Positions 1 to 64,000 of a DNA stretch of 64,000 nt are shown here, in pieces. The stretch covers positions 1 to 64,000 of the forward strand of contig JABSRN010000037.1 in assembly GCA_013214025.1 (NCBI GenBank). The letters are read 5' to 3'. The position numbers and the translations under genes were made by a program. This DNA comes from Polyangiaceae bacterium. GTDB lineage: Bacteria > Myxococcota_A > Polyangia > Polyangiales > Polyangiaceae. Positions within the stretch are counted from its first letter, which is position 1. Every line of letters begins with the position of its first letter. Under the pieces are notes generated by a model. The model saw only the letters and a program-made list of their open reading frames with translations, was not told where the DNA came from and did not search any database.

Positions 1-101
1 ATACCGAACTCTTTGCAGAGGTCCGTCATCCGCTCGCCATCGCTCAGTCTGGCCATGAATTTCATTCGTTCAGTCACTTTATCGCTCTCTCTCCACGGCA
101 T
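1..101 (-). mobile_element. IS481-family transposase, N-terminal fragment cut by window edge
   Basis: The minus strand reads from an ATG at 101 to the window edge and gives a protein starting MPWRESDKVTERMKFMARLS and continuing DGERMTDLCKEFGI. This is the N-terminal helix-turn-helix of IS481-type DDE transposases, which bind the element ends and move the IS. Only about 33 residues are visible; the rest lies outside the window. The segment from 102 to about 178 is the element's terminal region and carries two copies of an 18-bp end repeat. The element sits against the truncated histidine kinase. Family recognition is from the characteristic N-terminus, not from catalytic residues, which cannot be seen. 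Confidence 0.75.
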
Positions 102-130
102 AAGCCGTAGCTTGAGCACCTCTCAAAAGT

Positions 131-173
131 GTCAACCATGTACCCGGTCCATTTCGTCAACCATGTACCCGGT
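131..173. repeat. Two direct copies of an 18-bp IS end repeat
   Basis: The sequence GTCAACCATGTACCCGGT occurs at 131-148 and again at 156-173, 25 bp apart in the same orientation. They lie between the transposase start and the broken kinase and most likely mark the IS481-type terminus, with the junction to chromosomal DNA at about 174-180. Confidence 0.7.
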
Positions 174-1262
174 TTGGACCCCCTCACCACTGTCGCTAAC
201 AACAATGCGCAGCGCCTCATCTTCAAGCTCGCAGCGCAAGCTCACCTCATCGCCGTGACGACAAGCCGCCAAAGCATTGTTCAGTAAGTTACTCAGCGCA
301 TCCCAAAGCCGGGGACGATCCGCCGTCCACAAGAGTGCCGGGCAGCTATGGCTCAGAGAGATGCCCGCCGCGCTGGCGCTGCCTTCGCTGGCAGCCACCA
401 GATCGACGATCCACTCTTGAAGGGCGATCGCTTCGAGTGCCAAGGCTGCGAGCGGCTTGGAAAACGCGAGGCAGTCCCCCAGGGTCACGTTCATGCGCTC
501 CAGCTCGGAGATGGCAACGTCCAGGCGTTCACTCTGACGACTGTCATCGCTGTTCTTTCGTACGAGTTCGAAGAATCCCTTGCCCGCGGCCAGTGGGTTC
601 TTGAGTTCGTGGGCCACACGCCCCCCGACCGCCTCGAGATCCCGAGCCCGCAAGGTTGCCTCATCCAGCAAGGTCTGCCGCGTGCGATGAAGCGCGCCTC
701 CCGCCGAGAGGTAGGCATCCGAAAGCTTGCCTACCGCAAAATACAACAACACACCGCAGACAATCGTCGATCCCACCGTCATCACCTCTCGAATGGGCGA
801 CGCTATCGCGGGCAGATGATCAAGCTCCCCGAACAAGGCGAGCAGCACCAGGCTCACGAGCAATCCCCGAACAATCGCGTGACCGCTGGGCCCGGTCCCG
901 AACGCCGCTAAGCCGACTCCCGTGGGGGCAAACAGCAACACCAGCACTGGGTTGTTCAATCCACCCGTTCCCGCGCACACCACATTGAGTCCGAACAGCG
1001 TGATCAGCATCGAGGTCAACAGGTAGCCTTCGGTCAGCTCGCGACGCCGAAAGAAGATCGCCTCCGAACAGAAAAAACTAAACATTACGAATAGGCTCGC
1101 TGCAGTCACCACGAGACGTTGGCGCGGCTCACCCGACATCCACAAGGCCGTGGTGATGACGAGCATGCCGGGTCCGACTATGACCGGTCGGATCCGAAGG
1201 GAAGCGGCGCCCTCCCCACGAATCTGCGCGGCTCGCAAGCTCTGAGCGGTGGCGTCTAGCAC
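174..1262 (-). pseudogene. Membrane sensor histidine kinase truncated by IS insertion
   Basis: Reading from a GTG at 1262, the N-terminal half has about six hydrophobic segments without an obvious extracytoplasmic sensor domain. A HisKA box follows (RVAHELKNPLAAGKG, with the phospho-acceptor His), then an HATPase N box (LLNNALAA) and a G1 box (SDSGEGV). The coding frame then runs straight into the IS end repeat and stops, so the F and G2 boxes of the ATP-binding domain are missing. The protein could still be made with a short IS-derived tail, but a kinase without G2 should not bind ATP normally. The lost C-terminus may lie beyond the IS, outside the window. Neighbouring phosphorelay genes are also decayed. 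Confidence 0.8.
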
Positions 1263-1559
1263 GGCCCGACTGTACCTTCAGAGGTGGGGCGGGAGTCCAG
1301 CGACCCTGGCAGACGAATTTTTGGCACAGAGCTCCCATGGCCAGTCACGAAATCTAGGGGTGAAGCAATCAGAGTGTCACCAACAGAGCCAGGCACGGTC
1401 ATAGGCCCGGGCGTTGCGAGGGACGTGCCAACGCCACTCGCTGTCTCCAGTCCTTGATATGAGGCAAAGCCTTCCGCGGGTCATCGCCGCGCGCCTCGAA
1501 TTGACCAGTTTTCCGACACCCGGCATGTCGACAGTTTGGACGGTTCGGGATGCTTGCCC
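1263..1559. other. Intergenic region, nothing recognised
   Basis: This stretch lies between the end of the reductase gene and the start of the truncated histidine kinase, both on the minus strand. It should hold the kinase promoter and the reductase 3' region. I see no convincing coding frame, tRNA or strong terminator hairpin. Confidence 0.5.
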
Positions 1560-2063
1560 TCAGCTCCGCAGCTGCGGGACCGTTCGCGGTTTGAACACAA
1601 ACATGCGGAGCGCGTCCCGTGCAACTTTTCGATAGTCATCGTCGGATCCATCTACCGAATAACCCAGCATGCCCATCAGCTGTTTCGCTGGCATCGCGTG
1701 ATTGGCCGCGTATTCGACGAGGGCGTCAGCCCGTTCTTCCGGTCCTAACTCGCAAGCTGTAACCGACAGGCTTCGAGCGCCGACAACGATGGTGACCTCA
1801 GGGGTCGCAACGAGATTTTTGTACCAGTGGGCGTGGGCACCGTAGCCCGAGGCAACCCAGTAGTGGTCACAGTCGAGATCCTTCTTGATGACCTCGACAA
1901 CGGTACGACGCACCAGCCCCGTTTTTGCGCCAATATGGCAGATCAGTAGAAACCGCTTCCCCAGGAGCCACCCCAGGCGCATTCGGTACAACCACAACGG
2001 AGCCCGGAACAGCCAGCGAAGCCAAGGCCCCGGACCGCTGACATCAGAGATTTTCTTCGCCAC
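1560..2063 (-). CDS. Deazaflavin-dependent nitroreductase/quinone reductase-like protein (DUF385 type)
   Basis: The protein resembles the Ddn/DUF385 split-beta-barrel family of F420-type (deazaflavin) oxidoreductases. The family pattern is visible: a hydrophobic basic N-terminus (APLWLYRMRLGWLLGKRFLL), then HIGAKTGLVRRTVVEVI, then the conserved SGYGAHAHWYKNLVATPEV segment around the cofactor site, followed by an alpha-helical C-terminus. The start is uncertain. The frame stays open upstream into the decayed response-regulator gene, so I chose the GTG at 2063, giving about 167 residues, the usual size of the family. The gene follows the phosphorelay remnants on the same strand with a gap of about 70 bp. 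Cofactor and substrate are unknown; family members use F420 or FMN, and F420 use is inferred only. Confidence 0.65.
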   Translation of the reverse strand: MAKKISDVSGPGPWLRWLFRAPLWLYRMRLGWLLGKRFLLICHIGAKTGLVRRTVVEVIKKDLDCDHYWVASGYGAHAHWYKNLVATPEVTIVVGARSLSVTACELGPEERADALVEYAANHAMPAKQLMGMLGYSVDGSDDDYRKVARDALRMFVFKPRTVPQLRS

Positions 2064-2133
2064 ACGCCCAGCGTAGTACAGCGCAGCACCAGGATCGCAA
2101 TTTACGAAGAGGCTCGTCTTTTCAGGAACGCGG

Positions 2134-3617
2134 TCATCTTGTCGGCGGCCACAGACTTGCCAAAAGATGCGTCCACAACTCCCGACCTCCGAGCCTCGGC
2201 AAACCCGCGGGCTCAATCGCCAAACTGAGCATGCAGCGAATATCCGGATGAGCATCTCGGAGCTGCTCCAATAGCCACAGGCCGTTTTCACCTCGCTTCT
2301 GATAGTCCGTCAGGACCGCGTGTATCTTCTCTTGTCTCACCATCACCAGCGCGTCGGCAGCGCTCCGTGCGCTCAAGAATTCTAAACCGGTGGCTCGTAG
2401 AGCTCGAACACTGAGCGACAAGTCCACAGGATCGTCATCCACTAGCAACAGACACTGGAGCGGTTCCGCCCGAGGCAAGACTACCGTAAAGATGGCGCCC
2501 TCTCCTTCCCTCACGCTTTTATCGTCCCGCCATGGGAATCCGCCATTTTCTGTGCGGTCACCATGCCGATGCCGGAGCCTTCAAATTCGGACCCAAGCAC
2601 CGATGAAACGGTTCGAAAATCCGCTCCTTCCACTCTTACGGGAACCCGATGTCTTAATCCACAACGGACACCAAACACTGTCCGTCGGGCACCAGTTCCG
2701 TGGAATCGGCGCTACGGATCTCGATGTACGGCGGCACGCCTTCCCGATGATACTTCATTGCGTCCCTAAGATGTTGTGAAAGATGTTGTGCAATAGCGCT
2801 GGGTGCCCGTACACAGTGGGCAAGTCACCCACTGTGACTGTCGCTCCACCCGCCTTCATGTCATCCGATAGCTCTGCGACCACCCCGTGAACCACCTCCG
2901 TCAGGCATATGTTACTCATGGCCGGCGGTGCCGCATCCAGCTGCGCGAATTCTAGAATGCCCCCGATCAGCTCGTGCATGCGACAGGCGGACACGTCGAT
3001 GCAATCCAACATATCGACGGACTCATCGGTAAGGTCATCCCCCAACTCCATTCAAAGCAACTCAAACCAAGCGACGATGTGCCTAACTGGAGCTTTTGGA
3101 TCGTAAGCGGCCGAGTGAGCAATGCGATGCATTGCGCATCATTACTTCGCTGCAGCTCGAGTTCCGAGCGGCTCAGCTCGGCCAATGCGCACTGCGTCGC
3201 CTGCCGGTGGCGTTCCATCTCAAGAAACACTCGAACCTTGTCCATCAGGACATGGGGCGCGAGCGGCTTGGGCGAGTAGTCCATCGCACCGCTTTCGTAA
3301 CCTGAAACACATGTGCCGGATCCTGGCTGTTGGCGGTAACGAATAGGATCGGCATGTGCTTCGTGCTTTCCATTATACGGAGCGCCTCGGCGGTCTTGAA
3401 ACCGTCCATCTCTGGCATCTGCACATCCAGCAAGATGACGGCGATGTCGTTGCGCGACAGCGCCAACTCCAGAGTTCTCTGTCCCGATGCCGCGCTCAAC
3501 AGAAAAGCTGTGCATGTCCTTCAGTACCGTTTGAATCGCCAACAATTTTTCCGGTCGATCGTCCACCAATAGGACGGCCGGGCGTGGCTCATCAGCAGTA
3601 CCCCCCCCCGAACTCAT
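2134..3617 (-). pseudogene. Decayed REC-histidine kinase-REC hybrid
   Basis: The ATG at 3617 opens a receiver domain (AVLLVDDRPEKLLAIQTVL). It continues in a second frame with VILLDVQMPEMDGF, the phospho-Asp region, and returns to the first frame with MDYSPKPLAPHVLMDKV. A kinase dimerisation segment follows in which the phospho-acceptor His of the usual SHDLKAP-type box reads as Tyr (AYDPKAPVRHI); an in-frame stop sits just before MELGDDLTDES. HATPase pieces are scattered over frames: NAMKYH, VVD-stop-DIGFP, ERIFEPFHR and GSGIGM. The C-terminus (from about 2514) re-enters a clean frame with AIFTVVLPR and a second receiver domain (LLLVDDDPVDLSLSVRAL). Stops, frameshifts and the lost His show a dead gene rather than one sequencing error. 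Its start overlaps the stop of the preceding pseudogene (ATGA). Confidence 0.85.
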
Positions 3618-4516
3618 GATGCCGTTCTTACGCGGTCAGCCTTGCTGGCTCGTGCCTGCAGTAACGCCTCAATTGTTTCCAGCGAGGTCGCCGTATCATC
3701 GGGCTTCGGCAGGTATCGGTTCGCCCCAGCGTCTAACCAGTCTTGCTTGGCGTCGGCCATCGCCTTCGCCTTCGCCCGTAGCCACCCCCTGCGCGATCTC
3801 CCGTAGCTCGCCGGGTTTCGCGCCGAATTGTGACGTCAACCGGTTCGCAAGGTACAGCCCGACGGCACCCGACGGCACCCGACAGCAAGATCCCAGGAGT
3901 GAGCCAAACACAGCTAAGTTTTGGGCATCTTTGGCGGCTGGCTCATTGTCCTCAGCTCGATGAAGCATGAGATCCTCTTCAACGGCAACCACCTTCTCGA
4001 GCACGAGGCGAATGCCGTCCATGCGCTGCTTGCCCGTCTTCTCATAGGCGGGGATGGGTTTGCCGGATTCTGTGAGGCCCTGCAGCACGTTGGCCAGAAC
4101 GTCAGGCATCGCCCCCCCCGATCGACTTTGCGACGCAGTTCGATTTCCACCCGGCCGGCGTTCTCGCTCCACTCCGTTTGCAGCCGGCGAACCCGTTAGA
4201 AGCGTTCCACCTGGGCGGGGTGGTCCACCACCAGCTCTTCCGCTTAGCGAATCGTTTTTTCGAAATCCTGCTGGCCCGCGACGAAAGGCTCCAACAAATC
4301 GTCGTTGCCCGTCAGCATGAAACCACGCTGACCAGTTTCCATATCCACCATGGATTTGCCCAGGTGCCGGGGATGCGCGATCACCTGATGGGTGTGCTCA
4401 ACTCAGGTAGCCGTCTCCACGAGCGAACCGCCGCCGTTGTACATGGCCGAGGCCACCGCGATGAGAACTGCTAGGATCAGTCCGTTGTTCAAGAGCAGCT
4501 GATTTCGGGTTTTCAT
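3614..4516 (-). pseudogene. Decayed CHASE3-HAMP sensor with C-terminal REC remnant
   Basis: The reading frame starts at an ATG at 4516 with MKTRNQLLLNNG and a membrane segment. It continues through a recognisable CHASE3 sensor (MVDMETGQRGFMLTGNDDLL, DFEKTIR, AEELVVDHPAQVERF), but contains three in-frame stops (TGA, TAA, TAA) and a frameshift near 4105. A second frame carries the rest of the CHASE3 and HAMP region (VVAVEEDLMLHRAEDNE, ANRLTSQFGAKPGEL). A further jump leads to the end of a receiver domain (DAGANRYLPKPDDT) with no kinase core between, so an internal deletion removed HisKA and HATPase. The final TGA overlaps the ATG of the next pseudogene, a trace of former translational coupling. 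This was probably the input kinase of the adjacent REC-HK-REC protein. Confidence 0.85.
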
Positions 4517-4641
4517 CGTCGCTCAACAAAACGTCCGGCCGGGTGGAGCGATTAGCCCGCAGCCGGCGCTTCACGCGCTTCACGCGCAGCTCGGAACAGC
4601 TCAGCACGAGCCGAACGCCCGGCGGCATTCGCGGCCTGGCT

Positions 4642-5370
4642 TCAGCGGCGACCGAAACGGTAAACGGCGCCGATGAACGGAGTGTAGCTTTGAGTGCCGT
4701 GCACAGCTTGGCCCGCCAACTCCTCGCCGTTCCGCGCCACGTAGTAGCGCACGCGGTACTGGAGTCGAAAACTCACGTCCCAGGACGACGACACAGGCAA
4801 AGCCCCCCCCAGTCCTATCCACCAAGCGATGGCGGCCGACGTCTCAAGCGCGGCTGCAGTGTCCCCACTCACGCTCGCTAGGTCGGTACGAGCATCGTCC
4901 CAACGCCTCCCGAAAGCGCCGTATCCCAGCTCCACAAAGAGTCGGCGCCACTCGGCTCTCAGCATCGGGCCGATCCAAAGTTCGTCGTATGCGGCCCCAA
5001 CGGCGGACTCCACGACCGCCTTGTTGTCGGCATCGAATCCAACGAACTGCGCCGCCTCACGGCTGCCATGATCCCATTGAGCGTAGAAACCCACGCCAAG
5101 CGAATCCAGCAGCTGGTAGCTCAGACTTCCGAACAGATTCAGCTCCGTCGAATCCACCAAGCGTTCGCCCCGTTGACCTCCCACCTCGGTCTTCACTTGC
5201 TGCTCGAAGCGATGAAAGCCCAGCGCCGTGTCCGTGCGCCACCGTGATGCTGAGCTTCGCCCTCCTTCGGAGGGCTCTGGGGCTTGCGCCCAGGCAGCGG
5301 AGCTGCCGGCGGCCACCATCACGCTTACCGACCCGGTGACCCACCCCTTGATCCGGCGATAACTGCCCAT
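4642..5370 (-). CDS. Outer-membrane beta-barrel protein, hypothetical
   Basis: The 242-residue protein opens with a basic N-terminus, a hydrophobic stretch and an Ala-x-Ala cleavage site (SSAAWAQA), a typical Sec signal peptide. The mature part alternates short amphipathic strands (LNLFGSLSYQLLDSLGVGFY, ELWIGPMLRAEWRRLFVELG, SFRLQYRVRYYVA) with turns and ends TPFIGAVYRFGRR, in the manner of small outer-membrane barrels, though the last residues are basic rather than the classical terminal Phe. I do not recognise a specific family. It is transcribed away from the GntR-PurM gene with about 180 bp between the starts, and lies next to the decayed sensor gene, which it need not be related to. Confidence 0.7.
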   Translation of the reverse strand: MGSYRRIKGWVTGSVSVMVAAGSSAAWAQAPEPSEGGRSSASRWRTDTALGFHRFEQQVKTEVGGQRGERLVDSTELNLFGSLSYQLLDSLGVGFYAQWDHGSREAAQFVGFDADNKAVVESAVGAAYDELWIGPMLRAEWRRLFVELGYGAFGRRWDDARTDLASVSGDTAAALETSAAIAWWIGLGGALPVSSSWDVSFRLQYRVRYYVARNGEELAGQAVHGTQSYTPFIGAVYRFGRR

Positions 5371-5541
5371 CCGGGCAGCTTACAACGCCCTCCCGCTCCC
5401 GAGTGGTTTTTGCCCGCGGAAGTGCCCCTATACCGGCCAAGGAACACCGGCCAGCTCGGCCGATGACTCCCCAAACCCACGGATCGGCGTGCCTCGACCA
5501 GGACGGCCCAGCCCTCACCGGGGGCATTGCCCAGCACCGGC

Positions 5542-5567
5542 ATCTGTATTAGGTGCGTGATACAGAT
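5542..5567. promoter_or_regulatory. Perfect 8-bp inverted repeat at the GntR-PurM start, probable operator
   Basis: ATCTGTAT at 5542-5549 and ATACAGAT at 5560-5567 form a perfect inverted repeat with a 10-bp spacer. It overlaps the GTG at 5553 and ends one base before the ATG at 5568. GntR-family repressors of the YtrA type bind spaced palindromes at their own promoters, so autoregulation of the operon is the natural reading. Whether it acts as operator or as an RNA hairpin masking the start is not shown. Confidence 0.6.
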
Positions 5568-6995
5568 ATGCTCTTTCAAATTGATCCTCAGTCCAAACTT
5601 CCCGTGCATCGCCAGATCGCAGACCAGATCCATTTTCAGATCAATACGGGGAAACTCCGAGCCAACGCGAAGCTTCCCAGTTTGCGCACGCTGGCTGAAA
5701 AGCACGGCCTTGCATTGAACACCGTGGCGAAAGCCTTCAAGTCCCTAGAGAAAAAGGGCGTGATCCGCGCTGGACAACGCAGTGTCTACACCGTGACTCC
5801 CCAGCACGGCACCTCTGCACCGCCAGCCAAAGCCCGCTACGCGGCGCGCGGTGTGTCAGCCACCAAGAGCGAAGTGCACGCCGCCATCACCAATATTGAC
5901 AAGGGAGTTTTCCCGGGTGCCTTTTGCAAGATCACGGAAGACTACCTAACGGGGGATCCGGACAAGTGTTGCGTCATCCACGCGGACGGCAGTGGGACAA
6001 AATCGATTCTTGCGTATCTGCACTACCGAGAGACCGGTGATGCCAGCGTGTTTCGGGGCATCGCCCAAGACAGCATCGTAATGAACCTCGACGATCTGTT
6101 ATGTGTCGGCATCACGGGTCGGATTCTGATCTCGAGCACCATCAACCGAAACGCCAAACGCATCCCCGGCGCTGTTCTGGCCGAGCTAATCAATGGCAAC
6201 GAAGAAGTGCTCGCTCGCCTACGGGAGATGGGCGTCGACATTCAAAGTGGCGGCGGCGAAACCGCCGATGTGGGCGATTTGACACCGACGGTGGTCGTCG
6301 ACAGCTGCGCCACCGCAGTCATGCCGAAAAGCGAAATCATTTCCGGCAAGAAGATAAAGGCCGGCCTCGCCATCGTGGGCTTGTCATCATCCGGGCAATC
6401 CACCTACGAAGATGTAGAGAACAGCGGTATCGGCAGCAACGGGCTCACCTCCGCCCGGCACGATATGCTGAGCCCCTACTATCGCCGTAAGTACCGCGAG
6501 ACCTTCGACTCTCAGATCGACAAGGAGCTCGTGTACTGCGGCCCGTACAAGCTGGACGACCCGCTACCGGGCTCAAGCCTCACCGTTGGCCAAGCCTTGT
6601 TGAGCCCGACCCGGAGCTACGCACCGCTAATCACCGCGCTACTTCAACAATTGCCCGGAGTCGCCAAAGGCATCGTGCATTGCTCCGGCGGCGGGCAGCA
6701 CAAGTGCACCCACTTTGGCAGCTCGGTCCACTACGTAAAGGACCGGTTGATGCCGATTCCGCCCATATTCTCAGCTATCCAGAAGGCTAGCGGCACGACC
6801 TGGAAAGAGATGTACCAGGTCTACAATATGGGACATCGTATGGAGATCTACTGCACCCAGCGCGACGTAAAAAAGGTCGTGGCGCTAGCGGAGTCCTTTA
6901 GCATCAGGGCCGCTCAAATCGGCCACATCGAAAAGAGCGCCACCGGCAAGAATCAGCTCACCATCATGCACGGCCGCCGAAAGTTGCGCTATTGA
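5553..6995 (+). CDS. GntR (YtrA-type) DNA-binding domain fused to PurM (AIR synthase)-like domain
   Basis: Residues 6-80 form a GntR winged helix: [47 protein letters not shown]. From about residue 95 to the end is a full-length PurM/AIR-synthase-like domain, the enzyme that closes the imidazole ring in purine synthesis. It keeps the nucleotide-site motifs HADGSGTK (143-150), the NLDDLLCVG segment (178-186), GGGETADV (233-240), HCSGGGQ (376-382) and NMGHRMEIY. It looks closest to the Bacteroidetes-type PurM, from memory. YtrA-type regulators are normally about 120 residues with no effector domain, so this is a true fusion in one uninterrupted frame. Start is GTG 5553 or ATG 5568, both beside a palindrome. 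oleA begins 57 bp after the stop, so the protein may regulate the ole operon. Whether it is still a catalyst is unknown. Confidence 0.85.
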
Positions 6996-7052
6996 TGGCG
7001 CGCGGCGTCCGGGCACCCCAGACGCAACGCTCTTGCCGAAGACTCATCAGCC

Positions 7053-8069
7053 ATGAGATTTGAAAACGTCAGTATTCACAGCCTCGCGCACTTTGATGCG
7101 CCGATGCGTGTGACGTCCCAAGAGATCGATTCGGCCCTCACCGATACTTACCAGCGTTTGGGCATGCCGGCGGGCCTGCTCGAAAGCCTCACGGGCGTGC
7201 GCGCGCGACGATTCTGGCAAGAAGAGACCCAACCCAGTGATGCCGCAGCCCTCGCGGGTCACGCCTTGCTCGAACAACAGAACTTTGATCGCAGTCGCAT
7301 CGGCGCCCTGATCAGCACTTCGGTTTGTCGTGACTACGTAGAGCCGTCCGTCGCGTGTTTCGTGCACAACCGACTCGGACTTTCGGAGACCTGCCTCAAT
7401 CTCGATTTGAGCAACGCCTGCCTCGGTTTTGTGGACGGCATGCAACTGGTCGGCAATATGATCGAGCGGGGGCAAATCGACTATGGTCTCATCGTGGACG
7501 GCGAGAGCAGTCGACGAGTCGTGGAGAGCACACTGGCTCGACTCAGTGCCGCCGATTGCGACGCCGAAATGTTCCGCCAGCAGATCGCTACCTTGACCGT
7601 AGGCTCCGGAGCCGTGGCCATGCTGCTGGGGCGCTCGGATATCTGCCCCGATGGGCACCAATTCCTCGGCGGGGTGAGCCTCGCGGCGACCGAGCACAAT
7701 CAACTTTGTCGCGGACAACTCGACGTGGGCATTACCGACACGCAAAATCTCCTCAAGTACGGCGTCGATCTGGCATCCCGCACTTGGGCACGCGCCCAAT
7801 TGGAGCTCGGTTGGGAGTCGGATTCGGTCGATATGTTCGCCCTGCACCAGGTCAGCCACCTACATTGTCAGGAACTGTCGCGCGCCCTGCGGTTTCCGCT
7901 TGAGCGTGCCTTTCTGGTGTACCCCGAGTTCGGAAACGTGGGCCCTGCATCCATCCCGCTCGTGCTCAGCCACGCCAACCAAAATGAACGCCTCAATCCC
8001 GGGGACCGAGTGGTCCTCGGAGGAATCGGTAGCGGGCTCAACTGCACCGCCGCCGGAGTGATCTGGTAA
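7053..8069 (+). CDS. oleA: OleA, thiolase-fold acyl-CoA head-to-head condensing enzyme
   Basis: The 338-residue protein is a thiolase-superfamily (FabH-like) enzyme. OleA performs a non-decarboxylative Claisen condensation of two fatty acyl-CoAs to a 2-alkyl-3-ketoacid, the first step to long-chain olefins. The catalytic Cys lies in NACLGF (C123), the His in LHQVSH (H265) and the Asn in GNVGPAS (N295). The OleA-specific Glu reached from the partner subunit is at E97 (YVEPSVA), which separates OleA from ordinary FabH. The C-terminal GGIGSGLNCTA is typical of the family. It is the first of four ole genes in the canonical ABCD order; its TAA overlaps the oleB ATG. Chain-length preference cannot be read from sequence alone. 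Confidence 0.93.
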   Translation: MRFENVSIHSLAHFDAPMRVTSQEIDSALTDTYQRLGMPAGLLESLTGVRARRFWQEETQPSDAAALAGHALLEQQNFDRSRIGALISTSVCRDYVEPSVACFVHNRLGLSETCLNLDLSNACLGFVDGMQLVGNMIERGQIDYGLIVDGESSRRVVESTLARLSAADCDAEMFRQQIATLTVGSGAVAMLLGRSDICPDGHQFLGGVSLAATEHNQLCRGQLDVGITDTQNLLKYGVDLASRTWARAQLELGWESDSVDMFALHQVSHLHCQELSRALRFPLERAFLVYPEFGNVGPASIPLVLSHANQNERLNPGDRVVLGGIGSGLNCTAAGVIW

Positions 8070-9010
8070 TGGCCCTCAACATCAGCAAATCCTTGTATCC
8101 CTTCACCAGCCGCTTTGCGACGGTCTCCGGTATCGGATCCAAAAGACACCAGCTCCACTATCTTGATGAGGGCCGTTTGGACGAAGGCGAAGAGAACGGC
8201 AGCGCCGGGGGCAAAAACGAAGCACTCGTCATGATCCACGGCAACCCCAGTTGGTCCTTCCTGTTCCGCGATCTGATCAAGAAACTGTCGCCCACCTACC
8301 GTGTCGTAGTTCCCGATCACATCGGCATGGGATTGTCCGAAAAACCAACGGACAGAGCTTACGAATACTGTCTCGACAGTCGCCTGAAGAATTTCGAAGA
8401 GCTCATTGACCAACTCGAACTTCCCGAAACATTCACGCTAATTCTCCACGACTGGGGCGGCATGATCGGCATGGCCTACGCCGCCCGCCACCCGGAGCGT
8501 ATCGCGCGGCTGGTGCTGATGAACACCGCCGCTTTTCACCTCCCCGACCACATGAGCGTTCCGCACTCTCTAGGGCTGGCGCGAACCCCCCTGGGTACCT
8601 ATTCCGTCCGCGGATTGAACGGTTTCGCCCGGATCGCCACCCACTGGTGTGTCAAACAACCACTCTCCGACGAGGTCAAACGCGCCTACACGCAGCCCTA
8701 CGATACCTGGAAGAACAGGATTGGCACTCTTCGTTTCGTCCAAGACGTCCCGCTAAAGCAGAGTGACCGCTCCTACGATGCTGTCACCGCGACCGAGAAG
8801 GGCTTGGCCCAGTTCGCTGACACACCCAAGTTGATCGTCTGGGGCAACAACGATTTCGTATTCAAGCCCGATGTGCTCGAACATTGGCGCGGGATCTGGC
8901 CCAATGCCGAGGTCCACGACATCGACAATTGCGGACACTACCTGATGGAAGACGCGCCAACTGAAGTTTGCGACAAGATCGCCAGTTTCCTAGAGAAACA
9001 CACGCTCTAG
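8069..9010 (+). CDS. oleB: OleB, alpha/beta-hydrolase beta-lactone decarboxylase
   Basis: The 313-residue alpha/beta-hydrolase resembles haloalkane dehalogenases, as OleB proteins do. OleB decarboxylates the beta-lactone made by OleC to the final cis-olefin and CO2. The oxyanion segment HGNPSWSF (57-64) is followed by the nucleophile Asp in LHDWGGM (D128). A likely acid is D262 (WGNNDFVF) and the base is H290 (NCGHYLMED). The ATG overlaps the oleA stop codon (TAATG), implying translational coupling. A glycine-rich insert (residues 40-50) lies before the first core strand. In other bacteria OleB, OleC and OleD assemble into one large complex, and the overlapping genes here fit balanced expression of partners. 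Confidence 0.92.
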   Translation: MALNISKSLYPFTSRFATVSGIGSKRHQLHYLDEGRLDEGEENGSAGGKNEALVMIHGNPSWSFLFRDLIKKLSPTYRVVVPDHIGMGLSEKPTDRAYEYCLDSRLKNFEELIDQLELPETFTLILHDWGGMIGMAYAARHPERIARLVLMNTAAFHLPDHMSVPHSLGLARTPLGTYSVRGLNGFARIATHWCVKQPLSDEVKRAYTQPYDTWKNRIGTLRFVQDVPLKQSDRSYDAVTATEKGLAQFADTPKLIVWGNNDFVFKPDVLEHWRGIWPNAEVHDIDNCGHYLMEDAPTEVCDKIASFLEKHTL

Positions 9011-9028
9011 GGGGGCGCACTTGGAGCC

Positions 9029-10744
9029 ATGCACCCGTCTTCCGTAGACCGCGCCATGCAGGAAACCGCACCAGCCATTTCGTCTCGCGAAGATGTGGTC
9101 AATATCGCGACCGTGTTGATCGAACAGGCCCACACGCGACCCAATGCCATCGCTATGTACTATCCTGTCGGGCGCCGGAATCGCATGCCGGTGTACGCGG
9201 AGTACAGCTACGCTCAGCTGAATCGGGACAGCGATGCGATGGCCCACGGGCTGCGCTCGGTCGGCATCACCCGTGGCGTCCGTACGGTATTGATGGTGAA
9301 ACCCAGCACCGAATTTTTCGCGCTCAGCTTTGCCATCGCAAAACTGGGGGCCGTGCCCGTGATGGTGGATCCTGGCATGGGCATCAAGAACCTCGGCACT
9401 TGCCTCGCGGAGGCGGAGCCCGAAGCCTTCATCGGAATAGCCAAGGCGCATATCGCCCGCGCGCTATTCGGCTGGGGAAGAGCCAGCATCCGCACCAAAA
9501 TTTGTGTTGGCGGTCCCCACTGGCCCGGCTGTCATCGACTGAAGCGCTTGCAGCAGCTGGGCGAGCGCTCCGACAACGAGCCCGTGCTGGCCAACACTTC
9601 CGCCTCCGACGACGCCGCGATCCTGTTCACGAGCGGCAGTACGGGCGTGCCCAAAGGCGCTCTCTACAGCCACGGGAACTTCGCCGCTCAAGTGGACATA
9701 CTCCGGGATCTGTCGGGCATTCAGCCGGGCGAAATCGATCTCCCGACCTTCCCCTTGTTCGCCCTATTTGATCCAGCCCTGGGCATGACAACGGTGATTC
9801 CCGATATGAACGCCAGTCGCCCAGCCACAGTGGATCCCCGCCGGCTCTTGTTTGCCATTGAACAGTTCGGAGTCACAAACATCTTCGCCTCCCCCGCCGT
9901 GCTCAAACGATTGGCCGACCACTGTGCAGAGAACGATACTCAGCTGACATCGCTACGGCGAGTAGTGTGCGCCGGCGCTCCAGTCCCGGCTGGCACCATG
10001 GCTCGCATGCAAGCCGCCTTGACCGGAGGCGCGGAAATCATCACGCCCTATGGTGCGACCGAAGCACTCCCGGTTGCCGCCATCGGAAGCCGGGAGGTAC
10101 TAGGTGAGACCCGGGCTAAGACCGAGCGGGGGGACGGAATTTGTGTCGGTCCATCAGTCAAGGACATGACCATCGAGATCATCGCCATCAGCGACGACCC
10201 GATCGAGGACTGGCAAGATTCCCTGCTGGTCCCGGATGGCACAATCGGAGAGGTGGTCGCCACCGGGCCCACCGTTACGAGATCGTACTTTCATCGCCCC
10301 GCAGCTACCTTGGCCGCAAAAATCAATCGCGGGGCGGGCGTCATCTGCCACCGCATGGGCGACCTCGGTTACCTTGACGAGATAGGGCGTCTTTGGTTTT
10401 GCGGCAGAAAGAATCACCGCGTGATTCTCGACGACGAAACCCTATTCACCATTCCTGTCGAAGCCATCTTTAATACTCACCCCAAGCTGTTTCGCAGTGC
10501 TTTGGTAGGCGTCGGTGAAGGCTCCCAGCGCCGGGCCATACTGTGCATCGAGCTCGAAAGTGGTGTCTCACGCACCGAACATGAAACTATCTTCGGCGAA
10601 CTCAAAGCCCTTGGGCAGTCTCACAAGAAAACCCAGAGCGTCTGCGAGTTCCTGGTTCATCCCGGATTTCCGGTCGACGTTCGCCACAACTCGAAAATCG
10701 TACGGGAAGAACTCGCGCCCTGGGCAGAGGGGCAACTCTCGTGA
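9029..10744 (+). CDS. oleC: OleC, AMP-forming-ligase-fold beta-lactone synthetase
   Basis: The 571-residue protein belongs to the acyl-adenylate superfamily. OleC uses ATP to convert the 2-alkyl-3-hydroxyacid into a cis-beta-lactone. Core motifs are present: the P-loop TSGSTGVPKG (201-210), the YGATEALP adenine-binding motif, HRMGDLGYLD in the hinge region, GRKNHRV, and a late Lys in DVRHNSKIVREEL. Length and motif order match characterised OleC proteins. A GGAG ribosome site precedes the ATG, 18 bp after oleB ends, and the stop overlaps the oleD start (GTGA). An earlier start is excluded by oleB. It is unlikely to be a plain fatty acyl-CoA ligase given the OleB/OleD neighbours. Confidence 0.92.
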   Translation: MHPSSVDRAMQETAPAISSREDVVNIATVLIEQAHTRPNAIAMYYPVGRRNRMPVYAEYSYAQLNRDSDAMAHGLRSVGITRGVRTVLMVKPSTEFFALSFAIAKLGAVPVMVDPGMGIKNLGTCLAEAEPEAFIGIAKAHIARALFGWGRASIRTKICVGGPHWPGCHRLKRLQQLGERSDNEPVLANTSASDDAAILFTSGSTGVPKGALYSHGNFAAQVDILRDLSGIQPGEIDLPTFPLFALFDPALGMTTVIPDMNASRPATVDPRRLLFAIEQFGVTNIFASPAVLKRLADHCAENDTQLTSLRRVVCAGAPVPAGTMARMQAALTGGAEIITPYGATEALPVAAIGSREVLGETRAKTERGDGICVGPSVKDMTIEIIAISDDPIEDWQDSLLVPDGTIGEVVATGPTVTRSYFHRPAATLAAKINRGAGVICHRMGDLGYLDEIGRLWFCGRKNHRVILDDETLFTIPVEAIFNTHPKLFRSALVGVGEGSQRRAILCIELESGVSRTEHETIFGELKALGQSHKKTQSVCEFLVHPGFPVDVRHNSKIVREELAPWAEGQLS

Positions 10745-11793
10745 GGGTTTTGATCACTGGCTGCGGCGGATTTCTCGGGCGATCCATCGCGCTCGCCTGT
10801 CTACAACGGGGCTACGCCGTTCGGGGCTTCGCTCGCCGCGCCTACCCAGAGCTCAGCGAGATCGGCGTAGAGATGCTCCAAGGCAACGTGAGCAATGCGG
10901 AGCAGGTCGCTTCGGCCATGAGCCCCCTGGATGGGCAAGCGCTGGATGCCGTCTTTCACGTGGCGGCCAGAGTCGGAGGCTGGGGTAGCTTCGATGGCTA
11001 CTATCAGACCAACGTCATCGGAACCGAGAATGTCATCGCCGGGTGTTTAGAACACCGCATCAGGCGTCTGATTTTCACTAGTAGCACGAGCGTCGTACAT
11101 CACCGCGGTGACGCCGAAGGCATCGACGAACAAGTGGGCTACCCGGTACGCTTCGCTGCTCACTATCCGAGAACCAAGGCACTGGCCGAACAACGCGTAC
11201 TCGAAGCAGACTCCACAAGCTGGTCGAACGGCGACGGCCAGCTGCAGACCATCGCCTTACGTCCCCACATGATCTGGGGTCCCGGCGATACACAAATGTT
11301 GCCGCGCACGCTGGAGCGAGCCCGGGCCGGCAAACTTCGGAGCATCACCGGCCCCGTGAAGAAGGTCGACTCTGTCTACATCGACAACGCGCGAGATGCG
11401 CATCTCTGTGCCTTAGAGAAACTCGTCCCGGGAGCCAGCTGCGCCGGTAAGGCCTTCTTCATCAGTAACGGCGAGCCTTGGCCAATCAATGAATTGATGG
11501 CGGCGGTACTGATGTCCGCAGGCGTATCCCTACCGACGCGGAGTGTCTCTCCCGGTGCTTTGCACGCCGCCGGCTGCCTGAGTGAGGCCGTATCGCTGAT
11601 GCTCGGGCGCGAGTCGGAACCGGCCATCACACGATTTGTCGCGCGCCAACTTACCAGCTCCCACTGGTTTGATATTTCGGCTGCCAAAACGGAACTAGGG
11701 TACCAACCCGCGGTTAGCATCGAAGAGGGGCTAAAACGCCTGAAAGCTGAGTTTCAACAGAGGGAGCTGGGCCCCGAAGGCTCCCAAGGGTAG
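10741..11793 (+). CDS. oleD: OleD, NADPH-dependent 2-alkyl-3-ketoacid reductase
   Basis: A 350-residue extended short-chain dehydrogenase. OleD reduces the OleA product to the 2-alkyl-3-hydroxyacid used by OleC. The N-terminal Rossmann motif is TGCGGFLGRSIA (residues 6-17), and basic residues soon after strand 2 (RGFARRAY) favour NADP(H). The catalytic set is Ser in FTSSTSVVH and Y142-x3-K146 (HYPRTKA). The C-terminal half carries the substrate-binding segments seen in 3-beta-HSD-like members (LRPHMIWGPGDTQMLPR, VYIDNARDAHL). The GTG start lies inside the oleC stop, so it is coupled. The next gene begins 18 bp downstream, extending the operon beyond the usual ole set. Confidence 0.92.
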   Translation: MRVLITGCGGFLGRSIALACLQRGYAVRGFARRAYPELSEIGVEMLQGNVSNAEQVASAMSPLDGQALDAVFHVAARVGGWGSFDGYYQTNVIGTENVIAGCLEHRIRRLIFTSSTSVVHHRGDAEGIDEQVGYPVRFAAHYPRTKALAEQRVLEADSTSWSNGDGQLQTIALRPHMIWGPGDTQMLPRTLERARAGKLRSITGPVKKVDSVYIDNARDAHLCALEKLVPGASCAGKAFFISNGEPWPINELMAAVLMSAGVSLPTRSVSPGALHAAGCLSEAVSLMLGRESEPAITRFVARQLTSSHWFDISAAKTELGYQPAVSIEEGLKRLKAEFQQRELGPEGSQG

Positions 11794-11811
11794 GCTCAGC
11801 CTCTGCCTTCA

Positions 11812-12744
11812 ATGACTGAAAACGTGCCGCCCTTCGAGCGTCGTGTCCACTTGATCATGGGCAAGGGGGGAGTCGGACGTACCACAGTCGCGGTGTCCAT
11901 GGCCCAGGCTGCAGCCCTACGCGGCAAGCGCGTGCTGCTCACAGAGGTGGGTGACCCAGAGGCCACCAAATCCGCCATCGGCGCTTTTTTCGGGCGCGAA
12001 GAACTCCGCGTCGAACCCGAACATGTAGCTCCCGGCATCGACGCCTGCCGCCTGTGGGCTGAGAAGGGACAAGAAAGCTTCGCACGTACCGTGCTGCCTA
12101 CAGGCCCGCTCGTAAAAACAGCGCTTCGATCTCGCGCCATGCGGCGACTCATGTCCGCCGCGCCGGCCTTTCACGAGCTGGGCATCTTCTATCACTTGCT
12201 GAGTTTGTTAGAGCTCTGCGGCAAGGACGGCCAAGAGCAGTACTCGGCCGTCATCGTAGATATGCCCGCCACGGGACACGCTCTCGCTCTCGCAGAGCTG
12301 CCCAAGATTACTTTGCAAGTCATCAGTCGCGGCCCCCTTCCCAATGCCATGCGCCGTGGACAAGCATACATTAACAACCCCGCCGTCACCGCGGCATGGG
12401 TGGTGACGCTCCCAGAACAACTGCCAGTCACGGAAAGCCTAGAGCTTCTAGAGGGCCTCAAACGGACGGGCGTGCCGGCCGCGGGCGTCATCCTCAACCG
12501 CCATCTCGACAATTACTTCTCAAAAGCCGAAATTGAAGTCATCGAGGGCGCCCTGCAGGACCACCCCGTACGCGGAACGACGAGCTTCCAACGCATTCAA
12601 ACCGCGGACCGTTCGTCGACTCGGCTGCGGGAATCCACCGACTTGCCCATCGTCCAATTAGACAACATCGTGAACCCGATCAACGGGGATCCGAGCCCTG
12701 CGCTGGCCAATGCCCTCAACCAAGTCGCAGGATCCCTCCGATGA
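11812..12744 (+). CDS. Get3/ArsA-like ATPase, BagA-like subunit with altered P-loop
   Basis: A 310-residue SIMIBI-class ATPase of the ArsA/Get3 group. The deviant Walker A reads GKGGVGRTT (17-25): the signature Lys (K18) is present, but the P-loop Lys that should precede the two Thr is Arg (R23). The switch segment ends VIVDMPATGHAL, matching the D-x-P-x-T-G-H motif of Get3/ArsA. No Cys pair or arsenite-site pattern is seen, so arsenite efflux is unlikely. Genes of this type occur as tandem pairs in actinobacteria (the Get3-like BagA/BagB pair in mycobacteria) and other bacteria, with roles still poorly defined. Here it is the fifth gene after the ole start and overlaps its partner by ATGA, so the two should be made as a pair. 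Confidence 0.8.
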   Translation: MTENVPPFERRVHLIMGKGGVGRTTVAVSMAQAAALRGKRVLLTEVGDPEATKSAIGAFFGREELRVEPEHVAPGIDACRLWAEKGQESFARTVLPTGPLVKTALRSRAMRRLMSAAPAFHELGIFYHLLSLLELCGKDGQEQYSAVIVDMPATGHALALAELPKITLQVISRGPLPNAMRRGQAYINNPAVTAAWVVTLPEQLPVTESLELLEGLKRTGVPAAGVILNRHLDNYFSKAEIEVIEGALQDHPVRGTTSFQRIQTADRSSTRLRESTDLPIVQLDNIVNPINGDPSPALANALNQVAGSLR

Positions 12745-13958
12745 GTTCATCGTCGCTGGCCCGGCTGCTCAAGGAAAAACGGGTGCTCGTCTGCTGCGGA
12801 GCCGGTGGAGTGGGCAAAACAACCGTCTCCGCATCCCTCGCCCTAGGCGCCGCCCAGGCAGGGCTCCGCGTCGTCGTCATCACCATCGATCCGAGCCGTC
12901 GCCTCGCCGAAACGCTCGGTGTATCGCCGAACCAAGACGCCCCCACAGAGCTCAGCGCTGATCGACTCGCCAGCGTCGGCGTCTCGCCCCCCGGCAGCCT
13001 CTCCGCTTGGATGCTGGATCCCGCCCTGGTCTGCGACCACGTCGTACGAACGGTATCCAAATCAGCCGCCGATGCCGAAGAGCTGATGAACAATCGCTTG
13101 TACAAGAACATTGCTCAACTCGTGGCCGGCATGCAGGAGTACACCGCTGTCGAGGCCCTACATGGATTCGTAGTGGACGATCGCTACGATCTCGTAGTGC
13201 TCGATACCCCTCCCAGCCGCAATGCGCTGCGCTTCCTGGAAACTCCCCATCGAGCCAACGGCTTCCTGGATCCCAAGATCTTCAATCTGTTTCTACCTTC
13301 GCCGGACGGGGCGCTGCAAAAGGCGGCCGGCAAGGTAATCCGAAAGATTCTCGATCTCGGTCTTGGCGAGGAGTCTCGAACAGAGCTCCAGCAATTCTTG
13401 GACTTGTTCATGGTGATCCTCAAACACCTGAACCACAACCAAGAGGAGATGCGGAACTTCTTTGCCAGCTCCGACGTTTCATTCCTCCTGGTCACCTCGC
13501 CGAACCAGGCCGCCGTCGAAGAAGCTTTCTATTTTGAGCAAAAAACTCGCGAGCTCAATCTTCCGCTCGGGGGATATATCCTGAACCGCAGTCTGATCCG
13601 GGAGCAATCCCTACCGACTTTGAGCTTGAACGACATGCCTTCAGCTCCCCCAGGAGTCGCTGAGTCTGCCGTAAACAAGATGATGGATCTCGCCGCCCAA
13701 GAAGACGAAATTATTCAGCGCCATCTCGCCCTAGGACGGCAGCTCCAAGAGCGAGTCGGAACCAGCAGTCAGCTCAGTGTCCTCCCGCGCTTACGCACCG
13801 ACGCCTCGGATCTCGAAGCCCTGGTAGAGCTCTCCCACATTCTTAAGGGCACACAACCCATCTCGCGTCACGCCGAAGCCAGTCGACCCAGCGTCCCTCC
13901 AAGCGCCGCCGGCATGCCAACGAGTCAGTCTTGGTTTCCGCCGAAAAATCAATCTTAA
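12741..13958 (+). CDS. Get3/ArsA-like ATPase, BagB-like subunit lacking the signature lysine
   Basis: The second ATPase of the pair has 405 residues. Its P-loop is GAGGVGKTT (20-28): the P-loop Lys is kept (K26), but the signature Lys that normally reaches into the partner's site is Ala (A21). Downstream motifs are VVITIDPSRRLAETLG (switch I-like, typical of the BagB/anion-transporting ATPase branch) and LVVLDTPPSRNALRFLETP (switch II). The ATPase core ends near residue 360; a Pro/Ser-rich tail (HAEASRPSVPPSAAG) follows. Overlap of four bases with the preceding gene suggests a heterodimer. The gene closes the operon and converges on pfa3. Client and function are unknown. Confidence 0.8.
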   Translation: MSSSSLARLLKEKRVLVCCGAGGVGKTTVSASLALGAAQAGLRVVVITIDPSRRLAETLGVSPNQDAPTELSADRLASVGVSPPGSLSAWMLDPALVCDHVVRTVSKSAADAEELMNNRLYKNIAQLVAGMQEYTAVEALHGFVVDDRYDLVVLDTPPSRNALRFLETPHRANGFLDPKIFNLFLPSPDGALQKAAGKVIRKILDLGLGEESRTELQQFLDLFMVILKHLNHNQEEMRNFFASSDVSFLLVTSPNQAAVEEAFYFEQKTRELNLPLGGYILNRSLIREQSLPTLSLNDMPSAPPGVAESAVNKMMDLAAQEDEIIQRHLALGRQLQERVGTSSQLSVLPRLRTDASDLEALVELSHILKGTQPISRHAEASRPSVPPSAAGMPTSQSWFPPKNQS

Positions 13959-14067
13959 ACGCTCAGCACCCACACAAAGCAAGTCTTGGTCTGGTCCTGA
14001 GCGGCGTCAGCACGACGCACCCGGGTAGGCCCCACGTAGACCCGGCAGACCCCGGTAGCCATCGCAG

Positions 14068-17000
14068 CTAGGTGGACGGTGCGATGGTCCCTGTAAAATA
14101 GCGAACCAAGGTCTCCAGCCACTCCTCTTCGGCATCCACAGGGGGGCTCGCGTCCAAGAGTGCACCGCGCTCGATCCGAGACAACAACACTGCGCCCTCA
14201 CCACTGACGTCCGGCAGATCTCGAAGAGCGCAATACAGTGCGCCTACCTCCGCCGATACGTCGCGCTGGGTAGCCCAGCGGCTCGCCGAGGCTTGTAGGG
14301 CTTCGTTGGGGGTGGCGGGGCTCTCCTCCGCCGGGGCGCATCCCAAAGCGTTGATTGCATCAACAATTCGGGCGCTGCGCTCCTTGTAGTTCAAAGGCAA
14401 CAGTTCGCCCGGGAGAATCGGCTTGCCGATGTAGTGATCTTGCCGCGCCATCAAATAGGGATACTCCAAGCGTGCCGGCACCGGTGAGCGAGGCAGTCCT
14501 CCATGAAATCGAACGGGCACCACCGGAAACCCGTTCTCCAGAGCCATGTCCAGCAATACACCGCTCATCTTGCTCGTCGGCACGGTGCAGCTGAGCGAAC
14601 GGGTGCCCTCCACATGCACAAGTAGACTCCGACCCGACGCGGTCATTTCACGAGCCAGCTCCGAGAGCAGCTGGGGCAATTGATGCGGCTGCTTGCGTTG
14701 AAAGTGTCGAGGAATCAGCGGATTCGTCACCCGAGGATGCGAGAACACATGCCTCATGATGGTCTCAAGCCAGTGATTGCGGTTTTCCGCCTTCGAAAGC
14801 GCCAATAAGGGAGCTCCGAAGTACGCCGACGCCAGAATTGAAAATGCCGTGGACTCCACCGCCACCTGATGATTGGCCACAAACACCACGCTCTGGCCTC
14901 GTACAGCGTCGAGGGCGGATCCGTCCGCCACCAATACGCGGCCCACGCAACTCTCGACCAAGGCGCGACATACGTCTTCCCCGGCCCAGGCCTCAATCTG
15001 AAGCTGCTGCCGCCAATAATCTGCGACGGCAGGCAACTGCAAGCTTGGGGGCTCGACGAGGCCTGAGACAGGCGACGGCGACAAATCCGAAGCAAGGGGG
15101 CGATGGCGCTCGTCCGACGGAGTTTCCGCTAGCCGCATGCCCAAGTGTTTGGCTTCGTATATCCGCTTTCCGTCTACCCACAGAGAGGCATCCGCAAATG
15201 CCGTAATTTTTCCGGGTTCGCGCAACACTTCTGTGATTTCCAGCGTGGTGCTGATCACGCGGTTGCTCGGTACCACTTGCCCGCGATACTTCCACGTCAT
15301 GGATTCGCCGCTTGCGATGGCTTCGAAGCGGGGCGAGCGAAGCTCTGCGTGGCAGTTATTCTGCAAGATGAAAAACTGCAAAAGTTGAGCCATCGCTTCG
15401 AGCCCGAGGGAGCCCGGTTGCACAGGATCTTGAAAGAAGTGGGCCTTAAAAAACCACTCGCTCGGATCGACGTCCTTTTCGGCCCGAAGCCACCCAAGAC
15501 CCGCGGCGCCACCCTGCGGCTCCCAGCCGGTGATGCGATCGATCATCAACAGCATGGGGTCCGCCAAACGAGCTGTGCCTTCGAGGAATGAGCTGTCGCG
15601 CTGAGTTAAATCGATAACGCCACTCGGCTCCCGGCTTAACTGCTCGCGAACGGCGTCGTTCGTCGGCAATCCCACTTGATTGGCCAAGGCCTCGGCAGGA
15701 AAGAAACCAAATCCCGTGTCCAGCTCGTACACGAGTTCATCGCCGCAAAAACACTGCACGTCGAAGGACTGCAGAATCATCGTTCCAGACCGGGAGACGC
15801 TGCACAGCTTTACCTCCGTGCGCAAGGTCCCGCTATCTGGCCATACTTCTCGGTGAACAGTGCCCACACCATCCAGATTGCGGAATTTCAAATCCGTATC
15901 TGTAGTGAGTGCGCTACCTACGTAACTCGCCAGCCAACCGCAGGGCTGCAGCACGGCTTCGAGCAGCACGGCGTAGGGCATGGATCCGCTCGGGCTCTCC
16001 CGAAAGTACCAGGCTTCCCGTGGAACGTCGTATTCGATAGTGACTTCGGCCCCCGCCTCCAAAACGCCAATACCGCCTTCAACAGAAACGACCCGACTCA
16101 TGAAATGGTACGGGGGACCCGGGAGCCTCGCCACGCGACGAGTCCCATCGAAGCGCTGATACATGGGACCAAAGGCATTCGACGGCCTGCCCCAGGCGCA
16201 AGCGAGTAGTGACGCGTAGCCAAAATCGAAGCCATCGACGCTAGCCACCTCTTTTGATTCTATGTGCTCGCTCAGAAGTTCCGGCTGATTCGTAATGGGC
16301 CAGTCCGGCACCAGCTGTAGCCCGACCCGACGAGCGTGGAACGCCTTCACGCCATCGACGGTCCCCAGGAGATCCGCAAACACCATCGGGAACTCGCCAT
16401 CCACCACCTCTTCAACAAATATTTCGCAGACTAGTTCCTTAGAACTCGGCAGTACCTGGCCGCGACATTGCAGCTGGTACGCCAGTTCGGGCACTGGTTC
16501 GAACCTCCAACCGTCACGATCCAGGCTGAAACCCAGGGACGACAAATAGAACGCCATCAGCTGCAAGCAGCCCTCGAACATCAAAGTGCCCGGCATGCAG
16601 GGATCGTTCTTGAAGTGCCCCTCGAAGAACCAGTCGTCGGCCGAGATGGCCGTGATCGCACGGGCGTAGCCTCGTTTCCACGGCCCCCCGGCAACATCAA
16701 GACCCTCAATGCGATCGATGAAACACATCTTCCCGCTTTGAAAGCTGGGGCTGCGGTTGTGGGTTTGAGCCAACTCAAATCCAGCCCCGAAAGTTTCGTA
16801 CAGTTCTCGGCGCCCAAACGCGGCGATTCTGTCTTCGTCAAATTCCGAGCGACCGCAGCGCACCCGGGGGGGGGCCAAGCGGGGCTCACTCACTATGTCT
16901 TGGGACTCGGGATCCCACAGCACGCCGGCAGATTCGTCCAACTCCGTGGACGTGAAAAATCCTGCCTGCCCCGAACGGACGCTCAACACCGGTTGGCCGT

Positions 17001-20000
17001 CGATGACGCAGTCGTAATAAAAAAAGAAGAGTCGGGTGTCGCCCTGTCGAGCGTGCCCATCCACGGTTATTTGATAGCGAAGAGTCTCACCGGCTGTAGG
17101 CAGAGAGCGGTGGTAGGTGAGCTCGCAACCCAGCAGACGGTAGGCCCGCTCCCCACGATTGTGAGCGTCGATACCTAGATAGGAAATCAGGAATAGATCT
17201 GCCTGCCCAGCTTCGATCATGACGCCGGCGGGCATGTAGCCATCGTTCAGGTACCAGGAGTCGTGGTGCACGTCTGTTTCCGTCCAGACGGTTCCCAAAC
17301 CCATAGAACTGGGCTTGGCGTCGATACCCGTGACCCGATCTGCCAGAAGTAACGGCGGCTCGGGCATGCGCACCTGCACATCAAACTGATCCTGCTCGAC
17401 AAATGCTGTCCCAAACAAATCCGATATCTTGCCGGACGCATGAACCAGCAAATCTTCCCGCGTGAAGCTCGGACCGACGGCCCCTTGAGCTGTGGGGAAG
17501 GCGGCTTCTGAACTTGGGTGGTCCGGAGTGTGCGGCGCTACGCTGGGGACCACCGCTTGGCTGACGATTGCGCCCTCCGGCTGTCGTGGAAGGTCGCCGA
17601 TCTCGGCCAGCCCGGATGGGCCAAGGGGAGTCGAATTGTCGGCAAAGTGTTCCTGTGCCGCCTGGCTGACACCCGCAGCTTCCCCGGTGGGCACGGCTTC
17701 CCCGGAGGATGACCCCTGAGCTATCAACAACCGAATGGCGGACTCCCGCACATCCAAAAACTGACGATGAATCGCCGCCTGCTGGGTCAAGAAATCCTGA
17801 TGCACTGAGGCCAACTGGGCGCGGTAGCGTTCTAGCTGGTCGATAGCTTGTTGCCGGCTAGGGGCGAGTTGGGGATCCGGAGGAGACACCTGGGTGATGC
17901 GTCGCGATTCCGCCGCTCGAGGGGAAGAGCCAACCGTAGTCAGGCTGGCGAGGCTGCCGGAAATGGGTGTTCGGGGCGCGGGTTTCGGGGCGGGCCGCGC
18001 GTGGCTAATGGTAGGGCCGGAGCCGCCGAGGGACATAGCTGGCGGCTGATCCCCGAGGGAAGGACCCCGGGCGGGACGCGGTCCTCGTGCGGGTGGCGAC
18101 AGCGTGTCCGACGGCTTGATGCGAGGGGGTGACGACTGCACGGGGGGAAGGGCCGGAGCGGGGACCATGAAACCCGAGGCTGCGTTTTGCAGTGCCGGCA
18201 CTTGAGGAAAACTTGCGTGGGCCGGAATTACAATTCCTCGTCCCAATTCCTCGGCGGGCGGCGCGAGATCCTCCAACAGGCGACGAGCGCTCTCGGCATC
18301 AGTGGGTGACAAGCTGCGGTCCGCCGCCACGATCACCGTCTGATGCTGCCCGCCCATGGCAGAAAGCTCCAGTCGAAGCTCAGCGGGCGATTCGGTGCCC
18401 TGCGGCAGCTCAAAACCCCGGGGCGGCCGACCCACAGCGCAGCTCATCACCGCAGCGGCCACACCCAGCAACCCGGACGCCGCGTGCGCATGGCCCAAGA
18501 GGGGCTCGAGCGCCGGCGAACTTCCGTCGAGTTTCCATTCCAGCTGCTGGCTGTTGGTCGCCCCAGGCTCGCGTAACACCGCCCAAATTTTGTCCCCATC
18601 GCGGCGAGCGTCTTCCAGTCGCCGCAACACCAACACCACCGCGGCATCGCCGCCTCGGTGACGAGCTTCCGGTAGCAGTGAGCGAGCCGCCACCTCGTGC
18701 ACAGCTTCTGCGCTCAAATCCACGGCGCCCACCACCGCCGAATCGATCTCTCCGCGTTGCAGAGCGCGACGGCCGATTTCCAGTGCGCGGACACCACTGA
18801 GCTCCTCAGCGGATACGGTGAAGCTCGGTCCCTGTAGATTGAGCTGGCTGTTCAGACGGTTCGCCACAACGTTGGGCATCGCACCGAGCACGCCCGCGGG
18901 GCCTAGCCGACGAATGAAGGTATCGCGTGTCGTCGACAGCCATTGATCAGACTGACCCCACTCAGCCGCCCACTCCGCGGCTCTCCATCGGGCTCCATGG
19001 CGACAGATTTCTGGATCGCAACCCATACCGACGTAGATGGCAGTTCGTTCAGGTGACAGCCTCGTCTGCCTCGTCTGCGCCACCGCCTCACGAGCGGCTT
19101 CGAAGAGCATCAGTTGCTGGGGCAGCGTCTCCTCAAGATCGCGCGGTGGAAAACGCAAACCGGCGATGCTCACGCGCAATTCGTCGCACCGGGGCTCGCC
19201 GCCCTCCCACAAAGATTCAGCAAAATCTCTAACGCTTTGGCCGTCGCCTGAGCGAGCCCCCATGGCCACCACACATATTTCCGGGCGCTGGGTGCTTGCG
19301 TCGTCAGAGGAACTGTCGGTAACATGCTCGGGGATCTCACGAGCTGTGGGCTGCTCCTCGCGCTCGGGAGTTCGCCACTCTTCGACTATCAGATGCGCGT
19401 TGTTGCCGCCGAAGCCAAAAGCACTCACCGCGGCACGGCGTATGTTAGTGCTCAGCCACGGCTCACTTTCACTGAGCAGTTGCAGTTGGCTCTCGCCCAA
19501 TTGTTGACCGTCAGCGTGCGGCGTCGGCGGGCGGAGTTTGTGGCGCATGGCCGCCAACACCTTGATCAAACCAGCCACGCCTGCGACGGTGATCAGGTGG
19601 CCCAGATTGGCTTTTAGGGATCCGATCACGAGCGGGCGATCTTCACCGAAGACGTCGGTGATTCCACGCAGCTCGGTGCCGTCGCCCAAAATGGTGCCCG
19701 TCGCGTGACACTCCAACAAGGAGATATCCGCAGGTTGAAGAGCGGCTGTCTTGTAGGCAGCGCGTACTGCCCGTACTTGGCCTGCCTGGGACGGCACCAG
19801 CAGCCCCTTGCCACGCCCATCGTTGGAAAGCCCCACGCCACAGATCACCCCGTGGATCTCGTCGCCATCTCGGATGGCGTCATCCAAACGTTTGAGCGCG
19901 ACCAAGCCGGCACCCTCTGCCGGCACCAAGCCGTCTGCCTGAGGGTGAAAGGGCCGACTTCGACCAGTCGGGCTCAGCGCCCCTAGGGCGGTGAATCCGA

Positions 20001-20676
20001 CGTGCAAAAACAGATCGTCGGCACGGTTGACCGCACCCGCCAACATCACATCAGCATCTCCGTCAACAAGAGCGTCGCAGGCCAATTTGATGGCGTACAA
20101 AGAAGAGGCGCACGCGGCATCGAGTGCGTAGGCTGAAACTCCCAGTGACAGCGCTTCGGCCAGCAAGTGGGCTGGCAAGCCCGAGTTGAAGCGATTCTCC
20201 GGCGCGACTCCAGCTCGGTCGGCGACGAGCTCCGCCACCTCTCCATCCTGCGCGGACAGCCAATGCTCTTCAGCAAATCGGCACAAGGACTCGCTGGGGT
20301 AACTCAGATTACCGAAGATGGCGCCGACGCGCCGCGTGTTAAGAGACTGCACGCCCGACAGCGCCTCTCGTCCGCAATGCAGTATCCATTGCACCAAGGG
20401 ATCAAAGGAGCGCACGCGATCCGCCGATATGGCGAAACCCGACGGATCAAATATGTCTTCAAAGCCGCGAACGTAGCCACCACTATCGGACACGGTCTTG
20501 TCGTCCGTGTCCCCCAAGGAGCCCGTGACACGATCTCGACGGATCCCCCAGCGCTCGGCATCCACCTGGGATAAGAGGTCGCGACCTTCGGCTACAGCCT
20601 CCCAGAGCTGCTCGGGATTGAGGGCTCCGGGCAGGACACATGCCTGCCCAACAATGGCAATACGCGGAGCTTTCAT
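14068..20676 (-). CDS. pfa3: Pfa3, PUFA synthase subunit KS-CLF-four hotdog (DH)-AGPAT
   Basis: A 2202-residue PfaC-like megasynthase. Residues 1-435 are a ketosynthase with C189 (DAACASS), H324 (ECHATGT) and H360 (LGHLITVAG). Residues 465-790 are a chain-length factor in which the Cys site reads SAEELSG. A Pro-rich linker follows with a helix at 945-985. Four FabA-type hotdogs occupy about 1095-1245, 1305-1460, 1515-1660 and 1700-1850. The second and fourth keep the catalytic His (H1354 in EGHFKNDPCMPG, H1746 in KAHFFQDPVQPG); the first and third do not. The C-terminus (1925-2115) is an acylglycerolphosphate acyltransferase with EGTRS (2023-2027) and an NHQVAVE box, giving HX4E instead of HX4D. 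I see no acyltransferase (GHSxG) domain. AGPAT suggests direct transfer of product to lysophosphatidate. A GGAGGA site lies in the preceding stop. Confidence 0.92.
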   Translation of the reverse strand: MKAPRIAIVGQACVLPGALNPEQLWEAVAEGRDLLSQVDAERWGIRRDRVTGSLGDTDDKTVSDSGGYVRGFEDIFDPSGFAISADRVRSFDPLVQWILHCGREALSGVQSLNTRRVGAIFGNLSYPSESLCRFAEEHWLSAQDGEVAELVADRAGVAPENRFNSGLPAHLLAEALSLGVSAYALDAACASSLYAIKLACDALVDGDADVMLAGAVNRADDLFLHVGFTALGALSPTGRSRPFHPQADGLVPAEGAGLVALKRLDDAIRDGDEIHGVICGVGLSNDGRGKGLLVPSQAGQVRAVRAAYKTAALQPADISLLECHATGTILGDGTELRGITDVFGEDRPLVIGSLKANLGHLITVAGVAGLIKVLAAMRHKLRPPTPHADGQQLGESQLQLLSESEPWLSTNIRRAAVSAFGFGGNNAHLIVEEWRTPEREEQPTAREIPEHVTDSSSDDASTQRPEICVVAMGARSGDGQSVRDFAESLWEGGEPRCDELRVSIAGLRFPPRDLEETLPQQLMLFEAAREAVAQTRQTRLSPERTAIYVGMGCDPEICRHGARWRAAEWAAEWGQSDQWLSTTRDTFIRRLGPAGVLGAMPNVVANRLNSQLNLQGPSFTVSAEELSGVRALEIGRRALQRGEIDSAVVGAVDLSAEAVHEVAARSLLPEARHRGGDAAVVLVLRRLEDARRDGDKIWAVLREPGATNSQQLEWKLDGSSPALEPLLGHAHAASGLLGVAAAVMSCAVGRPPRGFELPQGTESPAELRLELSAMGGQHQTVIVAADRSLSPTDAESARRLLEDLAPPAEELGRGIVIPAHASFPQVPALQNAASGFMVPAPALPPVQSSPPRIKPSDTLSPPARGPRPARGPSLGDQPPAMSLGGSGPTISHARPAPKPAPRTPISGSLASLTTVGSSPRAAESRRITQVSPPDPQLAPSRQQAIDQLERYRAQLASVHQDFLTQQAAIHRQFLDVRESAIRLLIAQGSSSGEAVPTGEAAGVSQAAQEHFADNSTPLGPSGLAEIGDLPRQPEGAIVSQAVVPSVAPHTPDHPSSEAAFPTAQGAVGPSFTREDLLVHASGKISDLFGTAFVEQDQFDVQVRMPEPPLLLADRVTGIDAKPSSMGLGTVWTETDVHHDSWYLNDGYMPAGVMIEAGQADLFLISYLGIDAHNRGERAYRLLGCELTYHRSLPTAGETLRYQITVDGHARQGDTRLFFFYYDCVIDGQPVLSVRSGQAGFFTSTELDESAGVLWDPESQDIVSEPRLAPPRVRCGRSEFDEDRIAAFGRRELYETFGAGFELAQTHNRSPSFQSGKMCFIDRIEGLDVAGGPWKRGYARAITAISADDWFFEGHFKNDPCMPGTLMFEGCLQLMAFYLSSLGFSLDRDGWRFEPVPELAYQLQCRGQVLPSSKELVCEIFVEEVVDGEFPMVFADLLGTVDGVKAFHARRVGLQLVPDWPITNQPELLSEHIESKEVASVDGFDFGYASLLACAWGRPSNAFGPMYQRFDGTRRVARLPGPPYHFMSRVVSVEGGIGVLEAGAEVTIEYDVPREAWYFRESPSGSMPYAVLLEAVLQPCGWLASYVGSALTTDTDLKFRNLDGVGTVHREVWPDSGTLRTEVKLCSVSRSGTMILQSFDVQCFCGDELVYELDTGFGFFPAEALANQVGLPTNDAVREQLSREPSGVIDLTQRDSSFLEGTARLADPMLLMIDRITGWEPQGGAAGLGWLRAEKDVDPSEWFFKAHFFQDPVQPGSLGLEAMAQLLQFFILQNNCHAELRSPRFEAIASGESMTWKYRGQVVPSNRVISTTLEITEVLREPGKITAFADASLWVDGKRIYEAKHLGMRLAETPSDERHRPLASDLSPSPVSGLVEPPSLQLPAVADYWRQQLQIEAWAGEDVCRALVESCVGRVLVADGSALDAVRGQSVVFVANHQVAVESTAFSILASAYFGAPLLALSKAENRNHWLETIMRHVFSHPRVTNPLIPRHFQRKQPHQLPQLLSELAREMTASGRSLLVHVEGTRSLSCTVPTSKMSGVLLDMALENGFPVVPVRFHGGLPRSPVPARLEYPYLMARQDHYIGKPILPGELLPLNYKERSARIVDAINALGCAPAEESPATPNEALQASASRWATQRDVSAEVGALYCALRDLPDVSGEGAVLLSRIERGALLDASPPVDAEEEWLETLVRYFTGTIAPST

Positions 20677-20680
20677 TAGC

Positions 20681-20686
20681 TCCTCC
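20681..20686 (-). promoter_or_regulatory. Strong Shine-Dalgarno of pfa3 overlapping the pfa2 stop
   Basis: On the minus strand GGAGGA overlaps the last base of the pfa2 TAG and stands six bases before the pfa3 ATG at 20676. It fixes the pfa3 start and indicates translational coupling of the two giant subunits. Confidence 0.7.
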
Positions 20687-23600
20687 TAGGCGCGCGGGCG
20701 CGGGCCACTAGGCTGCATGGGCGGGCTGTCCGCAAGACAGTGCAGTTCCACGCCTCGCAGTTCGGCAAGTACTCCGCCGGCCGCGTCTACGAAGTGCACA
20801 TCGCAAAGAGCCCGGTCGCCGAGTAACTCACGACGACGGAGCCGTGCTTGTTTCACGTCAGAGGGTCGATAGTTCGCGAACACGTGATAGCCGGCGATGC
20901 TCGTCGGAAGCGAAGCGCGATCCATCGCAGTCTCCACCCAGAGAAGCGCCATCTGCAGTCCCGCATCGATCTGAGCCACGTCGAGCTGATAGTCGCCTGC
21001 CCATCCCAGATCACTCTGCGGCTTGAGACAGGCACCGACTCCGGTCTCACTACGGTGGGTGAGCGCGCTGATCGCTTGGAACTGCGGGCCGTGAAAGAGC
21101 ACTCCGCCGTACACTGCCCCGGAATCTCCACCCGGAGCCATGGACGCAGGCGCTTGACTCGATGTCAGAGGCAACGAGGCATCCAGTTCGATGGTCGCTG
21201 AATAGTGTTCTCGACCGCTGGCGCTATGCAAACTCGCCGATAGGGTGGCACTGCTCCCGTTCGAGAGCTGCTTGAGCCGGACCGTGAAAGCATCCGCCTG
21301 AGTGTCAAAATCCGGAAGGCGAATACCCGACTGGACCTTGAGATTTCTGCAGGCGACAAAGCGGAGATCCGAGCGGTAAGCGACCGCGGCACGCGCGAAC
21401 AATTCAATGACCAGTGCTACCGGCACCACCACGTGGCCCGCGAGCCGGTGATCCGCGAGGCTGGGAAAGGTACGGCGGCCAATGCGCACGCCGTAGGGAT
21501 TCGGTGCCACGCTGCGTCCGGCGCCTAACGATGTGCCTCCGATGGTGCTGCCAACGACCAATTCGGTGCCTTGGGAAGGTGCCGCGGTAGCCAGCTCTCT
21601 TAGGAACACCGCTGCGCCCGCGGACAGCGAGATGAGCCCGACGCCCTGGGAGGCGAAATGTTCGGCGAGTTGCGGCGTCACCATGCCGCCAGCCCACGGT
21701 CCCCAGTTGAGTGCCCGCACCCAACAATCGCCGCGGCGCTTTGCCTCGTAATTCGCCGCTTTGTTCAGAACCTCGTTGGCCATGGCGTAATCGCACTGGC
21801 CTTGATTTCCTGTCCGGGCCGCGACGCTGGAGAACAGACAAATGCCGCGAATCGAATCCTGTTCGGTCAACTCCAGCAGGAGTCGCAGAGAGTCCAACTT
21901 CGTGTCCACCACGGCCGCAAATTGTGCGGAAGTTTTCTCCTCAATTCGCTTGTCAGCCAGAATACCGGCGCCATGAACCAGAAGACGAATGCCGCCCAGC
22001 TCCTGCCGCACCTCCGCTAGAGCCGCAGTAAGCTCATCCGCACGCGTTACATCAACTCGGAAGTATTTGGCACGACCGCCTAGTTCCTCGATATGGCGGA
22101 GGGTGTTGGCGATCTCTCGACTGGCCATGATGCCTTGAGCCTGGGCGGAGAGCTCACGGGGTGTGGGCGCTTCACCCGCAGCGCGCGCCACTTCCAATAG
22201 GCTGCTACGCAGGCTGAGCTCGTCCGTGACACTAGCGACCGCGGGATCCTCTTGCAGCAATTCGGACCGCCCGAATAAGGCGAAGGAACATTTGGCGTTC
22301 GCCGCCAACGCCTCCAGACACGCCGCTGTGACGCCTCTAGCTCCGCCTGTGGCGACTACCACTGCGTCCGAATCCAGCTGGATCCCGCCGCCGCTAGCCT
22401 CCGGCGCCTTGACCAAGCGCAGGGCCGTCCGTTCGCCCAAGCGTCCCAAGCCGATTTCACGCTGTGTGCCACCGCCGACCAACTCCTCCGCAATAGCCTC
22501 GGCGATTTCAGCCGCCGAACGCTCGCCGCAGTCGATGTCGATCGCGCGTGTATCCGCGAGAGCCCACTCGGAAGCCGCAGTTTTTACTAGGCCGGGCAGG
22601 CCGCCCATCCAGAATCGAGCGGAACCGCTCAAACCGAAGTCACCGCCGGTGTCTTGAACAGTCACGAACAAGCCGCCGACCGCCGTCATGGTCGGCGCCA
22701 TGCTCTGGGCAGTCGCGAAGCCTCGTGAACGAACGTCCCGGGCCGAGTCGTAGCCCGCATCCTGGTTGAGCCCCTGGAGGAACAGCACCGCGTCCGCACC
22801 CGCCGGAAGCTCGTGATTCACCTCGGATGTGATTCCTCGCAAATCGAGGGCGCGCTGAAGTTCCACAGCCACCCCGCGATCGTCGGGCACAATCACCACC
22901 GACTTGGCGAGCATGAGCGAACCAGCAGCGACACCCGGTCGCGCCAAGTCATAGCTCTGCAGCTCAAGCCGCTCGACGGAATCCGTGACCGCTTGTTGAT
23001 CGGCGTCTACGGACTGGCTAACCCGCTGACCTATCGGCGGAGCAACAGAGGGCGCGGTGATCGGAGCCGTGTCCGCAACGCTCGCTTCCAGATACTGGAC
23101 GATGGCACCCAGGGTTTTGAGCGTGGCCATCTCGGAAGCGTCCAGATCGGGTAGGGCCGGCGCGCGTTCCCGCACGGCGCTCAAGATCTCAACGCGCTTA
23201 ATCGAATCGATGCCGAGATCCGCCTCGAGATCCATCTCGAGGGACAACATATCTTCGGGGTAGCCCGTCTTCTCGCCGACCACCGACAACATCAACGCCG
23301 TGAGATCTTTGACGGCGGGGGGGGGGGCGGCTGGGACGGCTGGGGCCGTCGGGGCGGCCGTCAGCCTTGCAGAGGGCAAACGAGCGGCGAGATAGTCCAC
23401 GATTTGCCCCAGAGAACGAAGCGCCGCCATCTCAGAGGCATCAAGATCTGGCAGACCGGGCGCCTGCTCCCTCACGGCACTCAAGATCTCAACGCGCTTA
23501 ATCGAATCGATACCGAGATCTGCTTCGAGATCCATCTCAGCGGACAACATATCCGCGGGGTAGCCCGTCTTCTCTCCGACCACCTGGAGCATCAGCGCGT

Positions 23601-26600
23601 GGATGTCTAAGCTTTCCCCACCAGCGGGTGCCGGGGCTGCCGGCAACACCGGCGCGGCGCCTGCGTCGGTCACGCCGGTGTTGCCTGATGCCGCCACCAC
23701 TAGCGGGCCACCGAGGGCCGCATCTAGGTAGCTGGCTATTTCCCCAAGGGTCTTCAGCGCCGCCATTTCGGAGGCGTCGAGATCTGGCAAACCGGGCGCA
23801 CGCTCGCAGACCGAGCTCAAGATTTCCACCCGCTTGATCGAGTCGATACCGAGATCCGCTTCCAGATCCATTTCCATGGCGAGCATGTCCTCGGGGTATC
23901 CGGTCTTTTCAGCCACTACGCTGAGCATCAGCTCTTGCACACCACCGCCAACCTCCGCGACTCGCGATGTCTCCGCGTGGGTGCTGGGTTTCGGAGAGCT
24001 GACGGCGGTCAGTACGACCGCCGCCGGCGCTACCGCGACACCCCGACTGGTCGCTTGATGACCCAAGCTAACCGCTGACGGCGTCGGCTGCTGCGACGCG
24101 CCGGTGGACAAGTCGGGGGACAGCGCTTGCCCACCGAAAGCATCCGCCCCTAGGGTCGTGAGCGTCTCCACCCGGAGAGGTGTCGCGACGGCCTTGCCAG
24201 CGATCAAACCGGAAAGCCCGTTCAACGCAGCCTCCGCCGATCGCAGGAATGCGGAATGGGTCTCCGCCATGGTTTGCTGGAACTGCGCGTGAGCCTCCGC
24301 CGTTTGGCGTTGGCTCTCCTCGAACACTCGCAAGAAAGCATCGTCCACAACCGCTGGGGTAGCCGCTGCTGGGGTAGCCGCTGCGGGGGTAGCCGCTGCC
24401 GACAAGTCCTGTCCAGCGAACGGTCCAGGAGCAGTCACTCCTCGTTCGGTGTTGGCGTGAACGTGGACGGGACTCGATACACCACCAGATGTCTCAGACG
24501 CTGCGGTCTCCGACACGGCTGTACCCAATTTCAGACGACTCAGACCCGGCTCGCCCAGACTCGGACGGCACAGACTCGGACGGCCCAGACTCGGACGGCC
24601 CAGACTCGGTGCTCCGGCGAGATCGGGAGCCGTCGCCGCCACTGCATCCGCGGTGGAGAGTGTCGCCGCTTCGGCGACCGGTTTCGGCAAATCCGCTGTC
24701 CCACCCGGTGGGGGGTACGGCTTGTTGAAGCTCGTGCCGCTCAGCTTGAGCGCCATCTTCGCGGGCACTCGCTGCCGGGGATCCGCCGGTTGCCGCTCGC
24801 GCTCCCATAACACGTCGAAGCTCATGGCTCGCTGACTGTGCACCGCCAGCTGAGAGAGACCCTGGAGCAGACTGGACCACTCGCAGCGTCCCTTTCGATC
24901 GAAAGCGATGGCGCGATGGGGCCGCCCCTTGAGAATATGACCCACCAGGTTGCTGAGAACGCGGCCCGGGCCGACCTCCAAGAAAGTACGGATACCCGAG
25001 TCGTACATGGCCTCCACTTCGTCTACGAAGCGGACAGGTTTTGCGATCTGAGCCGACAGAGTTTTTCGAATCGCCTCAGCGCCGGCCTCATAGGGCAGAG
25101 CCGTGGTGTTACTGTACACCGGCACGTCCATGTCTTCGAAAGGCACGCCCGCCAAAAACTCCGCGAAGGGCCCTTCGGAATCTGCCACGACCGATGAGTG
25201 GAAGGCCGTCGCGACATCCAAGTGGGTGAACGAGGTGGCCGCCTCCGCCAGCGAGCATTCCACAGCTTCAATGGCGGCGCGTCGACCGCTGAGCACCACC
25301 TGCTTGGGGCTGTTGTGGTTGGCCAGCGTCACGTCGATATTCGAGCGCTCCACCAGCTCTTGAACCTGCTCGATCGATGCCGAGACCGATGTCATCGCGC
25401 CATCCGTGCCTGCAGCATCCCGCATCAGCTGACCACGCCGAAACGCCACGCTCATAAAATCTTTGGCACTCAAAGCACCGCTGGCAAATAGCGCCGTCAG
25501 TTCGCCAAAGCTGTGCCCCCCGTAGGCTGCAGCGTTGAGACCCAAGCCGCGCGCGATTTGAAACAGCGCCATGCTGTGCGCGCCAATGGCAGGCTGCGCC
25601 CATTCGGTACGAACGAGCTGAGCGCGCTGAGCGTCGGTCCTGGCCTGATCAAAACAACTCCGCGGGTGCACGATCTCGTGCAAGGGCATTTCGCCGGCTT
25701 CAGTGGCGGTCGCGATATCGTCCCACACCTCGCGAGCAGTATCGGAATGCATGAGCAGGCCTGCTCCCATCCCAACATATTGGCTCCCCTGCCCGGGGAA
25801 GAGAATGCCGAGGGCGCCGCTCGGCAACTCGTCCGTCGAAGCTGAGGTCGAAAACTCGATACCATCGGGGGTCGAGAGATCTTGCCCACGGGAGCCAATC
25901 TCCGCCGCCTTGTGCAACTTCGCGATGAGATCTTCGTCGGAGCTCGCCGTGATTCCCACGCGCACAGTGGCCGTCGCGTCAAAGCTGCGCTGGGAACTAT
26001 AGGCTAGGTAACGCAGCACACCAGCTGAGTCGCTCCGCCCCGCCCATTTCATGAGATCTTCTCTGAGCTCCGCCGTTGAGTCGGCGCTCAACAACACGAG
26101 CTCGCTGGGACGGCAAGCCAGGCGGCAGGCCCCGTGCTCGCCCCGATACTCTTCCAGCGCGATGTGGAAGTTGGAGCCGCCGAAACCGAAGGAGCTGACC
26201 GAAGCCCGACGCGGCTTGTCGCTGGACTGGATCCACGGCTTGGACTTCGTGTTGAGGTAGAAAGGACTGTTTTCGATATCGAGCTTCGGATTGGGCTGAT
26301 CGACTTTGATCGTGGGCGGCAACACCTTGTGATGCAGAGCCATCACTGCCTTGAACAAGCCGGCCGCACCCGCCGCGGCTTTAGTGTGCCCGATCTGGCT
26401 CTTGACCGAACCGACCGCGCACCAATTCTTTTTATCGGGATTGGCCTCGGTGAACACCGTGCGAAGACCGCCAAACTCCGCCGCATCTCCTGCGATGGTT
26501 CCGGTCCCGTGGGCTTCCACGAGCTGAACCGTGTCGGCGCCATAGCCGGCTTGCTCGTAAGCGCGACGCATCGCGCGTGCCTGGCCTTCCGACACGGGTG

Positions 26601-27552
26601 CATAGACGCTCTTGGAGCGTCCGTCAGACGATGTCCCGACGCCGCGAATGACAGCATAAATTCTATCACCGGCAGCCTCGGCATCCTCCAGGCGTTTCAG
26701 CGCCACCATGCCGATGCCCTCGCCGAGCAAGGTACCGTCCGCACTCTCGGAAAAAGGTCGACAGTCGCCCGATTTGGACAGGGCGGGTGTCTTGCTAAAA
26801 CACATGTACATGAAGATGTCGTTCATGGTGTCCGCACCGCCGGCGATCACGAGATCCGACTGACCCAAACGCAGTTCGTTGACACCCATGGACAGGGCGG
26901 AGAATGTGCTCGCGCAGGCCGCGTCGGTAACGCAGTTGGTTCCACCCAGGTCCAAGCGATTCGCGATGCGCCCGGCGACGACATTTCCGAGCACGCCAGG
27001 GAAGGTGCTTTCTTGCCAGGGCACGTAGTGAGACGCGATGCGCTCGCAGGCTTCGTTGACCTTGGATTCGGGCAGCCCCATCTCGCGGAGGGATTTCACC
27101 CAGATGGGCCGTTGGAGACGACTCACCATGGAGCCGAGCAGTTCTTGGGCGGAGGTGATTCCTAGAATCACGCTGGTGCGAGCCCGCAGCTCATCCGAAA
27201 ATTGTGTACCGCAGGCGTCATCCAAAACTTTTTGCGCCACGATCAGAGCCAACAGCTGAGTGGTATCGGTTGCCGACATGATCGTCGGCGGCACTCCCCA
27301 AGCCAGCGGGTCAAAATCCACCTCGGGCAGGAACGCGCCTCGTTTGCTGTAGGTCTTGTCCGGCGCCGTCGGATCCGGATCGTAGTAGTCGTCGATTAAC
27401 CAATGACCGGGCGGAACATCGGTAACGAGATCGGAGCCTGCTAGGATGTCCGACCAAAAGCCCGCGGCGTCCACGGACCCTGGAAAGAGTGCGCTCACCC
27501 CGACGACAGCGATGGAACAAGACTCAGGTTTTGATTCGGAAGAAGACTTCAT
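20686..27552 (-). CDS. pfa2: Pfa2, PUFA synthase subunit KS-MAT-ACP3-KR-DH
   Basis: A 2288-residue PfaA-like protein. The ketosynthase (10-470) has C213 (DAACAST), H348 (EAHGTGT) and H389 (IGHTKAAAG). The malonyl-CoA transacylase (580-880) has S681 (GGHSFGE) and H785 (AFHSSVV). A low-complexity linker with a PSLGR repeat and a helix (1070-1110) precedes three acyl carrier domains, each with LGIDSIKRVEIL (S1238, S1350, S1450). The ketoreductase (about 1530-2015) has ATGGARGVT, a Ser in FSSVA and Y1922 (CDYAMAN). A C-terminal PKS-type dehydratase-like double hotdog (2030-2275) has HRLAGHVVVP. It builds the chain from malonyl units with Pfa1 and Pfa3. Three ACPs is at the low end; ACP number is known to scale yield in other Pfa systems. 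An 11-G run lies between ACP2 and ACP3. Confidence 0.93.
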   Translation of the reverse strand: MKSSSESKPESCSIAVVGVSALFPGSVDAAGFWSDILAGSDLVTDVPPGHWLIDDYYDPDPTAPDKTYSKRGAFLPEVDFDPLAWGVPPTIMSATDTTQLLALIVAQKVLDDACGTQFSDELRARTSVILGITSAQELLGSMVSRLQRPIWVKSLREMGLPESKVNEACERIASHYVPWQESTFPGVLGNVVAGRIANRLDLGGTNCVTDAACASTFSALSMGVNELRLGQSDLVIAGGADTMNDIFMYMCFSKTPALSKSGDCRPFSESADGTLLGEGIGMVALKRLEDAEAAGDRIYAVIRGVGTSSDGRSKSVYAPVSEGQARAMRRAYEQAGYGADTVQLVEAHGTGTIAGDAAEFGGLRTVFTEANPDKKNWCAVGSVKSQIGHTKAAAGAAGLFKAVMALHHKVLPPTIKVDQPNPKLDIENSPFYLNTKSKPWIQSSDKPRRASVSSFGFGGSNFHIALEEYRGEHGACRLACRPSELVLLSADSTAELREDLMKWAGRSDSAGVLRYLAYSSQRSFDATATVRVGITASSDEDLIAKLHKAAEIGSRGQDLSTPDGIEFSTSASTDELPSGALGILFPGQGSQYVGMGAGLLMHSDTAREVWDDIATATEAGEMPLHEIVHPRSCFDQARTDAQRAQLVRTEWAQPAIGAHSMALFQIARGLGLNAAAYGGHSFGELTALFASGALSAKDFMSVAFRRGQLMRDAAGTDGAMTSVSASIEQVQELVERSNIDVTLANHNSPKQVVLSGRRAAIEAVECSLAEAATSFTHLDVATAFHSSVVADSEGPFAEFLAGVPFEDMDVPVYSNTTALPYEAGAEAIRKTLSAQIAKPVRFVDEVEAMYDSGIRTFLEVGPGRVLSNLVGHILKGRPHRAIAFDRKGRCEWSSLLQGLSQLAVHSQRAMSFDVLWERERQPADPRQRVPAKMALKLSGTSFNKPYPPPGGTADLPKPVAEAATLSTADAVAATAPDLAGAPSLGRPSLGRPSLCRPSLGEPGLSRLKLGTAVSETAASETSGGVSSPVHVHANTERGVTAPGPFAGQDLSAAATPAAATPAAATPAVVDDAFLRVFEESQRQTAEAHAQFQQTMAETHSAFLRSAEAALNGLSGLIAGKAVATPLRVETLTTLGADAFGGQALSPDLSTGASQQPTPSAVSLGHQATSRGVAVAPAAVVLTAVSSPKPSTHAETSRVAEVGGGVQELMLSVVAEKTGYPEDMLAMEMDLEADLGIDSIKRVEILSSVCERAPGLPDLDASEMAALKTLGEIASYLDAALGGPLVVAASGNTGVTDAGAAPVLPAAPAPAGGESLDIHALMLQVVGEKTGYPADMLSAEMDLEADLGIDSIKRVEILSAVREQAPGLPDLDASEMAALRSLGQIVDYLAARLPSARLTAAPTAPAVPAAPPPAVKDLTALMLSVVGEKTGYPEDMLSLEMDLEADLGIDSIKRVEILSAVRERAPALPDLDASEMATLKTLGAIVQYLEASVADTAPITAPSVAPPIGQRVSQSVDADQQAVTDSVERLELQSYDLARPGVAAGSLMLAKSVVIVPDDRGVAVELQRALDLRGITSEVNHELPAGADAVLFLQGLNQDAGYDSARDVRSRGFATAQSMAPTMTAVGGLFVTVQDTGGDFGLSGSARFWMGGLPGLVKTAASEWALADTRAIDIDCGERSAAEIAEAIAEELVGGGTQREIGLGRLGERTALRLVKAPEASGGGIQLDSDAVVVATGGARGVTAACLEALAANAKCSFALFGRSELLQEDPAVASVTDELSLRSSLLEVARAAGEAPTPRELSAQAQGIMASREIANTLRHIEELGGRAKYFRVDVTRADELTAALAEVRQELGGIRLLVHGAGILADKRIEEKTSAQFAAVVDTKLDSLRLLLELTEQDSIRGICLFSSVAARTGNQGQCDYAMANEVLNKAANYEAKRRGDCWVRALNWGPWAGGMVTPQLAEHFASQGVGLISLSAGAAVFLRELATAAPSQGTELVVGSTIGGTSLGAGRSVAPNPYGVRIGRRTFPSLADHRLAGHVVVPVALVIELFARAAVAYRSDLRFVACRNLKVQSGIRLPDFDTQADAFTVRLKQLSNGSSATLSASLHSASGREHYSATIELDASLPLTSSQAPASMAPGGDSGAVYGGVLFHGPQFQAISALTHRSETGVGACLKPQSDLGWAGDYQLDVAQIDAGLQMALLWVETAMDRASLPTSIAGYHVFANYRPSDVKQARLRRRELLGDRALCDVHFVDAAGGVLAELRGVELHCLADSPPMQPSGPRPRA
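23209..23943 (-). repeat. Three tandem acyl-carrier-domain repeats within pfa2
   Basis: Three near-identical segments encode the ACPs at protein residues about 1205-1275, 1318-1388 and 1418-1488. Each contains the EKTGYP, MDLEADLGIDSIKRVEILS and PDLDASEMA blocks. High nucleotide identity between copies makes unequal crossing-over, and so changes in ACP number, plausible. Confidence 0.85.
24352..24400. repeat. 15-bp tandem repeat in pfa2 linker (AATPA units)
   Basis: The unit AGCCGCTGCTGGGGT repeats about three times with small changes and encodes an Ala-Ala-Thr-Pro-Ala series at residues 1052-1067, just before the linker helix. It is in frame and probably acts as a flexible tether. Confidence 0.75.
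24554..24610. repeat. 15-bp tandem repeat in pfa2 linker (RPSLG units)
   Basis: The unit GGCCCAGACTCGGAC recurs about four times and encodes Pro-Ser-Leu-Gly/Cys-Arg repeats at residues 982-1000 between the transacylase and the carrier domains. The period is a multiple of three, so copy changes keep the frame. Confidence 0.75.
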
Positions 27553-27575
27553 AGCTATCAGTTGATGACTCGGGC

Positions 27576-29207
27576 TCAGCTGAGCTGGCGGGGATGAAAT
27601 TGAAAGAGTTCGGGCGGAGTCGCCACGCCATAGGTTCGGAGTTGATGGGCGCGAGTCAGCACTGCCGCCCCTTCAAGTAAGTTCAAGGCAATCTGCGACA
27701 CAGTACGGGACTGAGCTGACTCTAGCTCCGAGCCCCGTACCCAGTCATTGAAGGCGCCCATGGCCGGGCCGCACCAGATTTGATAGTCCGATCGTCTTTC
27801 GCTGTTTCCGGCGATTGCCCAGCGGCTCGAGAGCCCCAGATACCAACGGAAGATCAGGGCCATTCGGTGTTTGGCATCTCGGCTGGCGCGCTCCAGTTGT
27901 TTGGGCTCCCGTTTGGAAAAGAACTGCTCCACTTCTGTCCACACTGAGTCAACGCTTTGGCCGAAGATGTCGCGCTCCAGCTTGGTCTTTGTCTCGGCGG
28001 GAATCGCCTCCAGGCTGTCGTAGTTGCGATAGAGCTCGTACAACTTGATCGCGCGGGGCCCGAACAGAGTGCCTCGCTTCAGCACTTGAAGCTTCACGCC
28101 CATCTCAAACATGTCGGCGGCAGGGGCCATCATCATGTCGCTGACGCCGGCACCGCACAGCATGACTCGTCCTTCTTCGGACAAACCCGACTCCACGGCG
28201 CACTGGTTGACACTTCCGGTGAGTACGTAGGCCGCGCCCAGTCCGAAAGCCGCCGCCACGGCCGCAGGAGTGCCGAGTCCGCCAGCAGCCCCGACTCGAA
28301 AGCGACGACTGTAGGCGAAGCGCTCTTGGTACTCGACCGCAGCACGGGCGATGATCGGGAACAGAGAACCCAACGGGCGGTTGTCGGTATGTCCGCCCGA
28401 GTCGCTCTCGACCGTGATGTCTTCCGCAATGGGCACTCTCTTGGCTAGTTCGGCTTCGACACGAGTGATGCGACCATCAGCGAGCAATCGCTCCACAATG
28501 CGGGCTGGCGCCGGTGACATAAATTGCGCCGCCACTTCCGGGCGCGACACCTTCGCGAAGACGTGATGTCGGCGGTCGATTTCTCCGGCTGGGCCCTCGG
28601 TGATACCGGACAACGCGTAGTGTACGATCGCAGGGCTGAGCTCCATGTAGGCCGACGCCGACACCAAGCGAACTCCCTGCTCGATGTACATCGCCGCCAC
28701 CCGTTGCTCGAGCTCGGGTTCCGTCGGGGAGTGAATGAGATTAGCGCCCCACGGCAGCTCCGATCCCAACTGGGCGTTGAGCTCCGTCACCGCCGCCTGA
28801 ACCCGGTCGAAGGAAAGTCCCGCCGCACCGAAAAAACCCAGCAGACCCGATCGGGCTGCGGCGACTACCAGCTCGACGGTAGCGATACCGTTCGCCATGG
28901 CCCCAACAACGTAGGGAAAACGAGTCCCGTAAAGCTCACTGAACGAACGATCCCCGAGCCATTCGGGATAGAGCGCAGGCAGGGTCGCCATGAGCGGCAG
29001 CGTCGGCGATCCGTTGGCTTGGGAGTTCATCCGCAGGTGTCCCGAATGTGCCAATCCGAGACGACCGGATGCCGGATCTCGAATTACATGCACAGGTTCG
29101 CGTATTCGCTGCGCGAGGCGCACGAGTTCCGCGCCTTCAAACGCAGGCGAGCGGGAGCTTCCGCCCCAAAATCCTACTGATTCGAGCTGTGCCATCGTCG
29201 GACCCAT
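27576..29207 (-). CDS. pfa1: Pfa1 (PfaD-type), FMN-dependent trans-acting enoyl reductase
   Basis: The 543-residue protein belongs to the PfaD/nitronate-monooxygenase-like TIM-barrel enoyl reductases that saturate the enoyl-ACP in trans during PUFA synthesis. Visible features are the N-terminal PfaD segment (VIRDPASGRLGLAHSG), the FPYVVGAMANGIATVELVVAAA barrel start, the DSGGHTDNRPLGSLFPII glycine/His active-site segment, and the FMN phosphate loop VGAAGGLGTPAAVAAAFGLG. The C-terminal extension (KRGTLFGPRAIKLYELYRNY, YQIWCGPAMGAFNDWV) is typical of PfaD. It is the first gene of pfa1-pfa2-pfa3, the order known from myxobacteria. Start is ATG 29207; a second ATG at 29195 is possible. The gap to pfa2 is 23 bp. 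Confidence 0.92.
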   Translation of the reverse strand: MGPTMAQLESVGFWGGSSRSPAFEGAELVRLAQRIREPVHVIRDPASGRLGLAHSGHLRMNSQANGSPTLPLMATLPALYPEWLGDRSFSELYGTRFPYVVGAMANGIATVELVVAAARSGLLGFFGAAGLSFDRVQAAVTELNAQLGSELPWGANLIHSPTEPELEQRVAAMYIEQGVRLVSASAYMELSPAIVHYALSGITEGPAGEIDRRHHVFAKVSRPEVAAQFMSPAPARIVERLLADGRITRVEAELAKRVPIAEDITVESDSGGHTDNRPLGSLFPIIARAAVEYQERFAYSRRFRVGAAGGLGTPAAVAAAFGLGAAYVLTGSVNQCAVESGLSEEGRVMLCGAGVSDMMMAPAADMFEMGVKLQVLKRGTLFGPRAIKLYELYRNYDSLEAIPAETKTKLERDIFGQSVDSVWTEVEQFFSKREPKQLERASRDAKHRMALIFRWYLGLSSRWAIAGNSERRSDYQIWCGPAMGAFNDWVRGSELESAQSRTVSQIALNLLEGAAVLTRAHQLRTYGVATPPELFQFHPRQLS

Positions 29208-29835
29208 ACCGGAGAAATCCGGAGGACTTACCTAGCCCATGCTCGGGCAGGCTGGAAGACCATGACTGGAGAGAAAACCTGTCGTTTTGACTCAAGATTC
29301 CCGGAAACAGGCCGATCACCATGTCAGCGGGTTCGACGAAGAGTTCAAATGCGACTGATTAACGTAAATTGTAGTGAAATAGTACTCGCGCGCTCTCGTC
29401 TCCGGCTCCTTCGATTCCTTCAAAACCACCCTCGGGAGCGGCAATTGAGTTCGGCGCAATGAACGTGAAGATGCCCGTTTTACTCAAGCGCGAGCAGCCC
29501 TGGCACTTGACGGGTACCGACGCCTGGGAGCACCACCGACCGGGTGTACTGATGGCCTTAATCGCCACCCGCGCCCAAGGCTAGCTCCGCATGATTCCAG
29601 TGTCCGGCATCTGGCTCGAAGACGACGACGCGACGGAGCCGTCCCGTGTCGCCATGGCGGGCTGATCGCACGCAGCGATTCGCCCGTGCTTCTAGTGCAC
29701 TCGTGGCAAAAATACTGATCGCAGACGACGACCTGTCGACGCGGAAGATTGTCCGCGCTTATCAGCGAACTGGAGGGCATGAGGTGCTTCCTTGATGGCA
29801 GCTCCCCGCGGCATTTCTGATTTTTTGATCGGCTC
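29208..29835. other. Intergenic region upstream of pfa1, with gene debris
   Basis: This 630-bp gap should contain the promoter of the pfa operon, just above 29207, and the 3' region of tsaD. Apart from the receiver-domain fragment at 29703-29795 no convincing coding sequence is seen. A short + strand frame at 29460-29583 shows no recognisable family. Confidence 0.5.
29703..29795 (+). pseudogene. Response-regulator receiver fragment (30 residues)
   Basis: From a GTG at 29703 the frame reads VAKILIADDDLSTRKIVRAY followed by QRTGGHEVLP and a TGA. This is the first strand, acidic pocket (DDD) and first helix of a CheY-like receiver domain. Nothing of the rest of the domain follows, so it is a remnant of a deleted regulator, or of an N-terminal exchange. 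It is too short to fold as a receiver. Confidence 0.65.
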
Positions 29836-30924
29836 TCAGTCGCGCTTAATTCGCGCACCGCGCCGCCGACCGGGTCCTTTGCGGGTGACGCGCGCCAGCA
29901 CAGTGCGCGGGCTTACCTCCAGCCCCGCCGTGTGGTCCTCGCCGGCGAGCAGCATGGGGACTCCCGCGTAGGCGATCATCGCTGCGTTATCTGTACAGCT
30001 CTTGATATGCGGAACGATCACCTCGATATCGAGAAGCCGGCCCGCGTCGACCGCGCGAGCGCGGAGCTCACGATTGGCCGCAACCCCCCCTGCCAGTACG
30101 ACCCGCGGAATATTTAAGTTCTGTGCCGCGCGAAGCGTTTTCTCGATGAGCGTATCCGTCACCCGCCGCTGAAAGGCGGCGCACAGGTCTCGAAGTTGTT
30201 GATCGTCACCGGGGCGGCCGTTTTTTTCGACCCATCGGACGACGTTGCTTTTGAGACCAGAGAAGCTGAATTCCAAGGAATCCCGGGCGGGCATAGGCTT
30301 CGACAACTTGATTGCGGAGGGATCACCGTCCGCCGCTAGACGATCGATGATCGGCCCACCGGGGTAGCCCAGCCCCAACAATTTGCTGACCTTGTCGAAG
30401 GCCTCCCCCGCCGCATCGTCGCGGGTCGCCCCCAGCTCGGTGATCTCGGATGGGAGATTGCCGTCGACTCGATAAATTGCCGTGTGACCGCCCGAAGCCA
30501 GCATGGCCACATAGGGAAAGGGGGGGCGCACCGGCGGGGCCAAGTTTGGATGCTCCAAGTGCACCGCCAACAGGTGACCCACGAGATGATCCACCCCCAC
30601 CAACGGCTTGCCGCTCGCCCAAGCAAGGCCGCGCGCCATTTGCGTTCCCACCAGCAGCGCGCCGGACAAGCCCGGACGGGAGGTAACGGCGATGCCGTCA
30701 ATCTGCTCGAGGGTTACTTCTGCGCGGCTGAGGGCCTCCCCCACCACGGGATCGATATTCCGCATGTGATCGCGGGACGCTAGTTCCGGCACCACACCGC
30801 CATAGGGGGCATGTAACTTCACTTGGCTATGGATGACGTCGGAAAGCACCGCGCCGTTTTCACGAACCACGGCCGCGGCCGTTTCATCACAGGAGCTCTC
30901 AATGCCCAGTACGGTTAGCGCCAT
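29836..30924 (-). CDS. tsaD: TsaD, tRNA N6-threonylcarbamoyladenosine transferase
   Basis: A 362-residue member of the Kae1/TsaD ASKHA family. With TsaB and TsaE it moves the threonylcarbamoyl group to A37 of ANN-decoding tRNAs. Motifs are GIESSCDETAAAVV at the N-terminus, the metal-binding pair H113/H117 (VDHLVGHLLAVH), the ASGGHTAIY nucleotide segment, GEAFDKVSKLLGLGYPGGP, and the late VLAGGVAANRELR and CTDNAAMIAYAG motifs. A basic C-terminal tail (RKGPGRRRGARIKRD) is extra to the core. The gene ends a minus-strand run behind a lipoprotein gene (9 bp gap). It is essential in most bacteria, so this flank is core genome rather than mobile. Confidence 0.95.
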   Translation of the reverse strand: MALTVLGIESSCDETAAAVVRENGAVLSDVIHSQVKLHAPYGGVVPELASRDHMRNIDPVVGEALSRAEVTLEQIDGIAVTSRPGLSGALLVGTQMARGLAWASGKPLVGVDHLVGHLLAVHLEHPNLAPPVRPPFPYVAMLASGGHTAIYRVDGNLPSEITELGATRDDAAGEAFDKVSKLLGLGYPGGPIIDRLAADGDPSAIKLSKPMPARDSLEFSFSGLKSNVVRWVEKNGRPGDDQQLRDLCAAFQRRVTDTLIEKTLRAAQNLNIPRVVLAGGVAANRELRARAVDAGRLLDIEVIVPHIKSCTDNAAMIAYAGVPMLLAGEDHTAGLEVSPRTVLARVTRKGPGRRRGARIKRD

Positions 30925-30933
30925 CTCCAGCCC

Positions 30934-31455
30934 TCAATCAAAGTCGCAAGCTCGCGGAGAACGTTTGAGCCGAAATACTGCATAGGCAGGCTCCTCAGGA
31001 ACATCGGCCGCTTGGGGTAGCAACAGGCGTAGTTCCACGTCGTCGTTTTTCATGAGTGAGACCACCGAGACCATGGTGCCACGACAGGAATCAACCAAAG
31101 CGATGAAGTTGAACTCTCGAGAGTCCCCGAACTCCAAGGTAGACAAAGCATCTTCGACGACGGGCTCCACCACCCGGAGCGGGACGCCGTCGAAGATCGG
31201 CTTTCCGGAGCAAGCTGACAAACTGCGGTCGTCGCTGCGAATCGTACCGGGCTGAGTCTGCAGAGCGTCTGTGTCCAGTGTCAGCTCCATACGCATCGTT
31301 TGGGAAAAGCCAGCACGCACATAGCCGGAGCCCACGACGGAACCGCAATAGGCCTCGGTGTCGCCGGTATCGAATCTGTCCAACTCTCGACAGCCGCCGA
31401 GAACGAGCACGCTGGCCACCAGCCAAATCCCTCCCCATTCGAGCTGTCCAGTCAC
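30934..31455 (-). CDS. Lipoprotein, hypothetical
   Basis: The 173-residue protein starts at a GTG at 31455 whose G is also the last base of the upstream TAG stop, so it is translationally coupled. The N-terminus has a hydrophobic core ending in the lipobox LVLGGC, giving a lipid-anchored Cys at about residue 22. The mature part has three further Cys residues (AYCGSVVG, LSACSGKP, DSCRGTM) and one near the end (PRACDFD), suggesting disulfides, and a beta-rich pattern. No family is recognised. It lies between the TPR/HEAT protein and tsaD, all on one strand with almost no spacing. Confidence 0.75.
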   Translation of the reverse strand: MTGQLEWGGIWLVASVLVLGGCRELDRFDTGDTEAYCGSVVGSGYVRAGFSQTMRMELTLDTDALQTQPGTIRSDDRSLSACSGKPIFDGVPLRVVEPVVEDALSTLEFGDSREFNFIALVDSCRGTMVSVVSLMKNDDVELRLLLPQAADVPEEPAYAVFRLKRSPRACDFD

Positions 31456-34400
31456 TAGCGCTTCTCTAGCAGAGTCTTGCTCAGCTCGCGCACTCGGGGT
31501 TCAGGATCGTTTTCGACCCGCGATTTGAGGGATTTCCGTGCCTTTTTGGGGTCCAGAGCAAACAGAGACAACACGGCTGCTTCCCTCACCAGCGCCAGAG
31601 AATCGAGCGATGCCACCTGCTGCAAAGCCGCGATCGCCTCTGGATGGCTGGGCAATGCGCCCAGGGCCTGGGCGGCACTCACGCGGAGCGGCCACTCCAC
31701 AGCGGATCGGAGCACATCGATCACCCCAGGCCTGGCGGCCTCAATCGCGTGTTCCGTCACCAAGGCGATGGCCACTCGGATGACGTCGGCGCTGGGATCC
31801 TGAAGCGCGGCCAGGAGCACAGCCTGGGCGGACGCTTCTGGGCGTCGCCCTAAGAACGACAGGGCCAGCGCCCGGACCTTGTCCGACGGATGCCGGCTGA
31901 GCCGCGCGAAGGGCTCTGCGGCTTTTTGGGCGATGGTCTCGAGCAGTTCTCGGATCTCTGTCAACTCCTCGGTCGGAGCCCCTTGCCGCAAGCGCAGCGC
32001 TCCAAAACCAACTCGCTCCGAGGCCATCAACGCGTTCGCCGTCACCCTGGCGTTCTCCGGTGAACTTTGCACGGCGGTCACCACAGCCACACCGAGCGCC
32101 CGCGCCAAACGACGAATCGCGGCGGCTACCTCCGGCTCACCGTCATAGTCCGGCATCAATTGGGACAAGAGATGAGCCAAACTACGGGAGCTGGGCAGTC
32201 TCGCGGGAACCAGCCGTCCGGACTTCACTAGGGCAATCGCGGCGCTCGCTGCCGCATTCGGGGCTCCGGGTACGGCGCTCAGCAAGGCCTCCGCGATCTC
32301 GCGATTCGCACTCGGCCCTCCGAGTCGCGCCAAAGCCAAGAGACGGGTTGCCCCCAGGGGCGTTCCCTCGAACTGACTCCCGAGCGCAACGAGTGCTTCG
32401 GCATCCCGCGGCTGCCCCATCTCACCTAGCGCCAACGCCGCACACGCCCGGACGAGCCGACTCGTTCGAGCATCCAACAGCTCTCGCACGACCGCCGTGT
32501 CGATGAAGCGCTTCGAGGACACCAGTGCCAACAGACTCAAGCCGCGGACCTCGTCGGCATTGCTAAACAACAGTTCCCGGAGCAAGCCCTTGGCCCCGGG
32601 ACCCGGCAGGCGACTGACAGCCCACGCCGCAGCAAAACTCACCGGATCTTCCGCCGCCACCGCCCCCCCAGCGGGTAATAAATACTCTCGAAATCGGGGT
32701 AGCAACGAGGGTTCCTCGAGCATGCCCAGGGCAGACATGGCCCGTACACGCAGATCGCTGTCGGCATCGCCCACAGCAAATGAGAACAGCGCTGGGGCGG
32801 AACTCTTGTTGCGAACAAAGCTCAGAAGATCGATGGCGATACGCTGCTGCCCCTCCCTAGGATCTGCCAAGGCGTCGAGCAAGGGTTTCACGGCGCGTTG
32901 GCCCAAGCGGCCCAGGGCAGCCTGGGCCAACGCGGCCTCTGCTGGATCTGAGCTCTGGGCGCGGTGCGCGAGCGGGAACGCCAGGGTTCCGTACAGTTCC
33001 AGGAGCAAACGCCGATAGATCGGCCGCTCTGGATTACCGAGGGCGAGCGGCAGGAGATCCTTCTCCAGGGCCGCGAGCTGCGGACGACCCAGATTGAGTT
33101 GGATGCTCAGTTTGGCAGCTTGCGAAATCAATTCCTCGTCAGGTGAGGCGCGCACGACATGTCGGAGTAAGCGGTCCGCCTCATCCGTCTTCGAGGCGTT
33201 CGCTAGCAACAACGCCAGCTCCAAATACACCTCAAACAGTCGGTCATTTTTCGCAATGGCTTTTCGAAACTGCAGGATGGCGCGTTCGAAGTCCTGGCGC
33301 CGTCGATACATTTCACCCAAGCGTCGGTGCCCACGCGCGTCATCCGGACTCAGCTCTACCGCTCGAGCTGCATATTCGATGGCCTGGTCGTCGCGATAAA
33401 GTTCCGCTGAATACTTCGCCATGCGCTCGTAATAGACCTGCGCGCGGCGACGATCGGCGCGGCGAAGCTGTTCGAGCACCTCGATAGCGGCCGGCATTTT
33501 GCGTTGCAACACCAGTACTCGTTCGAGCCTTTTCAGCGCGGCAATGTCCGTAGGCTCATGGGAAATGACGACACGCAGCACCCTTTCGGCATCCCCATAT
33601 CGCCGAAGACGAATGTAGGCCTCCCCCAGTAGCCGTCCAGATTCAAGATCTGGCTCCTCGAAAGCGAGACGCCGTTCCAAGGGACGCAAGCGCTGCTTGA
33701 GTTCTGCAGAGAGGCTCCACAGCGTAACAATGTGCTGGCGCGCTTCTCTCGCCAAGCGCGGGTCCGCTTTATCCAACAGGCTCTGCCAAATGGCTTCGGC
33801 CGTCTTGTACTGCTCGCGCCGCAGAGCGCGGGAGGAGCGCGAACCCGTCCGCTCCAAAGCCAGAGCGAAACTCTTCGTGTACTTGACCACACCGGGAGCC
33901 AGCTTCATGGCCTGACGCAAAGCATGCAAGGCCTCGTCCACCAGATCGTGCTGGAGCAGCACTTCGCCGTAGGCGTGCAGGGCGTCCGCCCGCCCCGGGA
34001 CGACATTCAAAATGCGCTTCCAGATTTGCTGCGCGCGCTCCTCCTCCCCCTGGGCGAAGTAACGATCCCCGAGTTCAATCAGATAGCGAGCACTGCCCTG
34101 AGGGTTCCGGCTCAGGCGCTCCAACAGGGCCATCGCCCGATCGCCTTCTCCCACTCGCTCGTAAAAATCAACCAAACTACCGAGGATGTCTTCGTCAGTG
34201 CCGGAGCGAGCCTCCAGCTTCCGCAGTTGCTCTAGGGCCTTGTCCCTGCGCCCGCGCTGCAGCCACGCCTCTGCCAAGCGAAACACAAAATCCGGATTGT
34301 GCGGCGCTGCGATGATCAGCTTCTGATAATGCTGCGTGACCCTTCCTAGCTCGCCCTGGATCTGCAGCAACTGCACTACCTTGAGCCGAACCTCGATGTC

Positions 34401-35465
34401 CTTGGCTTTGATCTTGAGCGCCTTCTTGTACGCCTTCAGGCTCGCCGTCAGCTGACCTGTCTCCTCCAGCAGTTCACCGAGCAGTCGTTGGTTGTCGAAG
34501 TCCTTGTTGGCTTCACTGCGCAGCAAAACGATCAGCTCTGCCAGTTTTTCCTGGGAGCGATAGACCTCAACCGTGTAGCCCAGGATCTCTCGCCGCAGCC
34601 CCGACTGCTTACCGGCAATACGCAGCCCCCGCCGCAGTACCTTCAGGGCCTCCGATTCTTTGCCCTGTTTCGCCAGAGCCCGACCCAAATCCCTTAACGT
34701 CGGCGCGACAGCGCGATGGTCACCCACCGAGAATTTCAGCAGGCTGCGGTACTCCTCCTCGGCGCGGGCGTACTCCTCCCGCAGCATCAGCTCCCGACCG
34801 AGCTCGGCCCGCGCGAAAAACGAGCCGTGGGCCCGCTTCACCAGATAGCGATGGTGCCCCTTTGCCGCCTCCCAATCCTTCAGATCCAAACTCAGCGTGA
34901 GCAGCCGCCGATGCACCGGCTCCTTTTCGTTGTCCTTCTTGAGCCTGGGCAAAGCGGCCTCGTAAGCGGTCTTGGCCCCCGCCTTGTCCCCCCGAAATTC
35001 CAGGAAACTAGCCAACGCCAGCCGAGCCTCTCCGCTCTCTGGGCGCCCCCCAATAGCCGCTTCGAAGGTGGTTTTGGCCCGGTCAAACTGCCCATCGAAG
35101 CGGTACAGCCCGCCCAACACCAATTGAGCCGAGAACGCCGACGGTCCCTTGGCGCCAACTTGACTTTCCAAATCCGCCACCAATGCGTCCAGCTTTCCGT
35201 CTCGAGCTCGGTACAGCTCGGCGAGCCGCTGGAGTGGAAAACTCGCGCTCGGTCGCTCCAGAACCACCCGCATGTAGCGTTTGATCAGAGCCTCGGAACT
35301 CGCCTTTTTTTGGTCCGGCTTCTGAACATGCGGTTTCGCCACCCGGCGCGTGACGCTGGGCTTACGCCCCTGTCTCCCGCCGGGGTTAAAAGCAGAGCTC
35401 GTACGAGGCAGCGCAACACTGGCCAAAAAGGCCAGAAGCAAGGCTGATGTCACTGGAGTTCGCAC
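31455..35465 (-). CDS. Large secreted/periplasmic TPR-HEAT repeat protein
   Basis: The 1336-residue protein begins with a signal-like segment (LLLAFLASVALPRTSSAFN). From residue 50 to about 830 it consists of many tetratricopeptide repeats, visible as recurring A-LG-Y-A-A-L-L blocks such as FAQGEEERAQQIWKRIL and YGEVLLQHDLVDEALHALR. From about 860 to the end it changes to HEAT/armadillo-like repeats (AVKPLLDALADPREGQQR, DLRVRAMSALGMLEEPSLL, VRALALSFLGRRPEASAQAV). Both repeat types are scaffolds for protein binding; no catalytic domain is seen. It is the first gene of a run with a lipoprotein and tsaD. Similar TPR-HEAT proteins are common in myxobacteria, with mostly unknown roles. Confidence 0.85.
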   Translation of the reverse strand: MRTPVTSALLLAFLASVALPRTSSAFNPGGRQGRKPSVTRRVAKPHVQKPDQKKASSEALIKRYMRVVLERPSASFPLQRLAELYRARDGKLDALVADLESQVGAKGPSAFSAQLVLGGLYRFDGQFDRAKTTFEAAIGGRPESGEARLALASFLEFRGDKAGAKTAYEAALPRLKKDNEKEPVHRRLLTLSLDLKDWEAAKGHHRYLVKRAHGSFFARAELGRELMLREEYARAEEEYRSLLKFSVGDHRAVAPTLRDLGRALAKQGKESEALKVLRRGLRIAGKQSGLRREILGYTVEVYRSQEKLAELIVLLRSEANKDFDNQRLLGELLEETGQLTASLKAYKKALKIKAKDIEVRLKVVQLLQIQGELGRVTQHYQKLIIAAPHNPDFVFRLAEAWLQRGRRDKALEQLRKLEARSGTDEDILGSLVDFYERVGEGDRAMALLERLSRNPQGSARYLIELGDRYFAQGEEERAQQIWKRILNVVPGRADALHAYGEVLLQHDLVDEALHALRQAMKLAPGVVKYTKSFALALERTGSRSSRALRREQYKTAEAIWQSLLDKADPRLAREARQHIVTLWSLSAELKQRLRPLERRLAFEEPDLESGRLLGEAYIRLRRYGDAERVLRVVISHEPTDIAALKRLERVLVLQRKMPAAIEVLEQLRRADRRRAQVYYERMAKYSAELYRDDQAIEYAARAVELSPDDARGHRRLGEMYRRRQDFERAILQFRKAIAKNDRLFEVYLELALLLANASKTDEADRLLRHVVRASPDEELISQAAKLSIQLNLGRPQLAALEKDLLPLALGNPERPIYRRLLLELYGTLAFPLAHRAQSSDPAEAALAQAALGRLGQRAVKPLLDALADPREGQQRIAIDLLSFVRNKSSAPALFSFAVGDADSDLRVRAMSALGMLEEPSLLPRFREYLLPAGGAVAAEDPVSFAAAWAVSRLPGPGAKGLLRELLFSNADEVRGLSLLALVSSKRFIDTAVVRELLDARTSRLVRACAALALGEMGQPRDAEALVALGSQFEGTPLGATRLLALARLGGPSANREIAEALLSAVPGAPNAAASAAIALVKSGRLVPARLPSSRSLAHLLSQLMPDYDGEPEVAAAIRRLARALGVAVVTAVQSSPENARVTANALMASERVGFGALRLRQGAPTEELTEIRELLETIAQKAAEPFARLSRHPSDKVRALALSFLGRRPEASAQAVLLAALQDPSADVIRVAIALVTEHAIEAARPGVIDVLRSAVEWPLRVSAAQALGALPSHPEAIAALQQVASLDSLALVREAAVLSLFALDPKKARKSLKSRVENDPEPRVRELSKTLLEKR

Positions 35466-36070
35466 TGTAAAACAAGCCTACGCGGCGACCGTGCCGATCG
35501 CCAGCTTGGCCCCGCTCGACTCGAAAATATTCCCGTTTCCGTGCCTCCAGGGTCGCATCGAATCCGCCACCCAGGGAAATCGCGACACGAATGTCAGGGT
35601 GCCTGCGGGTCGCCACACGCGGGACTCTGGCGACCCAGTGTCGATGTCCGTGGCACGCCCCTTGCTCCACTGGGTCATGCCGCAGCCTGTGCCACCGTGT
35701 AGCCCCCAGAGTCTAACATGACCGTCGAACGAATCTCCCTACTTCTGCTTCAACTCAGCTTCGTTGTGCTCGCAGCTTCGCAGAACGGCTGACCACCAGT
35801 TCTGTCGCCCGCAGCGTCTGGCGGTGGCGGCGTCGCGGGTTCCCGAAACTCAGCACCGTCTCAAATGCCGAGCTTAGCGGTCAGCGGTTCGAGCGCTTGG
35901 CGGCCTCGGTAGTCAGCGACTCACTCAGAGTGGATCGGACTGCGGGAGATGGCTCCGAATTCAGCATCCGGACCAGCGCAGCCCTGGGCGCGGCGGCCCC
36001 GAGCGGGCTTGCAGGGCGATCCAATCACCGCTAAACTCGGGTAAATATCGCCTTCTGGGGCAGGTTCCCC
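35466..36070. other. Intergenic region, nothing recognised
   Basis: The gap separates two divergently read genes and should contain the promoter of the TPR-HEAT operon near 35466. Frames open on both strands here, but none shows recognisable domains, a convincing start or a family pattern. No tRNA or repeat was seen. Confidence 0.45.
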
Positions 36071-38193
36071 ATGACGAGCCAAGATCCGCCTCCCCCCCCC
36101 CGGACACCACCGAGCCTACAATCAGCTCCGCGCCCCTGCCCGAATCTGAACCGAGCCGGCTCCCATCGACCACCGAAGCCTCCGCGGACGGCCCTTCGCC
36201 GGGAACGCCCGAGGGCACAGCCGCCGAAAAGACGGACGGCGCCGTGCTGACGCCGACCCCAATCCCAGCTTAGGAGTCGCAATTTATCGGCGCCCTGATT
36301 CTGTTTTTTCTGATCGGCGCCTCCGTCGACGCCTGGCTGCAAATGTCGTTCTTCGACAAACTCGCCGGCTTCGTTCAGACCAACAAGATGCAGCCCGGAC
36401 CGCGTGCGGTGTACCTGCTGACCATGCTGACGGGGGGCATCGCCTCCTGGGTGCCACCGCGGGGCTACATCTTGTGGAAACAACTGAGACGGCGTGTCCC
36501 GATGCGCGCCTCCCTGGCGAAGGTATTCCGCGCGGGGCTCGTGCTCAGCCCGCTGATTCTCACGGGGCTCCTGCCCCCGCTCTGCAACTGGCGCGCCTTC
36601 GACAAACAGAACGTGCAGTTTCTTCTGCTCGCACTTTTTTTCGGATTGTGTCTGGAGCGTTCCCTACGGGTCAGCTTCCAAGCCATGCCGGCAAGACTGT
36701 GCGACAGCTTCGACCGATTGATCGCCCGGGTGTCGGAAAAGACAAACCGACGGCTCGCGGGCACAGCTATCACCGTGGGCGTCGTGCTGTTCGTCGGCTA
36801 CTTCAGTTACTTCGTAGTGATGCATCACTACCGGATCCAGACCCACAGCTGGGCTCTCGCGATATTCGACAACCTGAGGTGGAACCTGATCCGCGGCGAG
36901 TGGTTCAAGGCCTCACCGGTGCTGGGACGAACCGGCTCCCACCTGCAGTATCACGCCACCTTCCTCGCCTACGTGATAGCTCCACTGTACGCCCTCCGGC
37001 AACAGGCCGACGCCTTGATCGTCATCCAGGCGCTCATTGTCGGCTCCGCTGCCTTCCCCATCTACCTCTACGTTTCACGGAAAATGGAGAGTCGATGGGC
37101 AGGCCTGCTGCTCGCCTACGCCTTCCTCATCCATGCTCCGATGCATGGCCCGCTATTCTACGACTTTCACTTCCTCACCACAGCGCCCTTCTCGATCATC
37201 TGGGTGCTCTATCTTTTCGAAACCGGACGCCGTGGATGACTGATATTCGCCTGGCTACTGGCGCTCGCTGTCCGAGAAGATCAGAGCGCGACGCTGGCTT
37301 TCGCAGCTCTGTTCTATCTGCTTCGAGGAGAGCGGCCGCGCTGGGCGCTAGTGAGGGGACTGTTATCAGCGCTCTACTTTGGGATCATGAAGTTCGCACT
37401 GATGCCGCTGCACCAGGCGACGGGACACGGGCAAAGCTTCACCTGGATCTTCTCGGTGCTGTTGCCTACGGGGGAGACGGGCTTCGGTGCGGTGTTGCGG
37501 ACCATGGGCACCAATCCCTCCTTCACCTTCGGAACTTTGTTGGTCGAAGAGAAGTTTGTGTACGTGCTCATGATCCTGGGGCCGCTGCTGTTCCTTCCGC
37601 TGCGCCACCGTCACACCTGGGCGTTCTTTGTACCCGCGGCTATGTTTTCGCTCCTCGCCACAGGATACAAGCCGCTGTATCAGCACTACTTTCAGTACAC
37701 AGCAAACTGGACGGCGAATATCTTCATCGCGACCGCCATCACGCTATCGTCGTGGAAAGCGCTGCCGGGATCTCGAGTCCGAATCGCCGCCGCTCTCGGC
37801 GCGGTGCTCATGACGTCGGCCATCTTCAGCTATCGAGACGGCGCGACACTTCAACACAACCGACTTCGCGGCGGCTTTCTGAAGGTCGGTTTCGAGTTTA
37901 CGGAAAAAGGACAAACAATCTCTCGCAGAGCTGCGGTCGGTGCTCGCCCACCTCCCTCCGGACGCATCGGTCGCCGCGACCGAGAGAGAAGCGCCCCGAT
38001 TGCTTAACCACGCGTTTCGCTTACCGCGACGCGCGATTACCTGCTGGTCAGCCGACACGAAACTCGAAGCGGCAAGAGCCGAAAACACATGGAAGCGGCG
38101 CTCAAGACGGGGAAGTACGGCTTCATCACTTCAGCCGGGCGCTTCGGTCTCTGGGGCAAGCCCGCGCCGAAAACGAAAAATGCCCAAAGGCCG
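36071..38193 (+). pseudogene. DUF2079 membrane protein, broken by stops and frameshifts
   Basis: An ATG at 36071 leads into a Pro-rich N-terminus, MTSQDPPPPP, that leaves frame at a run of ten C (36092-36101). The main frame then has a TAG near 36270, a hydrophobic segment (ALILFFLIGASVDAW) and the DUF2079 core: IFDNLRWNLIRGEWF, SHLQYHATFLAYVIAPLYAL, YDFHFLTTAPFSIIWVLYLF. A TGA at 37237-37239 interrupts it; the same frame resumes with LLALAVREDQSATLAFAALF and QHYFQYTANWTAN. Two more frame changes after about 37920 are needed to reach LPPDASVAATEREAPRLLNH and then DYLLVSRHET to YGFITSAGRFGLWG. DUF2079 proteins are multi-span, GT-C-like membrane proteins of unknown substrate. With three kinds of lesion it is almost certainly dead. 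Confidence 0.85.
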
Positions 38194-38220
38194 CCGCTGG
38201 CTGTGGGGTCGCTAAGCAGA

Positions 38221-38271
38221 CCGCCTGATAGAGACAGCGGCGCCTGATAGAGACAGCGGCGCCTGATAGAG
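38221..38271. repeat. 19-bp tandem repeat between genes
   Basis: The unit GCCTGATAGAGACAGCGGC starts at 38223, 38242 and 38261, the third copy being partial. It lies just beyond the end of the Ser/Thr kinase gene. Neither hairpin nor coding role is evident. Confidence 0.8.
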
Positions 38272-38281
38272 GCAAGAAGCT

Positions 38282-39850
38282 CTAGTAACCGAAGTCGGTA
38301 ATTGCCTTTGGCTTCTTCGACTTCGGTTTGGGTTTGGGCTTGACCACCTTGCGCAATACCGCACGTGGCTTCGCCTTCACCCGCAGTCGCGGCTTGGGCT
38401 TGGCCGCCACCGGCTTGGGCTTGGCCGCCGGTGTCACTTTCACCGTGACCGGTTCGGGCCCTTCTTTGGCTGCCTCCGGCGACTCGTCCTCAGTACTCGG
38501 CTTGACCGCGGACGATGCTGCAGGAGCAATCTCCGACGGATCTTCCGCAATTGGCTTGGCCGCCATCACCGGAGTCGCCGAGGGCACCCCAGGACCGGTA
38601 TCCTCTGCGGTGGGCTCTCCGCCCGAAGACATGACGTAGCCGACACCGACTAACGCCACGGCCGCCACTGCAGCTGCCAGCATCATCACGCCCTTAGAAG
38701 AACCTTGGGTTCCGGCCGGGACTTCGCCTTGAGTCTTGGCCCAACTGCTTGCACTAGCGCCAGTCTCCAGATCCGGATCGGATCTGGTAGGCAAGACACC
38801 GCCGCCCAACAGATCCGGGGCGGACACGTCGCCGACTTGAGTGGGCTCGAAACCACCCGACTGCCGACTTACAGGGACGGCGCCTGTCTGCACGGGGACG
38901 GCGCCTGTTTGTAGATTGTGTGAAGAGGCCATTCCGGCTCGAACCTGGGGATCCGGGGATCCGGGCGGTGGAGCGGATACCCCCACGCGATTGTTCTCCC
39001 AGGCGTCAAGAGCGGCGATGAAATCCGCGGCCGTCTGGAAACGAGACTCGGGTTCCCGCGCCATCGCTTTGGTGATGATGCTGTCAATGCCGACATCCAA
39101 GTCGGGGACGATCTCGCGCGCAGGCTTGAGGTCAGACAGCACTATTTGAAACAGCAGCTCGTTGAAACTCTTCGCGTGAAAGGGCACGTCGCCGGTTACA
39201 CACTCGTAGAGGATGACCCCCATAGCGTACAGATCGCTGCGATGGTCTGCCTTGTTGCTGCCTTTGGCTTGTTCCGGAGACATGTAATACGGCGTCCCCA
39301 TCACGACGCCGGTGGCGGTCATTCGGAAGCCGTCTTCCGTTGTAAGGGCGTTGAACTTGGAAATGCCGAAGTCGATCAGCTTGACGTAGTCCTTGTGCCC
39401 GGCCTTCTCTTTTAGGATGAAGATGTTCTCAGGCTTGATGTCACGATGAACGATGCCGGCCGCGTGTGCCGCCTGCAATCCGACGAGAGTCTGTCGGACC
39501 ATGTCGGCCGCGCCTTCGGCAGTCATCCGTCCCAAACCGGTGATGCGGTCGCTCAGCGCCTCGCCGTCCAGGTACTCCATGACCATGAAGCGATCGCCAT
39601 TCTCCAACACACCCAAATCGAGAACTTCCAGGATGTGATCGTTGCCGATCTTGCCCGCTGCTTGAGCTTCGCGCTCGAAGCGGATAACCAAATCCTTCTG
39701 CTCGGCCACAGATCCCAACATCACTTTGATCGCAACGCGTCGACTGATGAGGGTGTTCTCTCCTTCGTAGACAGCACCCATGCCGCCCTCGCCGATCATT
39801 CGGACGATGCGATACTTGCCTTGGAGAACTTCACCTACAACGAGAGACAT
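38282..39850 (-). CDS. Ser/Thr protein kinase, membrane-anchored, Lys/Pro-rich tail
   Basis: The 522-residue Hanks-type kinase has all catalytic motifs: the glycine loop IGEGGMGAVYEG, AIKVML, catalytic HRDIKPEN, metal-binding DFG in KLIDFGISK, and the APE-like MGTPYYMSPEQ with an activation loop rich in Thr (NALTTEDGFRMTATG). The kinase domain covers about residues 11-280. A linker with a QTGAVPV repeat, a transmembrane helix (MLAAAVAAVALVGVGYVM, about 388-410) and an extracytoplasmic tail of Lys-Pro repeats ending KAITDFGY follow. The basic tail resembles wall- or DNA-binding tails but has no PASTA domain. The gene stands alone, divergent from the broken TPR gene. Targets unknown. Confidence 0.92.
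   Translation of the reverse strand: MSLVVGEVLQGKYRIVRMIGEGGMGAVYEGENTLISRRVAIKVMLGSVAEQKDLVIRFEREAQAAGKIGNDHILEVLDLGVLENGDRFMVMEYLDGEALSDRITGLGRMTAEGAADMVRQTLVGLQAAHAAGIVHRDIKPENIFILKEKAGHKDYVKLIDFGISKFNALTTEDGFRMTATGVVMGTPYYMSPEQAKGSNKADHRSDLYAMGVILYECVTGDVPFHAKSFNELLFQIVLSDLKPAREIVPDLDVGIDSIITKAMAREPESRFQTAADFIAALDAWENNRVGVSAPPPGSPDPQVRAGMASSHNLQTGAVPVQTGAVPVSRQSGGFEPTQVGDVSAPDLLGGGVLPTRSDPDLETGASASSWAKTQGEVPAGTQGSSKGVMMLAAAVAAVALVGVGYVMSSGGEPTAEDTGPGVPSATPVMAAKPIAEDPSEIAPAASSAVKPSTEDESPEAAKEGPEPVTVKVTPAAKPKPVAAKPKPRLRVKAKPRAVLRKVVKPKPKPKSKKPKAITDFGY
38874..38908. repeat. 21-bp repeat in kinase linker (QTGAVPV)
   Basis: Two copies of GGGACGGCGCCTGT begin at 38874 and 38895, a 21-bp period that encodes the doubled QTGAVPV motif in the juxtamembrane linker. 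It is in frame. Confidence 0.7.
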
Positions 39851-40177
39851 ATTTGTATTCTGGAGATATCGGTTCGGGCACCCGGCGGCCAGCGCCGGCG
39901 GGCGAATCTGTGAGTGACTAGATTCGGAGGCCTTCCGGATAGCCGCTTCCCTCGGACCAGCAAGATACTAGTGTTACTCACACTCGGCCTAGATCCTAGA
40001 AACGTATCCTTGGACCGTGTCCGTATCGCGACGTTAAATCTGGCAGGTACTTCCGTATGGGGAGGGGGGCAGTAGCAAGGCGAGCACCACTCGGGAGTGG
40101 TTGCTTGATGTCCCAAGGCCTGCCCCGCTGTGATACGGTCCGGCCCTACATATCCTCCCCAGCAAGACTCTTTGTTC
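39851..40177. other. Divergent intergenic region with a small palindrome
   Basis: The region lies between the kinase start and the broken TPR gene. It holds ACCACTC at 40086-40092 and GAGTGGT at 40095-40101, an inverted repeat of 7-bp arms with two bases between, about 80 bp before the TPR start. This may be an operator. No coding frame is convincing. Confidence 0.45.
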
Positions 40178-41334
40178 ATGACGTTGCACTCAACTCTTCG
40201 CCCCCCGTACCTATCGATTCTTTGGGCTGCTTTAATCGGGCTATTTTTAGCCACAAATGCCACCGCTCAGACTGATTCCGAACGCGCCAGCGCCCGAGCA
40301 GCGGCGATTGCCGGTGGGGAAGCATTCCAGGCTGGTGACTTCAAGCGATCGTTGGACCTCTTTCGCCGAGCCGAGAGCCTGCCGCACTCCCCGGTGCACG
40401 AGCTGTACGCAGCTCGCTCGCTGGTCCGACTCGGGCGTCTGGTCGAAGCCCGTGAGCAATACATGAAACGGTTCGTTCCGCTGCCGGGCAGAACGAACCG
40501 AGCGCGTTCATCAAGGCTAGGAAAAGTAGTCAATCTGAACTAGATGCCCTCAAGCCCCGACTGGCCTACGTCAGCGTCGTGGTCAACGCCGAAGACGTCC
40601 CGAAGGAGAAAATCCACGTGATGATCGACGGCAAAATCATTCCGCCCGCGCTCGTGGGGATCCCCTACCCCGTCGACCCTGGCGAGCATCGCTTCCAGGC
40701 CAGCGCGGACCGCCAGGAAAGCTCCGACAAGACTCTTACGGTGACCGAAGGCTCTAAAGAAACGGTCGTTTTGACTCTCCGGGCTCGGACCGGGCCAGAG
40801 GTCCCCCCCCCGCCCCCAGGTGCAGTCCCCGCCCCCGTCGAACTTAAAGAGGAAGAACCGCCGCCACCTGCTGCCGAAGCCAGCTCGGACGGGATGAGCG
40901 GCATGATGATTGGCGCGATTACGAGCTACGGTCTCGGCGCCGTGGGCGCAGGTCTCGGCATCTTCATGATGCTGGAGAAGAATTCGAAACAATCGAACCT
41001 CGACGCGGAAATCGACGCCTTTGAGGCCGCCTATGTGCCCCAGCAGTGAACGCCAACCGGTCCGGGTTCATGGGATTGCAACCGCAATATGCCGATCACT
41101 GCACTTCAAAACATCCAAGATTCTCTCGCGGTCATGGACGCTCTGAGGTCATCCCAAGACTCGGCAAGCAGCCTTTCACTGGTCGGCTTCATCGTCGGCA
41201 GCGTCGGAATCGCAGCAGGTACGACTCTGCTCATCCTCGACATGCAATCCGACGATGGCGACAACGCAAAGACAGCCGCCAGCGTGCTGCCCTACCTGAC
41301 CAGCCAATCCTTCGGAGTCTACGGAACCTTCTAG
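40178..41334 (+). pseudogene. TPR/PEGA-like exported membrane protein, frameshifted and with internal stop
   Basis: From an ATG at 40178 the product has a signal peptide (LIGLFLATNATAQ) and a TPR (AGGEAFQAGDFKRSLDLFRR, YAARSLVRLGRLVEAREQY). The frame is lost near 40480-40490 and continues in another with AFIKARKSSQSELDALKPRL, then a PEGA-like beta module (VSVVVNAEDVPKEKIHVMID, YPVDPGEHRFQASADR) and a Pro-rich linker. A TM segment (AITSYGLGAVGAGLGIFMML) follows, then a TGA at 41047-41049; the same frame resumes with CNRNMPITAL and a second TM (LVGFIVGSVGIAAGTTLLIL). This architecture (TPR, PEGA-like, two TM with a Cys-containing loop) is common in myxobacteria. One frameshift plus one stop suggests a pseudogene. 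A nine-C run lies at about 40804. Confidence 0.75.
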
Positions 41335-41395
41335 ACGCTTCGGCTGACGACGCCGGCCCTAAGCTGGGTCGCGTGACGGGGTCGCCTGGGTCCGT

Positions 41396-43429
41396 TTACG
41401 GTTTACGGCGTGAAAACATGCGCCCCAAGATCCCCGTGGGCTCCGCATCGCTGGCTGCCTCCTGTTGGCCTTCGGCTCGCTCCCGATTGAGGTTCCGCAT
41501 TTCATCTCGGGCGCGCTCGTGAGCGGGATCGATTTCTAATATTCTGCCTAGCGTCTTCTCAAAGTCGCTCTGTAGATCCACCGATTTTAGGTGCATGGCG
41601 TGACGCCACAACTTACGCATGCGATCCGCGCTGTCCTCCGCGGAGGCCCTATCCGATGTGTTCCCAGGCGCTGCGGGAACGGACGGCGCCGAGTCCGATG
41701 GGGGGGCAACGGCAGGCGGTCGGTCGGCAGCTGGCAGGCGGTTTTCCCGTAACTTGTTCGCCACTTCTCCGCGACGAGCTCGGTTCTCCCATTCCTGTTG
41801 TGCCGAGACTTTGTCCCCGGCGGCTCCGCCCGGCGCATTTCGCGGCCTCCGCCGGCCGGATCGGCTCTTCCGCTTCCCCGCGTCTTTTCGCAATTTTTCA
41901 GCTTGGTTTTTCGCCAGCTGACGAATTTTTTCTGAAACCTTCGACCGCTGTTCAACCCGCTGCTCCTCAGCCCGCTGGGCCTCGCTCTCGGCCGGAGCTC
42001 CTGACGTTACTGTGGCTCGCCCCGGAGAGCTCCCAGGTGTGTCGGGGGAGGACACGGGCGCAGCCGGTACAGGCGTCGCTGACGCGGTAGTTTTCTCGGG
42101 TGCCTTGGGCGCCGACGCGTGAACGCGCACCGCGGCGTGGGAACTCCCGCTCTGTCGTTGCGAACGATCTTTGGTCAGCTGATTAAAAGCCTGCTCGACC
42201 ATCATGAATCCGCGGGCAGCGATGCGTCGAATTTCGGGGTCCTGGAATCGTCGGAATCTATCGGGGTGAAAGTTCTTCGCCTGCAGAAAGTAGCCGTCGC
42301 GGATCTCGTCAGAATCCGCGTCGGCCGCCACCCCCAACACTTCATAAAAACTAGATTTTTCGAAGCGCTCCACATCTCGCGTCAGCTTGGCAACAAAGAA
42401 CAATTCCTCCGCCACAGCGGACGAAGGACCGTTCTCCTCAGTCTCGTCATCAGCCCCCGGTGCTTCTGCTGCCCGAGACCCATTGCTGAGACTCGCGAGG
42501 GGAACGCTCTCCGGTGGAACGCTCTCCGGTGGAACGCTGGGCATCGGCATTTTGAGTTTGCCGACTTCGATTCGCGGCGTCGCGATCCCGCCATCCCCTT
42601 CTACGGCATCCTTCGGCTGTACAGCGGCAATCGCCGCCGGACTCGGTCGAAACAAATGCTCCACTTGGCTGGTCGCCACGGCGCCGGGATCCGTTCGATC
42701 CTCTTCCAGTGGCGGCGCGGTCGGGCGCGCTGCGGACTCGACGGGGGAGCTGGGGCGCGACAAGTACTCGATTCGGTCAACCTGTGACCCCGTCCCCGGT
42801 TCTCCGCGATTATCTCTTGGCGGCGGCGCGGTCGGCCGAGACAATACCTCCACCCTCTGACCGGAGCCCTCATCTTCTTCCCGCGTGACTCGAACGCGAG
42901 CGCGCGGGACCGACCCCGATCGCGATAGATACTCAACTCGATCAGTTGCGACATCCTCTGAATCTTCATGATGCAAGCGAGTTCGAGAATGCCTCCGGGC
43001 GCGCCGCCGATCGTCCGAAGAGCTGGGCCCGCCCGTCGCGGCTGCCTCCGGGGGGGGCGCGGTGACCGCATCGCCCCCTGCGTTCTCGGTCGTGCTCAGT
43101 GCTCCGGGATCTTCCCCGTTCCGCACCAACAGCGCGCACAAACTCGCCTTTTCGGAGCCCGGAAGTTCGGAAAATGCGAGACGTAATGCCCCTGCCGTGC
43201 CGGCCTTCATCACCTGGGTGACATTCGCCGAAATACGATGAACGCTGCCGTCGGGATCGCTCACCTCAAGAACAATCGGTCCTGTTGAATCGACGTCCGT
43301 CGACGGCAGAGTCATGTCTCCACCCAATACTTTGTCGCGACAGAATCGAGCGAAATGGCCCCAATCCGGACAGGAATGGGACAGCAAACGCTCAGTCGCG
43401 TGGGAATCGGATGAACTCGGGGCGGACAT
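41396..43429 (-). CDS. J-domain protein with repeated VEYLSRP motif
   Basis: The 677-residue protein has an N-terminal beta-rich domain (20-105) that may be PilZ-like (GPIVLEVSDPDGSVHRISAN). A long low-complexity linker carries four copies of a short motif: DRVEYLSR (163-170), QRVEVLSRP (191-199), DRIEYLSRP (218-226) and SQVEHLFRP (254-261). A J domain follows at 359-422 (FYEVLGVAADADSDEIRDGY) with intact HPD at 388-390, so it should stimulate a DnaK-type ATPase. After a basic Ala/Pro/Lys-rich region comes a single TPR-like helix pair near the end (LGRILEIDPAHERARDEM). No zinc finger or DnaJ C-terminal domain is present, so it is a specialised co-chaperone, not DnaJ. Confidence 0.85.
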   Translation of the reverse strand: MSAPSSSDSHATERLLSHSCPDWGHFARFCRDKVLGGDMTLPSTDVDSTGPIVLEVSDPDGSVHRISANVTQVMKAGTAGALRLAFSELPGSEKASLCALLVRNGEDPGALSTTENAGGDAVTAPPPEAAATGGPSSSDDRRRARRHSRTRLHHEDSEDVATDRVEYLSRSGSVPRARVRVTREEDEGSGQRVEVLSRPTAPPPRDNRGEPGTGSQVDRIEYLSRPSSPVESAARPTAPPLEEDRTDPGAVATSQVEHLFRPSPAAIAAVQPKDAVEGDGGIATPRIEVGKLKMPMPSVPPESVPPESVPLASLSNGSRAAEAPGADDETEENGPSSAVAEELFFVAKLTRDVERFEKSSFYEVLGVAADADSDEIRDGYFLQAKNFHPDRFRRFQDPEIRRIAARGFMMVEQAFNQLTKDRSQRQSGSSHAAVRVHASAPKAPEKTTASATPVPAAPVSSPDTPGSSPGRATVTSGAPAESEAQRAEEQRVEQRSKVSEKIRQLAKNQAEKLRKDAGKRKSRSGRRRPRNAPGGAAGDKVSAQQEWENRARRGEVANKLRENRLPAADRPPAVAPPSDSAPSVPAAPGNTSDRASAEDSADRMRKLWRHAMHLKSVDLQSDFEKTLGRILEIDPAHERARDEMRNLNRERAEGQQEAASDAEPTGILGRMFSRRKP
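42501..42540. repeat. 15-bp tandem repeat in J-protein linker (PPESV)
   Basis: GGAACGCTCTCCGGT is repeated nearly three times and encodes VPPESVPPESVPLAS in the linker before the J domain. The period keeps the frame. Confidence 0.75.
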
Positions 43430-43742
43430 GAAACAGATAGAGTGTCGGAACTCTTGATGATCGTCGATTTCTGGGTGGCATCACCAGCCCAAATTTCCCT
43501 TCAGCGCATTTCTGTCTCCAACCGCAGCGCCCATCCGGGCCAATTGACGCTCAAAATCCGCTACGATGGTAATTCTGACGAGAAATTCACAAAATCGGGA
43601 CTTCACCCACAGCAGCGCAGAGCCACGCACATTGGCGAGGAAACAACCCGGAACCTCCTCGAATCCAAGCTGAAGGCGGGGCGTTCGTGTCCGGAGGCGC
43701 GGGGTCCTGGAGGATCCGGCATAGGTTAGCATCAGCGTAATC
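43430..43742. other. Divergent intergenic region, nothing recognised
   Basis: The 313-bp gap lies between the J-protein start and the ABC ATPase start and should hold both promoters. Open frames on both strands show no family pattern, so I treat it as non-coding. Confidence 0.5.
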
Positions 43743-44561
43743 ATGACTGACGCCCCCAAAAATATCCTCCAGCTCGATCTGCAGTCGTACTACCGAGTAG
43801 GAGTCAACCCGCCCATCTTGCAGGACATCCAGTGGACGATTGGATCGGGAGAACACTGGCTGCTGATGGGCAGCAATGGCGCTGGCAAGAGTTCCCTACT
43901 GGAAATACTCGCGGGCGATATCTGGCCCAGTCGAGGCAGCGTTCGTGTTTTGGGGCACCTCTACGGGGAGTGCGACAAGCGCGTGCTGAAACGCCGAATG
44001 GGGGTGGTGAGCCCGGCCATCAGCGCCAGCATTCCCGGACATGAGCTCGGGATGGACATCGCCAGCTCTGGGGCGGAAGCACGATTGGGGAGCTTCGGGC
44101 CACCGAAGACAGCAGATCGGGCACGCGGATGCGCCGCATTAGCCCGAGTCAACGCCGAACATTGCTCCGAAAAGCGTTTTCAAATCATGTCACAAGGAGA
44201 GAGACAGCGCGTGATGATCGCGCGGGCGCTAATGCACGAACCCGCGTTGTTAATTCTCGACGAACCCTGCGTGGGCCTCGATCCGGTGGCGCGAGAAAGC
44301 TTCTTGAACGATCTCCGGCAACTCGCCAGCGGCCCTCAAGCTCCGACCCAAGTTTATGTGACGCACCACCCGGAAGAGATCCCCGAATACATCACCCACG
44401 CATTGTTGTTGGGGCGCGGCAAACAGATCGCCCAAGGTCCGATCGAGCAGGTGCTCAACAGCGAACAAATGAGCGCCACATTCGGCGCCGGCTGTGAGAT
44501 CGAGCGACTGCAGGGTCGTTATCGCCTGCGCGTGCTGGAGTCCGACCCCTCTCGCCAATGA
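43743..44561 (+). CDS. ABC transporter-type ATPase (ModF-like, stand-alone)
   Basis: The 272-residue single ABC ATPase has Walker A GSNGAGKSS, the signature MSQGERQRVMIARAL, Walker B LLILDEPCVGLDP and the H-loop VYVTHHPEEIPEYITHALLL. The HHPEEIP pattern and VSPA segment after strand 3 resemble the ModF/COG1119 branch. The Q-loop position reads VSPAISAS, so the usual Gln is not obvious. No membrane permease or binding protein is adjacent, which also fits the ModF branch, whose members often stand alone and whose substrates are unclear. It is divergent from the J-protein gene. Confidence 0.85.
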   Translation: MTDAPKNILQLDLQSYYRVGVNPPILQDIQWTIGSGEHWLLMGSNGAGKSSLLEILAGDIWPSRGSVRVLGHLYGECDKRVLKRRMGVVSPAISASIPGHELGMDIASSGAEARLGSFGPPKTADRARGCAALARVNAEHCSEKRFQIMSQGERQRVMIARALMHEPALLILDEPCVGLDPVARESFLNDLRQLASGPQAPTQVYVTHHPEEIPEYITHALLLGRGKQIAQGPIEQVLNSEQMSATFGAGCEIERLQGRYRLRVLESDPSRQ

Positions 44562-44734
44562 GTCGTCAGCCCATCGGACGGGAGCGTCGGCCGCCTCGCT
44601 CGAAGTTGGGGTCCGGATGGTGACAGTCCAGTCGCTCTGCTGTCCCACGCCCAGCGAGATCAGGTCGTGAGCCCCGGACACTTAGCTAACTCGGGTCCTG
44701 ATCCCGTGTAGGTAAACGGGGAAGTGGCGGGTGC

Positions 44735-44756
44735 GAGCAGAAAGAGCGTTCTGCTC
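44735..44756. promoter_or_regulatory. Perfect 8-bp inverted repeat upstream of the PEP-synthase-like gene
   Basis: GAGCAGAA at 44735-44742 and TTCTGCTC at 44749-44756 are a perfect inverted repeat with a 6-bp spacer, 30 bp before the GTG at 44787. It may be an operator, or the hairpin of a terminator for the upstream ABC gene, although no T-run follows. Confidence 0.5.
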
Positions 44757-44786
44757 ACGCCGAACCTGCCGTAGACTCAGCAACTC

Positions 44787-46895
44787 GTGATCCTATTCAT
44801 TGGGTCTTTCCAGTTCGTGCCCTTGTTGGCCGTAATAGCGCTCAGCGTAGTGCTATCGCTCGGTGGCGCCTTTTGGACGCTGCTGGTGCAAGCGATCGGT
44901 AGCGAAGTCGGCGCCCAAGTGGCCCTGGGATCGCTCACTCTCATCGTGTTAGGCGGCATGGAAGTGTTCTTGCGCCGTCGGGAAGAAAGACCCGCCCGCG
45001 GCGTGCTCGATCTCGAAGCGCTGGTCGTACGCAGCGGCATTCCCGTGAGCGCCGTCGGCGGCAAAGCGTTGATGCTCGCGCGATTGCGGCGCAGTGGCAT
45101 CCCCGTCCCCGACGCCATCGTGATGACCTCCGAGCTATGCGCCGCCTTGATTGAGGCAAGACCGGATGGCGCGAGCGGAGTGTGGGCCGCCATCCCGTAC
45201 TGGGGAAAAAAGTGCTTCCACAATTTCTTGCACGGCAGTCGCGGGTCCAAGCTCATCATCCGTTCTTCCTTCGTGGAGAACTCATCAAAGCTCCGCCACC
45301 CGGGCATTTACCCCAGCGTTCGCAACGTCAACCCCAACGACCCCGGAGGCGTGCTCGACGCTATCTTCAAGGTATTACAGGGCCTGGAGGGCGAGTCTGC
45401 CAAGCTATATCGCAGACGCAACAAGATCCCCGGCGTCGCCGCTCGTGCCATTATCATCCAGCGGCAGATCGACGCCGACACCCTCGGCATCTCGGAATCT
45501 CGCGGCGAACAAGGTCGAGCCGATACCGTCACTATCGACTACACTCAGAAGCGATCCAGGACTCGTTCGGTTCGCTACGACATCGTCAATCGGCAAGCGC
45601 ACCCACTGGGCTCGGTGGATTCGCTCCCGGGACAGACTCACGCCTTCATGTGGCGGCTCGCAATGCTGAGCGTCGCCTTGGAAGTCGAGATGGAGGCGCC
45701 GGTTCAAATCGAGTTCGCCGTCTACGAGGGGCAGCTCTTCGTACTTCAGGTTCGACTGATTCCACCCACGGCACGCACCACCTGGCTCAGCTCGGCTCCC
45801 ATCGATATTGGGGCGCGCCGCAACCCGCGCCTGCTTCAGGATCTACGCGGTGGGATCCCGCTCATCCGTTCGGCCATCGGGAACGCGATGCGGGACGTAG
45901 GCGTCGTGGATGGGCCAACGGACGCGGAACTCAAGCTCATCGAAGACACGCCGTACATCGATGCACAAGTGTTGCGCCGCGTGCTCGCACGCAACACCAT
46001 CGACATTCTGCTGAATCTTCGCCAACGCCAAATGCTCCGCCTGATCCGACCGATCCGACGGCTCCCCCCAGTCCCGACCGACTCCGCCGATGTGGGCGAT
46101 TCTTGGAAGCGCCTGCGGGACTGGTATGCACATGCTTCGGGAGAGCAACTGCGTCTGCTGACCCGCCGCTGGCTGCTGGAAGACGCCGTGCAAATGGTCG
46201 GCGCCGAATCGGGAGCCGCCGCCGTCGAACAGCGAGTTCATCCCGTCCTGCGCTGGTTGCTGCGGGTCAGCCTCGCCCGCTGCGCAAAAGAAGTCCATCG
46301 AACGCACTCGCTGTTCGAGACCGCCGAGGAACAAGTACACAAGGTCGCTCCGATGATCCTGGCTCGGGGAGCCGAAGCGTGGGACGCCATGTTCATCGGG
46401 GACCGCTATTTACATACCAGCCTAGAGGAGCTCGATAATTGGTTGGAAGGCAAAGAGGATCGCAACGCTCTGGAAGCTAAGTGGAAGCTCTGGCGAGACG
46501 ATTTTCTCAAGCGCGAAGGCCAAGAGATCGAGGAGCGCATCCACGAACCCCGGCTCAAGTCCCCCAAAGAACCCAAGCCGAACAAGAGCTTGATATTTGG
46601 TGTGGCGGTCGTCCCAGGCCGAACCAAGGGCTCCGCCCAACGAGTCGGAGCCCCCAGCGCGCCACGTGCCGAGGACACCATCGTCATTCTCCCCGACGGG
46701 CGAGCGGACTTCGCCCCCTTCGTGTTTTTCGCCAACGGCATCATCTTGCAGGGTGGAGGCATACTCTCGCCGGTCGCCGCTCTCGCCCAAGAGCTGAAAG
46801 TGCCCACGGTTCTGTGCACTGAGATTCTCCCCACGGACTTGACTTCCGGACGAACTATTCAGCTCGATGGAGCGCTCGGCGTGGTGGCCCTCTAG
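44787..46895 (+). CDS. Membrane-anchored PEP-synthase-like protein lacking the catalytic His
   Basis: The 702-residue protein starts with two transmembrane helices (FVPLLAVIALSVVLSLGGAF, GAQVALGSLTLIVLGG). Residues 75-350 resemble the ATP-grasp PEP/pyruvate-binding domain (VGGKALMLARLRRSGIPVPD, IRSSFVENSS, MEAPVQIEFAVYEGQLFVLQ). A helical middle region follows. The C-terminus (about 600-702) resembles the swivelling PEP-utilising domain, but where the phospho-His motif (GGxxSHxA) belongs it reads GGGILSPVAALAQEL, Pro taking the place of His at about 662. The PEP-binding barrel is absent. It cannot act as a normal PEP synthase; a binding or regulatory role, or an ATP-grasp reaction alone, is possible. 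It is followed four bases later by the CapA-domain gene. Confidence 0.78.
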   Translation: MILFIGSFQFVPLLAVIALSVVLSLGGAFWTLLVQAIGSEVGAQVALGSLTLIVLGGMEVFLRRREERPARGVLDLEALVVRSGIPVSAVGGKALMLARLRRSGIPVPDAIVMTSELCAALIEARPDGASGVWAAIPYWGKKCFHNFLHGSRGSKLIIRSSFVENSSKLRHPGIYPSVRNVNPNDPGGVLDAIFKVLQGLEGESAKLYRRRNKIPGVAARAIIIQRQIDADTLGISESRGEQGRADTVTIDYTQKRSRTRSVRYDIVNRQAHPLGSVDSLPGQTHAFMWRLAMLSVALEVEMEAPVQIEFAVYEGQLFVLQVRLIPPTARTTWLSSAPIDIGARRNPRLLQDLRGGIPLIRSAIGNAMRDVGVVDGPTDAELKLIEDTPYIDAQVLRRVLARNTIDILLNLRQRQMLRLIRPIRRLPPVPTDSADVGDSWKRLRDWYAHASGEQLRLLTRRWLLEDAVQMVGAESGAAAVEQRVHPVLRWLLRVSLARCAKEVHRTHSLFETAEEQVHKVAPMILARGAEAWDAMFIGDRYLHTSLEELDNWLEGKEDRNALEAKWKLWRDDFLKREGQEIEERIHEPRLKSPKEPKPNKSLIFGVAVVPGRTKGSAQRVGAPSAPRAEDTIVILPDGRADFAPFVFFANGIILQGGGILSPVAALAQELKVPTVLCTEILPTDLTSGRTIQLDGALGVVAL

Positions 46896-46898
46896 CTC

Positions 46899-49133
46899 AT
46901 GTCTAGCATCAAGCTGACCCTAGTCTGCCTGCTCGTCACGCTACTCAGTGCGGGATTACTCTGGGCCGCCCGCGCTATCAGCTCCCGCTTCGACCCAGCG
47001 CAGTTTTCCGTCATCGGCTTCTTGATATGGGTGCTCGCAACCCTAGGCATCTCCGCCCCGCTGTTGGATCCCCACGCGGGTTGGGCCTTCCTTGCCACCT
47101 CAACGGTGCTGCTCTTCTCCCTACTGCTCCGAACCGCGGTCGATATTCGAGCCGGCATGACGCGACAACGCTTCGCGTTCTTGCAACTGTACGGCGGGAT
47201 CCTGGGCATACAATTCTTGTATATGAACTGGCGAGGCATGCTATTCGGAGCAACCGCCAGTGACGACTACGTAGCTTCACTTCAAGATTTCATCCGCCAT
47301 TTGATGGGCCCTTGGCTGGATGCCGGCGAGCCACTACTGGGCTTCTCTCGCGCTCCAGTGGAAGCGCAGCTGGCCGAGGTCAGTAGCCTGATCGCTCACA
47401 ACTTCTTGGTGTTGACCGCACTGATGAGTTTTCTCGTGGCGATGTATTGCGTGGCCTACCTAACGGACCGCGCGTTTCCGAAACCGGGCCTAACGCTCCT
47501 TCCACTCCCCACTCTCAGCACCATGGGCTTCTGCGCTCTGGCCGTCACGCTCTTCGGCCTCGGAAACGACCACCACGCCGTCGCGCTAGTAGTGGAGCTC
47601 GCGCTGATTGTCCTGTTGCCGTTCTTCTTGATTGAAGGGCTCACCCAGGTGCACCGTTGGACAAGCCGACTCCGTGTCCGCAAGGCCATCGTTATCATCA
47701 GCTTCCTACTGGTATTGTTTGATCCGCATTGGGGGGCGCTACTCATCCTCGCCAGTGTGGTCGTACAACTGGCTCAGCTCCGCGACCCCGAACTGCTGAG
47801 TACACGCTGGCGACCACACATCAGCACAGCGCTGTTTTCTGGGGGGGGGCTGGCCGTGATGCTATTCGCCCTGACCTACCCGGACGAAGCCCAAATCGCC
47901 CGGGTGTCGCCTTACCTCGGTATCCCCATCGATGTTTGCCGGAATCACCGCTGCTCTGTTCTTGACCTGCAACGCTGGCTCGGTTCCGATTTCGACGAAT
48001 GGAAAGCCGAGATCACGAAGCCCGCGCCCCCTGTTCCCGAAGAGAAAATGTTCGCCGACGAGAAGGCGGAAAAGTTCGTCGTCGTGGCCGGCGGCGACAT
48101 CAACCTTAGCGGCGCCGTATCCGAGTGGATCCTGGCGGACGACAATCACAACCCCTTCGCCAAGATCTCGCCTCTGCTCGAAGGCGCCCATCTCAAATTC
48201 GCCAATCTCGTTTCCCCCACCACTAGCGCGAAGGTTCGGCCCCCTCCGAAATGGGGCGTAAAACGCTTTGTGGCTCCCCCCCAATCGGCGCGCGCGATTG
48301 CCAATGGCGGACTGGATCTTGTCACTTTCGCCACCGAGCACTCGTGGGACGCGGGTCGCGAGGGATTTGATGACACCCTCAAACAGCTTGAGGACGCCGA
48401 TCTGTGGGTCGCCGGGGCCCACCGCGAAACTGGCAAAGCCAACGACCCTTTCACTCTGGAAGCGGAGGGTTGGAAAATCGCGCTCTATGCTGCCAACTCG
48501 GTCGAACTCATCGGCAAGAAGGACGCCAAGGAAAGCCGCGGCTTCATTGCTGACGCCGATCGCGTGCGACTGATCGCGGCCATCAAGAAAGCCCGCAAGG
48601 AATTCGACATCATCTTGGTCAGCTATCACGGCGGCGAGGAGTACGCTGACACACCGAGCGAGAAACATCAGAGCTTCGCCAACGTGATGATGCGCGCGGG
48701 CGCCGATGCCGTGTTCAGCCACCACAGTCACATCCCCATCGGATTTGGCTGGTACGAGAAACGGCCCATCTTCTACGGGCTCGGCAGTCTAGCGCGACAT
48801 GACGATTCCAAACACTCGTGGGCGAATCGCGGGTTCTTCGCTCGACTCACATTTTATGCGGCCGGCGCCAGAGATGCGGAGATCTGCCCGTATCTTTTGC
48901 AGGAAGAAGAACCCTCCGCCTTGTCCGGCGAGAACCGTCGTCAACAGGAAGGCATCTTTCGCAGAACGATGAAACGCCTGAGTTTCGACCTGGGGGGCAC
49001 CACTATCTCGGAGCCGGCTTTGTACTCGTGCATGCGACTTTGGCCACGAAACCGTCCCGATAGCGGTACCGAGCCCGGCGCTGGGCAAGACCTTCCGAAA
49101 ACTGCCGTAGAGCCAACGAGCCCGGCACCATGA
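46899..49133 (+). CDS. Polytopic membrane protein with CapA-type phosphoesterase domain
   Basis: The first half (1-360) of the 744-residue protein has about nine membrane spans, two of them right at the N-terminus. From about residue 390 the protein is a PGA_cap/CapA calcineurin-like domain: VVAGGDINLSG, HLKFANLVSP (usually NLE), ATEHSWDAG (usually NNHxxDxG), ILVSYHGGEEY and GADAVFSHHSH. CapA proteins act in poly-gamma-glutamate capsule assembly, and related metallophosphoesterases in other envelope tasks. Several metal-site positions differ from the consensus (NLV, TEH), so activity is uncertain. A charged helix and a Pro-rich end complete it. It lies four bases after the PEP-synthase-like gene, so the two are co-transcribed. 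I do not know this membrane-CapA fusion by name. Confidence 0.75.
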   Translation: MSSIKLTLVCLLVTLLSAGLLWAARAISSRFDPAQFSVIGFLIWVLATLGISAPLLDPHAGWAFLATSTVLLFSLLLRTAVDIRAGMTRQRFAFLQLYGGILGIQFLYMNWRGMLFGATASDDYVASLQDFIRHLMGPWLDAGEPLLGFSRAPVEAQLAEVSSLIAHNFLVLTALMSFLVAMYCVAYLTDRAFPKPGLTLLPLPTLSTMGFCALAVTLFGLGNDHHAVALVVELALIVLLPFFLIEGLTQVHRWTSRLRVRKAIVIISFLLVLFDPHWGALLILASVVVQLAQLRDPELLSTRWRPHISTALFSGGGLAVMLFALTYPDEAQIARVSPYLGIPIDVCRNHRCSVLDLQRWLGSDFDEWKAEITKPAPPVPEEKMFADEKAEKFVVVAGGDINLSGAVSEWILADDNHNPFAKISPLLEGAHLKFANLVSPTTSAKVRPPPKWGVKRFVAPPQSARAIANGGLDLVTFATEHSWDAGREGFDDTLKQLEDADLWVAGAHRETGKANDPFTLEAEGWKIALYAANSVELIGKKDAKESRGFIADADRVRLIAAIKKARKEFDIILVSYHGGEEYADTPSEKHQSFANVMMRAGADAVFSHHSHIPIGFGWYEKRPIFYGLGSLARHDDSKHSWANRGFFARLTFYAAGARDAEICPYLLQEEEPSALSGENRRQQEGIFRRTMKRLSFDLGGTTISEPALYSCMRLWPRNRPDSGTEPGAGQDLPKTAVEPTSPAP

Positions 49134-49152
49134 CCCATCGAATCACAATATT

Positions 49153-50172
49153 ATGAACCACACCGGGATGCACACAACCCACCTGAAGCGCACGATTGCA
49201 GCTCGGCACCCTGCCATCATAGTCGCCTCCCTCGTCGTCGCATTCTACGGCCTGACACCACCGTGCCACGCTCAGACCCTGACTCCGGCGTCGGGGCCCC
49301 ACGCATCGCCATCCCCCACTACCGGCGCGCCCTCCTCGAGCTCCGCCGCTCCACCGCCGACACCGCTTCAATCCGGGGTGTCGGCGACTCCGCTCACAAC
49401 CCTGGCGCCAACGCCGACCCAGCCGTCAGCGCCGGCGCACATGCAGCGTCCCGTCCCTGCACGTGCGCCGGCGCCTTCGTCGGCAGAGCGTCCCGTCACG
49501 GCGCGCGCTCCCTCGGCTCCCTTCACACCCAACGATGCCGGAGTCATCATTAGCGCCGAAAGGATGTTCGGCCTGCATCTATGGACCATCGAGTCCGGTG
49601 GAGAGGAACGCACTGGCACCAACATGAGCGTAATCTGGGGACACTCGGAGACATCCACCGGAGAGGTACTGCCCAGTGCGCTGCCGCGATGTGGTATCGA
49701 TTTCGTTGTGGGCCCCGGATTCACTCTGGGCGGTTCCCTCGGGGTGAGCATATCGAGCTCACGAAACGCCGAGGGCGAAGACCAAGGCTCCGTATCCACC
49801 ACATCGGTCGCGCCCCGCATCGGCTTCCTCGGAACCCCCTATCAATCCTTCAGCATCTGGCTCCGCGGCGGCATCGCCTACATCAAGAAAACCGATACCC
49901 CCATCGGCAATATCGAGCGCACGCTGACTGCCACCACACTGAATTTCGAGCCAGCGATGGTGCTCTCACCGGCTCCTCATGTCGCCATTACCTTGGGCCC
50001 CGTGATCGACATCGGTCTCGGCGGGAAAACCGATTGCACACGCTTGTCGAACACAGTGATGAGCGACGGTAGCAATCCTGCCGAAGAAGCGACCTGCTCA
50101 ACGGAGGAACGTGACGTCGACTTCAAGGTATCCAGCTTCGGGGTTACTGCCGGTATCGCGCTCTTCTTCTAA
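49153..50172 (+). CDS. Exported outer-membrane beta-barrel protein with Pro/Ala-rich N-terminus
   Basis: The 339-residue protein has a signal peptide (IIVASLVVAFYGLTPPCHAQ) followed by about 85 residues rich in Pro, Ala, Ser and Thr that look disordered. From about residue 130 regular alternating strands form a barrel: LHLWTIESGG, FTLGGSLGVSISSS, SFSIWLRGGIAYI, NFEPAMVLSPAPHVAITLGP, SSFGVTAGIALFF. The last residue is Phe, the classical sorting signal for the outer-membrane assembly machinery. Two Cys (GGKTDCTRL, EEATCSTEE) may pair in a loop. It follows the CapA-domain gene on the same strand by 19 bp, so it could be part of the same envelope operon. No specific family recognised. Confidence 0.75.
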   Translation: MNHTGMHTTHLKRTIAARHPAIIVASLVVAFYGLTPPCHAQTLTPASGPHASPSPTTGAPSSSSAAPPPTPLQSGVSATPLTTLAPTPTQPSAPAHMQRPVPARAPAPSSAERPVTARAPSAPFTPNDAGVIISAERMFGLHLWTIESGGEERTGTNMSVIWGHSETSTGEVLPSALPRCGIDFVVGPGFTLGGSLGVSISSSRNAEGEDQGSVSTTSVAPRIGFLGTPYQSFSIWLRGGIAYIKKTDTPIGNIERTLTATTLNFEPAMVLSPAPHVAITLGPVIDIGLGGKTDCTRLSNTVMSDGSNPAEEATCSTEERDVDFKVSSFGVTAGIALFF

Positions 50173-50231
50173 TTCCGTAGCCGAATCACCCCGGCGAGTC
50201 TCGTCGACCTGGCACTCATCCGGTTAGCGCT

Positions 50232-50258
50232 CCGCGGCCCGGCGCCGGACGTCCGCGG
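50232..50258. terminator. GC-rich hairpin between convergent genes, possible bidirectional terminator
   Basis: CCGCGG at 50232-50237 and at 50253-50258 can pair (the sequence is self-complementary) around a GC-rich loop. It lies between the end of the beta-barrel gene and the end of the PilZ gene. Only a weak T-rich stretch follows, so the call is tentative. Confidence 0.35.
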
Positions 50259-50262
50259 TACG

Positions 50263-52050
50263 CTATTTCTCAGGGCTAGAGATGAAGAACTCGATGTAGC
50301 TCTTCCTGAGTCGGATCTTGTATGACGGGATCGCTGAGCGGAACTGAAAGCTAATGGTAGCGCCCTTGGCGTTGTTTTCCGTGCGAACCTTCACGATTCG
50401 GTCGTCGCGGCGCTCAATCGTTGATGGCGCCCCAGATACCTCCCGACCCGGCACCGTCACGGAGAACCCTCGAGAGGTGCGTTTTCCCACAAGGGCAGCG
50501 CCCGGGGCGCTGAGCTTCATTCGGTGCACGATGGGCAAATGCATCCGACCACGCCCCCAAGGCTGAACCTCTTCCGGCCGCAGCTTGGTGATTGCTCGCG
50601 GGGTGTCATCAAAAGCACGGTCCTCGCTCACATCGTCTACGGAGGTGCGCTCAACGGGCTGTGCTCCCAATTCCGCCGCTTGGGCTGTGGCCATTGGAGT
50701 GGGACCGAATAGCGGAACGTTAGCAACGATATCGCCCGATTCCGGGGCTTCAGGCTCGACTTCGACCTCGACGGCTTCCGCTGGTGCGGTCGCCGCGACG
50801 GTCGGCTGCGTCTCCGTCTCGACCGCAGCGGCACTCGCCAAGGGGCTTTCGCCCACCTCTGTTTCGCCACCGACCAGGGTGTAGGAGCCCACCGCCAGCA
50901 CCGTGATCGCCGCCGCAATCATGCCCACGCGCGCTCGTGACGCTATCCGGGCTGGAGCCGACGGCTCAGGAGCAGCGGATCGCACCGGCTGTCGCGCGGA
51001 ACGAAATCGTTGCGCGGAGGTCGACAACACGCCTGACGGCGGAGGCGCGGTCGTCCGCCGCGGCGGCACCTTGGTCTCCTCACGTTTTGCCCGCAGCTTA
51101 CTAACGGTCGTTCCGGCGCTATTGGCCAGAGCGCCCCCGCCGCTCCAGGCGGCACTTCCCAGCTTTGCCAAGCCGGCGCCAGCTACCTTGGCCATCGACG
51201 CGGCGTTGCCCGCAAGAATATCGAGCCGCTCGCGCACATGGCCGCCACTCTCGATTTCCTCCTTGTCGTCGTAGTATTCGTCTGCCGCGAGGGGCTCGGG
51301 ATCCAGAGACGCGCCGGGGGGAATTGGACTGTGCTCAGGATCGAGCCTTTGAGCGTAGCTGTCTCTGGCATTGACCGCCGCGTCGATTACGCTCGGCTGA
51401 GGGGTCACCTCGGCGCCGTCGTAGCGCAAGCACACAACCAACTGCGGAATTTGGGTCTGGGGGTCCACGGCCACCGACACAGAATCGATTTCTGCATCGC
51501 GCCGGCGTCCATCGTCAACGTTCTCAAGCTCCAGGGAACGCCCCACGCGGAGGAACTCAAGATTCGACCCCACCTGGACTCGATGCTCACTGCCCTCTCT
51601 TACCCGGGCCTTCATCGGTGCGCCCAGGCCCTCGATATGCAGCTTAACATCCGCTCCGACTTGAGCGATCAGTTCGACCGCTTCGGAGACCGGCGGGGGT
51701 GGAACTGACTCGTCCATCGGGCGAGAAACACCGCACATTTCCTTGAGCACCTCGACGCTATTGCTGTCTAGGGCGGTAAAACGGATACCAAAGGCGCTAT
51801 CCTCGCCCGCCTCGACACGCCAGGCGACCTCTCCCTCAACGATGACCTCGCGGCCATCGCTCTCAAAGCGGCACACCAGCGGGGCGTGTAGCTCCGGCAA
51901 GTACGTGGTGCGAACGTGCATTCCCCGGCCACTCACCTCGACGCTCCGGGCTTCAAACGCCGGTACTTCGTGATCTCGGCCGCAAATTTCGACCAAGGTT
52001 GCTACCGCAACACGCTCCACATTTGCCGCCCGACGATCCTCATGTTCCAT
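50263..52050 (-). CDS. PilZ-domain membrane protein with AMIN-like C-terminus
   Basis: The 595-residue protein has an N-terminal PilZ domain (about 5-108): an early DRRAANVERVAVA, then FEARSVEVSGRGMHVRTTYL and DSAFGIRFTAL. PilZ domains bind cyclic di-GMP through an RxxxR and D/NxSxxG pair; here DRRAANVER and VEVSGRG are close to that pattern but not exact. A second beta region (130-215) follows, then a linker, a TM helix (RVGMIAAAITVLAVGSYTLV, about 372-392), a Pro/Glu-rich extracytoplasmic spacer, and a C-terminal beta-sheet domain (ATISFQFRSAIPSYKIRLRK) that resembles AMIN/secretin-associated domains. It may link c-di-GMP to an envelope process. It is divergent from the FHA gene. Confidence 0.78.
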   Translation of the reverse strand: MEHEDRRAANVERVAVATLVEICGRDHEVPAFEARSVEVSGRGMHVRTTYLPELHAPLVCRFESDGREVIVEGEVAWRVEAGEDSAFGIRFTALDSNSVEVLKEMCGVSRPMDESVPPPPVSEAVELIAQVGADVKLHIEGLGAPMKARVREGSEHRVQVGSNLEFLRVGRSLELENVDDGRRRDAEIDSVSVAVDPQTQIPQLVVCLRYDGAEVTPQPSVIDAAVNARDSYAQRLDPEHSPIPPGASLDPEPLAADEYYDDKEEIESGGHVRERLDILAGNAASMAKVAGAGLAKLGSAAWSGGGALANSAGTTVSKLRAKREETKVPPRRTTAPPPSGVLSTSAQRFRSARQPVRSAAPEPSAPARIASRARVGMIAAAITVLAVGSYTLVGGETEVGESPLASAAAVETETQPTVAATAPAEAVEVEVEPEAPESGDIVANVPLFGPTPMATAQAAELGAQPVERTSVDDVSEDRAFDDTPRAITKLRPEEVQPWGRGRMHLPIVHRMKLSAPGAALVGKRTSRGFSVTVPGREVSGAPSTIERRDDRIVKVRTENNAKGATISFQFRSAIPSYKIRLRKSYIEFFISSPEK

Positions 52051-52177
52051 AACTGCCTCGGCTGTCTCCGTTCGCCGATTTCGCCACCATTCTGGCGATT
52101 CGTGCGTAATAACCGACTAGAGCGAGCGCGCGTTTGGGGCCAAGTTTCAAGCGACACAGGAACCGTCCATCCAAAGA

Positions 52178-53203
52178 ATGGACAGGGACGCGCGAGCCGA
52201 CCATATTCGAACCTGGATGGCCCTCACCATCGTGGTGCGCTCAGGGGCGCTGGATATTTCGCCGGAGATCACCTTCGATGCGCCCAAGATCGTTCTGGGA
52301 CGTAGCCCAGGATGCGATCTTCAGCTGCCAGATCCTAGCGTGAGTCAGCGTCACTCATCGATCCTCCAGCGGGGCTCGGACTACCTTGTCATCGATGAAG
52401 GCAGCTCAAATGGCACCTTCTTCGGCCCTGTCCGACTCAGTCCGGGAGCGCCACGGGTCGTCAAACACGGCGATCTGATCCGGCTCGGACGCATCTGGCT
52501 TGAATTGCGGGTAGTAGCGGGTCTGCCAACAGAGAATCCTCGACTGTGCACTCAAGAAATCGCCCTCGGGCTGGTCACTCAGGCCCTGGACGGGGACGAA
52601 GAACCGTCGGTACCCAAGTTGGTCGTTTGTGACGGCCCAGACACGGACGCGGAGCTATCCCTCGGCCTGTTCGGCCACAGCTACATCGTGGGACGTAGCA
52701 AGACCTCGGACTTGCGAATGACCGATCCCGATTGCTCCCGCCGGCACGTGGAGCTGTGCCGCCGCGGCAACCACATCCTGGTCCGCGAGTTAGGCAGCAA
52801 GAACGGCGCATCGCTCAACGGTGAGCCCCTCACTGCTCAACACGAGACCGTATGGAAAGCCGGCGACCCCCTCGTCGTCGGCGCCAACACCCTGCGCTAC
52901 GAGGACCCCCTCGCCGCCGCGCTCGAAGAATTGGAGCGAGCTGCAGACGAAGCCATCAGCGCCAAAGATGCCATCGAGCCCCCCAGCAGCGAAGAAGTTG
53001 CGCCAGCAGCCAGCTCCGCGGGGAAACCACCTCCCCGTAGCCGGCAATCGGCGAACGGCCCCGACCATAGCCCCGTCGCGGCGCCGGCCGTACGGGTCGC
53101 AGGGCCTCAGTGGACCCCAACGGACTACTTGGTAGCAGCATTCGCGCTCGCCATATTGTTAACCAGCTTGTTGGGCCTGTTCTGGGTTGCCGGAAGCCCC
53201 TGA
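52178..53203 (+). CDS. Double FHA-domain membrane protein
   Basis: The 341-residue protein has two forkhead-associated domains that recognise phosphothreonine. The first (about 15-110) has VLGRSPGCDLQLPDPSVSQR with H, then DEGSSNGTFF. The second (145-240) has YIVGRSKTSDLRMTDPDCSR with RH, then ELGSKNGASLN. Both keep the Gly-Arg, Ser-x-x-His and Asn-Gly positions needed for phosphopeptide binding. A charged linker (250-310) and a C-terminal TM helix (YLVAAFALAILLTSLLGLFW) follow, so the FHA domains face the cytoplasm. It is likely an adaptor for one of the Ser/Thr kinases. The start could also be the ATG at 52217 directly before the first strand (MALTIVV). It converges on the next gene with 16 bp between. 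Confidence 0.88.
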   Translation: MDRDARADHIRTWMALTIVVRSGALDISPEITFDAPKIVLGRSPGCDLQLPDPSVSQRHSSILQRGSDYLVIDEGSSNGTFFGPVRLSPGAPRVVKHGDLIRLGRIWLELRVVAGLPTENPRLCTQEIALGLVTQALDGDEEPSVPKLVVCDGPDTDAELSLGLFGHSYIVGRSKTSDLRMTDPDCSRRHVELCRRGNHILVRELGSKNGASLNGEPLTAQHETVWKAGDPLVVGANTLRYEDPLAAALEELERAADEAISAKDAIEPPSSEEVAPAASSAGKPPPRSRQSANGPDHSPVAAPAVRVAGPQWTPTDYLVAAFALAILLTSLLGLFWVAGSP

Positions 53204-53219
53204 TTCCGCGCCGTCTGCG

Positions 53220-55148
53220 CTAGCGTCCTGACTTGGCCGCGCCGTCATAAGCCCGGGGGCGGTATTTTTTCTCAATTCCATCATTGGCTTTTCCGTCCTT
53301 TTCTAGGGTTCTGGCAAAGTAGGACAGCCATGATCCGGAATGGGATGCGGCTAGGTCCATCAAGTCGTCCATTCGTGGATCCATCGCGTCTGCGTCCCAC
53401 ATGCACTGAATGCCCAAGGCAATCAGTCCGCGATGGTCCGGGCCGATGTCGAAGCCGAGGCGATAATGAGTCCACGCCTCGGGGTAGCGCTTCAATCGAC
53501 AGAGTGTATCGGCGTAGTAGACGTGGGCCATCGGCCACTTGGGCGCGAGCTCAAGCGCCGTCTGGCTCTCCGCCAAGCGTTCTGCCAATCGCCCCCGAGC
53601 CCCCAGCATCACGCCATAGTTGAGATGGGCTTTGGCACTACGGGGCACGGCCGCCGCTGTGGCCCGCCAAAAAGTCAAATCGTTCGAGTAGTGGAACGCG
53701 TGTTCGCGAGCCCTCACAGCTTGGTACAGCAGCGGAATTATCAATATCGCAGCGGCCAATCGAGCGCGGCCCCGCTGCTGCGCCTGAGCTCGCAACGCCA
53801 AGAGAAGCATGGCGAAAAGCGGTGCCCAGGCAATGGCCGGCACGTACCAAAAGCGATCGGCCCGCACCGTCGGCAGCAGGATGGGGATGTTGCTGTGGGG
53901 GAAGTAAGCCACGGGGATCCACAGCATCGCGAACGCCAAAAGACAGAGTCGGCGGCGTTCGTCTTCGGTTTCCACTCCCCTGCGTTCCAGCCACCAAGAG
54001 CGTGCCGCGATGAACAGTGCTAGCAGGGGGGGGAGTAACAAACACGCAGCACCCAATACCGGCCCTGAACTCCACAGGCTCCCCGACGGGATCTCGGCGG
54101 GAAAGGAGTAGTCACCGCTCAGCCGAGAGGGCAGGAACAGCTGCTGGAGCCCGTCAGCGTAAATCCGCAAGGCGGTGGTCACGCGGTCCGATAGCCCGGC
54201 GTCCACCAAGGGATTGTTGATGGGATCGCTTGGAAATCGCGGCTGCGCGAACCAGCGGAGAAACGCCCGGAAACCTTGAACCGCCAGCGAGTGCTCCGCA
54301 TCCAGGGAAGCGTCCAGGTGTTTCGGTGTAAGCACGGGGAAATGATGCCGGCGCGTCTCCGTGTACGCGGCGAGCGCCGCAACGGATGCCAAGCCCGCGC
54401 CGAAAGCCCGCAGGAATCGGGCTGGACGTCGGCGGTGCACGAAGGGAGCCATGAGCCAGGCGCTAAGCGGCACGAGCGCCACCCCGACCAAAGAACTCTC
54501 CTTGGAAAAAAAGCCCAGGCTCATGCTGAGGAAAACTCCTGGGAGCATGAACCAATAGCCCGCAGTGAGAGACAGCAGAGCCAACAAGATGCCCAACCCG
54601 CCGAGGACATCTGCCAAGCCGACCACACCGGACACAGCCTCCGTCAGGACGGCACAGCAAAGGAACAGCGCCCCAGACAGCCAACTATGCGACCGACTTG
54701 AGCCACACCGATTCAGGAGCGATGAGAGCAGCGCCGCGTTCAGTGCATGAACCACCAAGTTCACCAGATGATGCACCCAAGGATGCTCGTTCAAGCCCCA
54801 GATCATGCGCCAGATCATGTTGGGGAGCGGGCGGTACGAGCCGATGCTCCGATCCGGAGGCAATCCCCAGAAATCGCGGCTGAGCACGTCCCAGAAGCCG
54901 AGTCCCACGCCGTTTACGTAGGGATTGGCCAGCAGCGCTTCCTGCTCGTCGAATATGTAGTTGGTGTACGGGCTCCGGACAAAGAGCACGAAGACCACCA
55001 ATAGGGCCGGAATCCCGGCGGATCTCACGCCGGGATCCGTGTGGCTCACGTAAGCCCGCAACCGGCCCGAGAGCTCCCGGCAGGAGGAAGCGAGCAGGGC
55101 CCGCCACGCTCGGAGCTCCCCCCCCCCACAGCCGCTCTCGATGCCCAT
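53220..55148 (-). CDS. TMTC-like GT-C membrane glycosyltransferase with C-terminal TPR
   Basis: The protein has about eleven membrane spans. The first lumenal loop carries the GT-C type pattern NYIFDEQEALLANPYVNG and DFWGLPPDRSIGSYRPLPN, as in TMTC/PMT-like O-mannosyltransferases where an acidic pair forms the catalytic site. The last 160 residues are TPRs (AHLNYGVMLGARGRLAERLA, HVYYADTLCRLKRYPEAWTH). Such proteins transfer sugars from a polyprenyl carrier to proteins or glycans. I chose the ATG at 55148; a TTG at 55199 extends it in frame, but would leave only five bases to the divergent kinase gene. A ten-C run (55118-55127; ten G in the coding strand) near the start could cause slippage. 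Confidence 0.82.
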   Translation of the reverse strand: MGIESGCGGGELRAWRALLASSCRELSGRLRAYVSHTDPGVRSAGIPALLVVFVLFVRSPYTNYIFDEQEALLANPYVNGVGLGFWDVLSRDFWGLPPDRSIGSYRPLPNMIWRMIWGLNEHPWVHHLVNLVVHALNAALLSSLLNRCGSSRSHSWLSGALFLCCAVLTEAVSGVVGLADVLGGLGILLALLSLTAGYWFMLPGVFLSMSLGFFSKESSLVGVALVPLSAWLMAPFVHRRRPARFLRAFGAGLASVAALAAYTETRRHHFPVLTPKHLDASLDAEHSLAVQGFRAFLRWFAQPRFPSDPINNPLVDAGLSDRVTTALRIYADGLQQLFLPSRLSGDYSFPAEIPSGSLWSSGPVLGAACLLLPPLLALFIAARSWWLERRGVETEDERRRLCLLAFAMLWIPVAYFPHSNIPILLPTVRADRFWYVPAIAWAPLFAMLLLALRAQAQQRGRARLAAAILIIPLLYQAVRAREHAFHYSNDLTFWRATAAAVPRSAKAHLNYGVMLGARGRLAERLAESQTALELAPKWPMAHVYYADTLCRLKRYPEAWTHYRLGFDIGPDHRGLIALGIQCMWDADAMDPRMDDLMDLAASHSGSWLSYFARTLEKDGKANDGIEKKYRPRAYDGAAKSGR

Positions 55149-55204
55149 GCGTTTGTGGTACACCGTCGAGCGCCCTGCCGAAACGACAGGTCGCTTCAAG
55201 CCCC

Positions 55205-56596
55205 ATGAGCAGCGAGGAATCTGGACCGAACGAGGACGCCCGGACGCTCGGTCGCTACCAAATCCTCGAAACCCTGCGGCGGGGACCGATCACCAACTGG
55301 TATCGAGCCGAGCACGACGATCTCAAACGCACGGTCCTACTCAAGGCTCTTCGTTCGGGCATCCTCCCCTCTTCGCCCTTCGCCGGCGCACTTCGACGGG
55401 AAGCTGCGCTACTCACCGAGCTCGCCCACCCCACCATCCTTCATCTCTACGATTTCGTGGAATCGGAAGAGACGCTATTCCTCGTTATGGAGGATGATGA
55501 CTTCTGGCCCCTAGACCAAGTGATGAAGAGGGCAGCGACGCTATCGCCGTCAGCGGTCGCCGCCCTCGCCCTGCAGCTAACGCGCGCGCTCGAACACGCT
55601 CACAGTCATGGCATCATCCATCGAGATTTACAGCCCAACAACATCTTCATCACCCGACTCGGGGGCATCAAGCTCATCAACTTCAGCGCTGCCACGGATC
55701 AACGATTGCCGACAGCGCCAGAAGCCCTGGGGGGCGACTCAGCCTTCGGGTTACCCTCTTATATGTCTCCGGAGCAGGTGCTCGGGGAAACCCCAGACGC
55801 CAGAAGTGATCTGTTTTCCTTAGGTGTGATTTGTTACGAGCTGCTCAGCGGAAAACGCCCCTTCGACGCGCCCGAAGCCAAGACCACAAGCCAAAGGATC
55901 CGCCACGACGCCCCCGCCCCCTTGGGGCGCTTAGTGCCGAAACTACCCGCTGCCCTGGAACGGTGCGTGGATCGTGCGATGCAAAAGGTACCTTCGGACA
56001 GATTCATCGACGCCGCCGACATGGCCACGAGTTTGGATGTCGTAGTCGCCGAATCGAGCTCAGCAGTTCGGAACTCCGTCGTCGCCGAGCTGCATCGCAT
56101 TGGGCTGGTGGATGAAATCCGACCCAGTCTCGGAACACTCACCCAACCGCTACCCAAAGGAGAGGGGGAACCCGTTCGACGCGCCGCCCTCGGATTGGTC
56201 ATCTGTTTGCTCGCAATCGCCCTCGGTGGCGTAGCGTTGGAAGTGTTGGCGACGCGGGAAAATGATAGCGGCGGCGGGCGCAAGAGTCAGGAGCTGCTGC
56301 TGCGTCCAGAGAATGCCGGGTTCTTGCGCGTCGTTGCAGAGCCTTGGGCCCATGTCATCGTGGACGGGCAACACGTGGATACAACGCCCTTCGCTCAGCC
56401 CGTCTCTCTCTCCCCAGGGACTCACTATATCCGCCTCGAACACCCCGCTGCCCCTACCGAACGGCGAACGGTGGTCCTGCGACAGGGCGAGAATGTACTG
56501 CTCGACGTGACGTTGTTGGTGGAATACCCAGCACCAAAAGCGAGCGAAGATCTGCTGTTGCAGGGACCCAGCACGGACGCGGCCGTCAGCCCCTAG
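55205..56596 (+). CDS. Membrane Ser/Thr kinase-like protein with PEGA domain, probable pseudokinase
   Basis: The 463-residue protein has a Hanks-kinase fold (15-285): the VAIK-type Lys (TVLLKALR), the helix-C Glu (RREAALL), catalytic HRDLQPNN and a SYMSPEQV APE-like motif. Two key features are lost. The glycine loop reads RRGPITNWYRAEH with no GxGxxG, and the DFG triplet reads NFS (LINFSAATD), so the Mg-binding Asp is Asn. This predicts weak or no catalysis. A TM helix (ALGLVICLLAIALGGVALEV, about 320-340) and an extracytoplasmic PEGA domain (RVVAEPWAHVIVDGQHVDTT to the end) follow. It is divergent from the glycosyltransferase gene and ends before a clear hairpin. It may act as a scaffold. 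Confidence 0.88.
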   Translation: MSSEESGPNEDARTLGRYQILETLRRGPITNWYRAEHDDLKRTVLLKALRSGILPSSPFAGALRREAALLTELAHPTILHLYDFVESEETLFLVMEDDDFWPLDQVMKRAATLSPSAVAALALQLTRALEHAHSHGIIHRDLQPNNIFITRLGGIKLINFSAATDQRLPTAPEALGGDSAFGLPSYMSPEQVLGETPDARSDLFSLGVICYELLSGKRPFDAPEAKTTSQRIRHDAPAPLGRLVPKLPAALERCVDRAMQKVPSDRFIDAADMATSLDVVVAESSSAVRNSVVAELHRIGLVDEIRPSLGTLTQPLPKGEGEPVRRAALGLVICLLAIALGGVALEVLATRENDSGGGRKSQELLLRPENAGFLRVVAEPWAHVIVDGQHVDTTPFAQPVSLSPGTHYIRLEHPAAPTERRTVVLRQGENVLLDVTLLVEYPAPKASEDLLLQGPSTDAAVSP

Positions 56597-56700
56597 AACC
56601 GATCCTAAACACCCGCTGCCCCTCCGCGAAGCAAGCTAGCGAGGTCTGGCTCGGCTGCTCCCGGGGGTTTTCCGATCGTAGTTCTGCCTAATCGACGGTC

Positions 56701-56721
56701 GCAGATCCTTTTAGGATCTGC
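56701..56721. terminator. Strong hairpin between convergent genes, probable terminator
   Basis: GCAGATCC at 56701-56708 and GGATCTGC at 56714-56721 form a perfect 8-bp stem with a 5-base loop (TTTTA). It lies about 105 bp after the pseudokinase and 60 bp after the exonuclease end (reading each strand). No long T-run follows either side, so its efficiency is unclear, but position and symmetry suit a shared terminator. Confidence 0.6.
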
Positions 56722-56781
56722 TCTTAGTCCAACACAGTGCTTCGTCTCAGCGCCAGTGCGTGGCGTGGCTCAGCTTGCTCT

Positions 56782-57519
56782 CTAGCGCCAGTGTTTGCGC
56801 TGCTCGGCTTGTTCGCGAGCGAGCCGTCGTTGCTCTTGCATGAAGGCGCCGTACGCAGTCGGCAGTCGTGAATCACCGAAGAACTTCGCCAACACCTTGA
56901 CCGTGGCCTCCGCGTCGTCCGTCGCTCGGTGAGCTTGGGCGATCTTGATTCCCAAGCGCGCCGCCACTTCTCCGAGAGCCTTGCTCTTTTCTGCGCGCTG
57001 AAGTTCCCTCGCCCACACCAAGGGATCGATCCAATCCACCTTCGCGCGCACCGCGGGCGGGGTCGCTCGCGTGGCGGGCGGCAGCCGATCCAACTCGGCG
57101 AGCACGAATCCTCGGTCGAAGTCAGCGTTGTAGGCGACGGGGACTGCGCCTTCAAGGGCCGCCAAGATTTCGTCACAGACGTCGGCGAACACAGGCTTGT
57201 CGGCAACGTCCTCATTGCTGATGCCATGAACATCGATTGCGCCCTGGGGGATCTGGCGCTCCGGGTTGATAAGCCAACTATGGCGTCCAGTGATCTCACC
57301 GGCCCGCCAGAGCACGATACCGACTTCAACGATCCGGTCTTCTTTGGCCGTTGTGCCTGTGGTTTCGGTGTCGAGACAAGCCAACACGAGATCGGTCACG
57401 GGTAAATCCGCTGCGAATTCTTCCGCCACTCCATCGGCGACCACCCGCAGCAAATGCGCAATTCCAGGGTAGTGCCTACCCGTCGGAAAACATCCGGTTC
57501 CCTCAGCGCCCGAACGCAT
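56782..57519 (-). CDS. DEDDh 3'-5' exonuclease (DNA polymerase III epsilon-like)
   Basis: The 245-residue protein is a DnaQ-type exonuclease. The metal-binding residues are all visible: D-x-E in LACLDTETTGT (ExoI), Asp in VAYNADFDRGFVLAEL (ExoII), and H-x4-D in AHRATDDAEATV (ExoIII, DEDDh class). VDWIDPLVWARELQ and the GEVAARLGI helix are typical. Family members proofread DNA or trim DNA/RNA ends; a stand-alone copy of this size could be an RNase T or repair exonuclease. About 45 residues precede the core, so a downstream start is possible. It begins three bases after the DsbA-like gene ends, suggesting one transcript. Confidence 0.9.
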   Translation of the reverse strand: MRSGAEGTGCFPTGRHYPGIAHLLRVVADGVAEEFAADLPVTDLVLACLDTETTGTTAKEDRIVEVGIVLWRAGEITGRHSWLINPERQIPQGAIDVHGISNEDVADKPVFADVCDEILAALEGAVPVAYNADFDRGFVLAELDRLPPATRATPPAVRAKVDWIDPLVWARELQRAEKSKALGEVAARLGIKIAQAHRATDDAEATVKVLAKFFGDSRLPTAYGAFMQEQRRLAREQAEQRKHWR

Positions 57520-57522
57520 AAC

Positions 57523-58533
57523 TCAGTGAGCTGAACTCGCCGGCTTAGCCGAAGCAGCAGGCGCAGCCGAGGGCACGGCAGCCGAGGGCACGGCAGCCGA
57601 AGGTGCTCGAGCGTCTACGGGTTGGGGAGCCTTGCCAGTGCGTAGCTCGATTTCGAGGCGAACCCAGTCCTCCAGATCTTCACGAAGGTCGAAGTCCTCG
57701 AGGCCAAAGTGGCGACCATTGATGTAAATCATGGGAGTCCCGCTGAGCTCAAGCGCATCGGCTTGCTTCTTGTCAGCGAAGACAACGTCCGCCACGTTTT
57801 CGCTACCGAGATCTTCTAAGAATTGCTTGGTGTCGAGCCCGAGCCCTCCCGCGAGCTCCAACAGCTGTTTCTGTTCGAAACCGGCAGCCTGATTGCCGAA
57901 TAGCACCTGGTGCATTTCCCAAAACTTGCCCTGCAAGCCCGCGGCAACAGCGGCCCGCGCGGCGGGCTCCGCATGCTCGTGCATGCTCAATGGATAGTGC
58001 TTGTACGTCAGTCGAACATGGGGAGCGTAACGCTTGACGACAGCTTTGAGCACGGGCCCCGCCATCGAACAGAAAGGACACTCAAAGTCGGCCCACTCGA
58101 CAATTTGTACCGGCGCTGCTTTTGGCCCGATGCTCGGGGATGAGCCAGCATCCACCGTCTTGATCGCGTCGGGGGAGAAACGCGCCGTGAACGTCGCCTC
58201 CACCTGGCTCGCCGGCTCGCCACGCCGTACCCGGGTGACGAGAAAATTAGCGGCGGGCAGACACGCGTCGCAGTCCCGTTTCTCGGAAATGCACTGATTG
58301 AGGTTCACCGGCGTATCCGGGCAGGGCGCCAGTAACGACGACATCTGCGCCGACCAGTCCTTCTTCTCCCGCTGAGTCAGCGCTGAGGTGTCCACCTCTT
58401 TGAGCTCGACGGACATGGGTTCCGGCTGGGCAGACGGAACCGTTTCCGCGTCCGTATTCGAACGACAAGTCGTGACGTTCAGGTTGAGCAGGGTAAACCC
58501 CGAAACCATCGCGGCTGCGCGCCAAACCGGCAT
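57523..58533 (-). CDS. Exported DsbA-like thioredoxin-fold protein
   Basis: I placed the start at the ATG at 58533 (MPVWRAAAMVSGFTLLNLNV), which gives an export signal ending near TTC; the Cys could be a lipoprotein site, but the lipobox is poor. A helical segment with Cys residues (LAPCPDTPVNLNQCI, RDCDACLPA) precedes the thioredoxin fold. The active site is CPFC in WADFECPFCSMAGP, with a cis-Pro in ELSGTPMIYING. It is closest to DsbA/DsbG-like family 4 proteins that act on periplasmic disulfides. A C-terminal Ala/Pro/Ser repeat ends the protein. The frame remains open upstream to 58812, but that part has arginine-rich non-protein-like composition and overlaps the next gene. Confidence 0.85.
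   Translation of the reverse strand: MPVWRAAAMVSGFTLLNLNVTTCRSNTDAETVPSAQPEPMSVELKEVDTSALTQREKKDWSAQMSSLLAPCPDTPVNLNQCISEKRDCDACLPAANFLVTRVRRGEPASQVEATFTARFSPDAIKTVDAGSSPSIGPKAAPVQIVEWADFECPFCSMAGPVLKAVVKRYAPHVRLTYKHYPLSMHEHAEPAARAAVAAGLQGKFWEMHQVLFGNQAAGFEQKQLLELAGGLGLDTKQFLEDLGSENVADVVFADKKQADALELSGTPMIYINGRHFGLEDFDLREDLEDWVRLEIELRTGKAPQPVDARAPSAAVPSAAVPSAAPAASAKPASSAH
57563..57607. repeat. 15-bp tandem repeat at the end of the DsbA-like gene
   Basis: GCAGCCGAGGGCACG is repeated twice, with a third diverged copy, and encodes PSAAV units in the C-terminal tail. Period 15 keeps the frame. Confidence 0.75.
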
Positions 58534-58648
58534 GGTCCGGAGCCTAGTTATTGACGCGCCAATGCACAATCGTTCAATTGATTCGGGGCGCGGAAGGCAC
58601 AAGTCCCCCGCCGGCCTGCCGGCTTGGAAGGACTGAGCGGGTGAAGCG

Positions 58649-60274
58649 TTGGTCCGCCGCCCACCACTCGCTAAGCTGCTCCGACTGATGCGCGACCTAG
58701 AGGATCCCCCGCCCCACGAGCCGGTTGAAGCGCTGGCACCCCGCTCCGTTCGCCATGTGATCGCCGTCACAGGAGGCCGCGGCGGCGCGGGGGCGAGCAC
58801 GCTGGCCGTCAATCTCGGAGTTTACCTGGCACAACTGGGGCGCAGCGTTGTTCTGGTCGATTCCGATCCGGTCGGCGCCCAGCTCCACCATCTCCTCGGC
58901 ATGTCACTCCCGGAAATTGGCCCTCCCCCCGAGGACAGCCTGGTAGAGGAACTGAAACCCCACGACACGCCGATCCCAGGCCTACTGCTTGTGCCCCAAG
59001 GCTACTCAGTCGGCACGTCGGTTCCGCTCCGCCCCGGACGGAAACCGCGTTGGGCGCGTACCCTCCGGCAGCTAGAAGCCGACCATGTGATTCTCGATCT
59101 GGGAGCGGGCACCGCCCCCGCAACGCTCGATCTCTATCTGGGTGCCGATCTGGGCATCTGCGTGACCACCCCGGACCCCGCCAGCGTCGAAGGACTGTAT
59201 CGATTCCTACGCGCGATTTTTCAACGACGCCTCCGGCGCACCTTGATCAAGGATCGATTCAAGATTCGACTCGTCGATCGCGCGCAAGCGGAACTACCGC
59301 CTTTGCCCGCGCCGATCGAGTTCATCCGTACTCTCGCGCGATTTGATACCCAGCTCGCGGAGCTCGGCGCCGCCGAACTGAGCAGGCTTCGGCCGAAACT
59401 AGCGGTCAACAACGTTCGCCTCAGAACGGACGCTGAGCTCGGCGCCTCCATGACGGACATGGCCTCGCGCTACCTCGGCGTGAATCTTGAACACATCGGG
59501 AATGTCGATGGTGAAGACTGCGTCTGGCTCAGCGCGGTTCGTCGCTTACCGCTACTGATCGACACACCCACCAGCAAATCCGCACGCCACATCGAGCGTA
59601 TAGCACGGCGAGTTCAGGCACTGATGAGCACCGCCGCCCATTCGCGCACTGCCGAACCCATCAGCCTGCTGCCCGCAGAGCCCACACTTTACGACATTCT
59701 GCTCGCCCATCGCTCCGCCACAGATGAGGAATTGCGTCGTGCCTCCCGCCGCCAAAAAGAAATTTTTCAGGCCGGTAGCCTATCGCTGACGTCGCTCTTG
59801 AGTGAGGAGCGACTCCGGCGAGAGCTCGCCCGCATCGAAGAGGCACACGACACGCTGCTCGATCCACTCCGGCGCCGCGCGTACGATATTTCTACGCTAC
59901 CGGAGGAACCAGAAACTGAGGTCACTCCCAATCCCGCTCGAGACGCTGCGATGCTCGCCGAACGCGACCTACTGCGCGAGGAACTCGCCCACGAGCTGAC
60001 TCCTCAGAGCCAGTACCACGGAGCCTTGCTTCGCAAGATCCGAGAAAGCCAAGGCATCGAGCTTGGCGACATCGCGAGTCGCACCAAGATCAGTAGCGCC
60101 CACCTTCAGGCTCTCGAGAACGACGATTTTAGCGCATTGCCCGCGTTGGTTTACACCCGCGGCTTCCTGAGGGAAGTCGCAAAATTTCTCGCCCTCGATC
60201 CCTTGCAGGTTTCCAAGACCTACCTGGTGCGCTATCGCGCTTGGCGTGAAGCCCGCGACGACGCCGGCAACTAG
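58649..60274 (+). CDS. MinD/ParA-like, J-like and RodZ-type HTH triple-domain protein
   Basis: Residues 35-310 are a MinD/ParA-fold domain with HVIAVTGGRGGAGASTLAVN, VVLVDSDPVGAQ and VILDLGAGTAPATLD. The P-loop reads GGRGGAGAS, so both lysines of the deviant Walker A are replaced (Arg and Ala), and ATP hydrolysis is doubtful. Residues about 350-417 resemble a J domain without HPD (LYDILLAHRSATDEELRRAS, DTLLDPLRRRAYD). Residues 454-530 are a RodZ-type helix-turn-helix (LLRKIRESQGIELGDIASRT, ALPALVYTRGFLREVAKFLA). The combination suggests a positioning or scaffold protein rather than an enzyme. The TTG at 58649 is the longest start; ATG 58688 is an alternative. It is the first gene of a five-gene run. 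Confidence 0.82.
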   Translation: MVRRPPLAKLLRLMRDLEDPPPHEPVEALAPRSVRHVIAVTGGRGGAGASTLAVNLGVYLAQLGRSVVLVDSDPVGAQLHHLLGMSLPEIGPPPEDSLVEELKPHDTPIPGLLLVPQGYSVGTSVPLRPGRKPRWARTLRQLEADHVILDLGAGTAPATLDLYLGADLGICVTTPDPASVEGLYRFLRAIFQRRLRRTLIKDRFKIRLVDRAQAELPPLPAPIEFIRTLARFDTQLAELGAAELSRLRPKLAVNNVRLRTDAELGASMTDMASRYLGVNLEHIGNVDGEDCVWLSAVRRLPLLIDTPTSKSARHIERIARRVQALMSTAAHSRTAEPISLLPAEPTLYDILLAHRSATDEELRRASRRQKEIFQAGSLSLTSLLSEERLRRELARIEEAHDTLLDPLRRRAYDISTLPEEPETEVTPNPARDAAMLAERDLLREELAHELTPQSQYHGALLRKIRESQGIELGDIASRTKISSAHLQALENDDFSALPALVYTRGFLREVAKFLALDPLQVSKTYLVRYRAWREARDDAGN

Positions 60275-60345
60275 ACCCGACCGAGCAGCCTTCTTTTGTC
60301 TTGCTCCCGGCCGTGCTGAAGACCCGAACCCTGTAGAACGCGATT

Positions 60346-61794
60346 GTGAGCAACGCCGTACCTCATCCTCCCAGGCCCGCACGCGGAACACAGGATTTCG
60401 TATTCGGCGCCGTGCTGTTCCTCGTCGCGCTGGCACCGCGGCTCTACGTCGCCAGCGCTTGGAGCGGCGAGCCGGTATGGGACGGGCACTACTACCATTT
60501 CGGTGCCGAACGCATCGCCGCAGGCTTTGGATACAGCGAAGATGTGATGGTCAACGGCGCCGCCGTGAGCCACCCGTGGTGTCATTACCCGGTCGGCTAC
60601 AGTGCCTTCCTCGCGCCCTTCTACAAGTTGTTTTCGGGTCTATTGGGAATTCCCGCGGTACTCATCGGGCCGCTGCTAAACGCCCTCCTCGGCGCCACAA
60701 CTGCCGTACTCGTTTTCCGCATCGGCACGCGTTTTCTCAGCCTCAATCGCGCGCGAGTGGCGGGCGCTATCACAGCGCTACACCCGGGTCTGATTCTCTA
60801 TACCGGACTGACGATGACCGAGCTGCTCGCTAGCTTTTTGATCATCCTCATTCTCTACGTCGGAACCAAATTCGGCGGCTGGCGAGGCGCTGTGCTCGCC
60901 GGAGTATTGGTCGGTCTGGGCACATTGGTTCGCCCACCCATTCTCTTGTGCGCTGTACTATTGGCGGTCGTGGTCGGCGGTGCTCTTCGGGAACGCGCAC
61001 TGAAAACGGGCGTGGTCGTCGCACTGGCGGTTCTGACTGTGTTGCCGTGGAGCTTTCGCAATTGCCGGGTGATGGACGGCTGCGCCTTTGTGTCGACCAA
61101 CGGGGGCTGGAACCTCGCTATCGGCGCACTGACGGAGACGGGGCGATTCCGCGCGCTCAGCGGCGAAGATGGCTGTCCCGTCGTTACCGGCCAAGTCCAA
61201 CAGGACCGGTGCTGGGCCAAGCTGGGTCGCGAAACCATCGCGGACGATCCGCTAGCATGGCTGAAAAAGATGCCCGCCAAACTTCAGCACACCTACAATC
61301 ACGAGTCCTTCCCGGTTGCCTATATGGCGGAGGCCCGCCCGAAGATCTGGCCTGAATCGCGTCAACAAGCTGGCCGACAGCTACTCACCGGATTCCACCG
61401 AGGGCTGTTGGTATTGGTAGCGCTCGCCGCTATCCGCTGGCCTCACCCCATCCGCGCGGAGATGCGCCATTGGATCCCGGCCACGCTCTGGCTGCTCGGG
61501 GTCGTGATATTCGCAGCCCAAAGCGGCGGAAGCTTCGACTCCCCGATGTTTTGGCTGGTCGTGCTCGCGCCGTTGTTCTCGCTGCTCCGGCTCCCTGGGC
61601 TCTACCCCGCCGGCGGAATAGAGCAGTATTTGTGGCTCTGCCTGCTCACCACCAGCATGACCCACGCCGTCTTCTTCGGTGACGACCGGTACCACCTGGT
61701 GGTATCTCCATGTTTGTGTCTGCTCGCCGCTGCGACCCTTCGACGACCCCGCGCCAGCGCGCCGGCGCAACCCAGTCGCCCCGCGCTCGAATGA
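60346..61794 (+). CDS. GT-C family membrane glycosyltransferase-like protein
   Basis: The 482-residue protein starts at a GTG and has about ten membrane spans. The first loop has an Asp-containing GT-C type motif (SGEPVWDGHYYHFGAERIAA) followed by HPWCHYPVGYSAFLAPFY, as in ArnT/PMT-like enzymes that use polyprenyl-phosphate sugars. A periplasmic loop with four Cys (RNCRVMDGCAF, GEDGCPVVTG, QDRCWAKLG) may hold disulfides. It continues with membrane spans to a Pro/Ala tail. Its stop overlaps the start of the LysM gene (ATGA), so it is coupled. The acceptor is unknown; the adjacent LysM gene makes a wall-related one conceivable. Confidence 0.82.
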   Translation: MSNAVPHPPRPARGTQDFVFGAVLFLVALAPRLYVASAWSGEPVWDGHYYHFGAERIAAGFGYSEDVMVNGAAVSHPWCHYPVGYSAFLAPFYKLFSGLLGIPAVLIGPLLNALLGATTAVLVFRIGTRFLSLNRARVAGAITALHPGLILYTGLTMTELLASFLIILILYVGTKFGGWRGAVLAGVLVGLGTLVRPPILLCAVLLAVVVGGALRERALKTGVVVALAVLTVLPWSFRNCRVMDGCAFVSTNGGWNLAIGALTETGRFRALSGEDGCPVVTGQVQQDRCWAKLGRETIADDPLAWLKKMPAKLQHTYNHESFPVAYMAEARPKIWPESRQQAGRQLLTGFHRGLLVLVALAAIRWPHPIRAEMRHWIPATLWLLGVVIFAAQSGGSFDSPMFWLVVLAPLFSLLRLPGLYPAGGIEQYLWLCLLTTSMTHAVFFGDDRYHLVVSPCLCLLAAATLRRPRASAPAQPSRPALE

Positions 61795-62717
61795 GGAACA
61801 GGGTGCCAGCATCGATCCGCCTCGGAGTCGCCGCCGGCCTGATGATGCTGGCATGGAGCGGCCCTGTGGCAGCCTTCATCCACGTCGTGAAGCCGGGCGA
61901 GACTCTTGCCTCAATCGCCGAGCGGATCTATGGCCGAATCCAATACGAAAAATTGCTCGTGACGGCCAACGCCCTCGAAGCCCAGGGGGGAACACGAATC
62001 GTCCCCGGAATGCGCTTGGAGGTGCCTGCGGTCACCCATCGACAGGTGCGCATCGGCGATACTTGGTCCAGCCTCGCTAGCCGCCTACTTGGCTCCCCCG
62101 ATCGCGCCGACGCGCTCGCCTTCGCCAATAACAGCAAACCCTGGCTGGCACCGGAGGAACAAGCGGAGATTCGCGTTCCCTATAATCTCCGCTTGATTGT
62201 ATCCAGTAGCAACGAGACGATCACCCACATCGCCTACAAATTCCTTGGCAACAAAAAGAAGGCCTGGCTGTTGGATCGCTACAACCACCTGAAGGGGAAA
62301 TCGCTCCACCGGGGCGACGTGCTACTGATCCCACTAACCGAATTGCCACTGACCCCCGCAGGTAGAGCGGAGGCCAAAACAGCGAGCCTCGCACGTATGT
62401 CTGAGGCAGCGGGGGACGCCCGCGCCGCGCAAAACGCGGTGGAGGCCGAGCTACCGTCGTTAAATGCCGACATCCGCAGCGGCCGTTACGTCGACGCAAT
62501 CAGCCGGGGAACCACACTGCTCGGGCGTGGTCCTCTGACTCGCTCCCAGAAGACCACCATCCACTTTCGCCTACTGGAAGCCTACGTCGCTGTCGGAGCC
62601 CAGGGCCGCGCGAAGGCCCACTGCCAGGCCTGGAAAAAAACCGATCCAAAAATGACGCTCGATCCACTGCGCCACAGCCCGAAAATTCTCGCCGCTTGCG
62701 GCGAGCCGAGCAAGTAG
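61791..62717 (+). CDS. Exported LysM-domain protein
   Basis: The ATG at 61791 overlaps the preceding stop and is followed by a signal peptide (IRLGVAAGLMMLAWSGPVAA). The first LysM motif is immediate (FIHVVKPGETLASIAERIYG, VPGMRLEVP), with a second, looser copy (RQVRIGDTWSSLASRLLGSP) and a third (NETITHIAYKFLGNKKKAWL, LHRGDVLLIPL). LysM binds N-acetylglucosamine glycans, chiefly peptidoglycan. A C-terminal helical region (residues 195-308) with a TPR-like pattern follows and ends in a lone Cys (LAACGEPSK). It is the third gene of the run, with 7 bp to the DUF58 gene. Longer frames exist upstream but lie inside the glycosyltransferase gene. Confidence 0.87.
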   Translation: MRNRVPASIRLGVAAGLMMLAWSGPVAAFIHVVKPGETLASIAERIYGRIQYEKLLVTANALEAQGGTRIVPGMRLEVPAVTHRQVRIGDTWSSLASRLLGSPDRADALAFANNSKPWLAPEEQAEIRVPYNLRLIVSSSNETITHIAYKFLGNKKKAWLLDRYNHLKGKSLHRGDVLLIPLTELPLTPAGRAEAKTASLARMSEAAGDARAAQNAVEAELPSLNADIRSGRYVDAISRGTTLLGRGPLTRSQKTTIHFRLLEAYVAVGAQGRAKAHCQAWKKTDPKMTLDPLRHSPKILAACGEPSK

Positions 62718-62724
62718 CGGCAGT

Positions 62725-63624
62725 ATGGACGGATTTGCGCTCGACTGGGCGGACCTCAGCCAACTGCACGTAGTCGCTCGGCAAGTCGCCGAAGGTCTCT
62801 ATGCCGGGGGGCACCGGAGCCGTCAGCGGGGATCCGGGATCGAATTTGGCGGACACCGGAACTACCTGCCCGGGGACGATCTCCGATTCATCGATCATCG
62901 CGCGCTGTTGCGCCACGGCAAACTATTGATTCGACAGTTCGAAATGGACACCGACCGCAGTGTGCATTTCATGGTCGATCGGAGTGCCTCCATGGCCTTC
63001 GCCAGCACCCCACTCGGCACCAAGTACGCGTATTCGGCACTTCAAGTGGCGGCATTGAGCCGCGTCGCTAATCACAGCGGAGATCCGATCAGCCTCAGCT
63101 GGCTCGGCGCCTCGACCACGCCCGGATTCCGACCCAGCCAAGGCAAAGAAGCCTTTGAGCGCATGCTGGCTAGCCTGGCGGAGACAGCCCCTGGCGGCGA
63201 TTACTTCGAGGACTCGGAAGATTGGAACCGCAGTCTCGCCGCGGTTCGTCGCTGGAGCCGCCCCGGATCCATCATCTTGCTCATCAGTGATCTCTTCGAT
63301 CTCCCCACTCACGCGGTCGATAATTTGGCGAGCCTCAGCGCCAGCGGGCGGCAGGTGGTAGTCGCCCAAATACTGGACCCGGCAGAACGAGACTTCCAGT
63401 TCGATGGCGCTGTTAAGCTCCGCTCCAGCGAAGGAAATATCCGCATTGAAACGGACAGCCTGACGGCCCGCGAGGCCTATCTGGAGGCCCTTCGATCCCT
63501 CGCGCAGCGGTGGTCCGAACGGCTCTTGTCGTCCGGCGGAAACTTCGTCCGTGCCACCACCACGGACGATCCGATGGCCACAGTGTTGGCGATATTGAGC
63601 GCCATCGAGGGCCGGCGGCCATGA
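62725..63624 (+). CDS. DUF58 (vWA-fold) protein of a Bat-type operon
   Basis: The 299-residue protein has the DUF58 hallmark GGHRSRQRGSGIEFGGHRNY with PGDDLRFIDH, then the vWA-like metal-site pattern VDRSASMAF (DxSxS). The second half keeps a vWA fold (SIILLISDLFDLPTHAVDNL). DUF58 proteins lie next to MoxR AAA+ ATPases and BatA/BatB vWA proteins in operons linked to stress tolerance and metal-cofactor or chaperone functions. No MoxR gene is in the window, but it could lie just beyond the edge. The stop overlaps the BatA start (ATGA). Confidence 0.9.
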   Translation: MDGFALDWADLSQLHVVARQVAEGLYAGGHRSRQRGSGIEFGGHRNYLPGDDLRFIDHRALLRHGKLLIRQFEMDTDRSVHFMVDRSASMAFASTPLGTKYAYSALQVAALSRVANHSGDPISLSWLGASTTPGFRPSQGKEAFERMLASLAETAPGGDYFEDSEDWNRSLAAVRRWSRPGSIILLISDLFDLPTHAVDNLASLSASGRQVVVAQILDPAERDFQFDGAVKLRSSEGNIRIETDSLTAREAYLEALRSLAQRWSERLLSSGGNFVRATTTDDPMATVLAILSAIEGRRP

Positions 63625-64000
63625 ATTTTTTAGTGATAGCAGCCCTACTCGTCGCTGGGCTTGTGGCGGCACCGATCGTCGCGCACCTGCTAGGGCACGG
63701 AAAGGTCGAGGAACAGGAATTTCCACCGGCACGTCTCGTGCGTGTGGCCGTTCAAGCGACAAAGAAAAAGATCCAATCTCGAGACCGATTGCTGTTGCTC
63801 GTTCGAGCGCTAATGATCTGCGGACTGGCGATGCTCGGTGCCACTCCCTTGACCCGCTGCTCAAGACTGAGTCTTTCCAGAGACAGCGGCGCCTCCGTAG
63901 CCCTCGCCATCCTCATCGACGACTCCATGAGCATGAAAAGTACAACCGCCGACGGGAGCACGAGGTTCGCGATCTCGATCGCGGCCGCGGAGGAGATACT
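63621..64000 (+). CDS. BatA-like vWA membrane protein, N-terminal part cut by window edge
   Basis: The ATG at 63621 overlaps the DUF58 stop and opens a frame that runs off the window end after 126 residues. It begins with a TM helix (FLVIAALLVAGLVAAPIVAH) and the BatA N-terminal pattern HLLGHGKVEEQEFPPARLV, then a second TM (LLLLVRALMICGLAMLGATP) and the start of a vWA domain with the metal-ion motif ILIDDSMSM (D-x-S-M-S variant). The rest is outside. It fits the Bat (aerotolerance-type) family next to DUF58. Confidence 0.85.
   Translation, partial: MNFLVIAALLVAGLVAAPIVAHLLGHGKVEEQEFPPARLVRVAVQATKKKIQSRDRLLLLVRALMICGLAMLGATPLTRCSRLSLSRDSGASVALAILIDDSMSMKSTTADGSTRFAISIAAAEEI

Follow-up and report, generated by a model that had tools for sequence, protein, structure and literature searches.

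A membrane-anchored dikinase relative with proline at the phospho-histidine position and its adjacent membrane partner in Polyangiaceae

The gene pair and its domains

The window, the whole stretch of 64,000 nucleotides analysed here, carries on its plus strand a gene for a membrane-anchored ATP-grasp/swivel protein of 702 amino acids, a pseudo-dikinase (44787..46895). Its GTG start is backed by orthologs beginning at the same residue. Pfam assigns PPDK_N (PF01326, 1.3e-14) and PEP-utilizers (PF00391, 1.5e-07) to the window protein, both above the curated cut-offs, and these matches confirm the ATP-grasp-like and swivel-like halves read from the sequence in a preliminary description. With both domains present, the protein belongs by common descent to the dikinase superfamily of PEP synthase, pyruvate phosphate dikinase (PPDK) and rifampin phosphotransferase (RPH). 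Pfam finds no PEP/pyruvate barrel (PF02896) in it. The lack of this barrel had been considered unusual; this did not hold, as RPH-type proteins, the best Foldseek matches, are normally without it.

Two predicted membrane segments lie at the N-terminus, at residues 1-19 (44787..44843, plus strand) and 44-62 (44916..44972, plus strand), so that hydropathy agrees with the two helices proposed earlier. The second is followed by a positively charged stretch, which suggests a cytoplasmic location of both large domains. The ATP-grasp domain, delimited by Pfam and alignment, covers about residues 85-330 (45039..45776, plus strand). A helical middle region without a family match in Pfam, seen in the model at about residues 335-599 (45789..46583, plus strand), sits where RPH has its drug-binding domain. 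The swivel or phospho-carrier domain occupies residues 600-702 (46584..46892, plus strand). This order of ATP-grasp domain, middle region and C-terminal swivel is that of RPH, the best Foldseek match (E 2.7e-13). The swivel, assigned by Pfam and by its fold, was superposed as a model (600-702) on RPH 5fbu (Z 16.2, rmsd 2.2, 105 residues) and on the pyruvate kinase C-terminal domain 2e28 (Z 15.4, rmsd 2.0, 103 residues). The structural argument is restricted to this match because the whole-protein model, built on a three-sequence alignment, is weak (mean pLDDT 55.7). Comparison of the middle region with the rifampin-binding domain of RPH suffers from low model confidence and poor alignment there. 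A promoter scan gave nothing relevant.

Three bases past the stop codon begins the partner gene (46899..49133, plus strand), encoding a polytopic membrane protein of 744 amino acids. Its conserved polytopic domain comprises about residues 1-343 (46899..47927, plus strand; hydropathy) and has no Pfam match. A CapA/PGA_cap domain follows at residues 395-631 (48081..48791, plus strand; Pfam E 1.8e-50). The C-terminal domain is probably located outside the cytoplasm, as placed by the last helix of the partner. An AlphaFold2 model of the partner, from a three-sequence alignment, reached a mean pLDDT of 40.3, too low to be of use. The CapA domain resembles CapA/PGA_cap proteins and the lasso-peptide epimerase MslH (8gq9), but unlike these it is fused to a polytopic domain. 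Some residues typical of CapA motifs appear to be missing from it, with ATEH where MslH has ANNH and FANLV where NLE is expected, so that its metal site may be incomplete. No Pfam match to CapB or CapC was found among the six window genes scanned, and a search for CapA in myxobacteria yielded nothing of use in the open-licence PMC literature. Also near the pair, on the minus strand at 50263-52050, lies a gene for a 595-aa protein carrying a PilZ domain at its N-terminus and a long middle part of seemingly low complexity.

The genome of the window is 97% complete. It holds one other PPDK_N (PF01326) match, a marginal one at the cut-off on contig C74, and a single PF02896 match on contig C52, which differs from the contigs with PF01326. 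The C74 protein (L001 1-2061, minus strand) shows no match to PEP-utilizers over the part retrieved and is another diverged relative. Since only these two matches accompany the window gene, no complete PEP synthase or PPDK is seen in this genome by PF01326 and PF02896.

The histidine position and the ATP site

The swivelling phospho-histidine domain is a textbook moving part. In the alignment, the column of the phospho-carrier histidine is occupied in the window protein by Pro662 (codon CCG, 46770..46772, plus strand), the residue that starts a helix in the model. The preliminary description had thus correctly noted the exchange. The phospho-carrier histidine of the dikinase mechanism, located in the GG-rich loop and used for autophosphorylation in VadK-type kinases, is thus absent.

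An alignment of homologues, proposed earlier for deciding whether the proline is fixed, gave proline in all five full-length Polyangiaceae orthologs (window, G006, G012, G068 and G069), which represent three genera and are called the Pro clade below. The other four proteins are 34-36% identical to the window protein, G006 at 36%. They share the two N-terminal membrane segments predicted from hydropathy, as do G273 and G472, two membrane-anchored cousins elsewhere in the phylum. Both cousins keep the histidine. It is also kept in the fragment G394, the frame of which is interrupted near a contig end with the ATP-grasp half off the contig, and in all generic PEP-synthase relatives in hand. Across all relatives in hand, 24 distinct sequence contexts comprise 20 with histidine and four with proline; the latter stand for the five orthologs, with G012 and G069 forming one row, and proteins with a swivel domain cut off by the end of the retrieved sequence are left out of the count. 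A tree of ten proteins places the proline rows on one side of a single branch (support 100/99), while another branch splits off the two histidine-bearing anchored proteins (100/100). Because one branch separates the proline rows, a single histidine-to-proline change is the simplest account. Retention of histidine by most homologues had been named as the sign of a recent loss of function. Most do retain it, namely the distant anchored cousins and the generic relatives (20/24), but the loss is clade-wide, maps to one tree branch and is accompanied by purifying selection, and hence is not recent.

The canonical ATP-site residues were mapped by sequence alone because of the weak whole-protein model; a structure prediction of the site, suggested earlier, was of little use at this confidence, whereas alignment revealed the residues to be retained. 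K93, R159, E309, Q321 and R323 align with RPH K22, R117, E297, Q309 and R311. The available part of PMC4844700 names the first three RPH residues, while Q309 and R311 were counted from the alignment. The match of K93 to K22 runs via PEP synthase alignments and a shared GGK motif. The window protein and G006 retain all five residues. In three orthologs, those of the genus g13, the Lys of the ATP site is replaced by Glu, the Glu by Gln or His and the Gln by Ser. In RPH, K22A abolishes activity and substitution of the Glu does not, according to excerpts of the same source (PMC4844700).

Of all domains in the Pro clade, the swivel without histidine is the best conserved. The window protein is 43-48% identical to its Pro-clade relatives in the swivel, 32-38% in the ATP-grasp domain and 30-33% in the middle region; therefore, the part without its catalytic residue is held most tightly. 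Within genus g13, the whole gene has a dN/dS of 0.15-0.24, its ATP-grasp domain one of 0.12-0.19 and its swivel one of 0.13-0.19. These values come from three genomes of 75-87% protein identity in the genus without the ATP residues and, measured in g13 only, say nothing direct on the window lineage. Seven complete open frames without an internal stop are present in seven genomes. The protein is a maintained pseudoenzyme, and pseudogene decay was ruled out by the intact frames together with dN/dS.

Distribution and composition of the pair

Full-length orthologs occur in five of 108 Polyangiaceae genomes, the members of the Pro clade. One further membrane-anchored relative was found in the class (G273; 317 genomes) and another in the phylum sample (G472; 377 genomes). 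The class search with the ATP-grasp protein matched 60 of 317 genomes, 54 of which were counted as generic relatives, their match being weaker and over one part only. Class searches scored three or four candidates per genome, so that misses are possible. Scanning of genome contigs with a single sequence found nothing; scanning with an alignment returned two already known orthologs and one histidine-bearing generic relative.

The partner is adjacent in all seven complete loci. In G472 the pair has the same order as in the window, with overlapping ends; in G273 the order is flipped and the polytopic gene lies directly upstream. Within the class, full-length-type partner matches of profile A6 occur in exactly the same six of 317 genomes as the ATP-grasp protein, an agreement with a chance of 4.8e-8 when counted by genus. 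Profile A6 contained the partners of five of these six genomes, only the window partner standing outside (E 4.2e-38), and the co-occurrence therefore shows an absence of orphan partners rather than an independent discovery. Altogether the profile matched eight genomes of 317; two genomes and two further matches contributed FGE-sulfatase proteins only. The partner link of G273 is weaker than the others and is suggested by alignment A6, the motif CExxGxRxC and gene position. Its upstream gene scored 7.6e-146 in the class search with a profile that included its own sequence and is thus not independent, and the profile comparison with partner alignment A2 was weak (probability 8.5, E 0.0039).

The CapA domain is present in the window copy only, one of the seven complete loci; at the C-terminus of the other six partners lies a Cys-rich domain. 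Capsule polymer machinery was therefore ruled out as the conserved function. The other four partners of the Pro clade share the polytopic domain and carry behind it a short Cys-rich domain in which the motif CExxGKRLCTSDEW occurs. Three of these four end in CC in the alignment; the fourth (L022) was aligned with a hand-chosen end and its C-terminus is missing. In G273 and G472, the partners have the motif CExxGxRxC and, close to the C-terminus, a CC. Pfam gives no direct FGE call for the Cys-rich domain of the Pro-clade partners, and the additional class matches of the partner profile are proteins that Pfam names FGE-sulfatase; because of these matches, the domain of the four Polyangiaceae partners looks like a shortened FGE-type domain. 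The partner evolves fast, with dN/dS up to 0.52. The pairing with a CapA-domain membrane protein, as first described, thus stands for the pair but not for CapA: the conserved part is the polytopic domain. Likewise, conservation of the neighbourhood with the CapA gene applies to partner adjacency, six of the seven partners being without CapA.

A shared neighbourhood beyond the pair was rejected, since the window, G006 and g13 have different flanks. A cysteine-synthase-like gene is located near the pair in g13 (L022 and L023, downstream) and in G472 (L070:10371-13121, on the other side). The ORFs listed for 38-54 kb of the window do not include it, and its recurrence was put down to coincidence. 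Two genomes with the pair also encode an FGE-sulfatase joined to a LysM domain (L081:1357-2421 in G012, L082:928-1893 in G069).

Related systems and possible roles

The combination of ATP-grasp and swivel in the absence of a PEP barrel is well established from RPH, VadK and HpeHI, in all of which the swivel histidine is described as essential (PMC4844700, PMC13400623 and PMC12167813, each cited here from excerpts). RPH from Listeria (PDB 5fbs/5hv1) has the same domain order, no PEP barrel and the five ATP-site residues in common with the window protein (PMC4844700). It differs in the catalytic His825, a rifampin-binding middle domain and the absence of membrane helices, where the window protein has proline, a helical middle without a recognised family and two membrane helices. 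VadK (Rv1127c), a regulatory autokinase repurposed from central metabolism, likewise combines ATP-grasp and swivel without the barrel (PMC13400623). Unlike the window protein, it keeps and uses its histidine H422, and H422A does not autophosphorylate; the available part of the paper describes no membrane anchor (PMC13400623). The two-component dikinase HpeHI (HpeI PDB 9goj) places an RPH-type ATP-grasp and swivel outside PEP metabolism (PMC12167813). Unlike the window protein, it is split on two proteins with an essential His581, and HpeH H581Q is inactive, as excerpts of that paper report. PEP synthase and PPDK share the ATP-grasp and swivel domains (PF01326, PF00391) with the window protein, which departs from them in having no PEP barrel, no histidine, a C-terminal instead of a central swivel and a membrane anchor. 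No description of a membrane-anchored form without the histidine and with a fixed partner, i.e. of a swivel pseudoenzyme, was found in the open-licence PMC literature.

The best explanation, to which we give about an even chance, is a pseudo-dikinase that acts from the cytoplasm as a regulatory or scaffolding subunit for its membrane partner. The gene would then encode the cytoplasmic half of a two-protein inner-membrane unit. Its presumed ancestor is a dikinase of the RPH/PEP-synthase type, in which the ATP-grasp domain phosphorylates the histidine on the mobile swivel. An anchored form with histidine is still found in other Myxococcota, and the exchange to proline in the Polyangiaceae lineage brought a predicted loss of the phospho-histidine relay. 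By analogy with HpeH H581Q and VadK H422A, as given in the available parts of PMC12167813 and PMC13400623, classical phosphate transfer should be impossible without the histidine. The swivel of the pseudoenzyme may be a module for docking to the polytopic partner or for regulating it. The C-terminal domain of this partner, CapA-like in the window and small and Cys-rich in the relatives, is predicted outside the cytoplasm. That the protein has kept a role is supported by purifying selection and by the strict pairing. Loss of the ATP site in one genus fits a structural role. In the window protein and G006, ATP binding may still be possible because the site is intact, and by setting the swivel position it could send a signal to the partner or gate it. 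A fuller version of this regulatory role, with the membrane-bound pseudo-dikinase as an ATP-responsive transducer in which ATP closes the ATP-grasp domain onto the histidine-less swivel and the swivel position controls a partner with an exchangeable outward domain (CapA-like or FGE-sulfatase-like), is doubtful.

The main rival is a histidine-free, ATP-dependent reaction in the window protein and G006. A new enzyme of this kind would transfer phosphate directly to a substrate, or form an acyl-phosphate for ligation as other ATP-grasp enzymes do; the swivel or the helical middle would hold this substrate, and the partner would supply or export it. The retention of K93, R159, E309, Q321 and R323 in two proteins just 36% identical speaks for it, as does a CapA domain, of a kind named for capsule polymer synthesis, on the window partner. 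However, the g13 orthologs have lost the Lys, Glu and Gln and are still under purifying selection beside the same partner, and in the remaining six complete loci the partner has no CapA domain; such an enzyme is rather unlikely. A VadK-like regulator with another swivel residue as the new phosphate acceptor, e.g. S661 or D637, is less probable again. Both residues are invariant in the five Pro-clade proteins, and VadK itself is a precedent for a regulatory autokinase of ATP-grasp and swivel without the barrel (PMC13400623, in the part available). D637 is, however, present in both histidine-bearing cousins and S661 in one, so neither arose with the proline as a replacement. Moreover, three orthologs are without the ATP-site Lys, the loss of which abolishes RPH activity (PMC4844700, from excerpts). 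Neutral decay of the gene pair, with the histidine loss as one of its steps and a protein without function as its result, could draw on the stepwise differences of key residues over the tree (histidine lost in all five, ATP residues in g13 only), the sparse distribution in 5 of 108 family genomes and the fast evolution of the partner (dN/dS up to 0.52). Against seven complete frames without a stop, dN/dS of 0.15-0.24 and the strict pairing, this explanation is very improbable.

The Pro clade, with its best-conserved and yet histidine-less swivel, offers a natural case in which the motion of the domain is uncoupled from phosphate transfer. The pair forms a conserved membrane unit of two genes in Myxococcota, and no description of it was found in the open-licence PMC literature. 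We know of no earlier case in which the swivelling-domain machine signals without transferring phosphate; the ATP-responsive transducer, if true, would be the first.
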